NCBI GenBank assembly: GCA_020354555.1
Contig: CP070648.1
Coordinates: 1,774,668 to 1,818,804 of the forward strand
Origin: Armatimonadota bacterium
Lineage (GTDB): Bacteria; Armatimonadota; Hebobacteria; GCA-020354555; CP070648
DNA: 44,137 nucleotides
Reading direction: 5' to 3'
The position numbers and the translations under genes are program-made. Shown here piece after piece: positions 1 through 44,137 of this stretch. Numbering within the stretch: the stretch's first letter is position 1; every line of letters begins with the position of its first letter. The notes under the pieces are model-generated. The model ran no database searches, was not told where the DNA came from, and worked only from the letters and a program-made list of their open reading frames with translations.

Positions 1-65
1 GTGGGCGCGCTCCGCGTTGTCGCGCGCGCCGGATGACGCCCGCCCCGTCGCGCCCGCGATGACGA

Positions 66-602
66 TCATCCCGGCCGGACCCTGAGCACGACCATGGTCA
101 CGTCGTCCTCCTGCGGGCCGCCGGCGCGGTGCCGCTCCAGATCATCCAGCACCGCGCGGATGATCGTCTCGGCCGGGGCGCCGGCATGTCGGCGCAGCAC
201 CTCCCGCAGCGCCGCCTTGCCGTACAGACGCCCCCCGGGGTCCCGCGACTCCCAGATGCCGTCGGTGCCGACGAGCACCACCATTCCCGGGGTCCAGGGC
301 GAGCCGGCGTGCTCCGTGAACGACCAGGTCGCGTCGATCCCGAGCGGGATGTCCGACCCCTCGAGCTCCTCGAAGCGATCCTCGTCGGGCCGGTAGACGA
401 TGGCCGCGTCGTGCCCGGCCCCGACCCAGCGCATCGCGCGCGCCGCCGTGTCGACGATGAGGTAGTACATCGTCATGAACCGTCCGGCGGGGACGTCCGC
501 CGCGAGGTGGCGGTTGCCATGTGATTCGGATGCGCCGTTGACTCCGCCGGACGGCGTGTGTGACGGGGTAACTACGGAGACAGAAGGACTGCGTGCAACC
601 AA
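66..602 (-). pseudogene. C-terminal fragment of a SpoIIE/RsbU-type PP2C phosphatase
   Basis: The readable homology starts near base 515 with NRHLAAD and GRFMTMYY, then AGHDAAIVY, PLGID, the VLVGTDGIWES motif and the closing PQEDDVTMVVLRV. These are the C-terminal half of the RsbU/SpoIIE serine phosphatase fold, which usually dephosphorylates anti-sigma-factor antagonists. The N-terminal half, with the GDxxGHG metal-binding loop and any sensor domain, is absent. The roughly 28 codons upstream of base 515 match nothing in the family and open with a TTG lacking a convincing ribosome site, and copA begins 57 bases away in the opposite direction. I did not find the missing half in the other two frames of this strand. 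Lacking half of its metal-site aspartates, the product should be inactive. It is most likely a remnant left by a rearrangement. An extremely divergent short PP2C is a less likely alternative. Confidence 0.72.
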
Positions 603-659
603 AGCGCAATCAGGTGGTCAGCCGGCGGCTCTCATCTCCCCGACGGACAGAGGTCAGAC

Positions 660-3113
660 GTGGCAACGAAACAGGTCGAGATTCCGATTACGGGCATATC
701 GTGCGCGTCGTGTGTGGCGAAAATCGAGAAGGCACTGTCGGAGATGCCGGGTGTGACGGAGGCCTCCGTCAACTTCGCGACGGAGCGCGCCCAGGTTACC
801 TATGATCCCGAGGAGACGAGCCCCGGGCAGTTCATCAACACCATCGAAGAACTCGGCTACGGGGCGACTGCGGACAGTGCGACGCTTCCCATCATCGGCA
901 TGTCGTGCGCATCGTGCGTGGCGTCCGTCGAGGACGCCTTGAGGTCGGTGCCGGGGGTGCTCGAGGCCAACGTCAACCTCGCGACCGAGCAAGGGTCGGT
1001 GCGCTTCGTGCCCGGCGCGGTGACGCGCGAGCAGTTGGCCGGAGCGGTGCGCGCGGCGGGCTATGATGTCGGCGCGGAGGAGGGGGGCGCCGAAGCGGAG
1101 GATCGAGAACGCGTTGAGCGCGAGCAGCAGCTGCGAGCCGTGCGCAGGAAGGCCATCTTCGCGGGTATCCTGTCGGTGCTGATCCTCGTGGGCACGCATC
1201 AGGCGTATGTCCCCGGCCTGCGAGCGGTGCCGCGCCACGCGATGTTCTACGTCCTGCTCGCGCTCGCGACGCCGGTGCAGTTCTGGGCCGGTTTGCAGTT
1301 CTACCGCGGGGCGTGGGCCTCCCTGCGCCGGCGGAGCGCGGATATGAACACGCTTATCGCGGTGGGCACGTCCGCGGCGTACTTCTACAGCGTCGTGGCT
1401 ACGCTCGCCGCCGGGGCGTTTGCCGGGGCGGGGCATGAGCCGGAGGTGTACTACGACACCGCGGCGGTGATCATCACGCTGATCCTGCTTGGGCGTTACC
1501 TCGAGGCGCGCGCCAAAGGCCAGGCATCGGAGGCAATCCGGCGACTGATGGGATTGAGGCCGAAGACGGCGCACGTGATTCGCGATGGCGAGGAGGTTGA
1601 GATAGCGGTTGACGCGGTGGAGAGGGGCGACACCGTCGTCGTCAGGCCGGGCGAGCGTTTGGCCGTGGATGGCGTGGTCGTTGGCGGGCAGTCGTCGGTG
1701 GACGAATCAATGATCACCGGGGAGAGCATGCCGGTGGAAAAAGGGGAGGGGGACGAGGTCATCGGCGGCACGATCAACGCGACCGGCTCGTTCCGCTTCC
1801 GCGCGACCAAGGTAGGGAAGGAGACCGCACTCGCGCAAATCATCGAGCTGGTGCGGCAGGCGCAGGGCTCGAAGGCGCCCGCGCAGCGACTTGCGGACCG
1901 GGTCGCGGCGGTGTTCGTGCCGGCCGTCATCGCGATCGCGGTGGTCACCTTTGGCATCTGGCTGGTCTTCGGCCCCGAGCCGGCGTTCGCGTTCGCGATG
2001 ATGAATTGCGTGGCGGTGCTCATCATCGCCTGTCCGTGCGCGCTCGGCCTCGCGACGCCGACGGCGATCATGGTGGGCACCGGGAAAGGCGCGGAGCACG
2101 GGATCCTGATAAAGGGCGGGGAGACGCTGGAGACCGCGCAGCGGCTTAGGGCAGTCGTCTTCGACAAGACGGGGACGCTGACCGAAGGGCGCCCGCAGTT
2201 GACCGACGTGGTGTCCGACGGCGGGGTGGGGGAGCAGCAGGTGTTGCGCCTGGCGGCGGCAGCGGAGCGCGCGTCGGAGCATCCGATCGCGCAGGCCATT
2301 TTGCGTGGGGCGGAAGACCGCGGCATCGAGGCGGCGGAGGCGAGCGGCTTCGAGGCGGTCGGCGGCCACGGCGTCCGCGCGACCGTGGACGGCCAGCGCG
2401 TGCTGCTTGGCACGGAGAAGTTGATGCGGGACAACGGCTTGGAGTTGGGCGGGGTCGCCCAACGCGCGGAGGCTCTGCGCGGCGAAGGCAAGACAACGAT
2501 GTTCCTCGCCCGCGACGGGAGCGTGATCGGCATTCTCGCGGTGGCGGACACGGTCAAGCCGGGGGCGCGGGAAGCGGTTCAGCGTTTGCGTGAGATGGGC
2601 CTGGAGGTCGTGATGATGACCGGCGACAACCGGCAGACCGCGCAAGCCATGGCGGCACAGGTGGGCATGGAGCGCGTGCTCAGCGAGGTCCTGCCCGACG
2701 AAAAGGCCAACGAGGTCAAGCGGCTTCAGCAGGAAGGCAGGCTGGTCGCGATGGTGGGCGACGGCATCAACGACGCGCCCGCCCTGGCGCAAGCCGACGT
2801 CGGCATCGCCATCGGCACCGGCACCGACGTCGCCATCGAGTCCTCCGACATCACTCTGGTCACGGGAGACCTCAACGGCGTCGTCGCTGCGATTGAGTTG
2901 AGTCAGCGCACGTTCCGCACGATCAAGCAGAACCTGTTCTGGGCGTTCTTCTACAACGTGCTCGGGATACCGATCGCCGCAGGGGTGCTGTACCCGTTCC
3001 TGGGGATCTTGCTCAACCCGATTTACGCCGCCGCCGCGATGTCCTTCTCCAGCGTGTCCGTAGTCGGCAACTCGCTGCGCCTGCGGCGATGGCAACCGCG
3101 CGCGACGGGCTAG
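660..3113 (+). CDS. copA: Cu+-exporting P1B-type ATPase CopA
   Basis: 817-residue heavy-metal P-type ATPase that pumps Cu(I) out of the cytoplasm through the inner membrane at the cost of ATP. Two N-terminal HMA domains carry CxxC copper sites (CASC at C15/C18 and C83/C86). Eight transmembrane helices are expected. The transport-site CPC is at 458-460, the phosphorylated aspartate is D502 in DKTGTLT, the nucleotide-domain SEHP is around 539-542, and the hinge GDGINDAP is near 700. All catalytic motifs are intact and the length is typical. The start is a GTG with AGGT 5 nt upstream. CPC plus paired HMA domains points to Cu+ rather than Zn/Cd, although Ag+ would also be carried. No CsoR/CueR-type regulator, CopZ chaperone or other copper gene adjoins it, so its regulation cannot be read from context. 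Confidence 0.96.
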
Positions 3114-3417
3114 ACGGCCGCGCCCTGCGGCCTCGGCGATCGGGACTGCAATAAGCGGTCACGTCTGGGCGTCGGTGAAGGCTGGTCGAAGTGACCCCGC
3201 AGTGTCCCCTGGGTGCAGGAGGGCGTGACCAACCTTGCTGGGGCAGGCGTGTCGCCCGGCAAACGCAACCTGGTGCATTCGTAGCCGAGAGAGTTGCGCA
3301 ACCTTGAGTAGACTCCGCCGTTTCCCGACATCCTCACTTTCCGCGGTGACACCCGTGAAGCAAGGAGCGTCGGGGGCGCGACCTCAACGTGCAGCAGGGA
3401 AACGCGTCCGGCGGTTC

Positions 3418-3439
3418 GCGGCGCGCCGCTCGCGGCGCG
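3418..3439. terminator. GC-rich hairpin between convergent genes, possible bidirectional transcription end
   Basis: CGCGCCGC at 3422-3429 and GCGGCGCG at 3432-3439 form a perfect 8-bp stem with a 2-nt loop, and GCGGCGCGCCGC at 3418-3429 is itself a 12-nt palindrome. It lies in the 342-base gap (3114-3455) between the ends of copA (+) and the membrane-protein gene (-). No U-tract follows on either strand, so it is not a textbook intrinsic terminator. I see no credible gene in the rest of this gap. Confidence 0.35.
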
Positions 3440-3455
3440 GGTCCGAGATACCGAA

Positions 3456-3917
3456 CTAGCGCGGCGCGCGCTCCTTGGCGTCCGTGCGCCACGGCCAGAG
3501 AACGCGCGCATAGCGCCACGGCCAACGACCGGACTGAGAGAAGCGAACCGGACGCGTTGTGTCGTTGACGAAGCAACTGATGTTATCGCACATCTGCTGG
3601 AGTTGCTCGATCAGCACTTCCGGCTGCGAATCGAGGTGCTCCTCGCAGAAGCGGACACCGAGTTTGAGTGCCGCGCAGAGGTCGAACAGACCGCGGCGAA
3701 ACTCGGCCGATTCGTCTCGCTGCCGGGGTCGGTGCGGATGCTCCGGCACGCGATGCCGGACCGGTGATCGCAGGAGCACTATCGCAGCGCACAGAGCGGT
3801 AATGCTCGCCGCGCACACGACAGAGACCACGTTCCACGCCTGCGTCAGCGCTACGGTCCACGCCGCGCATGCAATGAGCACGCATGCCGAAAAGGTCAGC
3901 GGGCGGCCTGGTCTCAT
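3456..3917 (-). CDS. Small membrane protein with two N-terminal helices and a helical cytoplasmic tail
   Basis: 153 residues, not assignable to a family I recognise. Two hydrophobic segments (about 7-26 and 28-50) are followed by a basic, histidine- and arginine-rich linker (about 50-67). A predicted amphipathic helical stretch follows (about 70-118, AEFRRGLFDLCAALKLG onward), then an arginine- and tryptophan-rich C-terminus. A strong AGGGAGGG ribosome site (complement of 3927-3934) sits 9 nt from the ATG, which is the best argument that the gene is real. It is transcribed divergently from the response regulator across a 392-base gap. A membrane-anchored partner or remnant of a signalling protein is conceivable, but no histidine-kinase motif (H-box, N or G box) is present, so I assign no function. 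Confidence 0.6.
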   Translation of the reverse strand: MRPGRPLTFSACVLIACAAWTVALTQAWNVVSVVCAASITALCAAIVLLRSPVRHRVPEHPHRPRQRDESAEFRRGLFDLCAALKLGVRFCEEHLDSQPEVLIEQLQQMCDNISCFVNDTTRPVRFSQSGRWPWRYARVLWPWRTDAKERAPR

Positions 3918-4029
3918 GGAATCGCGCCCTCCCTAGCGGTTTTGTCCTGCCCCAAGAAGAAAACGGACGTGTGCAAATACGAAAACCGCAGGCAGGAAGA
4001 GGGCAATTCGCGCTGGCCGTCGCGGGCTG

Positions 4030-4045
4030 TGGCACGAATCTTGCT
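4030..4045 (+). promoter_or_regulatory. Sigma-54 (RpoN) -24/-12 promoter
   Basis: TGGCACGAATCTTGCT matches the sigma-54 consensus TGGCACGRNNNTTGCW at every specified position, with the -24 GG and -12 GC correctly spaced. It points right, with a predicted start near 4056. The next gene in that direction is the NarL-type response regulator, whose start codon lies about 250 nt further on. The site is intergenic. A bacterial enhancer-binding protein would be needed, and none is encoded here. Spacing and sequence are seen directly; promoter activity is inferred. Confidence 0.6.
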
Positions 4046-4222
4046 GTGCGAGTTGTGGAAAAAGGTAAGCCCTAGTCCTACATACGCTTGTTTGCCGGGC
4101 GAATCCACACAAGCCAGATGACTTTGCCGGTGAGTTGATCTGTCGCCGGGAGTCTCACATCGCCGACCACATCTCGACCTCGCCTCCAGAGCGAGAGCCA
4201 CAATCGCCGCAACGAAGCCGCT

Positions 4223-4254
4223 CGCTGGGCATCGCCCACGCCACATGCCCAGCG
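4223..4254 (+). promoter_or_regulatory. 10-bp perfect hairpin in the leader of the response regulator gene
   Basis: CGCTGGGCAT (4223-4232) and ATGCCCAGCG (4245-4254) are perfect inverted repeats around a 12-nt loop, ending 42 nt before the GGAGG ribosome site. The rest of the 3918-4309 gap holds the sigma-54 site and no convincing gene. The repeat could be an mRNA leader structure or a DNA operator; nothing decides between these. Confidence 0.45.
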
Positions 4255-4309
4255 CACTGCGCTCAACGCTGACAGGCGCGGCCCGGCCCCTGAGATGGAG
4301 GCATCGAGA

Positions 4310-4984
4310 ATGAGAAGGCGCGAACCAAAACGCGGCCCGGTTCACAACGTCCTGATCGCGGATGACTATCCGTTCTTTCGGCGCGGCCTGCGCATGTTTA
4401 TCGAAGAGCAGCCGGATCTGACGGTGGTCGGCGAGGCGGGTACGACCGAGGAGTTGGTGCAGCTCGTCGAGACGGCCCGCCCGCATATCGTGCTGCTCGA
4501 CCTCAACCTCGACGGCGGCGACGGGGTGTCCGTTGTCGAGAGCATCCGGAACGGCTGGCCCGACGTCGGCGTGATCGCCTTCGTCACCCCCGACGACGCG
4601 GACGGGCTCGCCGTGTGTATCGAGAACGGGGTGGACGGCTGCATCGTCAAGAACGCCGACCCTCCGCTGATCCTGAGCGCGATCCGTGCGGTGAGCGCCG
4701 GAGAGAGCTGGCTCCAGCGAGAGATGACGGGGAAGCTGTTCCAGGAGCTGCGCCGCGCCCGCCAGGCCGAACGCGAGCGCGCTGCGGCCCCGCTGAGCGA
4801 TCGCGAGACGGAGATCCTGAGGCTGCTCGCAGAGGGCCTGCGGAATTCGCAGATCGCGCAGCGGCTGTTCATCAGCGAGCGCACGGTCAAGGTGCACGTC
4901 GCCAACATCTTCGGCAAGCTCGGGCTTCACGACCGCGTGCAGGCGACGCGTTACGCGATTCGCAACGGCCTCGTTCGCGTCTAG
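4310..4984 (+). CDS. NarL/FixJ-family response regulator
   Basis: 224-residue two-domain DNA-binding response regulator. The receiver has the acidic pair in VLIADDYPFFRRG (residues 18-19), the phospho-acceptor aspartate in VLLDLNL (D64), the switch threonine in IAFVTPD, and the conserved lysine in GCIVKN. The C-terminal LuxR-type helix-turn-helix begins at LSDRETEILRLLAEG and contains the recognition segment ISERTVKVHVANIFGKLG. Two in-frame ATGs exist. The downstream one (4310) is chosen because GGAGG at 4297-4301 precedes it by 8 nt, whereas the upstream ATG at 4295 overlaps that same sequence. No sensor kinase is adjacent, so it is an orphan here. A sigma-54 promoter lies 265 nt upstream. 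Given its position, control of the neighbouring Tad locus is possible but is only inference. Confidence 0.93.
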   Translation: MRRREPKRGPVHNVLIADDYPFFRRGLRMFIEEQPDLTVVGEAGTTEELVQLVETARPHIVLLDLNLDGGDGVSVVESIRNGWPDVGVIAFVTPDDADGLAVCIENGVDGCIVKNADPPLILSAIRAVSAGESWLQREMTGKLFQELRRARQAERERAAAPLSDRETEILRLLAEGLRNSQIAQRLFISERTVKVHVANIFGKLGLHDRVQATRYAIRNGLVRV

Positions 4985-5102
4985 CCGGACTCCCCCCGAC
5001 GCCGGCCTTTGGTCTGTCCTCAGCGTCATCGTATTCCACCTTGCCACACGCCCCGACACGGGGGGAGACAGGCGCGCCGGCGCGCCTGTGACGTCGGCAT
5101 CT

Positions 5103-5519
5103 TCAATTCGGCAGGCCTGTCAAGGGGTAGTAGTGCAGAAAGCGCGAAGCGTCGGCGCCGTTCAGCACATTGAGATTATGCAGGCATGCCCAGCACAGGT
5201 AAACGTTCGCCGCGAGCAGCGGCGCGAGCCCGGTGTACGGGGTACGCACCTCGACTCGCTCGACCAGTTTGAGCACGACATAGGCAAGCGACATCTTGGT
5301 CGCCGTCGCCAACGCGGGCATCTCGATAATCCGGCTCATCACCCGATTCGCTTCGTACGCAATGCCGCTGGCGAGTCCGTCGTAGGTTATCAGCAGATCG
5401 AAGATATTCAGCAGTATCCACAGCGACATGAGGACGATCATGGTGCACGCCCGCAGATCGGGGGTGCGCCTGATCCTGTGACGCACGCTGTGCCATGTCG
5501 CCCGGGCCCGCTCGCTCAT
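5103..5519 (-). CDS. DUF5658-type integral membrane protein at the end of the Tad operon
   Basis: 138 residues with about four hydrophobic stretches. The segment LLNIFDLLITYDGLASG followed by YEANRVM has the asparagine-aspartate and EAN signature that I associate with the DUF5658 family, whose function is unknown. The ATG lies 3 nt after the tadC stop codon, so the gene is almost certainly co-transcribed, and probably translationally coupled, with the Tad genes. It has no cytoplasmic domain of note. A role in pilus assembly or in anchoring the inner-membrane TadB/TadC platform is suggested only by the linkage. Confidence 0.72.
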   Translation of the reverse strand: MSERARATWHSVRHRIRRTPDLRACTMIVLMSLWILLNIFDLLITYDGLASGIAYEANRVMSRIIEMPALATATKMSLAYVVLKLVERVEVRTPYTGLAPLLAANVYLCWACLHNLNVLNGADASRFLHYYPLTGLPN

Positions 5520-5522
5520 CGC

Positions 5523-6446
5523 CTATTTCCCAAGCACCTTGAACAGCTCGGCGAACCGAATCGCTCCCGGCCCCAGGATGACCACGAACAGCGCCGGGAA
5601 GATGAAGAACACGAGCGGGAAGAGCAGCTTGACGGGCAGCTTCGCCGCCGCCTCGCGGGCGCGCTGAGAGCGACGCTCGCGCGCCGCGTCGGCTTGCACG
5701 CGGAGCACCTTGGCGATGCTCACGCCGAGCAATTCGGCTTGCTGCACCGCGGCGACGAAGGACACGAGATCCGGCACCTGTGTGCGCTGTCCCATCTCGC
5801 GCAGGGCGTCCGCGCGCGACTTGCCGAGGCGCACCTGCTCCAGAACGCGGCCCAGTTCCTGCGGCAGCGGGCCGCCGCTCTTCTCCACGACTTTCTGCAT
5901 CGCGCCGTCGAAACCGACGCCGGCCTCGACGCTCACGACCAGCAGGTCGAGGACATCCGGGAGCGCGCGGCGGATGGCGGACTGGCGCGTCTCGATGATG
6001 CGCTGGAGCACGATGTCCGGCAGCCAGAACCCGACCGCGACCGCGACCGCCGTCACCGCCCACAGCAGCAGCCCCTCAAACGGGGCGAAGCGCAGGAGCA
6101 GGATGCCGGCCACCACCGCCAGCGCGACCGCCAGCGCCTTGAGGCCGATGTATTCAATCACGCCGATATGACGGGGATTGCCGGCCATGTCGAGCTTGCG
6201 GCGAATCTTCTCAAGCGCCCCGGAGGGCGTGAATCCGCTCACCGTCTTGCCGAGCGCTCTCAGTGCGGGCAGCAGGACGCGCGAGCCGAAGCCCGTCTCG
6301 AGCCACGGGTGGCCGTGATAGGCCTCCTGCTGCGGCAGCATGTAGTCATCTATGCGCTCGCGGACCGCCGCGAGACGAGGCCGCATGGCGCTCGTCACCA
6401 TCAGTGACACGGCGACGAATGTCAACGCGCTTATGATCAGTAACAC
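5523..6446 (-). CDS. tadC: Flp pilus inner-membrane platform protein TadC (GspF family)
   Basis: 307 residues; type II secretion F-domain protein. An N-terminal anchor (MLLIISALTFVAVSLMV) is followed by a cytoplasmic region, a central pair of helices (around residues 105-145), the conserved F domain (LPDVLDLLVVSVEAGVGFDGA, then VSFVAAVQQAELLGVSIAKVL) and a C-terminal transmembrane helix (LLFPLVFFIFPALFVVILG). With TadB it forms the platform on which CpaF drives pilin addition. The start is GTG with AAGGAG about 7 nt upstream. It follows tadB by a 51-nt gap and is followed by the DUF5658 gene after 3 nt. Length and topology are typical. Confidence 0.92.
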   Translation of the reverse strand: MLLIISALTFVAVSLMVTSAMRPRLAAVRERIDDYMLPQQEAYHGHPWLETGFGSRVLLPALRALGKTVSGFTPSGALEKIRRKLDMAGNPRHIGVIEYIGLKALAVALAVVAGILLLRFAPFEGLLLWAVTAVAVAVGFWLPDIVLQRIIETRQSAIRRALPDVLDLLVVSVEAGVGFDGAMQKVVEKSGGPLPQELGRVLEQVRLGKSRADALREMGQRTQVPDLVSFVAAVQQAELLGVSIAKVLRVQADAARERRSQRAREAAAKLPVKLLFPLVFFIFPALFVVILGPGAIRFAELFKVLGK

Positions 6447-6497
6447 CGGTGTTCTCCTTCACATCCCATAATAGAGCCGCAGCAAGCGCCTTCGCGC

Positions 6498-7439
6498 CTA
6501 ATAGTCGAGTCGCAGCATGCGCATGATAACCACGCCGCCGACGATCTGCAGCCCGATCGCGCATGCCATGAGCAGATGTCCCAGACTGGTCGTGAACAGC
6601 GCCGACATGTAGGACGGGTTGAGCGCGCCCAGGATCACCGCCATTGCGATGGGAAGAATGAACAGGATGAGCCCGGACATGCGCCCTTCAGCCGTGAGCG
6701 TGTTGACCTCGGCGCGGATACGCTGCCGCTCGCGCACGGTGGAGGCGACGATCTCCATGACTTCCGCCAGGTTGCCGCCCACTTCGAGCTGGATGAGCAT
6801 CGCGGTGACCGCGATGTCGAGATCGGAAAGCGGCACGCGGCGCGACAACCGGACGAGCGCCTCGGGCGTGGGGACGCCGACATTGGTCTCGTCGAGCACC
6901 TTGCCGAACTCGACAGAGATGGGCGGCTCCATCTCTTGGCATACGGCTTGCATCGCGCGCAGGACGCCGTACCCGGAGCGCAGCGAAGACGCGATCAACA
7001 TCAGCGCGTCCGGCAGCTGACGCTCGAAGCGGCGCAAGCGGCTGACCTCGAGCACCTTGAGCACAATGAACGGCGCGGAGACCGCAATCACGATGCCCGC
7101 GGCCGCACCCAGCGGACCCCACACGAGCCAGCCGAGCGCCGCGACGACGACGATCGCAGCTGCAGACACCGCCACCAACTCACTCGGCCGCCAACTGCTC
7201 CCCGCGCGCTCGAGGGCGGCCTCAATGGCGCTGTGTCTCCCCTGGCCCTCGATCAACGACGTCAACGTGGGGAATGGATCGCGCTTCGGCGAGCCCTTGT
7301 CCGGCTCGGATGCGGCGGAGCCCATGGTCGTCAGCCGGCGCCCGACGCGCCGCTGGCCCGCGGTGAGCAGGTAGAGTACGAGCCCGACCGCGAGGGCGGC
7401 GCACACGAACGCGAGGACTGGAATCAGGAATCCGCTCAT
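6498..7439 (-). CDS. tadB: Flp pilus inner-membrane platform protein TadB (GspF family)
   Basis: 313 residues. An N-terminal transmembrane helix (IPVLAFVCAALAVGLVLYLL) is followed by a soluble linker, a second hydrophobic pair near 90-130, the F domain (LPDALMLIASSLRSGYGVLRA, then IAVTAMLIQLEVGGNLAEVM) and C-terminal helices ending in an arginine-rich tail. It is the partner of TadC in the pilus platform. Its ATG overlaps the cpaF stop codon by 4 nt (ATGA), a coupling typical of this operon, and GGGAGGT lies just upstream inside cpaF. Nothing is unusual in length or motifs. Confidence 0.92.
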   Translation of the reverse strand: MSGFLIPVLAFVCAALAVGLVLYLLTAGQRRVGRRLTTMGSAASEPDKGSPKRDPFPTLTSLIEGQGRHSAIEAALERAGSSWRPSELVAVSAAAIVVVAALGWLVWGPLGAAAGIVIAVSAPFIVLKVLEVSRLRRFERQLPDALMLIASSLRSGYGVLRAMQAVCQEMEPPISVEFGKVLDETNVGVPTPEALVRLSRRVPLSDLDIAVTAMLIQLEVGGNLAEVMEIVASTVRERQRIRAEVNTLTAEGRMSGLILFILPIAMAVILGALNPSYMSALFTTSLGHLLMACAIGLQIVGGVVIMRMLRLDY

Positions 7440-8791
7440 TTCTTACCTCCCTGCGGAGCGAACATGTCCGCGGGCAGATGTATGCCTTTGCTCGCGAGCA
7501 GCGGCAGGAACCCGGGGCGCAGGCCGGTGGCGACGTGCTCGCCGATGACCTTTCCGGTTTCGTCCACGCCGCTTTGCTTATAGAGGAAGATGTCCTGGAG
7601 CACGATGACATCGCCCTCCATGCCTTGGATTTCCGAGACGTGAGTCACCTTGCGCGACCCGTCGCTGAAGCGGTGCTGGTGGACGATCAGGTTCATCGCC
7701 GATGCGATCTGCTCGCGGATGGCGCGCGCCGGCAGCTCCATGCCCGCCATGAGCACCATCGTCTCCAGCCGCGCGAGGGTGTCGCGCGGGCTGTTGGTAT
7801 GGGCGGTGCTCAGCGAGCCGTCGTGGCCGGTGTTCATCGCCTGGAGCATGTCGAGCGCCTCGCCGCCGCGCGCCTCGCCGACGATGATGCGCTCGGGGCG
7901 CATGCGCAGCGCGTTGCGCACGAGCATGCGGATGGTGATCTCGCCCTGGCCCTCGAGATTGCGCGGCCTGCTTTCGAGTGTGACGACATGGTCTTGCTGG
8001 AGCTGCAGCTCGGCCGCATCCTCGATGGTGACGATGCGCTCGATGTTCGGGACGAACGAAGAGAGAACGTTGAGGGTGGTCGTCTTGCCGCTGCCGGTGC
8101 CGCCCGAAATGATGGTATTGAGGCGTCCCTTGACGCACGCCTTGAGAAACGCCATCATCGCCGGGGTCATGGTGCCGAACGCGATCAAATCCTCGTCGGT
8201 GTACGGGACGCGCGAGAACTTGCGGATGTTGATGCACGGCCCGACCAGCGACAACGGCGGGATGATCGCGTTGACGCGGGAGCCGTCCGGCAGGCGCGCG
8301 TCCACCATCGGGCTCGACTCGTCAACGCGTCGGCCCAACGGCGTCACGATACGATCAATGATGCGCAGCACGTGCGCGTCATCGCGGAACTTGATGTCGG
8401 TGAGGAACAGCTTGCCGTCGCGCTCCGCGTAGACCTGCTCGGGGCCGTTGACCATAATCTCGGTCAGCGACGGATCCTCGATCAGGGGCTGGATCGGCCC
8501 GTAGCCGTTGACCTCGTCGTAGACCTCGCGCAGGACACGGATGCGTACGCGCCCCGACAAAGGGGATACGCCTTCGACCACGACCCGCTCGAGCGCGCCG
8601 CGGATCTCGTCCATCATCCGCTCGCGACTGAGGCCGCGGAGCTTCTTCGGCTCGACTTCCTCCAGGAGCTTGCCGTGCACGCGCGCGACTAGCTCGAGCC
8701 GCTCCTGGCGCGTCATGCCGCCGACGGCGTCGGCGTCCGCTTCGCCGACCTGGTAGATCTTCGCGTCATCCTGTCTGGTAACGACAGACAT
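7436..8791 (-). CDS. cpaF: Pilus assembly ATPase CpaF/TadA
   Basis: 451-residue hexameric secretion ATPase of the VirB11/GspE superfamily that powers Flp pilus extension. The N-terminal helical region is followed by the family signature (NGYGPIQPLIEDPSLTEIMVNG), the Walker A GGTGSGKTTT near residue 228, the Asp box and Walker B region (IEDAAELQL, then RPERIIVGEARGGEALDML), and the His box (GSLSTAHTNSPRDTLARLE). The ATG at 8791 is chosen over a longer reading frame because GAGGAG (complement of 8799-8804) stands 7 nt upstream. It follows cpaE by 17 nt and overlaps tadB by 4 nt. All catalytic motifs are intact. Confidence 0.95.
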   Translation of the reverse strand: MSVVTRQDDAKIYQVGEADADAVGGMTRQERLELVARVHGKLLEEVEPKKLRGLSRERMMDEIRGALERVVVEGVSPLSGRVRIRVLREVYDEVNGYGPIQPLIEDPSLTEIMVNGPEQVYAERDGKLFLTDIKFRDDAHVLRIIDRIVTPLGRRVDESSPMVDARLPDGSRVNAIIPPLSLVGPCINIRKFSRVPYTDEDLIAFGTMTPAMMAFLKACVKGRLNTIISGGTGSGKTTTLNVLSSFVPNIERIVTIEDAAELQLQQDHVVTLESRPRNLEGQGEITIRMLVRNALRMRPERIIVGEARGGEALDMLQAMNTGHDGSLSTAHTNSPRDTLARLETMVLMAGMELPARAIREQIASAMNLIVHQHRFSDGSRKVTHVSEIQGMEGDVIVLQDIFLYKQSGVDETGKVIGEHVATGLRPGFLPLLASKGIHLPADMFAPQGGKK

Positions 8792-8808
8792 GGTTGGTCT
8801 CCTCGTCT

Positions 8809-10044
8809 CTATTTTCTCGCCAGCCACTTGAGTTTGCCGGGATGGCTGCCGCCGATGGGTGATGCCCCATTGCCGCCGACCTTGATCGCCTTCTCGGCGA
8901 GATCGCGTATGGCGCGGGAAACGGCCGCATCGGGATGGCTGATGACGAAGGGCACGCCTTCGTTGATCGACGTGACCGCCAGCCCTGCGGCATTGGGGAT
9001 GCTGACGGTCGCCTCACGCCCGAACGCGCGGGCGATCTCTTCCACCTGGAGCCGGTTCTGTCGTGCGACGCGGTTGAGTACCAGGTGAATGCGTTCCTTT
9101 GACACGTAGTCGCGCGTCAGCAGTTGGTACAGCTTGCGCGTGTCGTTGAGTGTCGTCAGGTCGAACAGATTCGCCACCAAGAGCAGCGCCGTGGCATGCG
9201 TGAAGGCGAATATCGTGGTCTCGTAGAGCATGGGCGGGACGTCAAGCACGATGAACCGGTAGCTGCGCTTGAGATTGGTCAGCACCCCACTCAGGCACTT
9301 GACGCTGATCGAGCTGAGATCGCTCGGCTCGTTCGCCGCCACCAGCACTTTGAGTCCGGAGTCATGGGGCGTGAGGTGCGCCTCCACCAACTCCTGGTCT
9401 ATGTCGTCCTCCAGTGGAACCATGTCCACGAGGGTCCGCTTCGGGCGCAGGTTGAGCATCAGTGCCACGTCGCCGAACTGGGAATAGACGTCAACCAACG
9501 CCGTCTGCCCCGGGTATTGCTGCGCCAACGTGACGCCGAGGTTGGTCGCCAACGTCGTCTTGCCGACGCCGCCCTTGGCGCCGGCGACGGCGATGACCCG
9601 GGGCATGAGTTGTGGATCGGTGAGCGTCCGGAACTCGTGCGTGTGGCGCTTGTCGCCGGTTGCCCGAATGTCGCGTATCGCCTCGAGCAGATCGGTCGGC
9701 ACGAGCGGCTTGCTCAGGACGTCCTTGACCCCGGCGCGCATCGCCTGGCGCCACGTCTGCCCTGCGTCGCCGCCGGTCATCAGAACCGTCGCCACCTGTG
9801 GTGCTGCGAGCCAGACCGCCTCGGCCACCGAGATGCCGTCGAGCTCTCGCAGCTCGGCATCGACCAACACCACGTCCGGCGCGAGTTGCACCGCCATCTG
9901 CGATGCCTCCAGCCCATCCTGCGCAATGCCGACGACTTCCATGTCCTGCTGGTTGCTCAGGATGTGCAGGATCTGCTCGCTCTCAAACTCGTCACTACTC
10001 GCGACAACGACGCGAGCAGTGCTCTTCGCTTTGGCGGAAGACAT
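8809..10044 (-). CDS. cpaE: Pilus localisation ATPase CpaE/TadZ with N-terminal receiver domain
   Basis: 411 residues. Residues 10-125 form a response-receiver fold. Residues from about 148 form a MinD/ParA-type ATPase with the deviant Walker A GAKGGVGKTT (155-164), the switch-region DVYSQFGDVALML and FIVLDVPPM. TadZ proteins place the Tad machine at the cell pole. The receiver is often degenerate in this family, but here the phospho-acceptor position (D62 in VVLVDAELRELDG), threonine (T90) and lysine (K112 in SKPL) are all retained. The acidic N-terminal pocket is partial (DE at 18-19). The ATG directly abuts the cpaC stop codon (TAA-ATG), implying translational coupling. Confidence 0.93.
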   Translation of the reverse strand: MSSAKAKSTARVVVASSDEFESEQILHILSNQQDMEVVGIAQDGLEASQMAVQLAPDVVLVDAELRELDGISVAEAVWLAAPQVATVLMTGGDAGQTWRQAMRAGVKDVLSKPLVPTDLLEAIRDIRATGDKRHTHEFRTLTDPQLMPRVIAVAGAKGGVGKTTLATNLGVTLAQQYPGQTALVDVYSQFGDVALMLNLRPKRTLVDMVPLEDDIDQELVEAHLTPHDSGLKVLVAANEPSDLSSISVKCLSGVLTNLKRSYRFIVLDVPPMLYETTIFAFTHATALLLVANLFDLTTLNDTRKLYQLLTRDYVSKERIHLVLNRVARQNRLQVEEIARAFGREATVSIPNAAGLAVTSINEGVPFVISHPDAAVSRAIRDLAEKAIKVGGNGASPIGGSHPGKLKWLARK

Positions 10045-11568
10045 TTACTGGATCTCTCCGATCTTCTCGAGGGCGGACTCGGTGCGTGCCGCGGCCGAGC
10101 TCTCGGTCACGATCTCGGGCGTGACGAGAATCACCAGCTCCGTTTCGCGCAACTGCTTGTCGGTGCGCTTGAACAACTCTCCGATGATCGGAATGTCGCC
10201 CAGGAGCGGGATCTTGCGCACGCTCTCCGACAGCTCGCTCTGATACAAACCGCCGATGACGAGGGTCTGCCCGTCGCCAATATGCACCACGCTGTGCGCG
10301 CGCCGCGTCCGCAGCGCGGGCAGCAGGATGTTGCTCACCACGATCGCGTTCCCGAAGTCGAGGCTGCTCACCTCGGGCGTGACTTCGAGATCTATGCTCT
10401 TGCCGTTCGCGCCGATATTGCCCGTGATCTCGAGCCTGACGCCGAACTCCTTCCACTCGACCGTGACCGCACCGGCGGCCGAGGTCGCCGCTCCGGTCGT
10501 CGACTGCACCACGGGGATCGGAATCTCCCCGCCGACGAGCATATCCGCGGTCTCGCCCTCGGCCACGAGCAGGTTGGGCTCGGCGAGGACGCGCGCCTTG
10601 TTGTCCGTGACCAGCGCCTTGAGTCGGGCGCTGATGCCTTCGAGTCTGCGGATCGGTCCGCCGTCTGCGAGCGCAACCGGTCCCGAGAACACCTCGCCGA
10701 AGAGGATCGGCTGGTCCTTGCCCAGGTACTGGGTGATCCCGCCCTCTGCGGAACTGCTCGTCAGGCCGCCCCAGTCAATACCGATGTCGCTCAGGGCGGA
10801 CTTGTCAACATCCACCACCTTCACGTGCACCAGGATCTGGCGGGGCTCGTAGGCGGGCGCGGACACCATGTCCACAACAGCCACCTGCGTCCCCAGGACC
10901 TTGATGATCTGCTCCATGCGCTTCTTTTGCTCGGGAGTCGCCGTGCCCTCGAACATGAGCGTGCTGTCGGTCAGGGCATATACCGTGACATCCGGCCCGA
11001 CCGCGCTCTGGATCTGCTCGATGTCGAGCGGGGGCTTCTCCGGCTTGATGCGCACCTGGATCAGGTTCTGGACCTTCGGCGCGTAGGCGCTCGCGATCGC
11101 CTCGGCGCGCTGCGCTGCGTAGGCGGTCTCCACCTCGCCATCGAGGAGGATGACGCCATTGTGCTCGCTGACAGTGATGCCGGGGTGCGCGATGGTGTCG
11201 CGAATCTTCGCGACCACCTCGGGCATGACCGACGGCACTCCCGTCACCACGAGGCGGAACGTGTGCTGACCCTTCTCGTCCCAGACGTAGAGGTCGGTGG
11301 CGCCGGCCATTCTCGCGGTGACCATGATCTGCTTGGCCGACAGCACGACGTAGTCTGCGATAGCGGGATCAGCGACCGCCGCCCGCTTGATGCCCTGGAA
11401 ATCCAACACCTCGGAGGCGCCCAGCATCATGGGCTTCTCCACTGCCGGGTCGGCGCTCACCTGCTGCCCCCAGCCGCTGCCGGCGAGGGCGACGAGCAGG
11501 ACGGTCATCATCAGGGCGAGCACCGCCCGACGCGCCAACTGCTGTGCGATATGTGGTCTCGTTTTCAT
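10045..11568 (-). CDS. cpaC: Flp pilus outer-membrane secretin CpaC/RcpA
   Basis: 507 residues with a signal peptide (ALMMTVLLVALAGSGWGQQ, about 15-35). Next come the pilus-secretin N domain (MLGASEVLDFQGIKRA, then AGATDLYVWDEKG), a BON-like stretch (GVILLDGEVETAYAAQRAEA), and the secretin domain (HVKVVDVDKSALSDIGIDWG, VLAEPNLLVAEGETADMLVGG, HSVVHIGDGQTLVIGGLY). It forms the outer-membrane gate through which the Flp pilus leaves, which itself implies a diderm cell. The insert GAATSAAGAVTVEWKEFGVRL is normal for the family. No separate pilotin or RcpB is encoded nearby. The gene lies 82 nt downstream of cpaB and abuts cpaE. Confidence 0.94.
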   Translation of the reverse strand: MKTRPHIAQQLARRAVLALMMTVLLVALAGSGWGQQVSADPAVEKPMMLGASEVLDFQGIKRAAVADPAIADYVVLSAKQIMVTARMAGATDLYVWDEKGQHTFRLVVTGVPSVMPEVVAKIRDTIAHPGITVSEHNGVILLDGEVETAYAAQRAEAIASAYAPKVQNLIQVRIKPEKPPLDIEQIQSAVGPDVTVYALTDSTLMFEGTATPEQKKRMEQIIKVLGTQVAVVDMVSAPAYEPRQILVHVKVVDVDKSALSDIGIDWGGLTSSSAEGGITQYLGKDQPILFGEVFSGPVALADGGPIRRLEGISARLKALVTDNKARVLAEPNLLVAEGETADMLVGGEIPIPVVQSTTGAATSAAGAVTVEWKEFGVRLEITGNIGANGKSIDLEVTPEVSSLDFGNAIVVSNILLPALRTRRAHSVVHIGDGQTLVIGGLYQSELSESVRKIPLLGDIPIIGELFKRTDKQLRETELVILVTPEIVTESSAAARTESALEKIGEIQ

Positions 11569-11620
11569 AGTTCTCGCTGCGCACCCTCGAAAACGGGTCC
11601 GCTTCCTCCTTTGGGCTCAC

Positions 11621-11641
11621 GCCCCGCACGTGCTGTGGGGC
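11621..11641 (-). promoter_or_regulatory. Short hairpin between cpaB and cpaC
   Basis: On the transcribed strand GCCCCACA and TGCGGGGC pair at seven of eight positions around a 5-nt loop, in the 82-nt gap between cpaB and cpaC. There is no U-tract. It could mark an mRNA processing point or a stability element within the operon; this is inference. Confidence 0.3.
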
Positions 11642-11650
11642 GCGGCGGCA

Positions 11651-12637
11651 TTATTCAGGACGAACGTCCACGGTGCTCTTCTGGGTGCCGCGCACCGTCT
11701 CAACCGTGACGGGTGCGCTGTACGCGTCCTCGCCGATCTTGACGCGATTCGAGAAAGTCACAGGCTGCGGCTTGGACTCGGGACCGCTGTCGCTATAGAG
11801 CCCTGAGCCGAAGCGCGGATAGCCGCCGGCGAAAGCCGGAGAGGTGTAGGCAGCCGGCAGGACCCGCGCAGTCGGTTGCGCCGGCGCAGCGCCGGAGCGC
11901 GATTCAGACCGAATGCCGATGAGGGCGTCGCTGCGCACGCCGTCCAGAGCCACATGGACAATGTCGCCCACGGGGCGCAGGGTCAGCCTCAGCCTGCCCT
12001 TGGACTCGGCGAGGATCAGCTTCTCCGCATCCGCCGGATCGAGGGCGAGCGTGGCGTTGGGCTGCTCTTTGGGTCGCGCCGCCTTGTCGGACTTCGGCTG
12101 GTCAACTTCCTCGGGCAGCACTTCCGCCCCGATGGCCAGCAACTCGAGGTCCTGGAGCACGGTCTTCGTGACACTGACCTTGTCGACCTCAAAGGTGGCG
12201 AGCACGTCAACGTGATCGCCCGCCTTGAGGAAGCCGGCAACGCCAATGATCGGATCGAGCGCCACCGTCACCGCGCGCATGCCCTCGGGCACGACGTAGG
12301 CGAGGCCGAGGGATGCCGTGCGCGGCGCGACTGCTGCGCGCTGCACCGGCTCGTCCGCCGCCAGCGCGGTGATCGTCACGCGGCCCATGACCTCCCGCAT
12401 CGAGGTCGCGCTGTTCGCCGGCAGGGTGCCGATCGGTCGCGTCGCCTCACGCACCATTCCCGGCTCGATCACCGTGCGCAGCGGTATGTCCTGCGCCGCG
12501 ACGACGACCTGCACCGGTTCCGTCATCTCCGCTGCGCGCGCCTTTTCCCGGGTGAGGAAGAGATACGCCAGCAGAGCCGCCGCCAGCCCCGCGCACAGGG
12601 CCGCCAGCACGATTCCCCTTCTCGTCAACTTGCTCAT
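11651..12637 (-). CDS. cpaB: Flp pilus assembly protein CpaB/RcpC
   Basis: 328 residues. An N-terminal signal-anchor (RGIVLAALCAGLAAALLAYL) is followed by the SAF domain (VVVAAQDIPLRTVIEPGMV, then AADEPVQRAAV) and the CpaB core (VPEGMRAVTVALDPIIGVAGF, KAGDHVDVLATF, KTVLQDLELLAIG, LALDPADAEKLILAESKGRL). It is a periplasmic partner of the secretin and is thought to contact peptidoglycan or stabilise the channel. The ATG at 12637 is preferred over longer in-frame starts because AGGAGG (complement of 12645-12650) lies 7 nt upstream. The roughly 60-residue C-terminal tail rich in Pro, Ser and Gly is probably unstructured. Confidence 0.92.
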   Translation of the reverse strand: MSKLTRRGIVLAALCAGLAAALLAYLFLTREKARAAEMTEPVQVVVAAQDIPLRTVIEPGMVREATRPIGTLPANSATSMREVMGRVTITALAADEPVQRAAVAPRTASLGLAYVVPEGMRAVTVALDPIIGVAGFLKAGDHVDVLATFEVDKVSVTKTVLQDLELLAIGAEVLPEEVDQPKSDKAARPKEQPNATLALDPADAEKLILAESKGRLRLTLRPVGDIVHVALDGVRSDALIGIRSESRSGAAPAQPTARVLPAAYTSPAFAGGYPRFGSGLYSDSGPESKPQPVTFSNRVKIGEDAYSAPVTVETVRGTQKSTVDVRPE

Positions 12638-12673
12638 CACATGTCCTCCTGCAAAGCTGTTCGTCCGGCTCAT

Positions 12674-13675
12674 CTACTCGATAAGCTTGAAAGTGAACAC
12701 CCCGTAGTCCGGCCCGGACCCGCCGCCCCCGGGGATGGTGTAATCAAGGAAGTAGCCATGGACTTCCCCGCCGCTGCACGATTCAACCCAGAACGAGGCA
12801 AACCCCAGGATCTCGACCCCGGTGCGACCATTGCCCAGCGGGCTGATGATAGGGACGATGACGATCCTCGGGTTGCCGTAGTCGTAGTTGTCCCACGTGT
12901 CGTCGGCCCAGGGCTCTTGCTGCGCGCGCTCGAAGAGCGACTCGTCCCCGCTCGGCTCGTTGACCACCGCCTGCTTGGTCGGGCCGACCATGTTGCCGGG
13001 CTCGGTGTCGGTGATGTCACCGACCTCGACGGTGCCGTCGAAGCCCCACATGATGTCGTGCATGTAGACGTCGCCGCCGCTGCTGCCGTCGCCCAGGCTG
13101 CGCTGGAGGGCGAGCGGGTAGAAGTTGCCGCCTGTCTTGGCCGTCGAGCCGTCGCCGAGGTCGGTCTGGCTGCCGACCTTGAGCGTGTAGAGCACGCCGT
13201 TGTTGTACTCGTACGGAGTGCCGTCGTAGCTGTACCACGGTATGCCCCACGGCACCACGCGGCCGGCCACCGAGCCGACCGGGCCGGTCTTGAGCACCAC
13301 CGCGTACGCAGATACAAGCTTATTATCGAAGCCAAGGATGCGGGCGAAGGTGTGGTCAACCGTCATCTGGCCGTCGACGCGGATCTTGGTTGCGCCTTCG
13401 GGGGTGATGCCGTCGGCCGGGAAAGAGACTTGGTGCTGCGACATGTCGTTGGCTACGGCACACTCGGACGCTTCTGCTTCCGCCTTGGCCTGGTCAGGCA
13501 GTTCCAGACCACCGGCGAGAGCCGATGCGTCGCACGAGTTCACCAGGTACTGGCGCGCCGCGTAGAGGCGCCCCACGTCAACCGCGAGGGCGGTCATCCC
13601 GATCAGGACGACGATCAGGATCGCCGCCATGACCAGGCTGATTCCGCGTTCGTCTTTCAGCGGATTGCGAATCAT
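12674..13675 (-). CDS. TadG-like pilus-associated protein
   Basis: 333 residues. The N-terminus (KDERGISLVMAAILIVVLIG, residues 7-26) is the pseudopilin-like anchor of TadE/TadG proteins, with a glycine at 11 before the hydrophobic helix. DVGRLYAARQYLVNSCDASAL then matches the TadG/DUF2134 N-terminal region, where a VWA-type domain often follows. Here the remaining 240 residues are an extracytoplasmic domain rich in Gly, Asp, Tyr and Trp without a recognisable MIDAS motif. The start at 13675 is chosen because AAGGGGGA precedes it by 8 nt and a longer frame would add about 39 residues unlike any pseudopilin leader. It follows tadE by 14 nt. It is probably a minor pilin or surface component. 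Confidence 0.82.
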   Translation of the reverse strand: MIRNPLKDERGISLVMAAILIVVLIGMTALAVDVGRLYAARQYLVNSCDASALAGGLELPDQAKAEAEASECAVANDMSQHQVSFPADGITPEGATKIRVDGQMTVDHTFARILGFDNKLVSAYAVVLKTGPVGSVAGRVVPWGIPWYSYDGTPYEYNNGVLYTLKVGSQTDLGDGSTAKTGGNFYPLALQRSLGDGSSGGDVYMHDIMWGFDGTVEVGDITDTEPGNMVGPTKQAVVNEPSGDESLFERAQQEPWADDTWDNYDYGNPRIVIVPIISPLGNGRTGVEILGFASFWVESCSGGEVHGYFLDYTIPGGGGSGPDYGVFTFKLIE

Positions 13676-13689
13676 TGGAGTGATCCCCC

Positions 13690-14157
13690 TTATTCCCTGC
13701 GCATCACGACTTCGGACTTGAGCGGGAGCGCGTCTCCCTGCACCCCGCTCAGCCACGAGAAGAAGCTCCCGGTAATGAGATGATGCGGCCAATTGAGCGT
13801 GACTTTGATGAGAGTTCCGGGAGGCGCACTGTTCTCGCTGCCCCCACCGACGTCGCCGAGCGCGTAAGGATAGGTAAGTCCCTCGTCGGTCGAGTAGGAC
13901 AGGTCTATCGTCAGCTCGTCGTGGTTGGGCAAAGCGCCGGCGGTGTTGACGATGCGTTCCTCGATCGCCGCCACGGGCTTGCCCAACGAGGCGTGCCGCG
14001 ACCCCTCACGTCCGACTTGGACGAGGGTCAACTGGTGCAAGAACAGCACGCCAAATTCAATGATGCCCAGGAACAGCATCAGCAGTATGGGCAGGATCAG
14101 CGCGAACTCGACCAGCGCTGCTCCTCGCCGCCTATTCTTGGTCTGTGGCCATATCAC
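13690..14157 (-). CDS. tadE: TadE-type pseudopilin
   Basis: 155 residues. The leader MIWPQTKNRRRG ends in glycine 12. The processed helix AALVEFALILPILLMLFLG follows, with glutamate at mature position 5 and phenylalanine at 6, as required for the Tad prepilin peptidase. The rest is a small extracytoplasmic domain (VGREGSRHASLGKP, then the C-terminal SEVVMRRE). TadE is a minor pseudopilin thought to prime Flp pilus assembly. It sits between the peptidase gene (15 nt upstream) and the TadG-like gene (14 nt downstream). Confidence 0.9.
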   Translation of the reverse strand: MIWPQTKNRRRGAALVEFALILPILLMLFLGIIEFGVLFLHQLTLVQVGREGSRHASLGKPVAAIEERIVNTAGALPNHDELTIDLSYSTDEGLTYPYALGDVGGGSENSAPPGTLIKVTLNWPHHLITGSFFSWLSGVQGDALPLKSEVVMRRE

Positions 14158-14172
14158 TTTGGCTTCACCTCT

Positions 14173-14682
14173 TTACGCGCCGAGCGCCAGAGCCGCCAGC
14201 GAGCCGAGGGCAATGGCTATGGAGTACGGAATCTTGCCCAGCGCCGACCCGGTTGCGAGATCCGTGTGCACGCCGCCGGCATTCGCGAGCAGGTTCGTGA
14301 GCATGTTGACCGCGGTTGCCCGGACGGCTCGCCGCCGAATCATCCACACCGCCGCGAGCACGCCGCCAAACACCCCGGTCAGCAGCATCGCCCATATCGT
14401 GAAGTGGAATCCCTTGAGCGCTCCCACCGCGATCAACAGCTTGGCGTCGCCGCCGCCCAGGCCGGCGACCGCGGACAGCATCAGCACCGCGCCGAGCGCA
14501 ATCCCCGCGCCCAGCGCATGATCGCCCAGTCCAGCCGCGCCGCCTGCCACCCCGCCGAGCGTCAGTCCGGCGGCGGCGCACGGGACGGTGAGCTTGTTGT
14601 AGATCTTGCCGCTCCGCAGGTCGGTGACGACCGCCACGGCCAGCATCGCTATCATCAGGCTTGTCGCAACTATCTCGAACAT
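14173..14682 (-). CDS. cpaA: Prepilin peptidase CpaA/TadV (aspartic protease, family A24)
   Basis: 169-residue polytopic membrane protease with five or six hydrophobic segments. The two catalytic aspartates are D21 (VVTDLRSGKIYN) and D79 (GLGGGDAKLL), both in their usual context just after transmembrane helices. It removes the short leader of Flp pilin and of TadE at the glycine junction. It lacks the N-terminal methyltransferase domain of PilD-type enzymes, as is normal for the Tad system. It is the first gene after flp, separated by 148 nt that contain competing hairpins. Confidence 0.93.
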   Translation of the reverse strand: MFEIVATSLMIAMLAVAVVTDLRSGKIYNKLTVPCAAAGLTLGGVAGGAAGLGDHALGAGIALGAVLMLSAVAGLGGGDAKLLIAVGALKGFHFTIWAMLLTGVFGGVLAAVWMIRRRAVRATAVNMLTNLLANAGGVHTDLATGSALGKIPYSIAIALGSLAALALGA

Positions 14683-14740
14683 ATTAGTGCAGGCCCCTTG
14701 AGATGACGAAAATCAACTTGACTGTCCTGTTGCGGCAGGC

Positions 14741-14806
14741 GGGGCTTCGCTGGCGATCATCTGTCCAGCAGGGGCCCGAGCGAAGCAGCACGCCGAACGA
14801 AGCCCC
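14741..14806 (-). promoter_or_regulatory. Two mutually exclusive hairpins between flp and the downstream Tad operon
   Basis: GGGGCTTCG (14741-14749) pairs perfectly over 9 bp with CGAAGCCCC (14798-14806). The overlapping GCTTCGCT (14744-14751) can instead pair over 8 bp with AGCGAAGC (14779-14786). Only one can form at a time. No U-run follows in the minus-strand transcript, so this is not a plain intrinsic terminator. It could be a stabiliser of the flp message or a switch controlling read-through to tadV. The latter is inference. Confidence 0.45.
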
Positions 14807-14830
14807 CGCGCCTTGCCGCGCCATGCATCA

Positions 14831-15025
14831 CTACGGGGTCGGCTGAACCTGACCCCCAGTGCCGGGGAGGGAGGTCTGCGCGCCGTCGAAAGTCTGGCCC
14901 GTCTTCTGGCCCAGGGCGGTAACGACCAGGATGCACACAATGGCGATCAGCGCCAGCATCAGCGCGTACTCTACCATCGTGGCGCCCTCCTCATCGCTCC
15001 ACAGTGCCTTGATCCGCTCGATCAT
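14831..15025 (-). CDS. flp: Flp major pilin precursor
   Basis: 64 residues. The leader MIERIKALWSDEEG ends at glycine 14, followed by the mature N-terminus ATMVEYALMLALIAIVCILV with the hallmark Glu-Tyr at mature positions 5-6. Mature length is about 50 residues, typical of Flp pilins, with a short Gly/Thr/Pro-rich tail. It is the structural subunit of the Tad pilus and the first gene of the operon. The ATG at 15025 is preceded by GGGGGTGA, and a longer reading frame would put about 50 meaningless residues before a normal leader. The gene stands slightly apart from the rest, as is usual where the pilin must be made in excess. Confidence 0.95.
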   Translation of the reverse strand: MIERIKALWSDEEGATMVEYALMLALIAIVCILVVTALGQKTGQTFDGAQTSLPGTGGQVQPTP

Positions 15026-15473
15026 TCTCTTTTCACCCCCTTCCGGTGAATGGTGTGTGCTACTCGCGGCAGCGAAACGCATCAGGTCATGGAATTGTGC
15101 CGTTGAACGACTGAGGTCAGTGCTGCAAAAGAGGCTGTGATCCGTGCTTCGCTGGTTCGCTCGTAACATCGCCTTCAATCCTACAGGGCAAAGCCGATCT
15201 CAACAATCCGGCGCAGGTTCTAAATCGTGAAGTCGCGCGGTGCAACAGATGCGGCCACAGGGACTAGTACGGTGGTACTACCGCCGAGCGCGATTGACTG
15301 AGCTACGTGCGGGCCGCAAGCCGCGCCGCTCGCTCGAATCGGAGGCCAGGGGCGCGCTCTGGGGCACCCAGCAGAGGTCTCACGGCATTCCACGGCGTAG
15401 TTGACGAGCGTGCGCGGCAGGGGCTCTCGCCGCCGCGCGCAACTTCCCGGGAGAGGGCCGGTACCACCGTCCG
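15026..15473. other. Divergent non-coding region between flp and the EamA gene
   Basis: 448 bases with no convincing gene on either strand. It must hold the leftward promoter of the Tad operon and probably a rightward promoter for the permease cluster, but I cannot see a clear -35/-10 or -24/-12 pair for either. GCGCGGC (15412-15418) and GCCGCGC (15432-15438) form a perfect 7-bp dyad 35 nt before the permease start. Confidence 0.5.
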
Positions 15474-16466
15474 ATGGATTCTCTTGCCCCCGTCGAGGTC
15501 GCCCCGCACGGACGCCACAACGTCCCGGTTGGCGCTGCTTGGGGCGTCGCGATGGCGTGCTTCTACAGCTCGGTGTTCCTGATCTGGGGCCGGATGACGA
15601 AGGTGCTGCCCAGTCCGGTGGTCGGGTTCGGCGCGTATGCCGGCGCGCTGCTTGTGATCGTCGTCGGGCTACTGCTCGCGGGGCGAGGCGAGCACCTGCG
15701 TCCGGCGCGACGTCACTGGTCGGGCCTGCTCATCATCGGCGCGATTGGTTTCACGATCAACGCGAGCGCCCTGGCCGGTATCGCCCTGAGCACCGCGACC
15801 AAGGCCGCGATCCTCACCCGCACGGACACGTTCTTCGCAGCGCTGCTCGCCGTCCTGTTCATCGGGGAACGCCTGGGCCGGGGCGCGATTCCCGGGCTGC
15901 TGCTCATGTTCGCCGGCGCGGGATTGTCAATGGACGTGCGGCTGTCCGAGCTGACACTGCCGAGCGGGGCCGACTTGCTGTTCCTGGTGGCCGCCTTGTG
16001 CCTCGGGCTTAACGCGGTTATTATTAAGACCCGCCTGCGCCATCTCTCGCGGTTCACGGTGGCTGCTTTCAACATCGGGGTCACGATGTGTCTGTTCGCG
16101 GTTCTGGTCACCGTTGGCGGCCAGTGGGGTGAGGTGTCCCGCCTCGTCAGCCCGGCGCTCGGCTTGCCGATCCTGCTGTGCGGCTGCTTGATGGTGGGGA
16201 GCTACATCTCGTACTACAGCGCGTTGGCGCTGCTGCAGAGTTGGGAGGCGCGGTCGTTCTCGCTCTTGGTGCCGCCGATCGTAGGCGTGGCCTCGCTCAT
16301 CCTGTTTGGCGAGACGGTGGGCGGAGTGCGGGTCGCGGGGATGGCGTGCGTGGTTGCCGGCGCGCTGATCGTGAATCGCGCGCGCAGCGCGGAGGAGCAG
16401 CGCGTCCTGCACTCGGGAGCTGAACTTCGTTGCGGCGGGCTGAGCGAGCGACGCGACGTGGAGTAA
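15474..16466 (+). CDS. EamA/DMT-superfamily permease
   Basis: 330 residues with ten predicted transmembrane helices arranged as two EamA repeats. The first (about 20-150) includes LAGIALSTATKAAILTRTDT and FFAALLAVLFIGERLG. The second (about 165-312) includes the mirrored FSLLVPPIVGVASLILFGETV and VAGMACVVAGALIVNR. DMT permeases export or import small metabolites, and the substrate cannot be read from sequence. The C-terminal 20 residues are charged and cytoplasmic. It is the first gene of a plus-strand run of six, with the next gene 41 nt downstream. The start is uncertain because no strong ribosome site precedes the ATG. Confidence 0.88.
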   Translation: MDSLAPVEVAPHGRHNVPVGAAWGVAMACFYSSVFLIWGRMTKVLPSPVVGFGAYAGALLVIVVGLLLAGRGEHLRPARRHWSGLLIIGAIGFTINASALAGIALSTATKAAILTRTDTFFAALLAVLFIGERLGRGAIPGLLLMFAGAGLSMDVRLSELTLPSGADLLFLVAALCLGLNAVIIKTRLRHLSRFTVAAFNIGVTMCLFAVLVTVGGQWGEVSRLVSPALGLPILLCGCLMVGSYISYYSALALLQSWEARSFSLLVPPIVGVASLILFGETVGGVRVAGMACVVAGALIVNRARSAEEQRVLHSGAELRCGGLSERRDVE

Positions 16467-16507
16467 GGGCGCCGCGGTTGATTCGATGTCGAAAGGGTTC
16501 ACATGAA

Positions 16508-17770
16508 ATGCAGGGCTTGACTCGGATGCGGATGCGACGCGCAGTTGCGACTGTCCTAGTGCTTGTGGGGCTCGCGGTGTGGGCGCATTCCGACGATGCC
16601 GAATATCGCTTGCCGGTGCTCCCGGCCGAGCACAAGCGGGTGAACGACCCGCTGACCGGGGCGGATCTCCTTTTCGTGACGACGAGCCCGGCGCGGGATC
16701 ACAACTTGTACTTCCACCAGCGGTCGTGGCTCGCGGACGATACGGTCCTGCTCTTCACGTCGGATCGTCCTGAGGGCGGCCTGATGGGTTACCTGTTCGC
16801 GACCGGAGAGTTGGTGCGCTTTGTCACGCCCACGGGCGGTTTGGGAGCGGCTACGGCGGCGCGCGAAGGCAACCGCGTATTCGCAGCCCGCGGTCGGGAC
16901 ATCGTGGAGCTATCAGTCGTTGTCGAGCCGGCGGACGACCCGGGGCAGATGCCCTCCACGGTGACTGCGACGGAGCGCGTCATCTGCACCTTGCCCGAGG
17001 GCGCGGCGCTCCAGGCAAGCGTGACGGAGAACTGCGACGGGTCGCTGCTCGGCCTGGACGTGCGATGGCCTGACGGCAAGCAAGGGATAGCGGTGGCGAA
17101 CGTCGCGACCGGGGAAATGCGCGAGGTGTGTCGCTTCGACTTCGCCGGTCACCTGCAGTTCAGCATGACGAATCCGAATCTGGTGAGCGTCGCCGGGCTG
17201 GAGAGCAGACTCGTCGTCGTGGATCTGCGTTCGGGCAAGCCGCGCGTTGTCCACGAGCAAGCCGAGGGGGAGCATGTCACTCACGAGTGCTGGTGGGTCA
17301 ACGACTCGCTGACGTTCTGCGGCGGGTACCGGGACAAGGAATCGCACGTGAAGGTCGTGGACGTACATACGGGCGAGGTGCGGATCGCGGGCGCGGGGGC
17401 GTGGGTGCCGTGGGTCGGAGACGGTGACGACGTGCTCAACCGATGGAACTGGTGGCACGCGGCTGGGCATGAATCGGGCCGGTGGATCGTCGCGGACAAC
17501 TGGTACGGGGACGTCGTGGTGTTCGACGGTCGGACGACGCAGATGCATCGGCTGACCCTCGGGCATCGCACCTACGGCCGCGGGCAACACCCCGAGCCGG
17601 GGTGGGACCGAAGCGGCACGCGCATCGTGTTCACGTCGGAGATGCTGGGCGGCGTTGACGTGTGCGTCGGGACGATTCCGGACATCTGGCCGCCCGACGC
17701 GGCCGACGAAGGTTTGATCGTCACGGGGGGAGCGCCGGCGTCGGGCGCCGGCGACGGTGCGAGCGAGTGA
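16508..17770 (+). CDS. Secreted oligogalacturonate-lyase-like beta-propeller protein
   Basis: 420 residues. A signal peptide (RRAVATVLVLVGLAVWAHS, about 9-27) precedes repeated beta-propeller blades. The blade pattern DHNLYFHQRSWLADDTVLLF and SDRPEGGLMGYLFATGELVRF, the later THECWWVNDSLTF, and GQHPEPGW plus TRIVFTSE (around 358-380) resemble oligogalacturonate lyase (PF14583), where Gln and His residues near the last motif bind the catalytic metal. Some histidines match only loosely, so catalysis is not assured. Family enzymes are usually cytoplasmic and cleave unsaturated digalacturonate; an export signal is therefore unusual. The start ATG is chosen for the AAAGGG about 11 nt upstream. The next gene, 46 nt on, encodes another secreted carbohydrate-active protein. 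Confidence 0.62.
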   Translation: MQGLTRMRMRRAVATVLVLVGLAVWAHSDDAEYRLPVLPAEHKRVNDPLTGADLLFVTTSPARDHNLYFHQRSWLADDTVLLFTSDRPEGGLMGYLFATGELVRFVTPTGGLGAATAAREGNRVFAARGRDIVELSVVVEPADDPGQMPSTVTATERVICTLPEGAALQASVTENCDGSLLGLDVRWPDGKQGIAVANVATGEMREVCRFDFAGHLQFSMTNPNLVSVAGLESRLVVVDLRSGKPRVVHEQAEGEHVTHECWWVNDSLTFCGGYRDKESHVKVVDVHTGEVRIAGAGAWVPWVGDGDDVLNRWNWWHAAGHESGRWIVADNWYGDVVVFDGRTTQMHRLTLGHRTYGRGQHPEPGWDRSGTRIVFTSEMLGGVDVCVGTIPDIWPPDAADEGLIVTGGAPASGAGDGASE

Positions 17771-17816
17771 AAGAACGGCAGGCTGAGTGTCCGACAGTCC
17801 TAAGGGGAGGGCAGAG

Positions 17817-19628
17817 ATGATGCGCAATGCGGTGGTACTCGCAGCGCTGGCGACGTGCGCGCTACTGTACGCAGCACCGGCGTGCACGGAGGGTGATGCC
17901 GTGCCCAAGAAGCTCATCCAATACGGCTGGGGCATACCGACGCCCGGCGACATCTGCGGCAACATTCGCGAGATGGAGCAGCGGCCGTTCGACGGGCTCA
18001 TCTTCACCGTGCCCGGCATGGGTCGAGTATTCATGTTGGCGGAGTGGGACGAAGAGCAGGTCGAATCCGAATTGAAGCTGCTGCGCGAGATTGAATGGCG
18101 CAAGTTCACGGACAACTTCCTCATCATGTGGGCAGCGTCGGATATGGACTGGTTCAGCGACGGCGATTGGGAGATCGTGCTGCGCAACGTCGGTCTGATG
18201 GCGCAGGCGGCCGTCGCGGGGCGCTGCAAGGGTCTGTGCTTCGACGCCGAACCGTACGGCGACAACCCGTGGTCGTACGCCAATGCCCTGCATGGCGACG
18301 AGAGATCCTTCGCCGAATACCAGGCCCAGGCGCGCAAGCGCGGCGCAGAGTTCATGCACGCTATCACCGAGCACATGCCCGACGTCGTCCTGCACACGTT
18401 CTTTCAGCTTTCCTACTTCGCGGACATCGCGACCGAACCCGACGCGGTGCGCCGCGAGGAACTCCTGTCGCGCGAGCACTACGCACTGCTCCCCGCCTTT
18501 CTCAACGGCATGTTGGACGCCGCGGGGCCGGAGGCGGTCATCACGGATGGGAACGAGTCGGCCTATTACTACACCGACCCGTGCTCGTACTATCGGGCGT
18601 ACCACCAGATGCGGCAGACCGTGCTGCCTCTCGTGGCGCCGGAGAACGTGCGCAAGTACCAGGCACAGGTGCAGGTGAGCCAGGCGCTCTACGTGGATCA
18701 GGTGTTCAACCTGCGCCAGGGCATGCTGCTCCTCAGCTCGGTGCTGTCGCCAGACGAGCGCGCGCAGTGGTTCGAGCAAGACGTGTATTACGCGCTTGCC
18801 ACTGCCGACGAGTACGTCTGGTGCTACAGCGAGCGCATGAACTGGTGGGACAACGGCGATATCCCGCGCGGCCTGACTGAAGCCATTGAGTCGGCGCGGC
18901 GCAAACTCGCGAACCGCGAACCGCTGGGTTATGATATGTCCGATATGCTGGACGACGCGCACGAGCGGCTGCGCGAGGGACTGGAAGCGAAGATCATTCG
19001 CCGATCCGCCGACATCCCGGCGCGCCCCGCCGGGACGCCTGCGCCGGTGATTGACGGCAACCTCAACGAGCCCGTGTGGCGCGCGACCAGACCCCGTGAG
19101 CCGTTTCTGCCGTACGTCACGAACCCGAATGATACAGTTCAGGCGGCGACGACGGCTCGCGTGACGTATGACGAGGAAAACCTGTACATCGCGCTTCAAT
19201 GTGAGGAACCGGAGCCGGGAGCGATGCGCATCCTGGGCGAGAAGCGCGACGATACCGGAGTGTGGCTCGGCGACAGCGTGGACATCTTCCTGTCCGTGGG
19301 CGAGGGGCCGACGCCGTTCATTCATTTGATACTCAATGCCGCGGGCGTGAAATGGGACGCGTACTGCACCGAGGGCGCTGAGGACCTGGGCTTCAATCCC
19401 GAGTGGGAAAGCGCGGTGGCCATCGGCGATAGCGCCTGGTTCGCGGAGGTAGCGCTCCCGTGGTCGGAAATGAAGGTATCTGCGCCGGCGCCTGGCGACA
19501 TGCGGCGCGCCCAGCTCGGGCGACAGCGAATACCGGGCCGCGAACACAGCACATGGTCCAAGGTTTTCGACCGCTTCGTCGCGCCGCGGTACTTCGGCCG
19601 GTGGGTGTTTCAGGCCAGGAGCGGCTGA
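17817..19628 (+). CDS. Secreted putative glycoside hydrolase with C-terminal CBM9-like domain
   Basis: 603 residues. A signal peptide (RNAVVLAALATCALLYAAPAC, about 3-23) leads into a domain of roughly 370 residues that looks like a TIM barrel: KLIQYGWGIPTP at its start, GLCFDAEPYGDNPW in mid-domain, AVITDGNESAYYYTDP later, and aromatic-rich ends (EYVWCYSERMNWW). FDAEPYGD and DGNESA are plausible acid/base sites, but I cannot match the domain to a named family. From about residue 408, PVIDGNLNEPVWRATRP and TARVTYDEENLYIALQCEEP are characteristic of the CBM9-like (PF06452) sugar-binding fold. AGGGGAGG lies 6 nt before the first of two adjacent ATGs. It is likely secreted to bind and process a polysaccharide. 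Confidence 0.72.
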   Translation: MMRNAVVLAALATCALLYAAPACTEGDAVPKKLIQYGWGIPTPGDICGNIREMEQRPFDGLIFTVPGMGRVFMLAEWDEEQVESELKLLREIEWRKFTDNFLIMWAASDMDWFSDGDWEIVLRNVGLMAQAAVAGRCKGLCFDAEPYGDNPWSYANALHGDERSFAEYQAQARKRGAEFMHAITEHMPDVVLHTFFQLSYFADIATEPDAVRREELLSREHYALLPAFLNGMLDAAGPEAVITDGNESAYYYTDPCSYYRAYHQMRQTVLPLVAPENVRKYQAQVQVSQALYVDQVFNLRQGMLLLSSVLSPDERAQWFEQDVYYALATADEYVWCYSERMNWWDNGDIPRGLTEAIESARRKLANREPLGYDMSDMLDDAHERLREGLEAKIIRRSADIPARPAGTPAPVIDGNLNEPVWRATRPREPFLPYVTNPNDTVQAATTARVTYDEENLYIALQCEEPEPGAMRILGEKRDDTGVWLGDSVDIFLSVGEGPTPFIHLILNAAGVKWDAYCTEGAEDLGFNPEWESAVAIGDSAWFAEVALPWSEMKVSAPAPGDMRRAQLGRQRIPGREHSTWSKVFDRFVAPRYFGRWVFQARSG

Positions 19629-19692
19629 GGTTGCCCACTGCGAGACGGCACAGCGGCTCGCCGTCTCGATGCGGGTGGGCATGGAGGCACGG

Positions 19693-20772
19693 ATGAGATT
19701 TCGCTGCGGCGTGGTCGGGCTTGGCCGGGGGCGATGGTTCGTCAAGGCGCTCGCGGGTATCGAAGGCGTGGAGGTCGCGGCGGTCTGTGACCCGAACCCC
19801 GCGACATTCGCCGAGTTCTCGGGGTTGGCCACATATACAGACTATGAACGGTTCCTCGACGAGGAGTTGGACATCGTTGCGATCGTGAGCCCGGGCCCGG
19901 CGCACGCGGCGCAGACACTCGCGGCGCTGGAGCGGGGCGCGCACGTGCTGTGCGAAACGCCGTGTGTGTACTCCATCGAGGAAGCGCGCCGCGTCGTGGC
20001 CGCGGTCGAACGGAGCGGGCTCAAGTACATGCTCGCCGAGAACTACATCTGGATGGATTGGTGCACGTCGCTGCTGGAGATGGCGGATGCGGGCCGCTTC
20101 GGGGACATCGTCTATGCCGAGGGCGATTACACTCACGACTGTCGCGATGCGATGCTCGTGGATGAGGGCCGTTCCGTGCCGTACGCGGAGCGCCGGCGGC
20201 ACCCCAACGCGACGAAGACATGGCGCGCGACGCACCTGCCGCCGATCCAGTACTGCTCGCACACCCTCGGCCCGCTGCTGAGGATCATGAACGACCGGGT
20301 CGTGTCGGCGTTCGGGTTGAGCATCGCGGGCAAGGCCGCGCCCGACTTGGTTGCGACGGATCTCGAGTCGGCGCTTCTGCAGACCGAGCGCGGCGCAATC
20401 ATCCGGCTGACTAATGGATTCGCCGTCGCGCATCCCATGGCGTTTTACTACAATGTCGTCGGGACGCAAGGCTCGGCGAAGGTCATCAATGCGGGCGATG
20501 TTATGGGCAAGTGGTGGTCGGAGGTAGGAGTGAATCCTCAGGGCTGGCAGGAACTCCCGGTGGCGTTCTGGCAGCACCGCGATGGCGTGGGCGACCTCGA
20601 GGCCATGGTGGGGGAGTTTGTCAACAGCGTCCGCTGTGACACCAAGCCGCCGATTGATGTCCACGAGTCCATGGACATGACCGTGCCGGGCATCGTTGCC
20701 CACGAAGCCGGCCTGCGCGGCGGCGTTAAGCTGGATGTACCTGACTCGCGGACATGGGGGAGCGACGAGTGA
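19693..20772 (+). CDS. Gfo/Idh/MocA-family oxidoreductase
   Basis: 359 residues. An N-terminal Rossmann fold (VVGLGRGRWFVKAL, glycine-rich loop at 9-13) with AAVCDPNP ending beta-2 indicates NAD(P) binding. The C-terminal alpha/beta domain follows from about 120. The family's EKP motif reads ETP here (88-90, VLCETPCVYS), so the usual lysine is lost. YCSHTLGPLLRIM supplies the catalytic-histidine region. GGAGG at 19683-19687 sits 5 nt before the ATG. Such enzymes oxidise or epimerise sugars and inositols, and its place after two secreted carbohydrate-active proteins fits sugar catabolism. Without the lysine the reaction may differ or be lost. Confidence 0.85.
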   Translation: MRFRCGVVGLGRGRWFVKALAGIEGVEVAAVCDPNPATFAEFSGLATYTDYERFLDEELDIVAIVSPGPAHAAQTLAALERGAHVLCETPCVYSIEEARRVVAAVERSGLKYMLAENYIWMDWCTSLLEMADAGRFGDIVYAEGDYTHDCRDAMLVDEGRSVPYAERRRHPNATKTWRATHLPPIQYCSHTLGPLLRIMNDRVVSAFGLSIAGKAAPDLVATDLESALLQTERGAIIRLTNGFAVAHPMAFYYNVVGTQGSAKVINAGDVMGKWWSEVGVNPQGWQELPVAFWQHRDGVGDLEAMVGEFVNSVRCDTKPPIDVHESMDMTVPGIVAHEAGLRGGVKLDVPDSRTWGSDE

Positions 20773-20836
20773 GGGAGCGGCCGAGTGCTGGCCCTGCGGC
20801 CGGGCGGTGCGGTGCGAAGCGACGGCGGAGGACACG

Positions 20837-21607
20837 GTGAGCAGCGATTGGAGCACAGATGAAGCGGCAAGACGGTGGGACCTGCACGCGGAGGCGCTAA
20901 CGGCGGGTTACACGGCGGAAGGCGACGTCCACCGTGCGGTCTTGCTCAACCCAACCCTGCTCGAACTGCTCGGCCCGGTGCAGGGCAAGCGGATACTCGA
21001 CGCCGGCTGTGGCGAGGGATATCTGAGCCGGATGCTGGCGAGTGCCGGCGCGCGCGTCGTGGGCGTTGACTACTCCGGGAAGATGATTGAGATCGCGCGG
21101 TCGAGGACGCCGGGGGATCTGGCAATTGAGTACGTCCACGGCAACTGCGAGAACCTGGAGTTCATCGCGTCCGGCGGATTCGACATCGTCGTATCCAACA
21201 TGGTGCTGCAGGATCTCGCGGATTATCGTGCCGCGATTGCTGAGTTGCACCGCGTGCTGGCGCCCGGAGGGGCTTTGATCTTCGCGATCCTGCACCCGTG
21301 CTTTTCGACCCCGGGATCCGGTTGGGTCACCGACGAGAATGAGCGGAAGCTGCATTGGCAGGTGGATGGGTATTTCGGGGAAGGCGTGATTGAGTTGGAG
21401 TGGCCGAGGGGTGCCGAGCAAGGTTTGCTGTACTTCCGCAGGACCCTGACGAGCTACTTCGAAGCGGTTCGGAACGTCGGGTTTGTGATCGACAGGCTGG
21501 TGGAGCCGAAGCCGTCCGAGGAAATGTTGGTGAAATACCCGGAATTCGGGGACGACCTCCGCATGTGCCACTTCCTGGTCTTGCGCGCGATCAAGCAGGC
21601 GCGGTGA
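20837..21607 (+). CDS. Class I SAM-dependent methyltransferase
   Basis: 256 residues with a GTG start, GGAGGA a few bases upstream. SAM motif I is ILDAGCGEGYLSRML (about 53-67). Motif II region is VVGVDYSGKMIEIAR, then DIVVSNMVLQDLADY and LHRVLAPGGALIFAILHPC, all standard for the Methyltransf_11/25 group. The C-terminal part (GLLYFRRTLTSYFEAVRNVG, then MCHFLVLRA) is common in broad-specificity small-molecule methyltransferases. The substrate is unknown. It is 64 nt after the oxidoreductase and 47 nt before the creatininase-family gene, so probably in the same operon. Confidence 0.88.
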   Translation: MSSDWSTDEAARRWDLHAEALTAGYTAEGDVHRAVLLNPTLLELLGPVQGKRILDAGCGEGYLSRMLASAGARVVGVDYSGKMIEIARSRTPGDLAIEYVHGNCENLEFIASGGFDIVVSNMVLQDLADYRAAIAELHRVLAPGGALIFAILHPCFSTPGSGWVTDENERKLHWQVDGYFGEGVIELEWPRGAEQGLLYFRRTLTSYFEAVRNVGFVIDRLVEPKPSEEMLVKYPEFGDDLRMCHFLVLRAIKQAR

Positions 21608-21654
21608 TTCGACCGGCGCCGAGCGGCCGCATGCGAAGGTCGAAAGGAGATGCA

Positions 21655-22383
21655 ATGGACAGGGCATTGACACGCGACGTGCAGATGCAGTTGATGCGCC
21701 CGAGGCAGGTTGAAGAAGCCGCGCGGCGCTTTCCAGTGGTGTACGTGCCGTTCGGATTGATCGAGTGGCACGGGCCGCATTTGCCCTTGGGCAACGACGC
21801 GCTGAAGGCGCATGCGATTCTGGTGAAATGCGCCGAGCAGTCCGGCGGCGTGGTCTACCCGCCGGTGTGGTTTCACGCGGATTTCGATCAGCAGTGTCTC
21901 GTGTCCGTCATCACCGAACTGTTCGACCGTCTGAAGAAGATGGGGTTCCGCGTAATCATCGGCGTGTCGGGTCACAATATCGACAAGCAGATCGAGATGA
22001 TCAATCGCGCGCTGGAGCCGGTCGTCGCCGACAGCAGCGTGGTCGGCATCGGCCTGTGGGAGGTCACGCTGAGCCAGTGCGAGGACTCCAGCACGGACCA
22101 TGCGGCCAAGTGGGAAACGTCGAACATGCAGTTCTTCTATCCGGAGCTGGTGGATCTGGGCGAGCTGCCGGGGGGCGAGATCGGCCCTGACTGGAACCGC
22201 GAGTTGGGCATCGGCGGCCTCGATCCGCGCGCGCACGCGAGCGCGGCGGTTGGCGAGCGGAACTGCGAGCTGGCGGCGGAGGCGATCGGCCGCAAGGCGC
22301 AGGGACTGCTGGACTCCCTTCCCGCGGAGCACCGAAGCTTCGCGCTGCCGCGGCTATCGCCCGAGCACTGGTGGTCGGTGTAA
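21655..22383 (+). CDS. Creatininase-family metal-dependent amidohydrolase
   Basis: 242 residues. The metal-binding motif is clear: PFGLIEWHGPHLPLGND supplies E37, H39 and D48. VIIGVSGHNID supplies H107 at the place of the family's GHGGN or GHYEN. Members hydrolyse cyclic or linear amides (creatinine, formamides in riboflavin and mycofactocin routes), and many homologues are of unknown specificity. The GH-motif variant (GHNID) makes creatinine itself unlikely. AAAGGAG precedes the ATG at 21655 by 5 nt and overrides an in-frame ATG at 21631. It is the last gene of the plus-strand run, ending 26 nt from the convergent membrane-protein gene. Confidence 0.85.
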   Translation: MDRALTRDVQMQLMRPRQVEEAARRFPVVYVPFGLIEWHGPHLPLGNDALKAHAILVKCAEQSGGVVYPPVWFHADFDQQCLVSVITELFDRLKKMGFRVIIGVSGHNIDKQIEMINRALEPVVADSSVVGIGLWEVTLSQCEDSSTDHAAKWETSNMQFFYPELVDLGELPGGEIGPDWNRELGIGGLDPRAHASAAVGERNCELAAEAIGRKAQGLLDSLPAEHRSFALPRLSPEHWWSV

Positions 22384-22409
22384 CGTCCGGGCACTCCGCG
22401 CAGCGTGCC

Positions 22410-24356
22410 TCACGGTCCCGGGAACAGATCCCGGCCCTTCATGCCCAGCGCGGCGTCCACGGCGAGCCATATGGCGACGCTTGCGAACTCCCCAATGATC
22501 ATCCCGAGGAAGGCCGGGCGCAGCGTTCGGTAGGGCCGCAGGCCGCCGTAACGCAGGACGATCGCATTGATGATCCAGCCGAGGAAGATGGAGAATGCGA
22601 TGCGATCGAAGGTCCACGTGCTCCCCATCAGGTAACCGATCGGGCTGAGCCGCCACCAGATGAATGCGCGGTTCATCTGGATGAGAAAGAGCATGACGCC
22701 CATGCCGATGGAAAGGAATGTCAGGCTGAACGTGTTGAGCGGCTCCATCGCATCGAGGTTGCCCTTGAGGCGATTGAACAGCCACCGCGGCATTTCCTCG
22801 ATCTCGCCCATGCCGAGGCCGCCGCGATGATAGATCATCCGCAGGCCGCCGACATATGACACGACGATCGCCACCGCGAACGAGGCGCCGATCGCGGCGA
22901 GCAGCGGCCCCGGGCGCAGTCGCGCGGTGTGGCCGATCTTCATGCTGTCCGTCAAGTAGGGTATCTGACACGTGCTGATGTCGTTGACCGCGACCGCCTG
23001 CTGGATATAGACGACGGTGAGGTTGGCCGGCCCGACGATGGAGGTGCCGAGGTTCTGAATGAGAACATCGCTTGGCACCCAGGAGATCTCGACGAAGAAC
23101 AACCCCGCGGAGGCGATGATTCTGGCGAGCGCGATCATCGTCAGGTAGTAGATGAGAAGCGCGACGGCCATGATGCCCCACGACATACCTGCCGCGAGGC
23201 TCCATCCGGCGAGCACGATCGTACCAACCGCGAGCCCGGCCAGCGCCCACCGGAGTTGGCGGGCCTCCTCGATATCCGCCCCGTCGGCGGACGCCAACAC
23301 CTTGCGGGCACGCTTCCCCGCCGACCACAGCAAGAAGCCGCCCATGAGCAGGAACGCTCCGACCTCCTGATTGCGGAAGAAGTTCGTCGTGTTCCATCCA
23401 TGCAGCCCGCCCGGACCGCTCAAGCCGTACACGCCGATGAGCAACCGCTGGAACTTGTTCAGCGCCCAGAAAAGCCAGACGCTGATGCCGACCTCGGCGC
23501 TCAGCAGATAACCCAGCCCGACGAGCGCCGGGTAGATGAAGAGCTTGGTGTTCTTCAGCTCACGCAGAGGGCCTGACGTGACATCGCCGATGAGCACAAT
23601 GCCGCTGATGCGGGCGTGCGGCATTGCGGGCAGGTACGCGTCCATGTTGTTGATGATGCCGAAGAGGAGTACCGGGACGAACCCGAGCCACAACCACTTG
23701 TTGCGGAAGAAGGCGCTACCCGCGGTCGGCCGCGCGTCCAGCGGGCCGATGATCTCCAGCGGCACGCTCGCGAGCGGAAAGACGAGGCGCTCCTCCTCGA
23801 TCCACTGGCGACGGACGAGCACGGCGAGCGAGGCCATCGAGAGCAGGAAAGCGAGCGCGAACACGGCCCATGCCAGCATCGGCGTGAACCACAGGCCCCA
23901 GGGGATGGATTCTCCCGGCGGCAGGCCCTCGTAGAACCACTTGACCGCGTTGCGGTCTCTGACCGTCAGCCAGGGCTGGAGATACGGGTGGATCATGGAC
24001 GCGAACTTGTTCTCGGGGCTCGCCAGGTAGAACGCGCCGGCGATGGTGGGAAGGACGTAAGCCAGGAAGGCCGTGCCCGGCACGCCCGCTGGGACGAGCA
24101 TCATCACATAGACCGTGAGCAGTTCGCGGCCGGTCAGCGCCCAGGTCCGCCGCATGCGTCCGAGGGCCGTGTTGACGCCCGCGATGAGGAAGAGAAAGAA
24201 GAGCAGCGACCCGATCGGGAGATGATTCGCCGCGATCTGCGATCCCGTGAGGACCAGGCTCGTGTAGGGCGTGATCACGGAGAGAAGCGCAATGGAAGCC
24301 AGGCCGAAGATAACGGCCCGTGGTGTCACGCCTGTAAGCCTGAACGTCTTGCGCAA
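22410..24356 (-). CDS. DUF6785-type (OPT-like) polytopic membrane protein
   Basis: 648 residues with at least twelve hydrophobic helices. Loops such as HPYLQPWLTVRDRNAVKWFY, WIEEERLVFPLASVPLEI and SMKIGHTARLRPG are those I associate with the DUF6784/DUF6785 proteins, distant relatives of the oligopeptide-transporter (OPT) family. The function is unproven; uptake of an oligomeric substrate is a reasonable guess. The start is probably TTG at 24356 (no good ribosome site), though a GTG nine codons downstream is also possible. It runs convergently towards the carbohydrate cluster and may serve it. Its upstream region is shared divergently with a glycosyltransferase gene. Confidence 0.8.
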   Translation of the reverse strand: MRKTFRLTGVTPRAVIFGLASIALLSVITPYTSLVLTGSQIAANHLPIGSLLFFLFLIAGVNTALGRMRRTWALTGRELLTVYVMMLVPAGVPGTAFLAYVLPTIAGAFYLASPENKFASMIHPYLQPWLTVRDRNAVKWFYEGLPPGESIPWGLWFTPMLAWAVFALAFLLSMASLAVLVRRQWIEEERLVFPLASVPLEIIGPLDARPTAGSAFFRNKWLWLGFVPVLLFGIINNMDAYLPAMPHARISGIVLIGDVTSGPLRELKNTKLFIYPALVGLGYLLSAEVGISVWLFWALNKFQRLLIGVYGLSGPGGLHGWNTTNFFRNQEVGAFLLMGGFLLWSAGKRARKVLASADGADIEEARQLRWALAGLAVGTIVLAGWSLAAGMSWGIMAVALLIYYLTMIALARIIASAGLFFVEISWVPSDVLIQNLGTSIVGPANLTVVYIQQAVAVNDISTCQIPYLTDSMKIGHTARLRPGPLLAAIGASFAVAIVVSYVGGLRMIYHRGGLGMGEIEEMPRWLFNRLKGNLDAMEPLNTFSLTFLSIGMGVMLFLIQMNRAFIWWRLSPIGYLMGSTWTFDRIAFSIFLGWIINAIVLRYGGLRPYRTLRPAFLGMIIGEFASVAIWLAVDAALGMKGRDLFPGP

Positions 24357-24425
24357 TGGGGCTCTCTGATCTCAGTGCGGTCGGCCCGGCAGGATTTCGG
24401 CACAGTCCTTGGATGCTCCTCTCGG

Positions 24426-24452
24426 GCGACGCTGTGCTCACTCGTGCGTCGC
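24426..24452. promoter_or_regulatory. 7-bp dyad in a divergent intergenic region
   Basis: GCGACGC (24426-24432) and GCGTCGC (24446-24452) are perfect inverted repeats with a 13-nt spacer, in the 197-base gap between the divergent DUF6785 and glycosyltransferase genes. The layout suits an operator for a dimeric regulator; no regulator is encoded nearby. Confidence 0.35.
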
Positions 24453-24553
24453 ATGAAACACGGGCAGGCTCGTCACAACAAGTGGGCCGCGTTGTGGAAT
24501 AATCGCACGGACGGCGCGAAATCGCTTGTGCTGCCGCCCGGAGGCGCTTTGCT

Positions 24554-25783
24554 TTGCGACCTGGTCCCATTGTAATGATTAGCAGTTACGCCCCGCGCTT
24601 GTGCGGTATCGCGACCTTCTGCGAGGAGGCACGCGAGTTCATCCAGAACCACCACCCGGATCGCGATGTGCTCGTCGTAGCGCACAACGACGGTCACGGC
24701 TACGGGGTCTTTCCGCTGATTGACATGAGCCGTCACGACTGGTGGCGCGCGGTTGCCGACGGCATCGCGGAAATTGATCCCGCGGTGATACATATCGAGC
24801 ACGAATACGGGCTGTACGAGTACCGTGACGCCCGCGGGTGTGGCGACGGCAACGAGGGGTTTCTCAAACTGTTGGATGCCTTGAAGCGCTGGCCGGTTGT
24901 CGTGGAGCCGCACACCGTGCACGGCCGGCTGCGGGATTTCGAGGCGAACTTCATCTTTCAGCTCACGGAGCGCGCTGACATCGTCATCTTCAAGTGCCAT
25001 TACCAGAAATGGCGGCTCGACTGGACGTTCCACTCCTACGGCTGGCCGACTCCGCGCAACATCATGGTCATCCCTCACGGTGCCCGCCCCGACCGCATGT
25101 GCCACCCCAGCGACATCCCGCGCCTCAAGCAGGAACTCCGGCTTAACAGTTGCTCGTACCTCGGCGAGCACCTGGTCGGCCTCGTGGGATGGATTCAGAG
25201 CAACAAGCGGTGGGACATCCTGACCTCGATGTGGGAGGACATCGCCGCGGAGATCAAGCAGCGCACGGGAGACGAATGGGATCTGCTCGCCGCCGGCGAG
25301 TGGCGCGACCCGGCGCATCAAGCCGACTTCGAGAGATACGCCGCGGACCTCGAGCTGCTGGAGGGCAAAGGCCTCGCGCATTTCTACGAGTTCGTGCCGC
25401 GCGGCAGCCTGTACTACAAGGTGATGGCGGTGTGTGATTTCGTGGTGCTGCCGTCGGTGGACGAGACGCAGTCCGGCACGCTGGCACGCATCATCGCGCT
25501 CAACAAGCCTTATGTCACGACCGCGCCGATGGAGGGGCTGACCGCGCAAACCTTGGAGAGCGGCGGCGGCTTGCTCTTCACGAACAAGCAGATGCTGCGC
25601 GACCAGGCAGTGCGTCTGGCGTGCGATGAGCCGCTGCGCCACGAGCTGGCTGGCAATCTGCGGCGGTATCTGCTGGAGAAGGTGTCCTGGGACGTCGTCG
25701 CCGGCCAGTATGCCGAGGCGTACGCGCTGGCAACGGCCGCGTGCGAGCGCAACGAGCCCGCCGAATTGCCCCTGGAGTTCTAG
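24554..25783 (+). CDS. GT4-family glycosyltransferase
   Basis: 409 residues. The opening MISSYAPRLCGIATF is the signature of a GT4 subgroup often annotated as mannosyltransferase-like, followed by IHIEHEYGLY, VVVEPHTVHG and NIMVIPHGARP, then a C-terminal donor domain (VGLVGWIQSNKRWD, FYEFVPRGSLYYKVMAVCDFVVLPS, SGTLARIIALNKPYV). It transfers a sugar from a nucleotide donor to a polysaccharide or glycan acceptor at the cytoplasmic face. The start is set at the TTG of 24554: GGAGG lies 9 nt upstream, and it keeps the residues IV that complete the first beta strand, whereas the ATG seven codons later has no ribosome site. Confidence 0.88.
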   Translation: MRPGPIVMISSYAPRLCGIATFCEEAREFIQNHHPDRDVLVVAHNDGHGYGVFPLIDMSRHDWWRAVADGIAEIDPAVIHIEHEYGLYEYRDARGCGDGNEGFLKLLDALKRWPVVVEPHTVHGRLRDFEANFIFQLTERADIVIFKCHYQKWRLDWTFHSYGWPTPRNIMVIPHGARPDRMCHPSDIPRLKQELRLNSCSYLGEHLVGLVGWIQSNKRWDILTSMWEDIAAEIKQRTGDEWDLLAAGEWRDPAHQADFERYAADLELLEGKGLAHFYEFVPRGSLYYKVMAVCDFVVLPSVDETQSGTLARIIALNKPYVTTAPMEGLTAQTLESGGGLLFTNKQMLRDQAVRLACDEPLRHELAGNLRRYLLEKVSWDVVAGQYAEAYALATAACERNEPAELPLEF

Positions 25784-25840
25784 CCCGCCCGTTCGCCGTA
25801 CACCGAGACCGCCGAGCGAGGGAAGCTTGATGGCCGCGCG

Positions 25841-27016
25841 TCAGCCCTCATCCTCGTCGAGGTCCCCCTCGCCCAGTTGCGCAGCGCGCACGCGATCCGG
25901 CGATGGCGCGTGCGCGGGAGCGGGCGCCTTGGCGCCCGGCCGCTTCATGATCACCGTGCGGATGGGGAATGGGATCTCGATGCCTTCCTCCTTGAAGCGC
26001 CGGTGCAGCGCCTTGACAAACTCGGATTGAAGGACGTACTGGCTGCCGAATTCATGGACGCGCAGCACCGTGACGAAGGTGATAGCGAAATCCCCGAATT
26101 CCTTCCAGCGCACGACCGGCTCCCAGTCGAGGGCAGAGCCGGGCACCCGCTGCATCACTTCCCGAGCGACCTCAATCGTAACGTCCTCGACGTGCTGCAG
26201 ATCGCTGTCGTAGGCGACGCCGCACCACACGTACACCGACATCTCCTGCTTGGGCAGGAAGTAATTCGTCAGCACGCTTTGGCTGAGCTTCTGGTTCGGA
26301 ATCACGACCACGTTGTTCGCCCACAACCGCACCTTCGTATTGCGCCAGCCGATTTCCTCGACAAACCCTTCCTCGCCGGACTCGAGCTTGACGAAGTCCC
26401 CGACCGCAACCGGCCGGTCGATATTGAGATAAAGCCCGGCGAACAGGTTCGCGAGGGTGTCCTGGAGCGCGAGCGCGATGGCGAGGCCCCCGATGGCGCC
26501 GCCGGCGAGTAGCGGGCTGATCGAGACCCCTGCCGCTTGCAGCACATATAGAATGCCGATGGAGAGCACGGCGATGTTGACGATCTTGCGCGCGAGGCCC
26601 GCCTGCGAGCTGATGTCCCGTGGGTGCTCTGCGTGCTCCGCGGCGCGTTGCACATACCACGATACAATTGCGTTGAACAGCCTGAGCAAGGTGATGACGG
26701 CGAGCACGGCCCATGCGACGGCCAAGGCCTTGCCGAGCCACTTGCTCGCAAGCTCGTTGGACTGGACGGCCTGAAGGGTGTTGAGGGAATGGTAGATTCC
26801 GAGCAGGAGCAGGCCCCAAATGATCAGGCCGCGCACCGGCACCAAAACCAGGTCATCGAGTTCGGTGTCGGTTCGCCTCACCAGGGGTCTCAGGATGCGC
26901 AGCCACAGCAGCCGCACCGCGAGCATTGCGAGGAGAAAGGCGCAGAATACGACGCTCGCGACCAAGGCATCCTTCGCCCACGGGGCAAGCTCTCGCAGTG
27001 CATCCACCATTGACAC
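25841..27016 (-). CDS. MscS-family mechanosensitive ion channel
   Basis: 391 residues. Four or five transmembrane helices lie in the first 200 residues. The last is the pore helix ISPLLAGGAIGGLAIALALQDTL, rich in Gly and Ala as in MscS TM3. The beta domain follows (VGDFVKLESGEEGFVEEIGW, then VVVIPNQKLSQSVL) and a C-terminal alpha/beta vestibule. The last 30 residues are Pro/Ala- then acid-rich (EGDLDEDEG). It opens under hypo-osmotic membrane tension. AAGGAG stands 7 nt before the ATG. It is a monocistronic-looking gene unrelated to its neighbours. Confidence 0.92.
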   Translation of the reverse strand: MSMVDALRELAPWAKDALVASVVFCAFLLAMLAVRLLWLRILRPLVRRTDTELDDLVLVPVRGLIIWGLLLLGIYHSLNTLQAVQSNELASKWLGKALAVAWAVLAVITLLRLFNAIVSWYVQRAAEHAEHPRDISSQAGLARKIVNIAVLSIGILYVLQAAGVSISPLLAGGAIGGLAIALALQDTLANLFAGLYLNIDRPVAVGDFVKLESGEEGFVEEIGWRNTKVRLWANNVVVIPNQKLSQSVLTNYFLPKQEMSVYVWCGVAYDSDLQHVEDVTIEVAREVMQRVPGSALDWEPVVRWKEFGDFAITFVTVLRVHEFGSQYVLQSEFVKALHRRFKEEGIEIPFPIRTVIMKRPGAKAPAPAHAPSPDRVRAAQLGEGDLDEDEG

Positions 27017-27067
27017 GCTCCTTCCCTGGTTCCAGTCAGCTCGCGCCGTAAGTGGCGACGCGCTCGG

Positions 27068-27661
27068 CTACTCAGCGGGCCGGCTGCCGGGCGCGACGAG
27101 CCGACGGCCTGCCTCCCGGGCCTGCTCGATCGTCTCCGGCCGCGACCACACGTCGCCCAGGGAGTCTATGCCGTTGACGAGCACGGGCGGTGTCGCCTCG
27201 ACATCGAGTACGTGAAACACCGGTCTGATCACCGCCAGCGCTCCGTCGAACATCGTCGGGATGCGCGTGCCGCTGGTCGAGATGAAGAGCCCCTTGCGGC
27301 CCTCAGGTCGCGGCGCGACGAGTTGCTTCACGACATACTTCTCCGCCCAGCATGCCTGACAGCGGTCGAACACCGCCTTCAGCCAGGCGCTCACGCTCCC
27401 AAAGAAGATGGGCGACGCGATAATGAGCCGTTCGGCGGTACGCAGCAGCGGATAGATCTGTTGCATGTCGTCGCGGACGACGCAGAGCCCTGTCTCGCCA
27501 CACCCGCCGCAGGCGCGACACGGCGATATGGTCATGTCGCCGACGCGAAAAGCGTGCACCTCAGCCGCACCGCCCTCCGACGCGCCCTCGACTGCCGCGT
27601 GCATCAGAGCCTCGCTATTGCTCCGTTTGCGAGGGCTACCCGCGAGCGCAAGAATCCTCAC
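27068..27661 (-). CDS. Flavodoxin-family (NADPH-dependent FMN reductase/iron-sulfur flavoprotein-like) protein
   Basis: 197 residues. RILALAGSPRKRSNSEAL is the FMN phosphate-binding loop, and SPIFFGSVSAWLKAVFDRC is the second flavin loop. Between them CRACGGCGETGLC is the cysteine-rich segment of the iron-sulfur flavoprotein (Isf)-like group, which may hold an Fe-S cluster or act as redox thiols. It is a cytoplasmic electron-transfer protein or quinone/metal reductase with unknown partner. The GTG at 27661 is preferred because AAGGA lies 8 nt upstream; the ATG three codons earlier has no spacing to that site. Confidence 0.88.
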   Translation of the reverse strand: MRILALAGSPRKRSNSEALMHAAVEGASEGGAAEVHAFRVGDMTISPCRACGGCGETGLCVVRDDMQQIYPLLRTAERLIIASPIFFGSVSAWLKAVFDRCQACWAEKYVVKQLVAPRPEGRKGLFISTSGTRIPTMFDGALAVIRPVFHVLDVEATPPVLVNGIDSLGDVWSRPETIEQAREAGRRLVAPGSRPAE

Positions 27662-27736
27662 GACTAGCATCCTTGTGGGTGCTGAGACTGGACTTCCCAG
27701 TGTATCGAGGTTCTACGTCTTGACCGCGAAGCCTGC

Positions 27737-27771
27737 CTGAAAGCTCGACAGACCCGCGTTCGAGTGTTCAG
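27737..27771. promoter_or_regulatory. Imperfect 12-nt inverted repeat in a divergent intergenic region
   Basis: CTGAAAGCTCGA (27737-27748) and TCGAGTGTTCAG (27760-27771) pair at 10 of 12 positions around 11 nt. It lies in the 230-base gap between the flavoprotein (-) and the putative lipoprotein (+), where both promoters must be. It is a possible operator; I see no clear promoter elements beside it. Confidence 0.3.
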
Positions 27772-27891
27772 CATCCGGCCTGCCCCGGGCCGATTGCGCT
27801 GGCCGAGGCACGCAACGTCGATTCCCGTTGCAGGTGCCGAGGTGTCGCTGCGTCGAACAACAGTGCGAAGACTCCCGAGGAGAGATGCAGT

Positions 27892-28515
27892 ATGTTGTTC
27901 AGACATGCCAAGGACGCTCAGTTGAAGATGGGGCGTCTCGTTGCCATCATTGTCGCGGTCGGCGCGGTCATCGCGCTGCCGTCGTGCGGCGGCAAGTCGG
28001 AGCCCGTCAAGCCGATTGGGGAGTGGACGGCTTACAACGCGGAGGGCGGCGATTACAGCATGGAAGTCCCGGCTGACTGGACACGCACTGAACGAGGCGG
28101 CGCAGGGGGGTTCGAGACGACGGTGCGCGCGAACCGGAGCAACTGGGTAGTGGTGAAGAAGCAGATTCTGCCCGGCGGGATGGAGGCGAAGCTGAACCGC
28201 AGCGATACGCGCGAGCCGGCGATCATCGAGGCGGTCCAAGGGCACTACGGCAAACTGGAGTCGGGATTCGAGGAGTTCCGCGGCGACGCGCCTGAAGTTG
28301 GCGACGCGGGGGGCGCGATGGCCGGGTTCGGCAGTTTCACGTGCAGTAAGAAGGCCGGTTTCGGCGGAGGCACGGTTGACTTGATGGGCAGCACCGTGCT
28401 CATATTCGGGCTGAACAATGTGTACGTCTTCGATGCGTTCGCGGACGCCGAATCGGCCGATGTGGTGACGGCAGCTCTCGAGCGCATGCTCGACACGTTC
28501 AAGTTCGAGGAGTAG
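27892..28515 (+). CDS. Putative lipoprotein with PsbP/DUF1795-like fold
   Basis: 207 residues. The N-terminal signal (GRLVAIIVAVGAVIALPSC) ends in a lipobox-like ALPS-C with C32, though proline at -2 is atypical. The mature domain begins GDYSMEVPADWTR, a pattern seen in small PsbP-like or DUF1795 extracytoplasmic proteins (the -y-i-P-dW motif). It ends ALERMLDTFKFEE, also typical (an a-L-f helix and final strand). There is no enzymatic motif. GAGGAGAG lies 7 nt before the ATG. It is followed after 66 nt by the ferredoxin-nitroreductase gene, with no evident functional link. Confidence 0.75.
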   Translation: MLFRHAKDAQLKMGRLVAIIVAVGAVIALPSCGGKSEPVKPIGEWTAYNAEGGDYSMEVPADWTRTERGGAGGFETTVRANRSNWVVVKKQILPGGMEAKLNRSDTREPAIIEAVQGHYGKLESGFEEFRGDAPEVGDAGGAMAGFGSFTCSKKAGFGGGTVDLMGSTVLIFGLNNVYVFDAFADAESADVVTAALERMLDTFKFEE

Positions 28516-28581
28516 GCGCGGCTCGCGGCAGCCGCGCGCGGCTACCGCGGATGGTGAAGCCGTATCAAGAAGGGAGTGAAT

Positions 28582-29448
28582 GTGGGCAACATAGGGGTCG
28601 ATCTCGATAAGTGCGTCGCGTGCGGGGCATGTGTCGAAGAGTGTCCGGCTTACGTTTTCTCCATGGCCGAAGATGGGGCTTCGGTGGTCGCGGAGGAGCG
28701 GTGCATAGTCTGCGGCCACTGCGTTGCGGTGTGCCCGGAGGACGCCGTATCGCACCGCGGGTTGGCGGGCACGTACGACGCATTCGACGCCGCCCTGGCG
28801 GTGGACCCGGCGGCGGCGCAGCAGTTGATTCGCTCGCGTCGCAGCATTCGCTGCTTCACGGAGGATCCGGTTTCAGACGATGACCTGGCGACGCTTCTGA
28901 ACGCGGCGGTATATGCCCCCAGCGCGCACAACGACCAGCCGTGGCAGTTCGCCGTGATCCGCGGGCGCGACAAGTTGTCGGCAGTGGCCGACGCCGCCGT
29001 CACCTTCATGCACGGTGTGCTCCGTCAACTCGACAGCCCGCAAGGGCGAGAGGCGCTCGCCGCCGCCCTCCCGCCTGCGATGTTCGAGACGCTCAAGGAG
29101 ATAGAACCATCGCTGCGACTCATCGTCGCCGCGCACCGGGCGGGGAATGATATCATCTTTCGCGGAGCGACGGCGCTGATCGTCATTCACGCACCGCGCG
29201 CGATGCCGTCGGGTGTCGAAGACGCTCACTACGCGGCGGCGAACATCATGCTCATGGCCCATGCGATGAACCTGGGTACCTGCCTGATAGGCTATTTGGC
29301 CGGGCCTGCGCGCTACAGTCGCGACGTCGCAGCCGCTGCGGGCGTGCCGCCGGAGAATGAGTTGTGCGTTGCGCTGGTCGTGGGGCATCCAAAACATTCG
29401 TATCCGCGCATCGTGCCGCGCCGGCAGGCGCCGATCGAGTGGCTGTAA
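28582..29448 (+). CDS. Ferredoxin-nitroreductase fusion protein
   Basis: 288 residues. Two [4Fe-4S] ferredoxin motifs at the N-terminus (CVACGACVEECP from C11, and CIVCGHCVAVCP) are followed by a nitroreductase-fold flavoenzyme: SRRSIRCFTEDPVSDDDL, then APSAHNDQPWQFAVI for FMN binding, and the C-terminal MLMAHAMNLGTCLIGY. The ferredoxin part can deliver electrons straight to FMN, so the substrate may be reduced without NAD(P)H. The architecture is widespread in anaerobes and facultative anaerobes; substrates are unknown. The start is the GTG at 28582, with AAGGGAG about 5 nt upstream. An in-frame GTG two codons earlier overlaps that ribosome site. Confidence 0.9.
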   Translation: MGNIGVDLDKCVACGACVEECPAYVFSMAEDGASVVAEERCIVCGHCVAVCPEDAVSHRGLAGTYDAFDAALAVDPAAAQQLIRSRRSIRCFTEDPVSDDDLATLLNAAVYAPSAHNDQPWQFAVIRGRDKLSAVADAAVTFMHGVLRQLDSPQGREALAAALPPAMFETLKEIEPSLRLIVAAHRAGNDIIFRGATALIVIHAPRAMPSGVEDAHYAAANIMLMAHAMNLGTCLIGYLAGPARYSRDVAAAAGVPPENELCVALVVGHPKHSYPRIVPRRQAPIEWL

Positions 29449-29531
29449 CGCAGCGTACACAGCGGATGGCGACGGTCACGGCGTGCCGCGCGCAACGAAG
29501 CAATCACCGCAAATCGCCATCGGTGTGGGGT

Positions 29532-29560
29532 TTGCATTAGCAGGGCGGTCGTGGTATAAT
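29532..29560 (+). promoter_or_regulatory. Sigma-70 promoter for the lpxC operon
   Basis: TTGCAT (29532-29537) and a perfect TATAAT (29555-29560) are separated by exactly 17 nt, in the 174-base gap before lpxC. Start of transcription is expected near 29566-29568, giving a leader of about 55 nt. In such GC-rich DNA a chance match this good is unlikely. Confidence 0.8.
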
Positions 29561-29565
29561 GCTGC

Positions 29566-29607
29566 GTCGCGGGATGTCGCAGCAGAAGTCAAACTCCAAC
29601 CCGCGAC
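29566..29607 (+). promoter_or_regulatory. Leader hairpin abutting the lpxC ribosome site
   Basis: GTCGCGGG (29566-29573) and CCCGCGAC (29600-29607) are a perfect 8-bp inverted repeat. The 3' arm ends directly at the ribosome site AGGCGGAG (29608-29614). The 5' arm coincides with the predicted transcription start. A second, overlapping repeat GCTGCG (29561-29566) with CGCAGC (29578-29583) lies at the start site itself. The first could affect lpxC translation and the second could be an operator; both roles are inferred. Confidence 0.45.
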
Positions 29608-29622
29608 AGGCGGAGTAACAGC

Positions 29623-30447
29623 ATGGCCGCTCGTACCACTCTGGCCCGCCCCATTACGACTGATGGAGTGGGCCTGCATTCTGGTAAGCCTTGCCTCATC
29701 GAACTCAGCCCAGCCCGTTCCGGCGAGGGCAAAGTGTTCACGCTTGCCGACGCGCCGAGCGTGACGGCGGTCGCGAGCCACGTCGTGCGCTGGGAGCGCT
29801 GCGTGGCGCTGGGCAACTCGGCGGGGTCGGTGTACACCGTGGAGCACCTGCTTTCGGCACTGCACGGGATGGGGGTTCACGACGTCCACATCAAGGTCAA
29901 CGGGCCCGAGATCCCGGCGATGGACGGCAGCGCCCTCGGGTTCGTGAAGTTGATTGATGAAGCGGGGCTGCGCCGTAACGGCCGGCTGCGTCGCTACCAC
30001 CTGCGCTCGGCGGTGTGGGTGCAGGAGAACGGCAGACTGCTCATCGCACTGCCGTCAAACGAATTCCGCATCAGTTGCGTCGTGGACTATTCCCATCCGC
30101 ACCTCGGCCGCCAATTCGCCTCGTTTCGCGTTGACCCCGAGACGTTTCGCAATGAAATCGCGCCTGCCCGCACGTTCTGCTTCGAGGAGGACATCAAGGA
30201 GTTGCGCGCCGCGGGTCTGGCCATGGGCGGGTCGGCGAAGAACGCGCTGGTCATCGGCAATCGGGGCTACACGTCGCCGCTCGTCTTCGCGGACGAGGTC
30301 GTGCGCCACAAGGTGCTGGACCTCATCGGCGACACGAGCCTGGTCGGCGTGCCGTTCACCGCTCACATCGTGGCCGTCCGCCCCGGACACCGGCTCAACG
30401 TCAGGCTCGCCCGCGAACTCGCCGCCGGATTGGGCGTGGACGCGTAG
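29623..30447 (+). CDS. lpxC: UDP-3-O-acyl-N-acetylglucosamine deacetylase LpxC
   Basis: 274-residue zinc deacetylase catalysing the committed step of lipid A synthesis in the cytoplasm. The zinc and catalytic residues are recognisable: E74 and H75 in TVEHLLSALHGMGVHD, the IPAMDGSA motif at 98-104, H229 and D233 in RHKVLDLIGD, and H256 in GHRLN. The length is slightly short (E. coli 305), with the difference in loops and the C-terminus. No FabZ domain is fused. AGGCGGAG lies 8 nt before the ATG. It heads the LPS cluster and has its own sigma-70 promoter and structured leader. Confidence 0.96.
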   Translation: MAARTTLARPITTDGVGLHSGKPCLIELSPARSGEGKVFTLADAPSVTAVASHVVRWERCVALGNSAGSVYTVEHLLSALHGMGVHDVHIKVNGPEIPAMDGSALGFVKLIDEAGLRRNGRLRRYHLRSAVWVQENGRLLIALPSNEFRISCVVDYSHPHLGRQFASFRVDPETFRNEIAPARTFCFEEDIKELRAAGLAMGGSAKNALVIGNRGYTSPLVFADEVVRHKVLDLIGDTSLVGVPFTAHIVAVRPGHRLNVRLARELAAGLGVDA

Positions 30448-30765
30448 TCGTTGGCCTCAGGAGCGCTGCCGTCCACTCCACCGCTCGCACCACGGTCTGC
30501 GGCCCATCGCATGGATGCGAAGCCCTGCTTGCCGACGCACGCCTGAGAGAGCGGCACAATCGGCGGGGTCGAGCGGAGCCGTCGTCGGATGACGCGTGAC
30601 GGCGCGCGCTTTCCCCAGCCGTCATGCATCGGGCTCGGCATCGGCCAATCTGGGCGCTCCACCTCCGGAAGGCGAAGGGCTGGGTGAAGCGGAATAGGTA
30701 CTGGCGATCCTTGGCAGGAACCACGAGCAAGGGGCGTTGACATTCGATAGTCCACAGGTGAAGCC
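30448..30765. other. Non-coding gap between lpxC and lpxA
   Basis: 318 bases without a credible gene on either strand. In many bacteria fabZ or lpxD sits here; no trace of either was found. GCCGTC (30578-30583) with GACGGC (30598-30603) forms a weak 6-bp hairpin. TTGACA at 30737 has no matching -10 and is too close to the lpxA start to serve it. Confidence 0.5.
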
Positions 30766-31629
30766 GTGACTAGCCATCACCCAACCGCCATAATCAATGA
30801 AGGCGCGCAACTCGGCGTTGATGTCAGTGTCGGCGCATACGCGATCATCAGCGGGCAGGCCGTGATCGGCGATCGGTGCCGGATCGGCCCACACGTGTTC
30901 ATTGACGGCCACACCCAGATCGGGGCAGACACCGAGATCCTGTTCTGCGCCGCACTGGGGTGCCCGCCGCAGGACCGCAAGTACAAGGGCGAGCCGACGT
31001 CGCTCATCATCGGCGAGCGCAACATCATACACGAGTACGTGACGATCCACCGCGGCAGCCGCGAGGGCACCGCGACCCGGGTGGGTGACGACAACATGAT
31101 CATGGCCTACAGCCACCTCGGCCACAACTGCGACGTCGGCTCCGGCGTCACCATGGTCAACAACGCGGTCGTGGCGGGGCACGTCGTGATCGAGGACCGG
31201 GCCATGATCAGCGGGCTGGTGGGGATCCACCAGTTTACTCGGATTGGCAAGCTGGCGATGGTGGCCGGGTATTCGAGGGTGGTGCAGGATGTCCCGCCTT
31301 TCATGATCGCCGAGGGGAGCCCGGCGCGCGTACGCGGGCTCAATGTGGTGGGCCTGCGGCGGGCGGGCGTTGACGCCGACGCGCGCAACCTGCTCAAATC
31401 CGCCTACCGCATTCTCTACCGCTCAGGGCTCAACCTGTCCCAGGCGCTGGATCACATCGCCGAGGAACTGGAGGAGACCCCGGAGCTGCAGTATCTCGTG
31501 GACTTCCTCAATCAGTTGAAGTTTGGCTACGTCGGCCGGCAGTTCGACCGGCCGCCGTCGGGGCCGCCGGTTGCGGCAGAACCGGCGGACGAGGAAGAGG
31601 CACTGGACGACGAGGCGGGGCCGAGTTGA
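30766..31629 (+). CDS. lpxA: Acyl-ACP-UDP-N-acetylglucosamine O-acyltransferase LpxA
   Basis: 287 residues starting at GTG with AGGTGA 4 nt upstream. Hexapeptide repeats form the left-handed beta helix (VSVGAY, AVIGDRCRIGPHVFIDGHTQIGADTEI onward). The catalytic base is H120 in YSHLGHNC. The C-terminal helical part has the LpxA signature RGLNVVGLRRAGVD. It adds the 3-O-acyl chain to UDP-GlcNAc, the first step of lipid A. A Pro- and acid-rich tail of about 25 residues (PADEEEALDDEAG) exceeds the usual 262-residue length and is probably disordered. It is followed by lpxB after 22 nt. Confidence 0.95.
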   Translation: MTSHHPTAIINEGAQLGVDVSVGAYAIISGQAVIGDRCRIGPHVFIDGHTQIGADTEILFCAALGCPPQDRKYKGEPTSLIIGERNIIHEYVTIHRGSREGTATRVGDDNMIMAYSHLGHNCDVGSGVTMVNNAVVAGHVVIEDRAMISGLVGIHQFTRIGKLAMVAGYSRVVQDVPPFMIAEGSPARVRGLNVVGLRRAGVDADARNLLKSAYRILYRSGLNLSQALDHIAEELEETPELQYLVDFLNQLKFGYVGRQFDRPPSGPPVAAEPADEEEALDDEAGPS

Positions 31630-31651
31630 CGCGCCGCCGGGAGCCGGCGTT

Positions 31652-32833
31652 ATGGAAGTGTTCATAGTCGCCGGTGAACCGTCGGGCGACCGCCAGGGCG
31701 GCGCGCTCGCGCAGGAGATTCGACGCCTCGAACCGCGCGTGAGGATTGCCGGGGTCGGCGGCCGCGCCATGGCAGCCGCGGGCGCGGCCCTGGTGTTCGA
31801 CAGTTCGGGCTGGGCCGCCATCGGGGTGGGGGAGGCGCTCAAGAAGATACCGGGCCTGTGGCTCAAGCAGCGGGCCATGGTGCGGCGGCTCCGCGAGCGG
31901 CCCCCGGCCGTGCTGATACTGATAGACTTCGGCGCATTCAACCTGCGGCTGGCAACAGCGATTCAAGGAACCGGCATCCCCATCCTGTACTACTTCCCTC
32001 CTCGCTCCTGGTCGCGAGATGCCCCAACCGGCGACCTGACTCAACTGGTGGATGCGATTGCGACGCCGTTTCCGTGGTCACAGCGGGTGCTGTCGGGCGG
32101 CAGAGCCCAGGTACGCTGGGTAGGTCATCCACTGGTGGAGCAGGTGCGGCCGGCATTATCGCCTGCGGCCGCGCGGGAGCGCTGGGCAATCGGCGAGGAT
32201 GAGCGCGTGGTCGCGGTCGCGCCCGGTAGCCGGGCGCAGGAGCTGCGTTACCTGCTGCCGGAACTCCTCGGCGCGGCGAGACTCCTCAACGCTGATGTTG
32301 CGGATCTGCGCTGGGTAGCAAGCGCGGCGCCCGGAGTGCGGGAGGAGCAGCTCCGGCAGAGGTTCGCACGGGTCGGCATAGAACCGATTGTCGTGGGCGG
32401 GCTGAACCCGGACCTGCTGCAGATCGCCGATCTCGCGCTCGTTACATCTGGGACGGCGACGCTCGAGTTGGCGATCCTGGAAGTGCCGATGGTCGTGGTG
32501 TACAAGGTGTCGCCGACGACGCGCTTGCAGTACGAGGTCGTGCGCAGAATGCGGGGGCCGCTCCGGTATATCGCGATGCCCAACGTGATCGCGCAGCGCG
32601 CCGTCGTGCCGGAACTAATCCAGGAGCGAGCCGGCGCGGCGTCAATCGCGGCCGAAGGGCGCAGGCTTCTCGACGACCGCGCCGCGGCCGAAGAGATACG
32701 CCGCGAGCTGCGCGCAGTCGTCGCGGAACTCGGACCGCCCGGCGCGTCCGCACGCACCGCGGCGATGGCGCTCGCGCTTGCCCGCCGCCAACCGATCGAA
32801 GATGGATGTATCGCGTTTCCTGTTCCTCAATAG
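31652..32833 (+). CDS. lpxB: Lipid-A-disaccharide synthase LpxB
   Basis: 393-residue GT19 enzyme that joins 2,3-diacylglucosamine-1-phosphate to UDP-2,3-diacylglucosamine on the inner membrane. Motifs are the N-terminal VFIVAGEPSGDRQGG, the central LILIDFGAFNLRLA and VRWVGHPLVE, then VAVAPGSRAQELRYLLP and LVTSGTATLELAI in the nucleotide-binding half. The usual VSPxVWAW segment reads YYFPPRSWSRDA, a divergent form. A GGGAG is 8 nt before the ATG, and this start begins exactly at the conserved first beta strand. The 3' end overlaps the following membrane methyltransferase gene by 32 nt. Confidence 0.93.
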   Translation: MEVFIVAGEPSGDRQGGALAQEIRRLEPRVRIAGVGGRAMAAAGAALVFDSSGWAAIGVGEALKKIPGLWLKQRAMVRRLRERPPAVLILIDFGAFNLRLATAIQGTGIPILYYFPPRSWSRDAPTGDLTQLVDAIATPFPWSQRVLSGGRAQVRWVGHPLVEQVRPALSPAAARERWAIGEDERVVAVAPGSRAQELRYLLPELLGAARLLNADVADLRWVASAAPGVREEQLRQRFARVGIEPIVVGGLNPDLLQIADLALVTSGTATLELAILEVPMVVVYKVSPTTRLQYEVVRRMRGPLRYIAMPNVIAQRAVVPELIQERAGAASIAAEGRRLLDDRAAAEEIRRELRAVVAELGPPGASARTAAMALALARRQPIEDGCIAFPVPQ

Positions 32834-33392
32834 GATGATTGCGACGCGGCTTGCGGCCGTCGTCATCGTTGCCGCTTTTTGGCTGCTCGACGTGCGGCCG
32901 GGCGTGGGCGCGCTGGCGGCCGGCACGCTGCTCGCGCTCGCCGGCGAGGCCCTTAGATTCTGGGCCGCCGGTCATTTGGTCAAGGACCAGGTACTCACCG
33001 TGACGGGTCCCTTCGCGCATACTCGGCACCCGCTGTACGTGGGCAGCACGCTCATCGGCATTGGGCTCTGCGTCGGCTCCCACATCTGGTGGTCCTACAT
33101 ATTGTTCGTCGTGGTCGTCGCAGCGTTCTACGTGCCGACGGCACTATACGAGGAGAAGCGGCTGACGCGCACGTACGGGGACGCGTACGTGCGCTACCGT
33201 GGAGCCGTGCCCGCACTAGGCGTCAGACTGAGCAAGTATCGCGCGCTCGCATCGGGTGCGAACGATGACTCGGACAGCGGGTTTGCCTGGCGGCGGATAC
33301 CGAGAAACCTGGAGCAGTACGCGGCTGCTTCGACGCTGCTCCTGCTCGCCGCGCTGTGGGCGAAGCTCGCCTTCGTCGGAGGTGGCGTGTGA
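32802..33392 (+). CDS. ICMT-family membrane methyltransferase, candidate lipid A phosphate methyltransferase (LmtA-like)
   Basis: 196 residues with about five hydrophobic helices. The SAM-binding ICMT/PEMT signature is present: GPFAHTRHPLYVG (69-81) and YEEKRLTRTYGDAYVRY with RGAVPAL after it (116-138). Eukaryotic ICMT methylates prenylcysteine, and bacterial homologues have varied targets. In Leptospira the family member LmtA methylates the 1-phosphate of lipid A. Here the gene overlaps lpxB by 32 nt and msbA by 4 nt (GTGA), placing it between synthesis of the lipid A disaccharide and its flippase, so a lipid A or precursor substrate is the natural inference. An ATG at 32835 is an alternative start. 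The C-terminal extra helix (175-194) is unusual. Confidence 0.82.
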   Translation: MDVSRFLFLNRMIATRLAAVVIVAAFWLLDVRPGVGALAAGTLLALAGEALRFWAAGHLVKDQVLTVTGPFAHTRHPLYVGSTLIGIGLCVGSHIWWSYILFVVVVAAFYVPTALYEEKRLTRTYGDAYVRYRGAVPALGVRLSKYRALASGANDDSDSGFAWRRIPRNLEQYAAASTLLLLAALWAKLAFVGGGV

Positions 33393-35215
33393 GCGATTTC
33401 TGGCGAGTGGTGCGTCTGGCGCTGCCCTACCGGTGGGTGGTCGCGGTCGTGATCCTGTGCATCGCGGTGGCGACGGTGGTGGACGCAGGGGTGTTTCCGG
33501 TGCTGGCAGGGCTGATCTTGGGCGGGCTGTTTCCGACCCACGGCGACATCGGAAAGCTGCGCGAGGTCCTCGCGCATGTGGGCCTGTTTCGCAGGATGGA
33601 GGCAGGGATCGGGGCCGACCCGCTGGTGTGGCTCCTGGTGCTGTGTGGGGCGATGATCGCGACCTACGCGGTGCGGGGTGCGGCGCTGTTTGGCTCGATG
33701 TATCTCGGCCAGTTCGTCGCGCAGCGGGTCATGTTTTCGCTGCGGGAGCGCATCTACTCACGAGTGCTGCGCCTATCGCTGGCGTTTCACGAGCGCCACG
33801 CGGTCGGCGAGCTGATGAGTCGAATGACCAACGATGTCATGCTCATCCAGAACATGGTGAGCACGCAGTTGGCGGACGCGATCGGCGTCGCCATCACGGT
33901 GATCGTGGGCGTCGGCCTGATGCTGGCGATAAGCTGGCAGCTGACCTTGCTGGCGCTGTTCTTGGTGCCGATAATGGCGTTGGTCATCGCGCGCGCGGGC
34001 AACCGGATGCGGCGCGCTCAGCTCAACGTTCAGCAGCGGCTGGCCAGCATCTCCGCACGCATCCAGGAACGATTGTACTCGATTCGTATCATACAGAGCT
34101 TCGCCCGCGAGCAGCACGAGGAGGAGCGGTTCGCCGAACTCAATACGAGTAACGTGGATGCCAACTTGCGCTCGGTGCGCATTGTCGCCTTGCTCGGGCC
34201 GCTGGTCGAATTCATCGGGGTTCTCGGCATGGTCGGCGGGATTGCCTTCGCCGGGTGGCAGGTGACGCGCGGCGTTCTCAGCGCCGATGATGTCGCCGCG
34301 TATCTGTTCGCGGTTCAGCGCGTCGGTCAGCGTTTCAGCAAGATCGGTCAGATCAACCTGTCGGTCCAGCAGGCTCTCGCGGCAGCCCGTCGCATCCTGG
34401 AGGTGGTGGACCAGGAGCCGACGGTCCGCGATGCCCCCGATGCTGTGCCGCTGCCGCGGGTTCGGGGCGACGTGCGATTCCGCGACGTGTCGTTCGCCTA
34501 TGGAGACGGGGGCGACGAGGCGCTGCGTGGTATTGAGGTGGAGGTGCAGCCCGGGGAGGTCATCGCGTTGGTGGGGCCGAGCGGGGCGGGCAAGACGACG
34601 CTGGTCAACCTGTTGCCGCGGTTCTACGACCCGACCTCGGGCGCGGTGGAGATTGACGGCTGTGATCTGCGCGGGGTGACGCTGAAATCATTGCGCGACC
34701 AGACGGGCATCGTGCCGCAGGAGACCATCCTGTTCGGCGGGAGCATCTACGACAACATCCGCTACGGCAAGATGTACGCGACGCCCGAAGAGGTGTTTGC
34801 GGCGGCGCGCGCAGCGAACGCGGAGGAATTCATTAGGGCAATGCCGCAGGGATATGAGTTCGACGTCGGCGAACGCGGCCTGCGCCTGTCCGGCGGACAG
34901 CGCCAGCGCATAGCGATCGCACGCGCGTTGCTCAAGGACCCCGCCATTCTGGTGCTCGACGAGGCGACGAGTTCGCTGGACATGGAGTCGGAGGCTCTGG
35001 TGCAGGACGCGCTCGAGCGCCTGATGAAGGGGCGCACGACGTTCATCATTGCCCATCGTCTCCCCACGGTGCGCAACGCCGATCGCATACTAGTGCTCGA
35101 TGAGGGTCGCATCGTCGAGCACGGGTCGCACGACGAGTTGGTTTCGCGCGGAGGGCTCTACGGCAGGTTGTACGAAATGCAGTTTCGCGATGCGCCCGCC
35201 CGCGAGCAGGGCTGA
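33389..35215 (+). CDS. msbA: Lipid A export ABC transporter MsbA
   Basis: 608-residue half-transporter with fused membrane and ATPase domains. Six transmembrane helices lie in residues 1-320, with the coupling-helix region SRMTNDVMLIQNMVSTQLADA. The nucleotide-binding domain has Walker A GPSGAGKTTLV (about 395-405), the Q-loop GIVPQETILF, signature LSGGQRQR, Walker B AILVLDEATSSLD and H-loop IIAHRLPTV. Located among lpx genes, it should flip lipid A-core across the inner membrane. The GTG start overlaps the methyltransferase stop codon by 4 nt, with GGAGGT just upstream. The length and motifs are typical. Confidence 0.93.
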   Translation: MSDFWRVVRLALPYRWVVAVVILCIAVATVVDAGVFPVLAGLILGGLFPTHGDIGKLREVLAHVGLFRRMEAGIGADPLVWLLVLCGAMIATYAVRGAALFGSMYLGQFVAQRVMFSLRERIYSRVLRLSLAFHERHAVGELMSRMTNDVMLIQNMVSTQLADAIGVAITVIVGVGLMLAISWQLTLLALFLVPIMALVIARAGNRMRRAQLNVQQRLASISARIQERLYSIRIIQSFAREQHEEERFAELNTSNVDANLRSVRIVALLGPLVEFIGVLGMVGGIAFAGWQVTRGVLSADDVAAYLFAVQRVGQRFSKIGQINLSVQQALAAARRILEVVDQEPTVRDAPDAVPLPRVRGDVRFRDVSFAYGDGGDEALRGIEVEVQPGEVIALVGPSGAGKTTLVNLLPRFYDPTSGAVEIDGCDLRGVTLKSLRDQTGIVPQETILFGGSIYDNIRYGKMYATPEEVFAAARAANAEEFIRAMPQGYEFDVGERGLRLSGGQRQRIAIARALLKDPAILVLDEATSSLDMESEALVQDALERLMKGRTTFIIAHRLPTVRNADRILVLDEGRIVEHGSHDELVSRGGLYGRLYEMQFRDAPAREQG

Positions 35216-35340
35216 CCCGCGTTGCTCATGACGCGTTCGGGCTCCGGCCGTCGTGGATGACTCCGACGAGCGACTTGAGGCGGACATGGAGCGGGCGCCG
35301 CCGAGCCGCGACCGGTATCAGCAGTGCAGGTTCGCCGATC

Positions 35341-37830
35341 ATGGCTGTGCAACACCCCGTAAGCAAACCATCGCCGACCATTCTGACCTGGCCGGCGCCG
35401 GCACCGGAGGCGCTGCCGGCGTTCGATTGGCGACTGCTCCTGTACAACCTGGCGCAGTTGTTGTTCGCGCCCCTGCTTGGCCTGTACGTGCTGTGGCGCA
35501 TCGTGGTGCGCGGGAAGCTGCGTGCGGGCTGGCGCGAGCGCCTCGGCTTTGTGCCGGCCGCCGGTCGTCATCGTCCCGGCGGGCCGCACATCTGGCTTCA
35601 CGCAGTCTCGGTCGGCGAGGTCGCCGCGGCCTCGTGCTTGCTCGACACCATCAAGCGCCGCATGCCCGCGGCGCGCGTCGTGCTCACGACGACCACCGCC
35701 ACCGGCCGCGAGATGGCGGAGAGAACGTGCCGCGGGGCGGATGCCGTCTTTTTCTTCCCTTTCGACTTGATGCCGGCGGTGGAACGAGCGTTCGATGCGA
35801 TGCGTCCGGATCTGTGCCTGCTGACCGAAAGCGAGTTATGGCCCAACTTCCTGTCGTCCGCTCGCCGGCGCGGTGTGCCGACGATGGTGGTGAATGGCCG
35901 CGTGTCGGACCGAACGTTGCGCCGCCTGCGCTTGCTGCGGCCGTTCTTCCCGTGGATCGTGCGCCGCGTTGACCGGTTCTGCATGCAGTCCGACGGGGAT
36001 GTCAGGCGTATCGTGCATTTCGGGGCCGATCCGCGGCGGACCGCCAACCTCGGCAATGTCAAGTTCGACCAGATCATCGCGCGCGTGCCTGCCGACGGGC
36101 GGGCGGAGCTTGCGCGGGAACTCGGCGTCGCCGGCGCGGAAACCGTCGTGCTCGCCGCCTCGACCCACGCGGGCGAGGAGAGGACTGCGCTGGACGCGTT
36201 TCACACTGTGCGACAAGTGGACCCCGCGGCGCGGCTGATCATCGCCCCGCGGCACATCGAGCGCGCCGCAGAGATCGAACAGGCGGTCGCCCAAGCCGGC
36301 CTACGGTCGCGGCGGCGCACCGACGGCCCGTCCGCGTCGGCTGAAGGGCCCAACACCGTCGTCATTCTGGACACCATCGGCGAGCTGGAGCGGGTGTACG
36401 CGGTGGCGACGGTTGCGTTCGTTGGGGGCAGCTTTGCGCCGATCGGCGGCCATAACGTTCTCCAGGCCGCGGCGCAGGGCGTCCCGTCTGTGTTCGGCCC
36501 GCACATGCACAATTTCCGCGACATTGCGGCGATCTTCCTCGACACCGGTCTCGGATTCCAGGTACAGCGGCCGGATGAGTTGGGGCCGAAGCTGGCGTGG
36601 CTGCTCGAAGAGCGCAGCCGCGTGCGCGCGATCGCTGACCGCTGTGCGGAGGTGCTCGCGCGGCACCGGGGCGCAGCCGATCGGTGCGTGACCGCGGCGG
36701 GGGAAATGCTCAGTTACCGGCCCCCGGGCGTAGAGGCGACGCCCACCAGGCAGTTCCACGCCTTTGCTCTAGGCGCGCTCTCCGGGGCCGACGGGAGTAA
36801 TGGGGCACGCCTGTTGGTGGCGCTCCTCACGCCGGCGTCAGTCCTGTACTGGCTGGGGCTCAAGGTGAACCGGCTGATGTATCGGATTGGGCTGGCGCGG
36901 GTGACCCGGTTGCCCGCGCGGGTGATTAGCATTGGTAACTTGACGACAGGCGGCACGGGGAAGACGTCGGCTGCGGCTGTGCTCGCCGCCGCGGCCGTCG
37001 AGAGCGGAAGCCGTCCGGCGATTCTCAGCCGCGGCTACGGCCGACGCGACCGGCAGCGAACCGCGGTGGTATCGAACGGCGCGCGGCTGCTCGCGAATCA
37101 TGTGACTGCCGGCGACGAGCCGTGCCTGCTGGCGAGGAAAGTAGCGGGCGCAGCTGTGCTCGTGGGCAAAGACCGCCGCGAAACCGGCCGCAAGGCGGTG
37201 GACGCCTTCGGCGCCGATGTGCTCATACTCGACGATGGATTTCAGTACTGGCGGCTGGCCAAGGACTACGAGATCGTTCTGGTTGACGCGTTGGCGCCGT
37301 TCGGGAGCGGGCTCCTGCTCCCGGCCGGGATTCTACGCGAGCCGGTAGACCACATCCGACGCGCGGATGCGGTGTGGATCAGCCACGCCGACCTCGCAGG
37401 CGCGAACCGCGTTGCAGCGATCCGGGCTCGGTTGTCGCGTTTCTTCGACGGGCGGATTATCGAGACGGTTCACCGGCCGGTCGAGTTACGGTCGCTGGAT
37501 GGAGGCGAAACGCTGGAACCTGCGGAATTGAGAGGTAAGCTCGTCGCGGCGCTGTCCGGGATAGGCAACCCGCTTGGATTCGAGTTGACCCTGGAGCGAC
37601 TTGGGGCGCACGCTCTGCCGGTGCGCTTTCCGGATCATCATCGCTTCACGCCTGAGGATTGCGCGAAGGTGGAGCAGTTCGCGCGGCGGCGCGGTGCGGT
37701 GATCGTGACGACCGAGAAGGATGCGGTGCGCCTCGACGTCGACGCTTTCTCAACGCCGGTGTGGATGCTTGAAGTGGCACTGGTTGCGGCGAAGGCGGGA
37801 GTCGCCCTGACGTCGGCGGTGGAGAGGTAG
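35341..37830 (+). CDS. waaA-lpxK: Single-chain fusion of Kdo transferase WaaA and lipid A 4'-kinase LpxK
   Basis: 829 residues in one uninterrupted frame. Residues about 30-455 are WaaA/KdtA (GT30): an N-terminal membrane helix (LLYNLAQLLFAPLLGLYVLWR), HAVSVGEVAAA, LTESELWPNFL, VNGRVSDRT, NLGNVKFD and GGSFAPIGGHNVLQAAAQGVP. Residues about 490-825 are LpxK: the anchor LTPASVLYWLGLKVNRLMYR, the P-loop IGNLTTGGTGKTS (about 529-541), LILDDGFQYWRL, LLPAGILREPVDHIRRADAVW, and the closing VTTEKDAVRL. LpxK phosphorylates the 4' position and WaaA then adds Kdo to that product, so the order of reactions in the chain is substrate-linked. A linker of about 35 residues joins them. The ATG at 35341 has only a weak ribosome site; one 28 codons earlier is possible. 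Confidence 0.93.
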   Translation: MAVQHPVSKPSPTILTWPAPAPEALPAFDWRLLLYNLAQLLFAPLLGLYVLWRIVVRGKLRAGWRERLGFVPAAGRHRPGGPHIWLHAVSVGEVAAASCLLDTIKRRMPAARVVLTTTTATGREMAERTCRGADAVFFFPFDLMPAVERAFDAMRPDLCLLTESELWPNFLSSARRRGVPTMVVNGRVSDRTLRRLRLLRPFFPWIVRRVDRFCMQSDGDVRRIVHFGADPRRTANLGNVKFDQIIARVPADGRAELARELGVAGAETVVLAASTHAGEERTALDAFHTVRQVDPAARLIIAPRHIERAAEIEQAVAQAGLRSRRRTDGPSASAEGPNTVVILDTIGELERVYAVATVAFVGGSFAPIGGHNVLQAAAQGVPSVFGPHMHNFRDIAAIFLDTGLGFQVQRPDELGPKLAWLLEERSRVRAIADRCAEVLARHRGAADRCVTAAGEMLSYRPPGVEATPTRQFHAFALGALSGADGSNGARLLVALLTPASVLYWLGLKVNRLMYRIGLARVTRLPARVISIGNLTTGGTGKTSAAAVLAAAAVESGSRPAILSRGYGRRDRQRTAVVSNGARLLANHVTAGDEPCLLARKVAGAAVLVGKDRRETGRKAVDAFGADVLILDDGFQYWRLAKDYEIVLVDALAPFGSGLLLPAGILREPVDHIRRADAVWISHADLAGANRVAAIRARLSRFFDGRIIETVHRPVELRSLDGGETLEPAELRGKLVAALSGIGNPLGFELTLERLGAHALPVRFPDHHRFTPEDCAKVEQFARRRGAVIVTTEKDAVRLDVDAFSTPVWMLEVALVAAKAGVALTSAVER

Positions 37831-37835
37831 ATCGG

Positions 37836-38768
37836 GTGCGAGAGCTTCGCTGGCGACAAATACAGCAGTTCGTCGGTCGCATCATGCTGCTCTTTCTGGC
37901 GCGCTACGCGCACCTCATCCCGCGCGCCATCCTGTATCCGCTGGCGCGCGCGCTCGGCTCGTCGGTCATGGCGATCTCACCGCGCCACCGACGCATCGTC
38001 ATGAGCAACCTGCGCCTGGCCTTCGGCGCCGAGAAATCCGAGGCCGAACTCCGGGTCATCGCACGGCGCTTCTATCAGAACTTTGCGAAAGGCCTGTTCG
38101 AGTTCTTACGCATGCCGGCGATGACGCGCGAGGAAATCAAGGCGACCGCTCGACTGGAGGGCGAAGAGCATCTCCAGCAGGCTATGGCGGCCGGCCGGGG
38201 TGCAATTCTCATCAGCGCCCACTACGGGAACTGGGAGACGGCCGCTGCTTATTTCGCGATCTCGGGTTATGGCCCGCTCAACGCCATTGCACGGAGCCAG
38301 CGCGATCAAGAGGTGACGGAATTGCTGACCAGCGTGCGCACCTATGGCGGGCTGCGGCTGGTGCCGCGCGAAGGCGCAATCCGCGAATGCACTGACCGTC
38401 TGGCGCACAATGAGTTGGTCGGGATTATGATTGACCAGAATGCAGGCGACCACGGGGTGTTCGTGGAGTTCTTCGGCAAGTTGGCGTCAACCGCGGCGGG
38501 CGCGGCGGTCCTGGCAATCCGCACGGAGTCTCCGGTGATCGCGGCCTTCTGTGTCCGGCAGCCCGACGAAACCCAGAAGTGCATCATCCTCCCACCCCTG
38601 AGGATTCAACGCACGGGCGACGTCGAGAGTGACGTTGTGGCGAATACCGCAGTCTTCACGAGAATCGTCGAGCAGGCCGTTCGCGAGCACCCGGATCATT
38701 GGTTCTGGCTGCATCGGCGCTGGAAGGCGCGGCCGCCGTGGGAGCGCGGGAAATCCGAATGGGACTGA
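37836..38768 (+). CDS. LpxL/HtrB-type lipid A lauroyl-acyltransferase family protein
   Basis: 310 residues with a GTG start 5 nt after the WaaA-LpxK stop codon. An N-terminal membrane helix (IMLLFLARYAHLIPRAILYPL) precedes the acyltransferase domain. The catalytic HX4E motif is H129-E134 in ISAHYGNWE, followed by LIDQ-type IMIDQNAGDHGVFVEFFG, and the C-terminal HPDHWFWLHRRWK is diagnostic of the LpxL/LpxM family. It adds a secondary acyl chain to Kdo-lipid A, so it naturally follows the WaaA-LpxK product. Whether it acts at the LpxL or LpxM position cannot be told from sequence. Confidence 0.92.
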   Translation: MRELRWRQIQQFVGRIMLLFLARYAHLIPRAILYPLARALGSSVMAISPRHRRIVMSNLRLAFGAEKSEAELRVIARRFYQNFAKGLFEFLRMPAMTREEIKATARLEGEEHLQQAMAAGRGAILISAHYGNWETAAAYFAISGYGPLNAIARSQRDQEVTELLTSVRTYGGLRLVPREGAIRECTDRLAHNELVGIMIDQNAGDHGVFVEFFGKLASTAAGAAVLAIRTESPVIAAFCVRQPDETQKCIILPPLRIQRTGDVESDVVANTAVFTRIVEQAVREHPDHWFWLHRRWKARPPWERGKSEWD

Positions 38769-38795
38769 GCGGTCCGCCGACCGGTGTCACGACCT

Positions 38796-39785
38796 ATGGC
38801 GTTTTCGCGCATTCTCATAGTCAAGCTCAGCTCGCTGGGCGACGTCATCCACTCGCTGCCGGTGGCTGGTGCGGTGCGACGCCGGTTTTCCGACGCGGAG
38901 ATCTCGTGGCTGGTAGGGCCGGCATCGGCGAGCGTGGTGGGCATGTGCCGGCACGTAGATCGAGTCGTCGTGTGGGAGCCGGGCAGACGCAGTCGGCTCG
39001 CGCTGGCCTCGGATCTGCGTGGGGTTCACGCGCGGGTCGCCTTGGACATGCAGGGGCTCTTGCGCACCGCCGGACTTGCGTGGCTCAGCGGCGCGCGATG
39101 GCGCATCGGCTTCCGCTCTTTCCAGGAGGGCGGGTTCGTGCTCTGCAACCTGCGCGTCGTGCCGCCCCGCACCGATATTCACGCGGTTGATGCATATCGC
39201 GAGTTCGGTCGGCGCCTCGGTGCCGACGATGGATCGCCTGACTTCGGCCTCGCGGTGCCGCGGTGGGCGCAACGGCGCGCGGCGGCGCTGGTTCCCGCCG
39301 GCCGGGGCGGGCGGAGGATCGCCCTTCTGCCGGGCACGCGTTGGCCGACGAAGAAATGGCCGGCGCGGCACTTCGCGGCGCTGGCGAGAGACCTAGACGA
39401 ACTGGGCGCGCAGTCCGTCGTGCTGGGCGATCGCGACGACCGGCTAGACGGCTCCACGATCGCGTCGGCTGCTCCTCACTCCGCGGTTGACCTGACCGGG
39501 CGGACGTCCCTGGTGGAGTCGGCTGCGGTCATCGCTCACTGCGACCTGGCGGTGGGCAACGACTCCGGCTCGATGCATCTCGCAGCCGCGCTGGGCACAC
39601 CAGTGGTGGCGCTGTTCGGGCCGACCGACCCGGTGCGGACCGGGCCGTATGGGGCGGGGCACGCCGTGCTGGAAGCACCGGTCCCGTGCGTGCGATGCCG
39701 GCGCCGCAGGTGTCGTTTCCCCTGCATGGAGAAGTTGCGCCCGGAGATTGTGCTGCAGGCGGTGCGGACACGCCTCGGCTGGTAA
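38796..39785 (+). CDS. GT9-family LPS heptosyltransferase (WaaC/WaaF/RfaQ-like)
   Basis: 329 residues. RILIVKLSSLGDVIHSLPVA is the GT9 opening motif, with the GDV-H segment. DMQGLLRTAGLAWLSG and the sugar-nucleotide region LLPGTRWPTKKWPARHF follow, then LAVGNDSGSMHLAAALGTP and VALFGPTDPVRTGPYG complete the family. It should transfer a heptose (or similar sugar) from an ADP- or GDP-donor to Kdo or to the first core heptose, in the cytoplasm. The C-terminus has a basic Cys/Arg-rich stretch (VRCRRRRCRFPCM), common at this place. The GTG at 38784 is an alternative start; neither has a strong ribosome site. Confidence 0.9.
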   Translation: MAFSRILIVKLSSLGDVIHSLPVAGAVRRRFSDAEISWLVGPASASVVGMCRHVDRVVVWEPGRRSRLALASDLRGVHARVALDMQGLLRTAGLAWLSGARWRIGFRSFQEGGFVLCNLRVVPPRTDIHAVDAYREFGRRLGADDGSPDFGLAVPRWAQRRAAALVPAGRGGRRIALLPGTRWPTKKWPARHFAALARDLDELGAQSVVLGDRDDRLDGSTIASAAPHSAVDLTGRTSLVESAAVIAHCDLAVGNDSGSMHLAAALGTPVVALFGPTDPVRTGPYGAGHAVLEAPVPCVRCRRRRCRFPCMEKLRPEIVLQAVRTRLGW

Positions 39786-39863
39786 CGGCAAGCCGGCGCT
39801 AAGGCTGCTCGCGGCGGCGGACACGGCTAGGACCGAGGGAGCGATGCGCGGGGTCGCGGTGAC

Positions 39864-41984
39864 ATGAGCGCACTCACCATACTCCATCTGCTGCCGTGGC
39901 TGAACTACGGGGGCGTCGAGAAGTACGTCATCGGCCTCAGCGCGGCCCTGCAGCGGCGCGGTCATCGCTGCATCATCGTCAGCAGCGGCGGAAAGCTGGA
40001 AGGAGAGGCGGACGCCGCTGGCATCCGCCACATTCCACTACACATCCGCGGACGGCGCGGGCTTTCCGCCGTCCCCAGACTCGCTGCAATCATTGACCGC
40101 GAGCACGTTGACCTGCTCGCCGCGCACAACTGGACCGCGGGCGCCGTTGGCTTCCTGGCGAGCCGGCTGGCGCGTATCCCGTACTGCTTCACGGTTCATG
40201 GGATGCGCGAGCCGATCCAGCGTTTCCTCGTGTACTATTGGGGAGAGAAGGTGATCACGGTGAGCGCGGCCGGCCGCGACCACCTGATACGCAAGTTCCA
40301 TCTCCCGCCCCAGCGCGTCGTGACCAGCGTGATCGGAGTTGATGCCGAGAGATTCCGCCCGGGCCCTCCGGCGTTGTCGCTCGTTCATGAACTCGGCCTC
40401 GACCGCGCGGCGCCCAAGATCGTGCACGTCAGCCGTTTCAGTCGAGGCAAGGGCGAGGTCGCGCTGCGTTTGATCGAGGCGGCGCGGGGGATCGAGGGCA
40501 CTGCCCCCGGCTTCCAGGCAATCATCGCCGGTGTTGGAGCACTGGCTGATGAGATTGCAGCTCGCGCCGACGACGCCAACCGTGGCCTCGGCCGCCGCGC
40601 GTTTGTGTTTGTCGGCGGCCGGTCCGATGTGCCGGAGCTGATGAGCCTAGCCGACGTCGTCGTAGGGACGGCTACGGTCGCGTTGGAAGCGATGGCGTGC
40701 GGCAAGCCGGTCGTCGCGGCGGGCAAGGCGGGTTTTGTGGGTGTTGTAACGCCGGAGACCCTTGCGGCGGCGAATGCGACGTGCTTCGGCGATCACGCAG
40801 CCCCTGAACGGGTTACGTTCGACAACCTTGCAGGAGCCATCGGAGGCGTGCTTTCCGATGCCAGCAGGGGCGAGGAACTCCGCGAGTTCAGCAGGCGAGC
40901 GGTACTGCGTTCGTTCACGATGGGCCATGCCGCGGAGAGCGTCGAGCGCGTGTACGGTGACGTGTTGTCGGGGAGCAGGCCTGTGCGCCGCATCGCGGCA
41001 TTCCACCTCAACCAGGTCGGCGACTTGCTCTTCTCTCTGCCGACGCTCGCTGCGCTGCGGCGGCGGTTCCCGCACGCGGAGATCACCAGCGTACTGCGGC
41101 CGAATCTGGCCGAGTTGATGCAGGAGTGCCCGTTCATAGACAACGTCATCCTTCGTCGGGGCGGCGTCGCGCGCGAAATCCGCGTCGCGCAAGAGCTGCG
41201 GCGCCGCGGCGTTGACGTTGCGGTCGCCTTCTCGCAGTCCTCGTCAACGGCGTTGCAGACATTCGTCTGCGGGGCGCGCACGCGGATCGGTTTCGTGGAT
41301 GCGGACACGGGCTGGCTGTTGAATCGGCGGGTGCACGTACGCGGCCTGCCGTGGCCGGGGAAGCTCGGGCGACTGGCCATATGCCTCGGCGCGGATGCAC
41401 CGGGCAGTAGTTATGTTGGTATGCTGCGCATCCCATCGGCTGTGCGCAAGCGCGCTGGCGCGCTGCTGCAAGGCCACGGGGTCGAGTCTGCCGCAAGGCT
41501 TGCGGTTATCGCCCCTGCCGCATCCGGCCGGCAGCGATACAAGGGGTGGTACCCGGCGCGGTTCGCGGAGGTCGGTGACTATCTGCACGAGCGGTGGCGC
41601 ACGACGGTCGTGCTGGTTGGCGCGCCGGGCGAAGCGGTCGAGGTCAGCCGGGTCGCAAGCGCGATGTCGGCGCGGGCGGTAAACCTGACAGGCGAAACAA
41701 GCACCGGTGAACTGGCGGCCATCCTCGAGCGCGCCGACCTGCTCGTGGGTGTGGACAGCGGCCCGGTTCACCTTGCCGCCGCGATGGGCACTCCCGTGGT
41801 GGTTCTATTCGGGCCGACTGACCCATCGCGCACCGCGCCGCAGGGAGAGGGACACGAAGTGGTGACGGCGGGGCTCGATTGCGGTCCCTGCACGAAGCCC
41901 TGCGCGACTATGGAGTGCATGAAGGCGATAACGGTGGAACTGGTGACTGCGGCGGTGGACAAGGTCTTCGCGCGGGCGAAGTAG
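39864..41984 (+). CDS. Two-domain fusion: GT4 glycosyltransferase and GT9 heptosyltransferase
   Basis: 706 residues in one frame. Residues 1-368 are a GT4 enzyme: LTILHLLPWLNYGGVEKYV, YCFTVHGMREPIQR, VITVSAAGRDHLI, IGVDAERFRP, KIVHVSRFSRGKGEV, and the donor-site ADVVVGTATVALEAMACGKP. Residues about 374-706 are a second GT9 heptosyltransferase: IAAFHLNQVGDLLFSLPTL, IAPAASGRQRYKGWYPARF, LLVGVDSGPVHLAAAMGTP and VVLFGPTDPSRTAPQG. The fusion would couple two successive sugar additions in the LPS core. Both domains keep their family motifs and no frameshift is needed to read through. It follows the single-domain GT9 gene by 78 nt. Confidence 0.9.
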   Translation: MSALTILHLLPWLNYGGVEKYVIGLSAALQRRGHRCIIVSSGGKLEGEADAAGIRHIPLHIRGRRGLSAVPRLAAIIDREHVDLLAAHNWTAGAVGFLASRLARIPYCFTVHGMREPIQRFLVYYWGEKVITVSAAGRDHLIRKFHLPPQRVVTSVIGVDAERFRPGPPALSLVHELGLDRAAPKIVHVSRFSRGKGEVALRLIEAARGIEGTAPGFQAIIAGVGALADEIAARADDANRGLGRRAFVFVGGRSDVPELMSLADVVVGTATVALEAMACGKPVVAAGKAGFVGVVTPETLAAANATCFGDHAAPERVTFDNLAGAIGGVLSDASRGEELREFSRRAVLRSFTMGHAAESVERVYGDVLSGSRPVRRIAAFHLNQVGDLLFSLPTLAALRRRFPHAEITSVLRPNLAELMQECPFIDNVILRRGGVAREIRVAQELRRRGVDVAVAFSQSSSTALQTFVCGARTRIGFVDADTGWLLNRRVHVRGLPWPGKLGRLAICLGADAPGSSYVGMLRIPSAVRKRAGALLQGHGVESAARLAVIAPAASGRQRYKGWYPARFAEVGDYLHERWRTTVVLVGAPGEAVEVSRVASAMSARAVNLTGETSTGELAAILERADLLVGVDSGPVHLAAAMGTPVVVLFGPTDPSRTAPQGEGHEVVTAGLDCGPCTKPCATMECMKAITVELVTAAVDKVFARAK

Positions 41985-42070
41985 CGTGGAGTGGTGATAC
42001 TCATGGGCGGAGCGCGCGACGAGTTCCTCTTCAGTCCCTGTGGCGCGCGTTTGGCTGTGAGCTGCCGGGC

Positions 42071-42886
42071 CTACTTCCTGGCAATGGCGCCGACGCCGGT
42101 GCCGGGATAGCGGCGCGCGAGGATGCGCCGGAGAACGCCGAGCACCGGGATGCGCTTCAGTCGTTCGCGCGCGCAGGATGAAGGCGAGCGCCAGATCTGG
42201 AGGATCGTGAATCCCGCTTGACGTAGCATCGCCTCCAGCGCCATCGGCGCGAAATGCCAGCGGTGGTATACAGGCTGCCACCCGTGCCATGCCAGGCCAA
42301 GCACGCGCGCATCGTAAGACTCGTAGTTTGGCACCTCGACGGCAATGATGCCGCCCGGCGCCAGCCACCCACGTATCTTGCTCAGCGCGTTGAGTGGGTC
42401 TGCGAGGTGCTCCAGGACATGCCATGCGGCGACGACGTCGAGCGCCTCGGCGGGGTAAGTGGCGTCCTCGAGCGAACTCACCTCGACGCGGAGCCCAAAG
42501 TGGCGACGGCAGAAGTCCGCGGCGGCGCTGGAGATGTCCATCCCGCGCACGTCGAACCCGCCTCTCCGCGCCGCCTCCAGGAAGTAGCCGTGGCCAACGC
42601 CGATCTCCAGCAGTCGTCGCCCCGGCGCGGCGCGGCGCACCCGGGCCATACGGCGCCGCTCAACGCGCACCGAGCGTTCAATCTCAGCCGGTGACGGCTC
42701 AACGCCGGCTCGCTCGCAGTGCAGATACGCCTCATTGTATGACGGCTCGTCGGTAACGTCGAGCGTCCCCGCCAACCCGCACTGCTCGCAGCGTACGATC
42801 TTTGTCCCGGCGACCTCGATCAGAAGTGAGCGCCCATGCGCGCCGCAGAGGTAGCACCGGCCGGTGTCTGTGGTGTGTGGACTCAT
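42071..42886 (-). CDS. SAM-dependent methyltransferase with N-terminal zinc-ribbon-like cysteine pairs
   Basis: 271 residues. Cysteines 11 and 14 (CYLCG) and 33 and 36 (CEQCG) form a likely zinc site. The Methyltransf_23 domain begins at RLLEIGVGHGYFLEAA (about 91-106), then GMDISSAAADFCRR, VVAAWHVLEHLADPLNALSK and WLAPGGIIAVEVPNY. A C-terminal segment (YHRWHFAPMALEAMLRQAGF) is typical of methyltransferases in polysaccharide clusters that act on sugars or glycan ends. It is convergent with the GT4-GT9 gene and divergent from the GT2 gene. The ATG at 42886 starts just before the first cysteine pair; upstream, no good ribosome site is seen. Confidence 0.87.
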   Translation of the reverse strand: MSPHTTDTGRCYLCGAHGRSLLIEVAGTKIVRCEQCGLAGTLDVTDEPSYNEAYLHCERAGVEPSPAEIERSVRVERRRMARVRRAAPGRRLLEIGVGHGYFLEAARRGGFDVRGMDISSAAADFCRRHFGLRVEVSSLEDATYPAEALDVVAAWHVLEHLADPLNALSKIRGWLAPGGIIAVEVPNYESYDARVLGLAWHGWQPVYHRWHFAPMALEAMLRQAGFTILQIWRSPSSCARERLKRIPVLGVLRRILARRYPGTGVGAIARK

Positions 42887-43035
42887 GTGAATTGACAGGC
42901 GGCGGCGTGCCGCCGTCGAGCAACCGGGGCGAGTGGATCGTGGCGCCTCGCATAGCTTGAGCGCCGCCGGCATTGCCCTCCGTGGCCGCCGCGAGAGGGC
43001 CGCGCGCAGGCGAACAGAATCATCTGTTCCAGACC

Positions 43036-43986
43036 ATGACCGCGAACGACCCGAAATGCGCCGCCGGCGGCCAGCCGGCCCCGGACCCCGCGCTCACGTT
43101 CATCATCATCACGTGGAATAGCCGGCACGTCATTGGCAAGTGCCTGGAAACGCTGCGCGCGACGCGTGGCGGCTGCCCGGGCGTCGTGGTCGTTGTGGAC
43201 AACGCTTCCACCGATGGCACGGCCGAGGCCGTCGCGAGGGCGTGCCCCCAAGCGCAAGTCGTGCGGCACCAACGCAATCTGGGGTTTGCCGCAGCCGCGA
43301 ACCGAGGCTTGGCGGCGGTGCGAACGCCGTTCGCCGTCATCCTGAACCCCGACACCTTTGTTTCCCCGGATATCGCTGTCGAACTGGCGCGGCGCATGAC
43401 GCACATGCCCGAAGTCGGCATCGCCACCTGCCGTCTGCTGACGCCCGCCGGCTCCGAACATCCTTCGTACGGCCTGCGTTACCCCGGCGAGCGGCGCGCG
43501 ATTGCCACCGGCGCCACCGGCGGCCCGGGAGTGCTTGAGGTCGCGTACGTGTATGGGGCGCTCATGGTCGTCCAGATGGACGCCGCGCGGCAGGTGGGGC
43601 CGTTCGACGAGCGATTCTTCATGTACTACGAGGACGCGGACTGGTGCTGTCGGATGCGCCGCGCGGGATGGCGCGTGGTGCTTTTCGCCGACCGCTGCGC
43701 AACACATCTCGGGGGCGAGTCCTCCACCGGCGTGTCCGGCCCCAGCGTCGCCGAGCGCTACTTCCGCTCCGAGTTGCTGTTCCGGGGAAAGCACTACCCC
43801 GGCGCAAGCCACTGGTACCTGCTCGCCAAACGAACCGTGGCGACTATCATTCGTCTCGGCACGTACAGCTGCCTCTGTGCTGTCAGCAATCATCAGGGCC
43901 TGTGGCGTAAATGGATCAAGTATCGAGCGCGGGCGGCGGTCCTGATGGAGTATCTGCTCCAGCGCCCGACCGCCGACCAGCGTTAA
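43036..43986 (+). CDS. GT2-family glycosyltransferase (WbbL/rhamnosyltransferase-like)
   Basis: 316 residues. LTFIIITWNSRHVIGKCLETL begins the GT-A fold, followed by VVVVDNASTDGTAEAVA and NLGFAAAANRGLA. ILNPDTFVSPDIA holds the DXD-like NPD donor/metal site. YVYGALMVVQMDAARQVGPFDERFFMYYEDADWCCRMRRAGW is the acceptor region with the ED motif, read here in overlapping pieces. The family adds rhamnose or related sugars to O-antigen or core. The C-terminal 70 residues are helical and basic (LLAKRTVATIIRLG). An upstream TTG at 42973 would add 21 residues; the ATG at 43036 is preferred because homology begins shortly after it. The stop codon overlaps that of the next, convergent gene. Confidence 0.88.
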   Translation: MTANDPKCAAGGQPAPDPALTFIIITWNSRHVIGKCLETLRATRGGCPGVVVVVDNASTDGTAEAVARACPQAQVVRHQRNLGFAAAANRGLAAVRTPFAVILNPDTFVSPDIAVELARRMTHMPEVGIATCRLLTPAGSEHPSYGLRYPGERRAIATGATGGPGVLEVAYVYGALMVVQMDAARQVGPFDERFFMYYEDADWCCRMRRAGWRVVLFADRCATHLGGESSTGVSGPSVAERYFRSELLFRGKHYPGASHWYLLAKRTVATIIRLGTYSCLCAVSNHQGLWRKWIKYRARAAVLMEYLLQRPTADQR

Positions 43987-44137
43987 CCGGACCGCCGTTC
44001 GCCGGGCTTGCAGTGATGGCAGCCGCGCGCAGGGCGCGTCGCCAGTTCCCACAACTTTGCCTCCCACAACATGACCTGTGATGCGTCGAACAGCGCAAGG
44101 ATGAGCCCCGCGGTCCCGTCGAGCAACCCGAGACGCA
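43983..44137 (-). CDS. C-terminal end of a GT2 glycosyltransferase (WaaE/LgtF-like), runs off the window
   Basis: Only the last 50 codons are inside the window, so there is no start here. The translation includes RLGLLDGTAGLILALFDASQ followed by VMLWEAKLWELATRP. This matches the C-terminal membrane-associated tail of KdtX/WaaE/LgtF-type GT2 enzymes, where a LDG-x-xG-L pattern is followed by a K-LWEL end. A short Cys/His/Arg-rich end follows (GCHHCKPGERRSG). Its TAA stop and that of the preceding GT2 gene share the palindrome TTAA at 43983-43986. It probably acts in core synthesis with its neighbours. The assignment rests on a short tail. Confidence 0.62.
   Translation of the reverse strand, partial: RLGLLDGTAGLILALFDASQVMLWEAKLWELATRPARGCHHCKPGERRSG

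Follow-up and report, generated by a model that had tools for sequence, protein, structure and literature searches.

A single gene encoding WaaA and LpxK in a family of Armatimonadota, a putative bifunctional enzyme of lipid A biosynthesis

The genes of the Kdo transferase WaaA (KdtA) and of the tetraacyldisaccharide 4'-kinase LpxK are often found together as a waaA-lpxK cluster (PMC3087551). The product of LpxK is the acceptor of WaaA, as was correctly stated in the preliminary description of the locus analysed here, and the 4'-phosphate is important for the E. coli WaaA (PMC6286764). Both enzymes and the gene pair are already known. A search of the open-access literature found no description of a WaaA-LpxK fusion, and the fused form may have been noticed earlier in subscription papers or protein databases. 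The window analysed is a stretch of 44,137 nucleotides (contig CP070648.1, positions 1,774,668 to 1,818,804 of the forward strand) from an Armatimonadota bacterium whose assembly consists of a single contig of 4.88 Mb. Its phylum is borne out by loci of genomes assigned to the same phylum or class, whose ORF lengths and domain scores equal those of named Armatimonadota records (L009 and L045, L027 and L051, L029 and L049, L008 and L071).

Organization of the fused gene and its surroundings

The WaaA-LpxK fusion is genuine. As the preliminary description had claimed, one unbroken frame (Table 1) holds a complete WaaA of family GT30 followed by a complete LpxK, both judged by Pfam, NCBIfam and catalytic residues, with one substitution in WaaA (E276 to Q). 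The Pfam matches were Glycos_transf_N (PF04413, aa 63-244, E 1.5e-57, 194.5 bits with a cut-off of 23.9) and LpxK (PF02606, E 5.4e-86, 289.1 bits with a cut-off of 27), and the E-values of the two full-length family matches rule out chance as their source. Five NCBIfam WaaA models cover aa 32/33-457 with E-values down to 4.5e-97, all scoring below their own curated cut-offs, which are narrow equivalog cut-offs; the LpxK equivalog model TIGR00682 reached 205.9 bits, above its cut-off of 91.95. A search of solved-structure sequences with the fused protein returned A. aeolicus LpxK (4ehw/4ehx) and WaaA (2xci). In the whole source genome the frame is the sole LpxK match and also the sole GT30 match. 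The start ATG (MAVQ) is backed by MAVQ at the matching place of the ortholog in G001, the other genome of the family that was compared; the longer start at 35257 given by the ORF caller was without support.

Table 1. Features of the fused gene and of neighbouring genes in the window
Feature	Coordinates	Strand	Residues, position or length	Basis
lpxB	31523..32833	+		Pfam PF02684
MsbA-like ABC exporter	33356..35215	+		Pfam PF00664 and PF00005
Fused waaA-lpxK gene	35341..37830	+	829 codons and stop	Pfam/NCBIfam matches; unbroken ortholog in G001
Hydrophobic N-terminal helix of WaaA half	35428..35511	+	aa 30-57	AlphaFold2 helix H30-57
WaaA / GT30 Kdo transferase	35437..36708	+	aa 33-456	Pfam, NCBIfam, structure-sequence alignment, fold match 2xci
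Predicted flexible inter-domain linker	36712..36747	+	~aa 458-469, ~12 residues	Lowest pLDDT between the domains
LpxK tetraacyldisaccharide 4'-kinase	36748..37827	+	aa 470-829	Pfam aa 494-816; fold match 4ehx/4ehy
N-terminal helix of LpxK half	36799..36885	+	aa 487-515	AlphaFold2
LpxL-type lipid A acyltransferase	37836..38768	+	Five bases past the fused-gene stop	Pfam PF03279
GT9 heptosyltransferase-type enzyme	38784..39785	+		Pfam PF01075

Residues important for WaaA and LpxK catalysis were taken from the literature (PMC6286764) and placed in the fused protein via alignments to the A. aeolicus structures. In the WaaA half, E31, E98, K162 and R212 of the A. aeolicus enzyme are all present, as E93, E163, K241 and R304, and the CMP ribose-binding E276 is conservatively replaced by Q375. 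Since many relatives also have glutamine at this position (17 of 43 aligned rows), the glutamate is no strictly defining feature of WaaA. In the LpxK half, K51/T52 of the P-loop, D99, E100 and D138/D139 correspond to K541/T542, D592, E593 and D631/D632, and H261 and K280 to H766 and K793.

Two confident domains were predicted by AlphaFold2 for the fused protein (mean pLDDT 92.3, pTM 0.72), and in Foldseek comparisons the LpxK half matched 4ehy with a TM-score of 0.89 by target length and the WaaA half matched 2xci with 0.70-0.72. The linker between them has a pLDDT of ~50, falling below 50 at aa 464-469. Because of this low-confidence segment and the pTM value, the placement of the domains relative to each other is not fixed by the model. 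The membrane anchors ascribed to both halves in the preliminary description correspond to the hydrophobic helix at the start of each and are the usual membrane-associating segments of such enzymes, not additions.

Besides the neighbours listed in Table 1, the run of genes around the fused gene includes lpxC, an lpxA-like acyltransferase gene and glycosyltransferase genes, while kdsB, for synthesis of the Kdo donor, sits elsewhere in the source genome. A second fusion was observed in this run, where a 706-codon frame (39864-41984, plus strand) combines a GT4-type glycosyltransferase with a following GT9 heptosyltransferase according to Pfam. Its ortholog in G001 (L140:13435-14994) lacks residues ~118-355 of the window protein, so that the GT4 N-terminal lobe directly joins GT9, which may be an internal deletion or a new arrangement.

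Conservation in the family and recurrence of the fusion

The comparison within the family was made with one genome, G001, which belongs to a different genus and was assembled separately. It carries the fusion as a stop-free single frame as well, with 67% identity to the fused protein over residues 1-823 and an identical gene order around it. When the two orthologs were aligned, neither a linker indel nor ambiguous bases were found, and dN is well below dS; NG86 dN/dS ratios were ~0.18 for WaaA, ~0.34 for the linker and ~0.20 for LpxK, values that are rough since dS exceeds 1. The preliminary description had named, as a possible refutation of the fusion, evidence that close relatives always have two genes. 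This is not so within the family, but it holds for those other families of the class in which both were resolved (f2 and f3), where waaA and lpxK are separate and adjoining.

The same separate arrangement, with the genes in that order and often overlapping or one stop apart, was found in nearly all of the phylum, and in 18 Armatimonadota genomes the two genes lie in the same frame, separated by exactly one stop. Only 4 of 291 Armatimonadota genomes (G000, G001, G241 and G242) have both domains in a frame free of stops. The latter two belong to family f20, and a third species of their genus, G240, has two genes. Long LpxK-bearing frames in seven further genomes (G064, G065, G066, G289, G247, G055 and G029) were rejected as fusions, WaaA lying in another frame. 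In Bacillota, the phylum of Megasphaera, 249 genomes were sampled; 19 had a match and 6 of these 19 carry a fusion. The earlier remark that this is no standard architecture is partly right: the fusion is rare in its own phylum and recurs outside. Every frame listed as spanning both genes in the 247 Acidobacteriota genomes has an internal stop, and among 398 Pseudomonadota genomes searched at E 1e-85 the sole stop-free case (L138 of G925) was rejected because its frame crosses a run of N.

Two other kinds of long WaaA frame were observed in these searches. A 784-codon frame of the Bacillota genome G725 (L135:215-2566, minus strand) unites WaaA (GT30) with a GT9 heptosyltransferase, and six Acidobacteriota genomes (G536, G326, G352, G392, G442 and G455) have their WaaA match inside an open frame of ~809-1033 codons of which only the WaaA part gave a match; these frames are possibly further WaaA fusions or merely long open frames.

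A total of 102 loci with both domains were collected by similarity to the fused protein, a sample biased toward such loci, and comprised 14 fused loci (from ten distinct genomes), 85 with waaA adjacent to and ahead of lpxK and 3 with lpxK first. The preliminary description had noted that the order of the domains is opposite to that of the reactions. Reading this order as a mechanistic clue was rejected, since 85 of 88 unfused loci with both genes have waaA first and the fusion simply inherited the operon order.

On the WaaA tree the state 'fused' needs three changes (5-95% range of bootstrap trees 3-3), and likewise on a quick LpxK tree, the nearest unfused relatives of the source gene being weakly resolved on these trees. 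Fused genes are rare and each of their groups is tight, so that three separate gains are the simplest reading of the trees. The spread of one fusion by horizontal transfer was rejected in view of the three changes on both trees and of the Bacillota and f20 fusions, which stand beside unfused relatives of their own lineages. Genes set apart by a single stop are easily fused, and this, together with the WaaA-heptosyltransferase frame of Bacillota, argues that the recurrence may be due in part to opportunity alone.

Proposed function and alternative readings

It is very probable that an ancestral operon pair was merged in the ancestor of the family to give one bifunctional WaaA-LpxK protein. A single frame would have been left after loss of the stop of waaA and of the start of lpxK in the ancestor of this one small Armatimonadota family. 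The C-terminal LpxK half would then place the 4' phosphate on tetraacyl-disaccharide-1-phosphate to give lipid IVA, to which the N-terminal WaaA half would transfer Kdo from CMP-Kdo. Each half would probably be held at the inner face of the cytoplasmic membrane by the hydrophobic helix at its N-terminus, and a flexible linker of ~12 residues that presumably stays uncleaved would join the two. In this form two consecutive enzymes would be made in equal amounts and in one place, the modest benefits expected of the fusion, with a possible kinetic advantage. Taken from sequence and predicted structure, an ordinary bifunctional LpxK/WaaA enzyme is the most likely identity of the fused protein: both families are full-length, the folds are known and confidently predicted, catalytic residues are found in both halves and no other copy of either gene exists in the genome. 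The lipid A genes nearby, the conservation in G001, the separate pairs in relatives and the three changes on the trees point the same way. An in-frame ATG conserved at codon 456 and the replacement of E276 by glutamine count against it.

The preliminary description had suggested that fusion would channel the intermediate. True channelling, with the fused active sites turned toward each other and lipid IVA handed on from LpxK to WaaA before it equilibrates with the membrane pool, is considered unlikely here. In its favour are the consecutive reactions, at least three separate origins of the fusion and the importance of the 4'-phosphate for the E. coli WaaA (PMC6286764). However, no fixed inter-domain arrangement is predicted by AlphaFold2 and both enzymes act on lipid at the membrane surface. 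The intermediate, lipid IVA, is a membrane lipid and diffuses in the bilayer. Recurrence is moreover expected from adjacency alone, the genes often being one stop apart, and in Bacillota a WaaA frame has also been joined to a heptosyltransferase. It is likewise unlikely that direct hand-over within this repeatedly evolved, putatively bifunctional enzyme keeps the lipid A precursor from building up free in the membrane; if it did, the recurrence of the fusion would naturally point to LpxK and WaaA working as a complex even when separate.

Less probable still is that one gene gives two proteins, a free LpxK being released besides the long product either by a start at the codon-456 ATG or by proteolysis of the linker, in which case the fusion would be of little consequence for the cell. 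The ATG is in frame in both family members and the linker is predicted to be flexible, but codon 456 lies inside the WaaA C-terminal helix (H445-457), ahead of the low-confidence linker. In the source gene a purine-rich stretch abuts this ATG, closer than a good Shine-Dalgarno sequence would lie, and in G001 the bases ahead of it are GCCGCCGCCGAG. Around aa 468-470 of the fused frame, where the start of LpxK is expected, no start codon was found. That an assembly or sequencing artefact took out a stop or shifted the frame, an objection foreseen in the preliminary description, is highly improbable, for although most relatives have two genes that often overlap in different frames, a separately assembled genome of another genus keeps the unbroken frame with no linker indel, no ambiguous bases and dN well below dS.

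With the bifunctional enzyme as the preferred reading, the joining of two essential consecutive LPS enzymes on at least three occasions suggests that their togetherness is tolerated and perhaps useful. The fused gene is a ready-made single construct for probing the cooperation of LpxK and WaaA at the membrane. For genome annotation it is a warning: where lpxK or waaA seems to be missing, it may be hidden inside one gene.

Comparison with known systems

The WaaA half shares with A. aeolicus WaaA (KdtA; 2xci/2xcu) the full-length GT-B fold, the equivalents of E31, E98, K162 and R212 and the hydrophobic N-terminal helix; it differs in having LpxK at its C-terminus and a glutamine as the equivalent of E276. 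With A. aeolicus LpxK (4ehx/4ehy/4lkv) the second half has in common the fold, the P-loop, the D99/H261 pair and the equivalents of E100 and D138/D139, whereas it lies behind WaaA and lacks a separate start codon close to where one would be expected. Compared with the waaA-lpxK gene pair (PMC3087551), the genes, their order and the setting in an LPS gene cluster are equal, but one frame replaces two genes. The fusions of Armatimonadota f20/g134 (L115 and L116) and of Bacillota (L129-L134) have the same domain order and similar size (frames of 812-856 codons), and are distinguished from the source fusion by separate origins on both trees and dissimilar linkers. The LpxC-FabZ fused gene (PMC3087551) likewise represents merged neighbours of a lipid A cluster, but it joins other enzymes, and FabZ is not the next step of lipid A synthesis.
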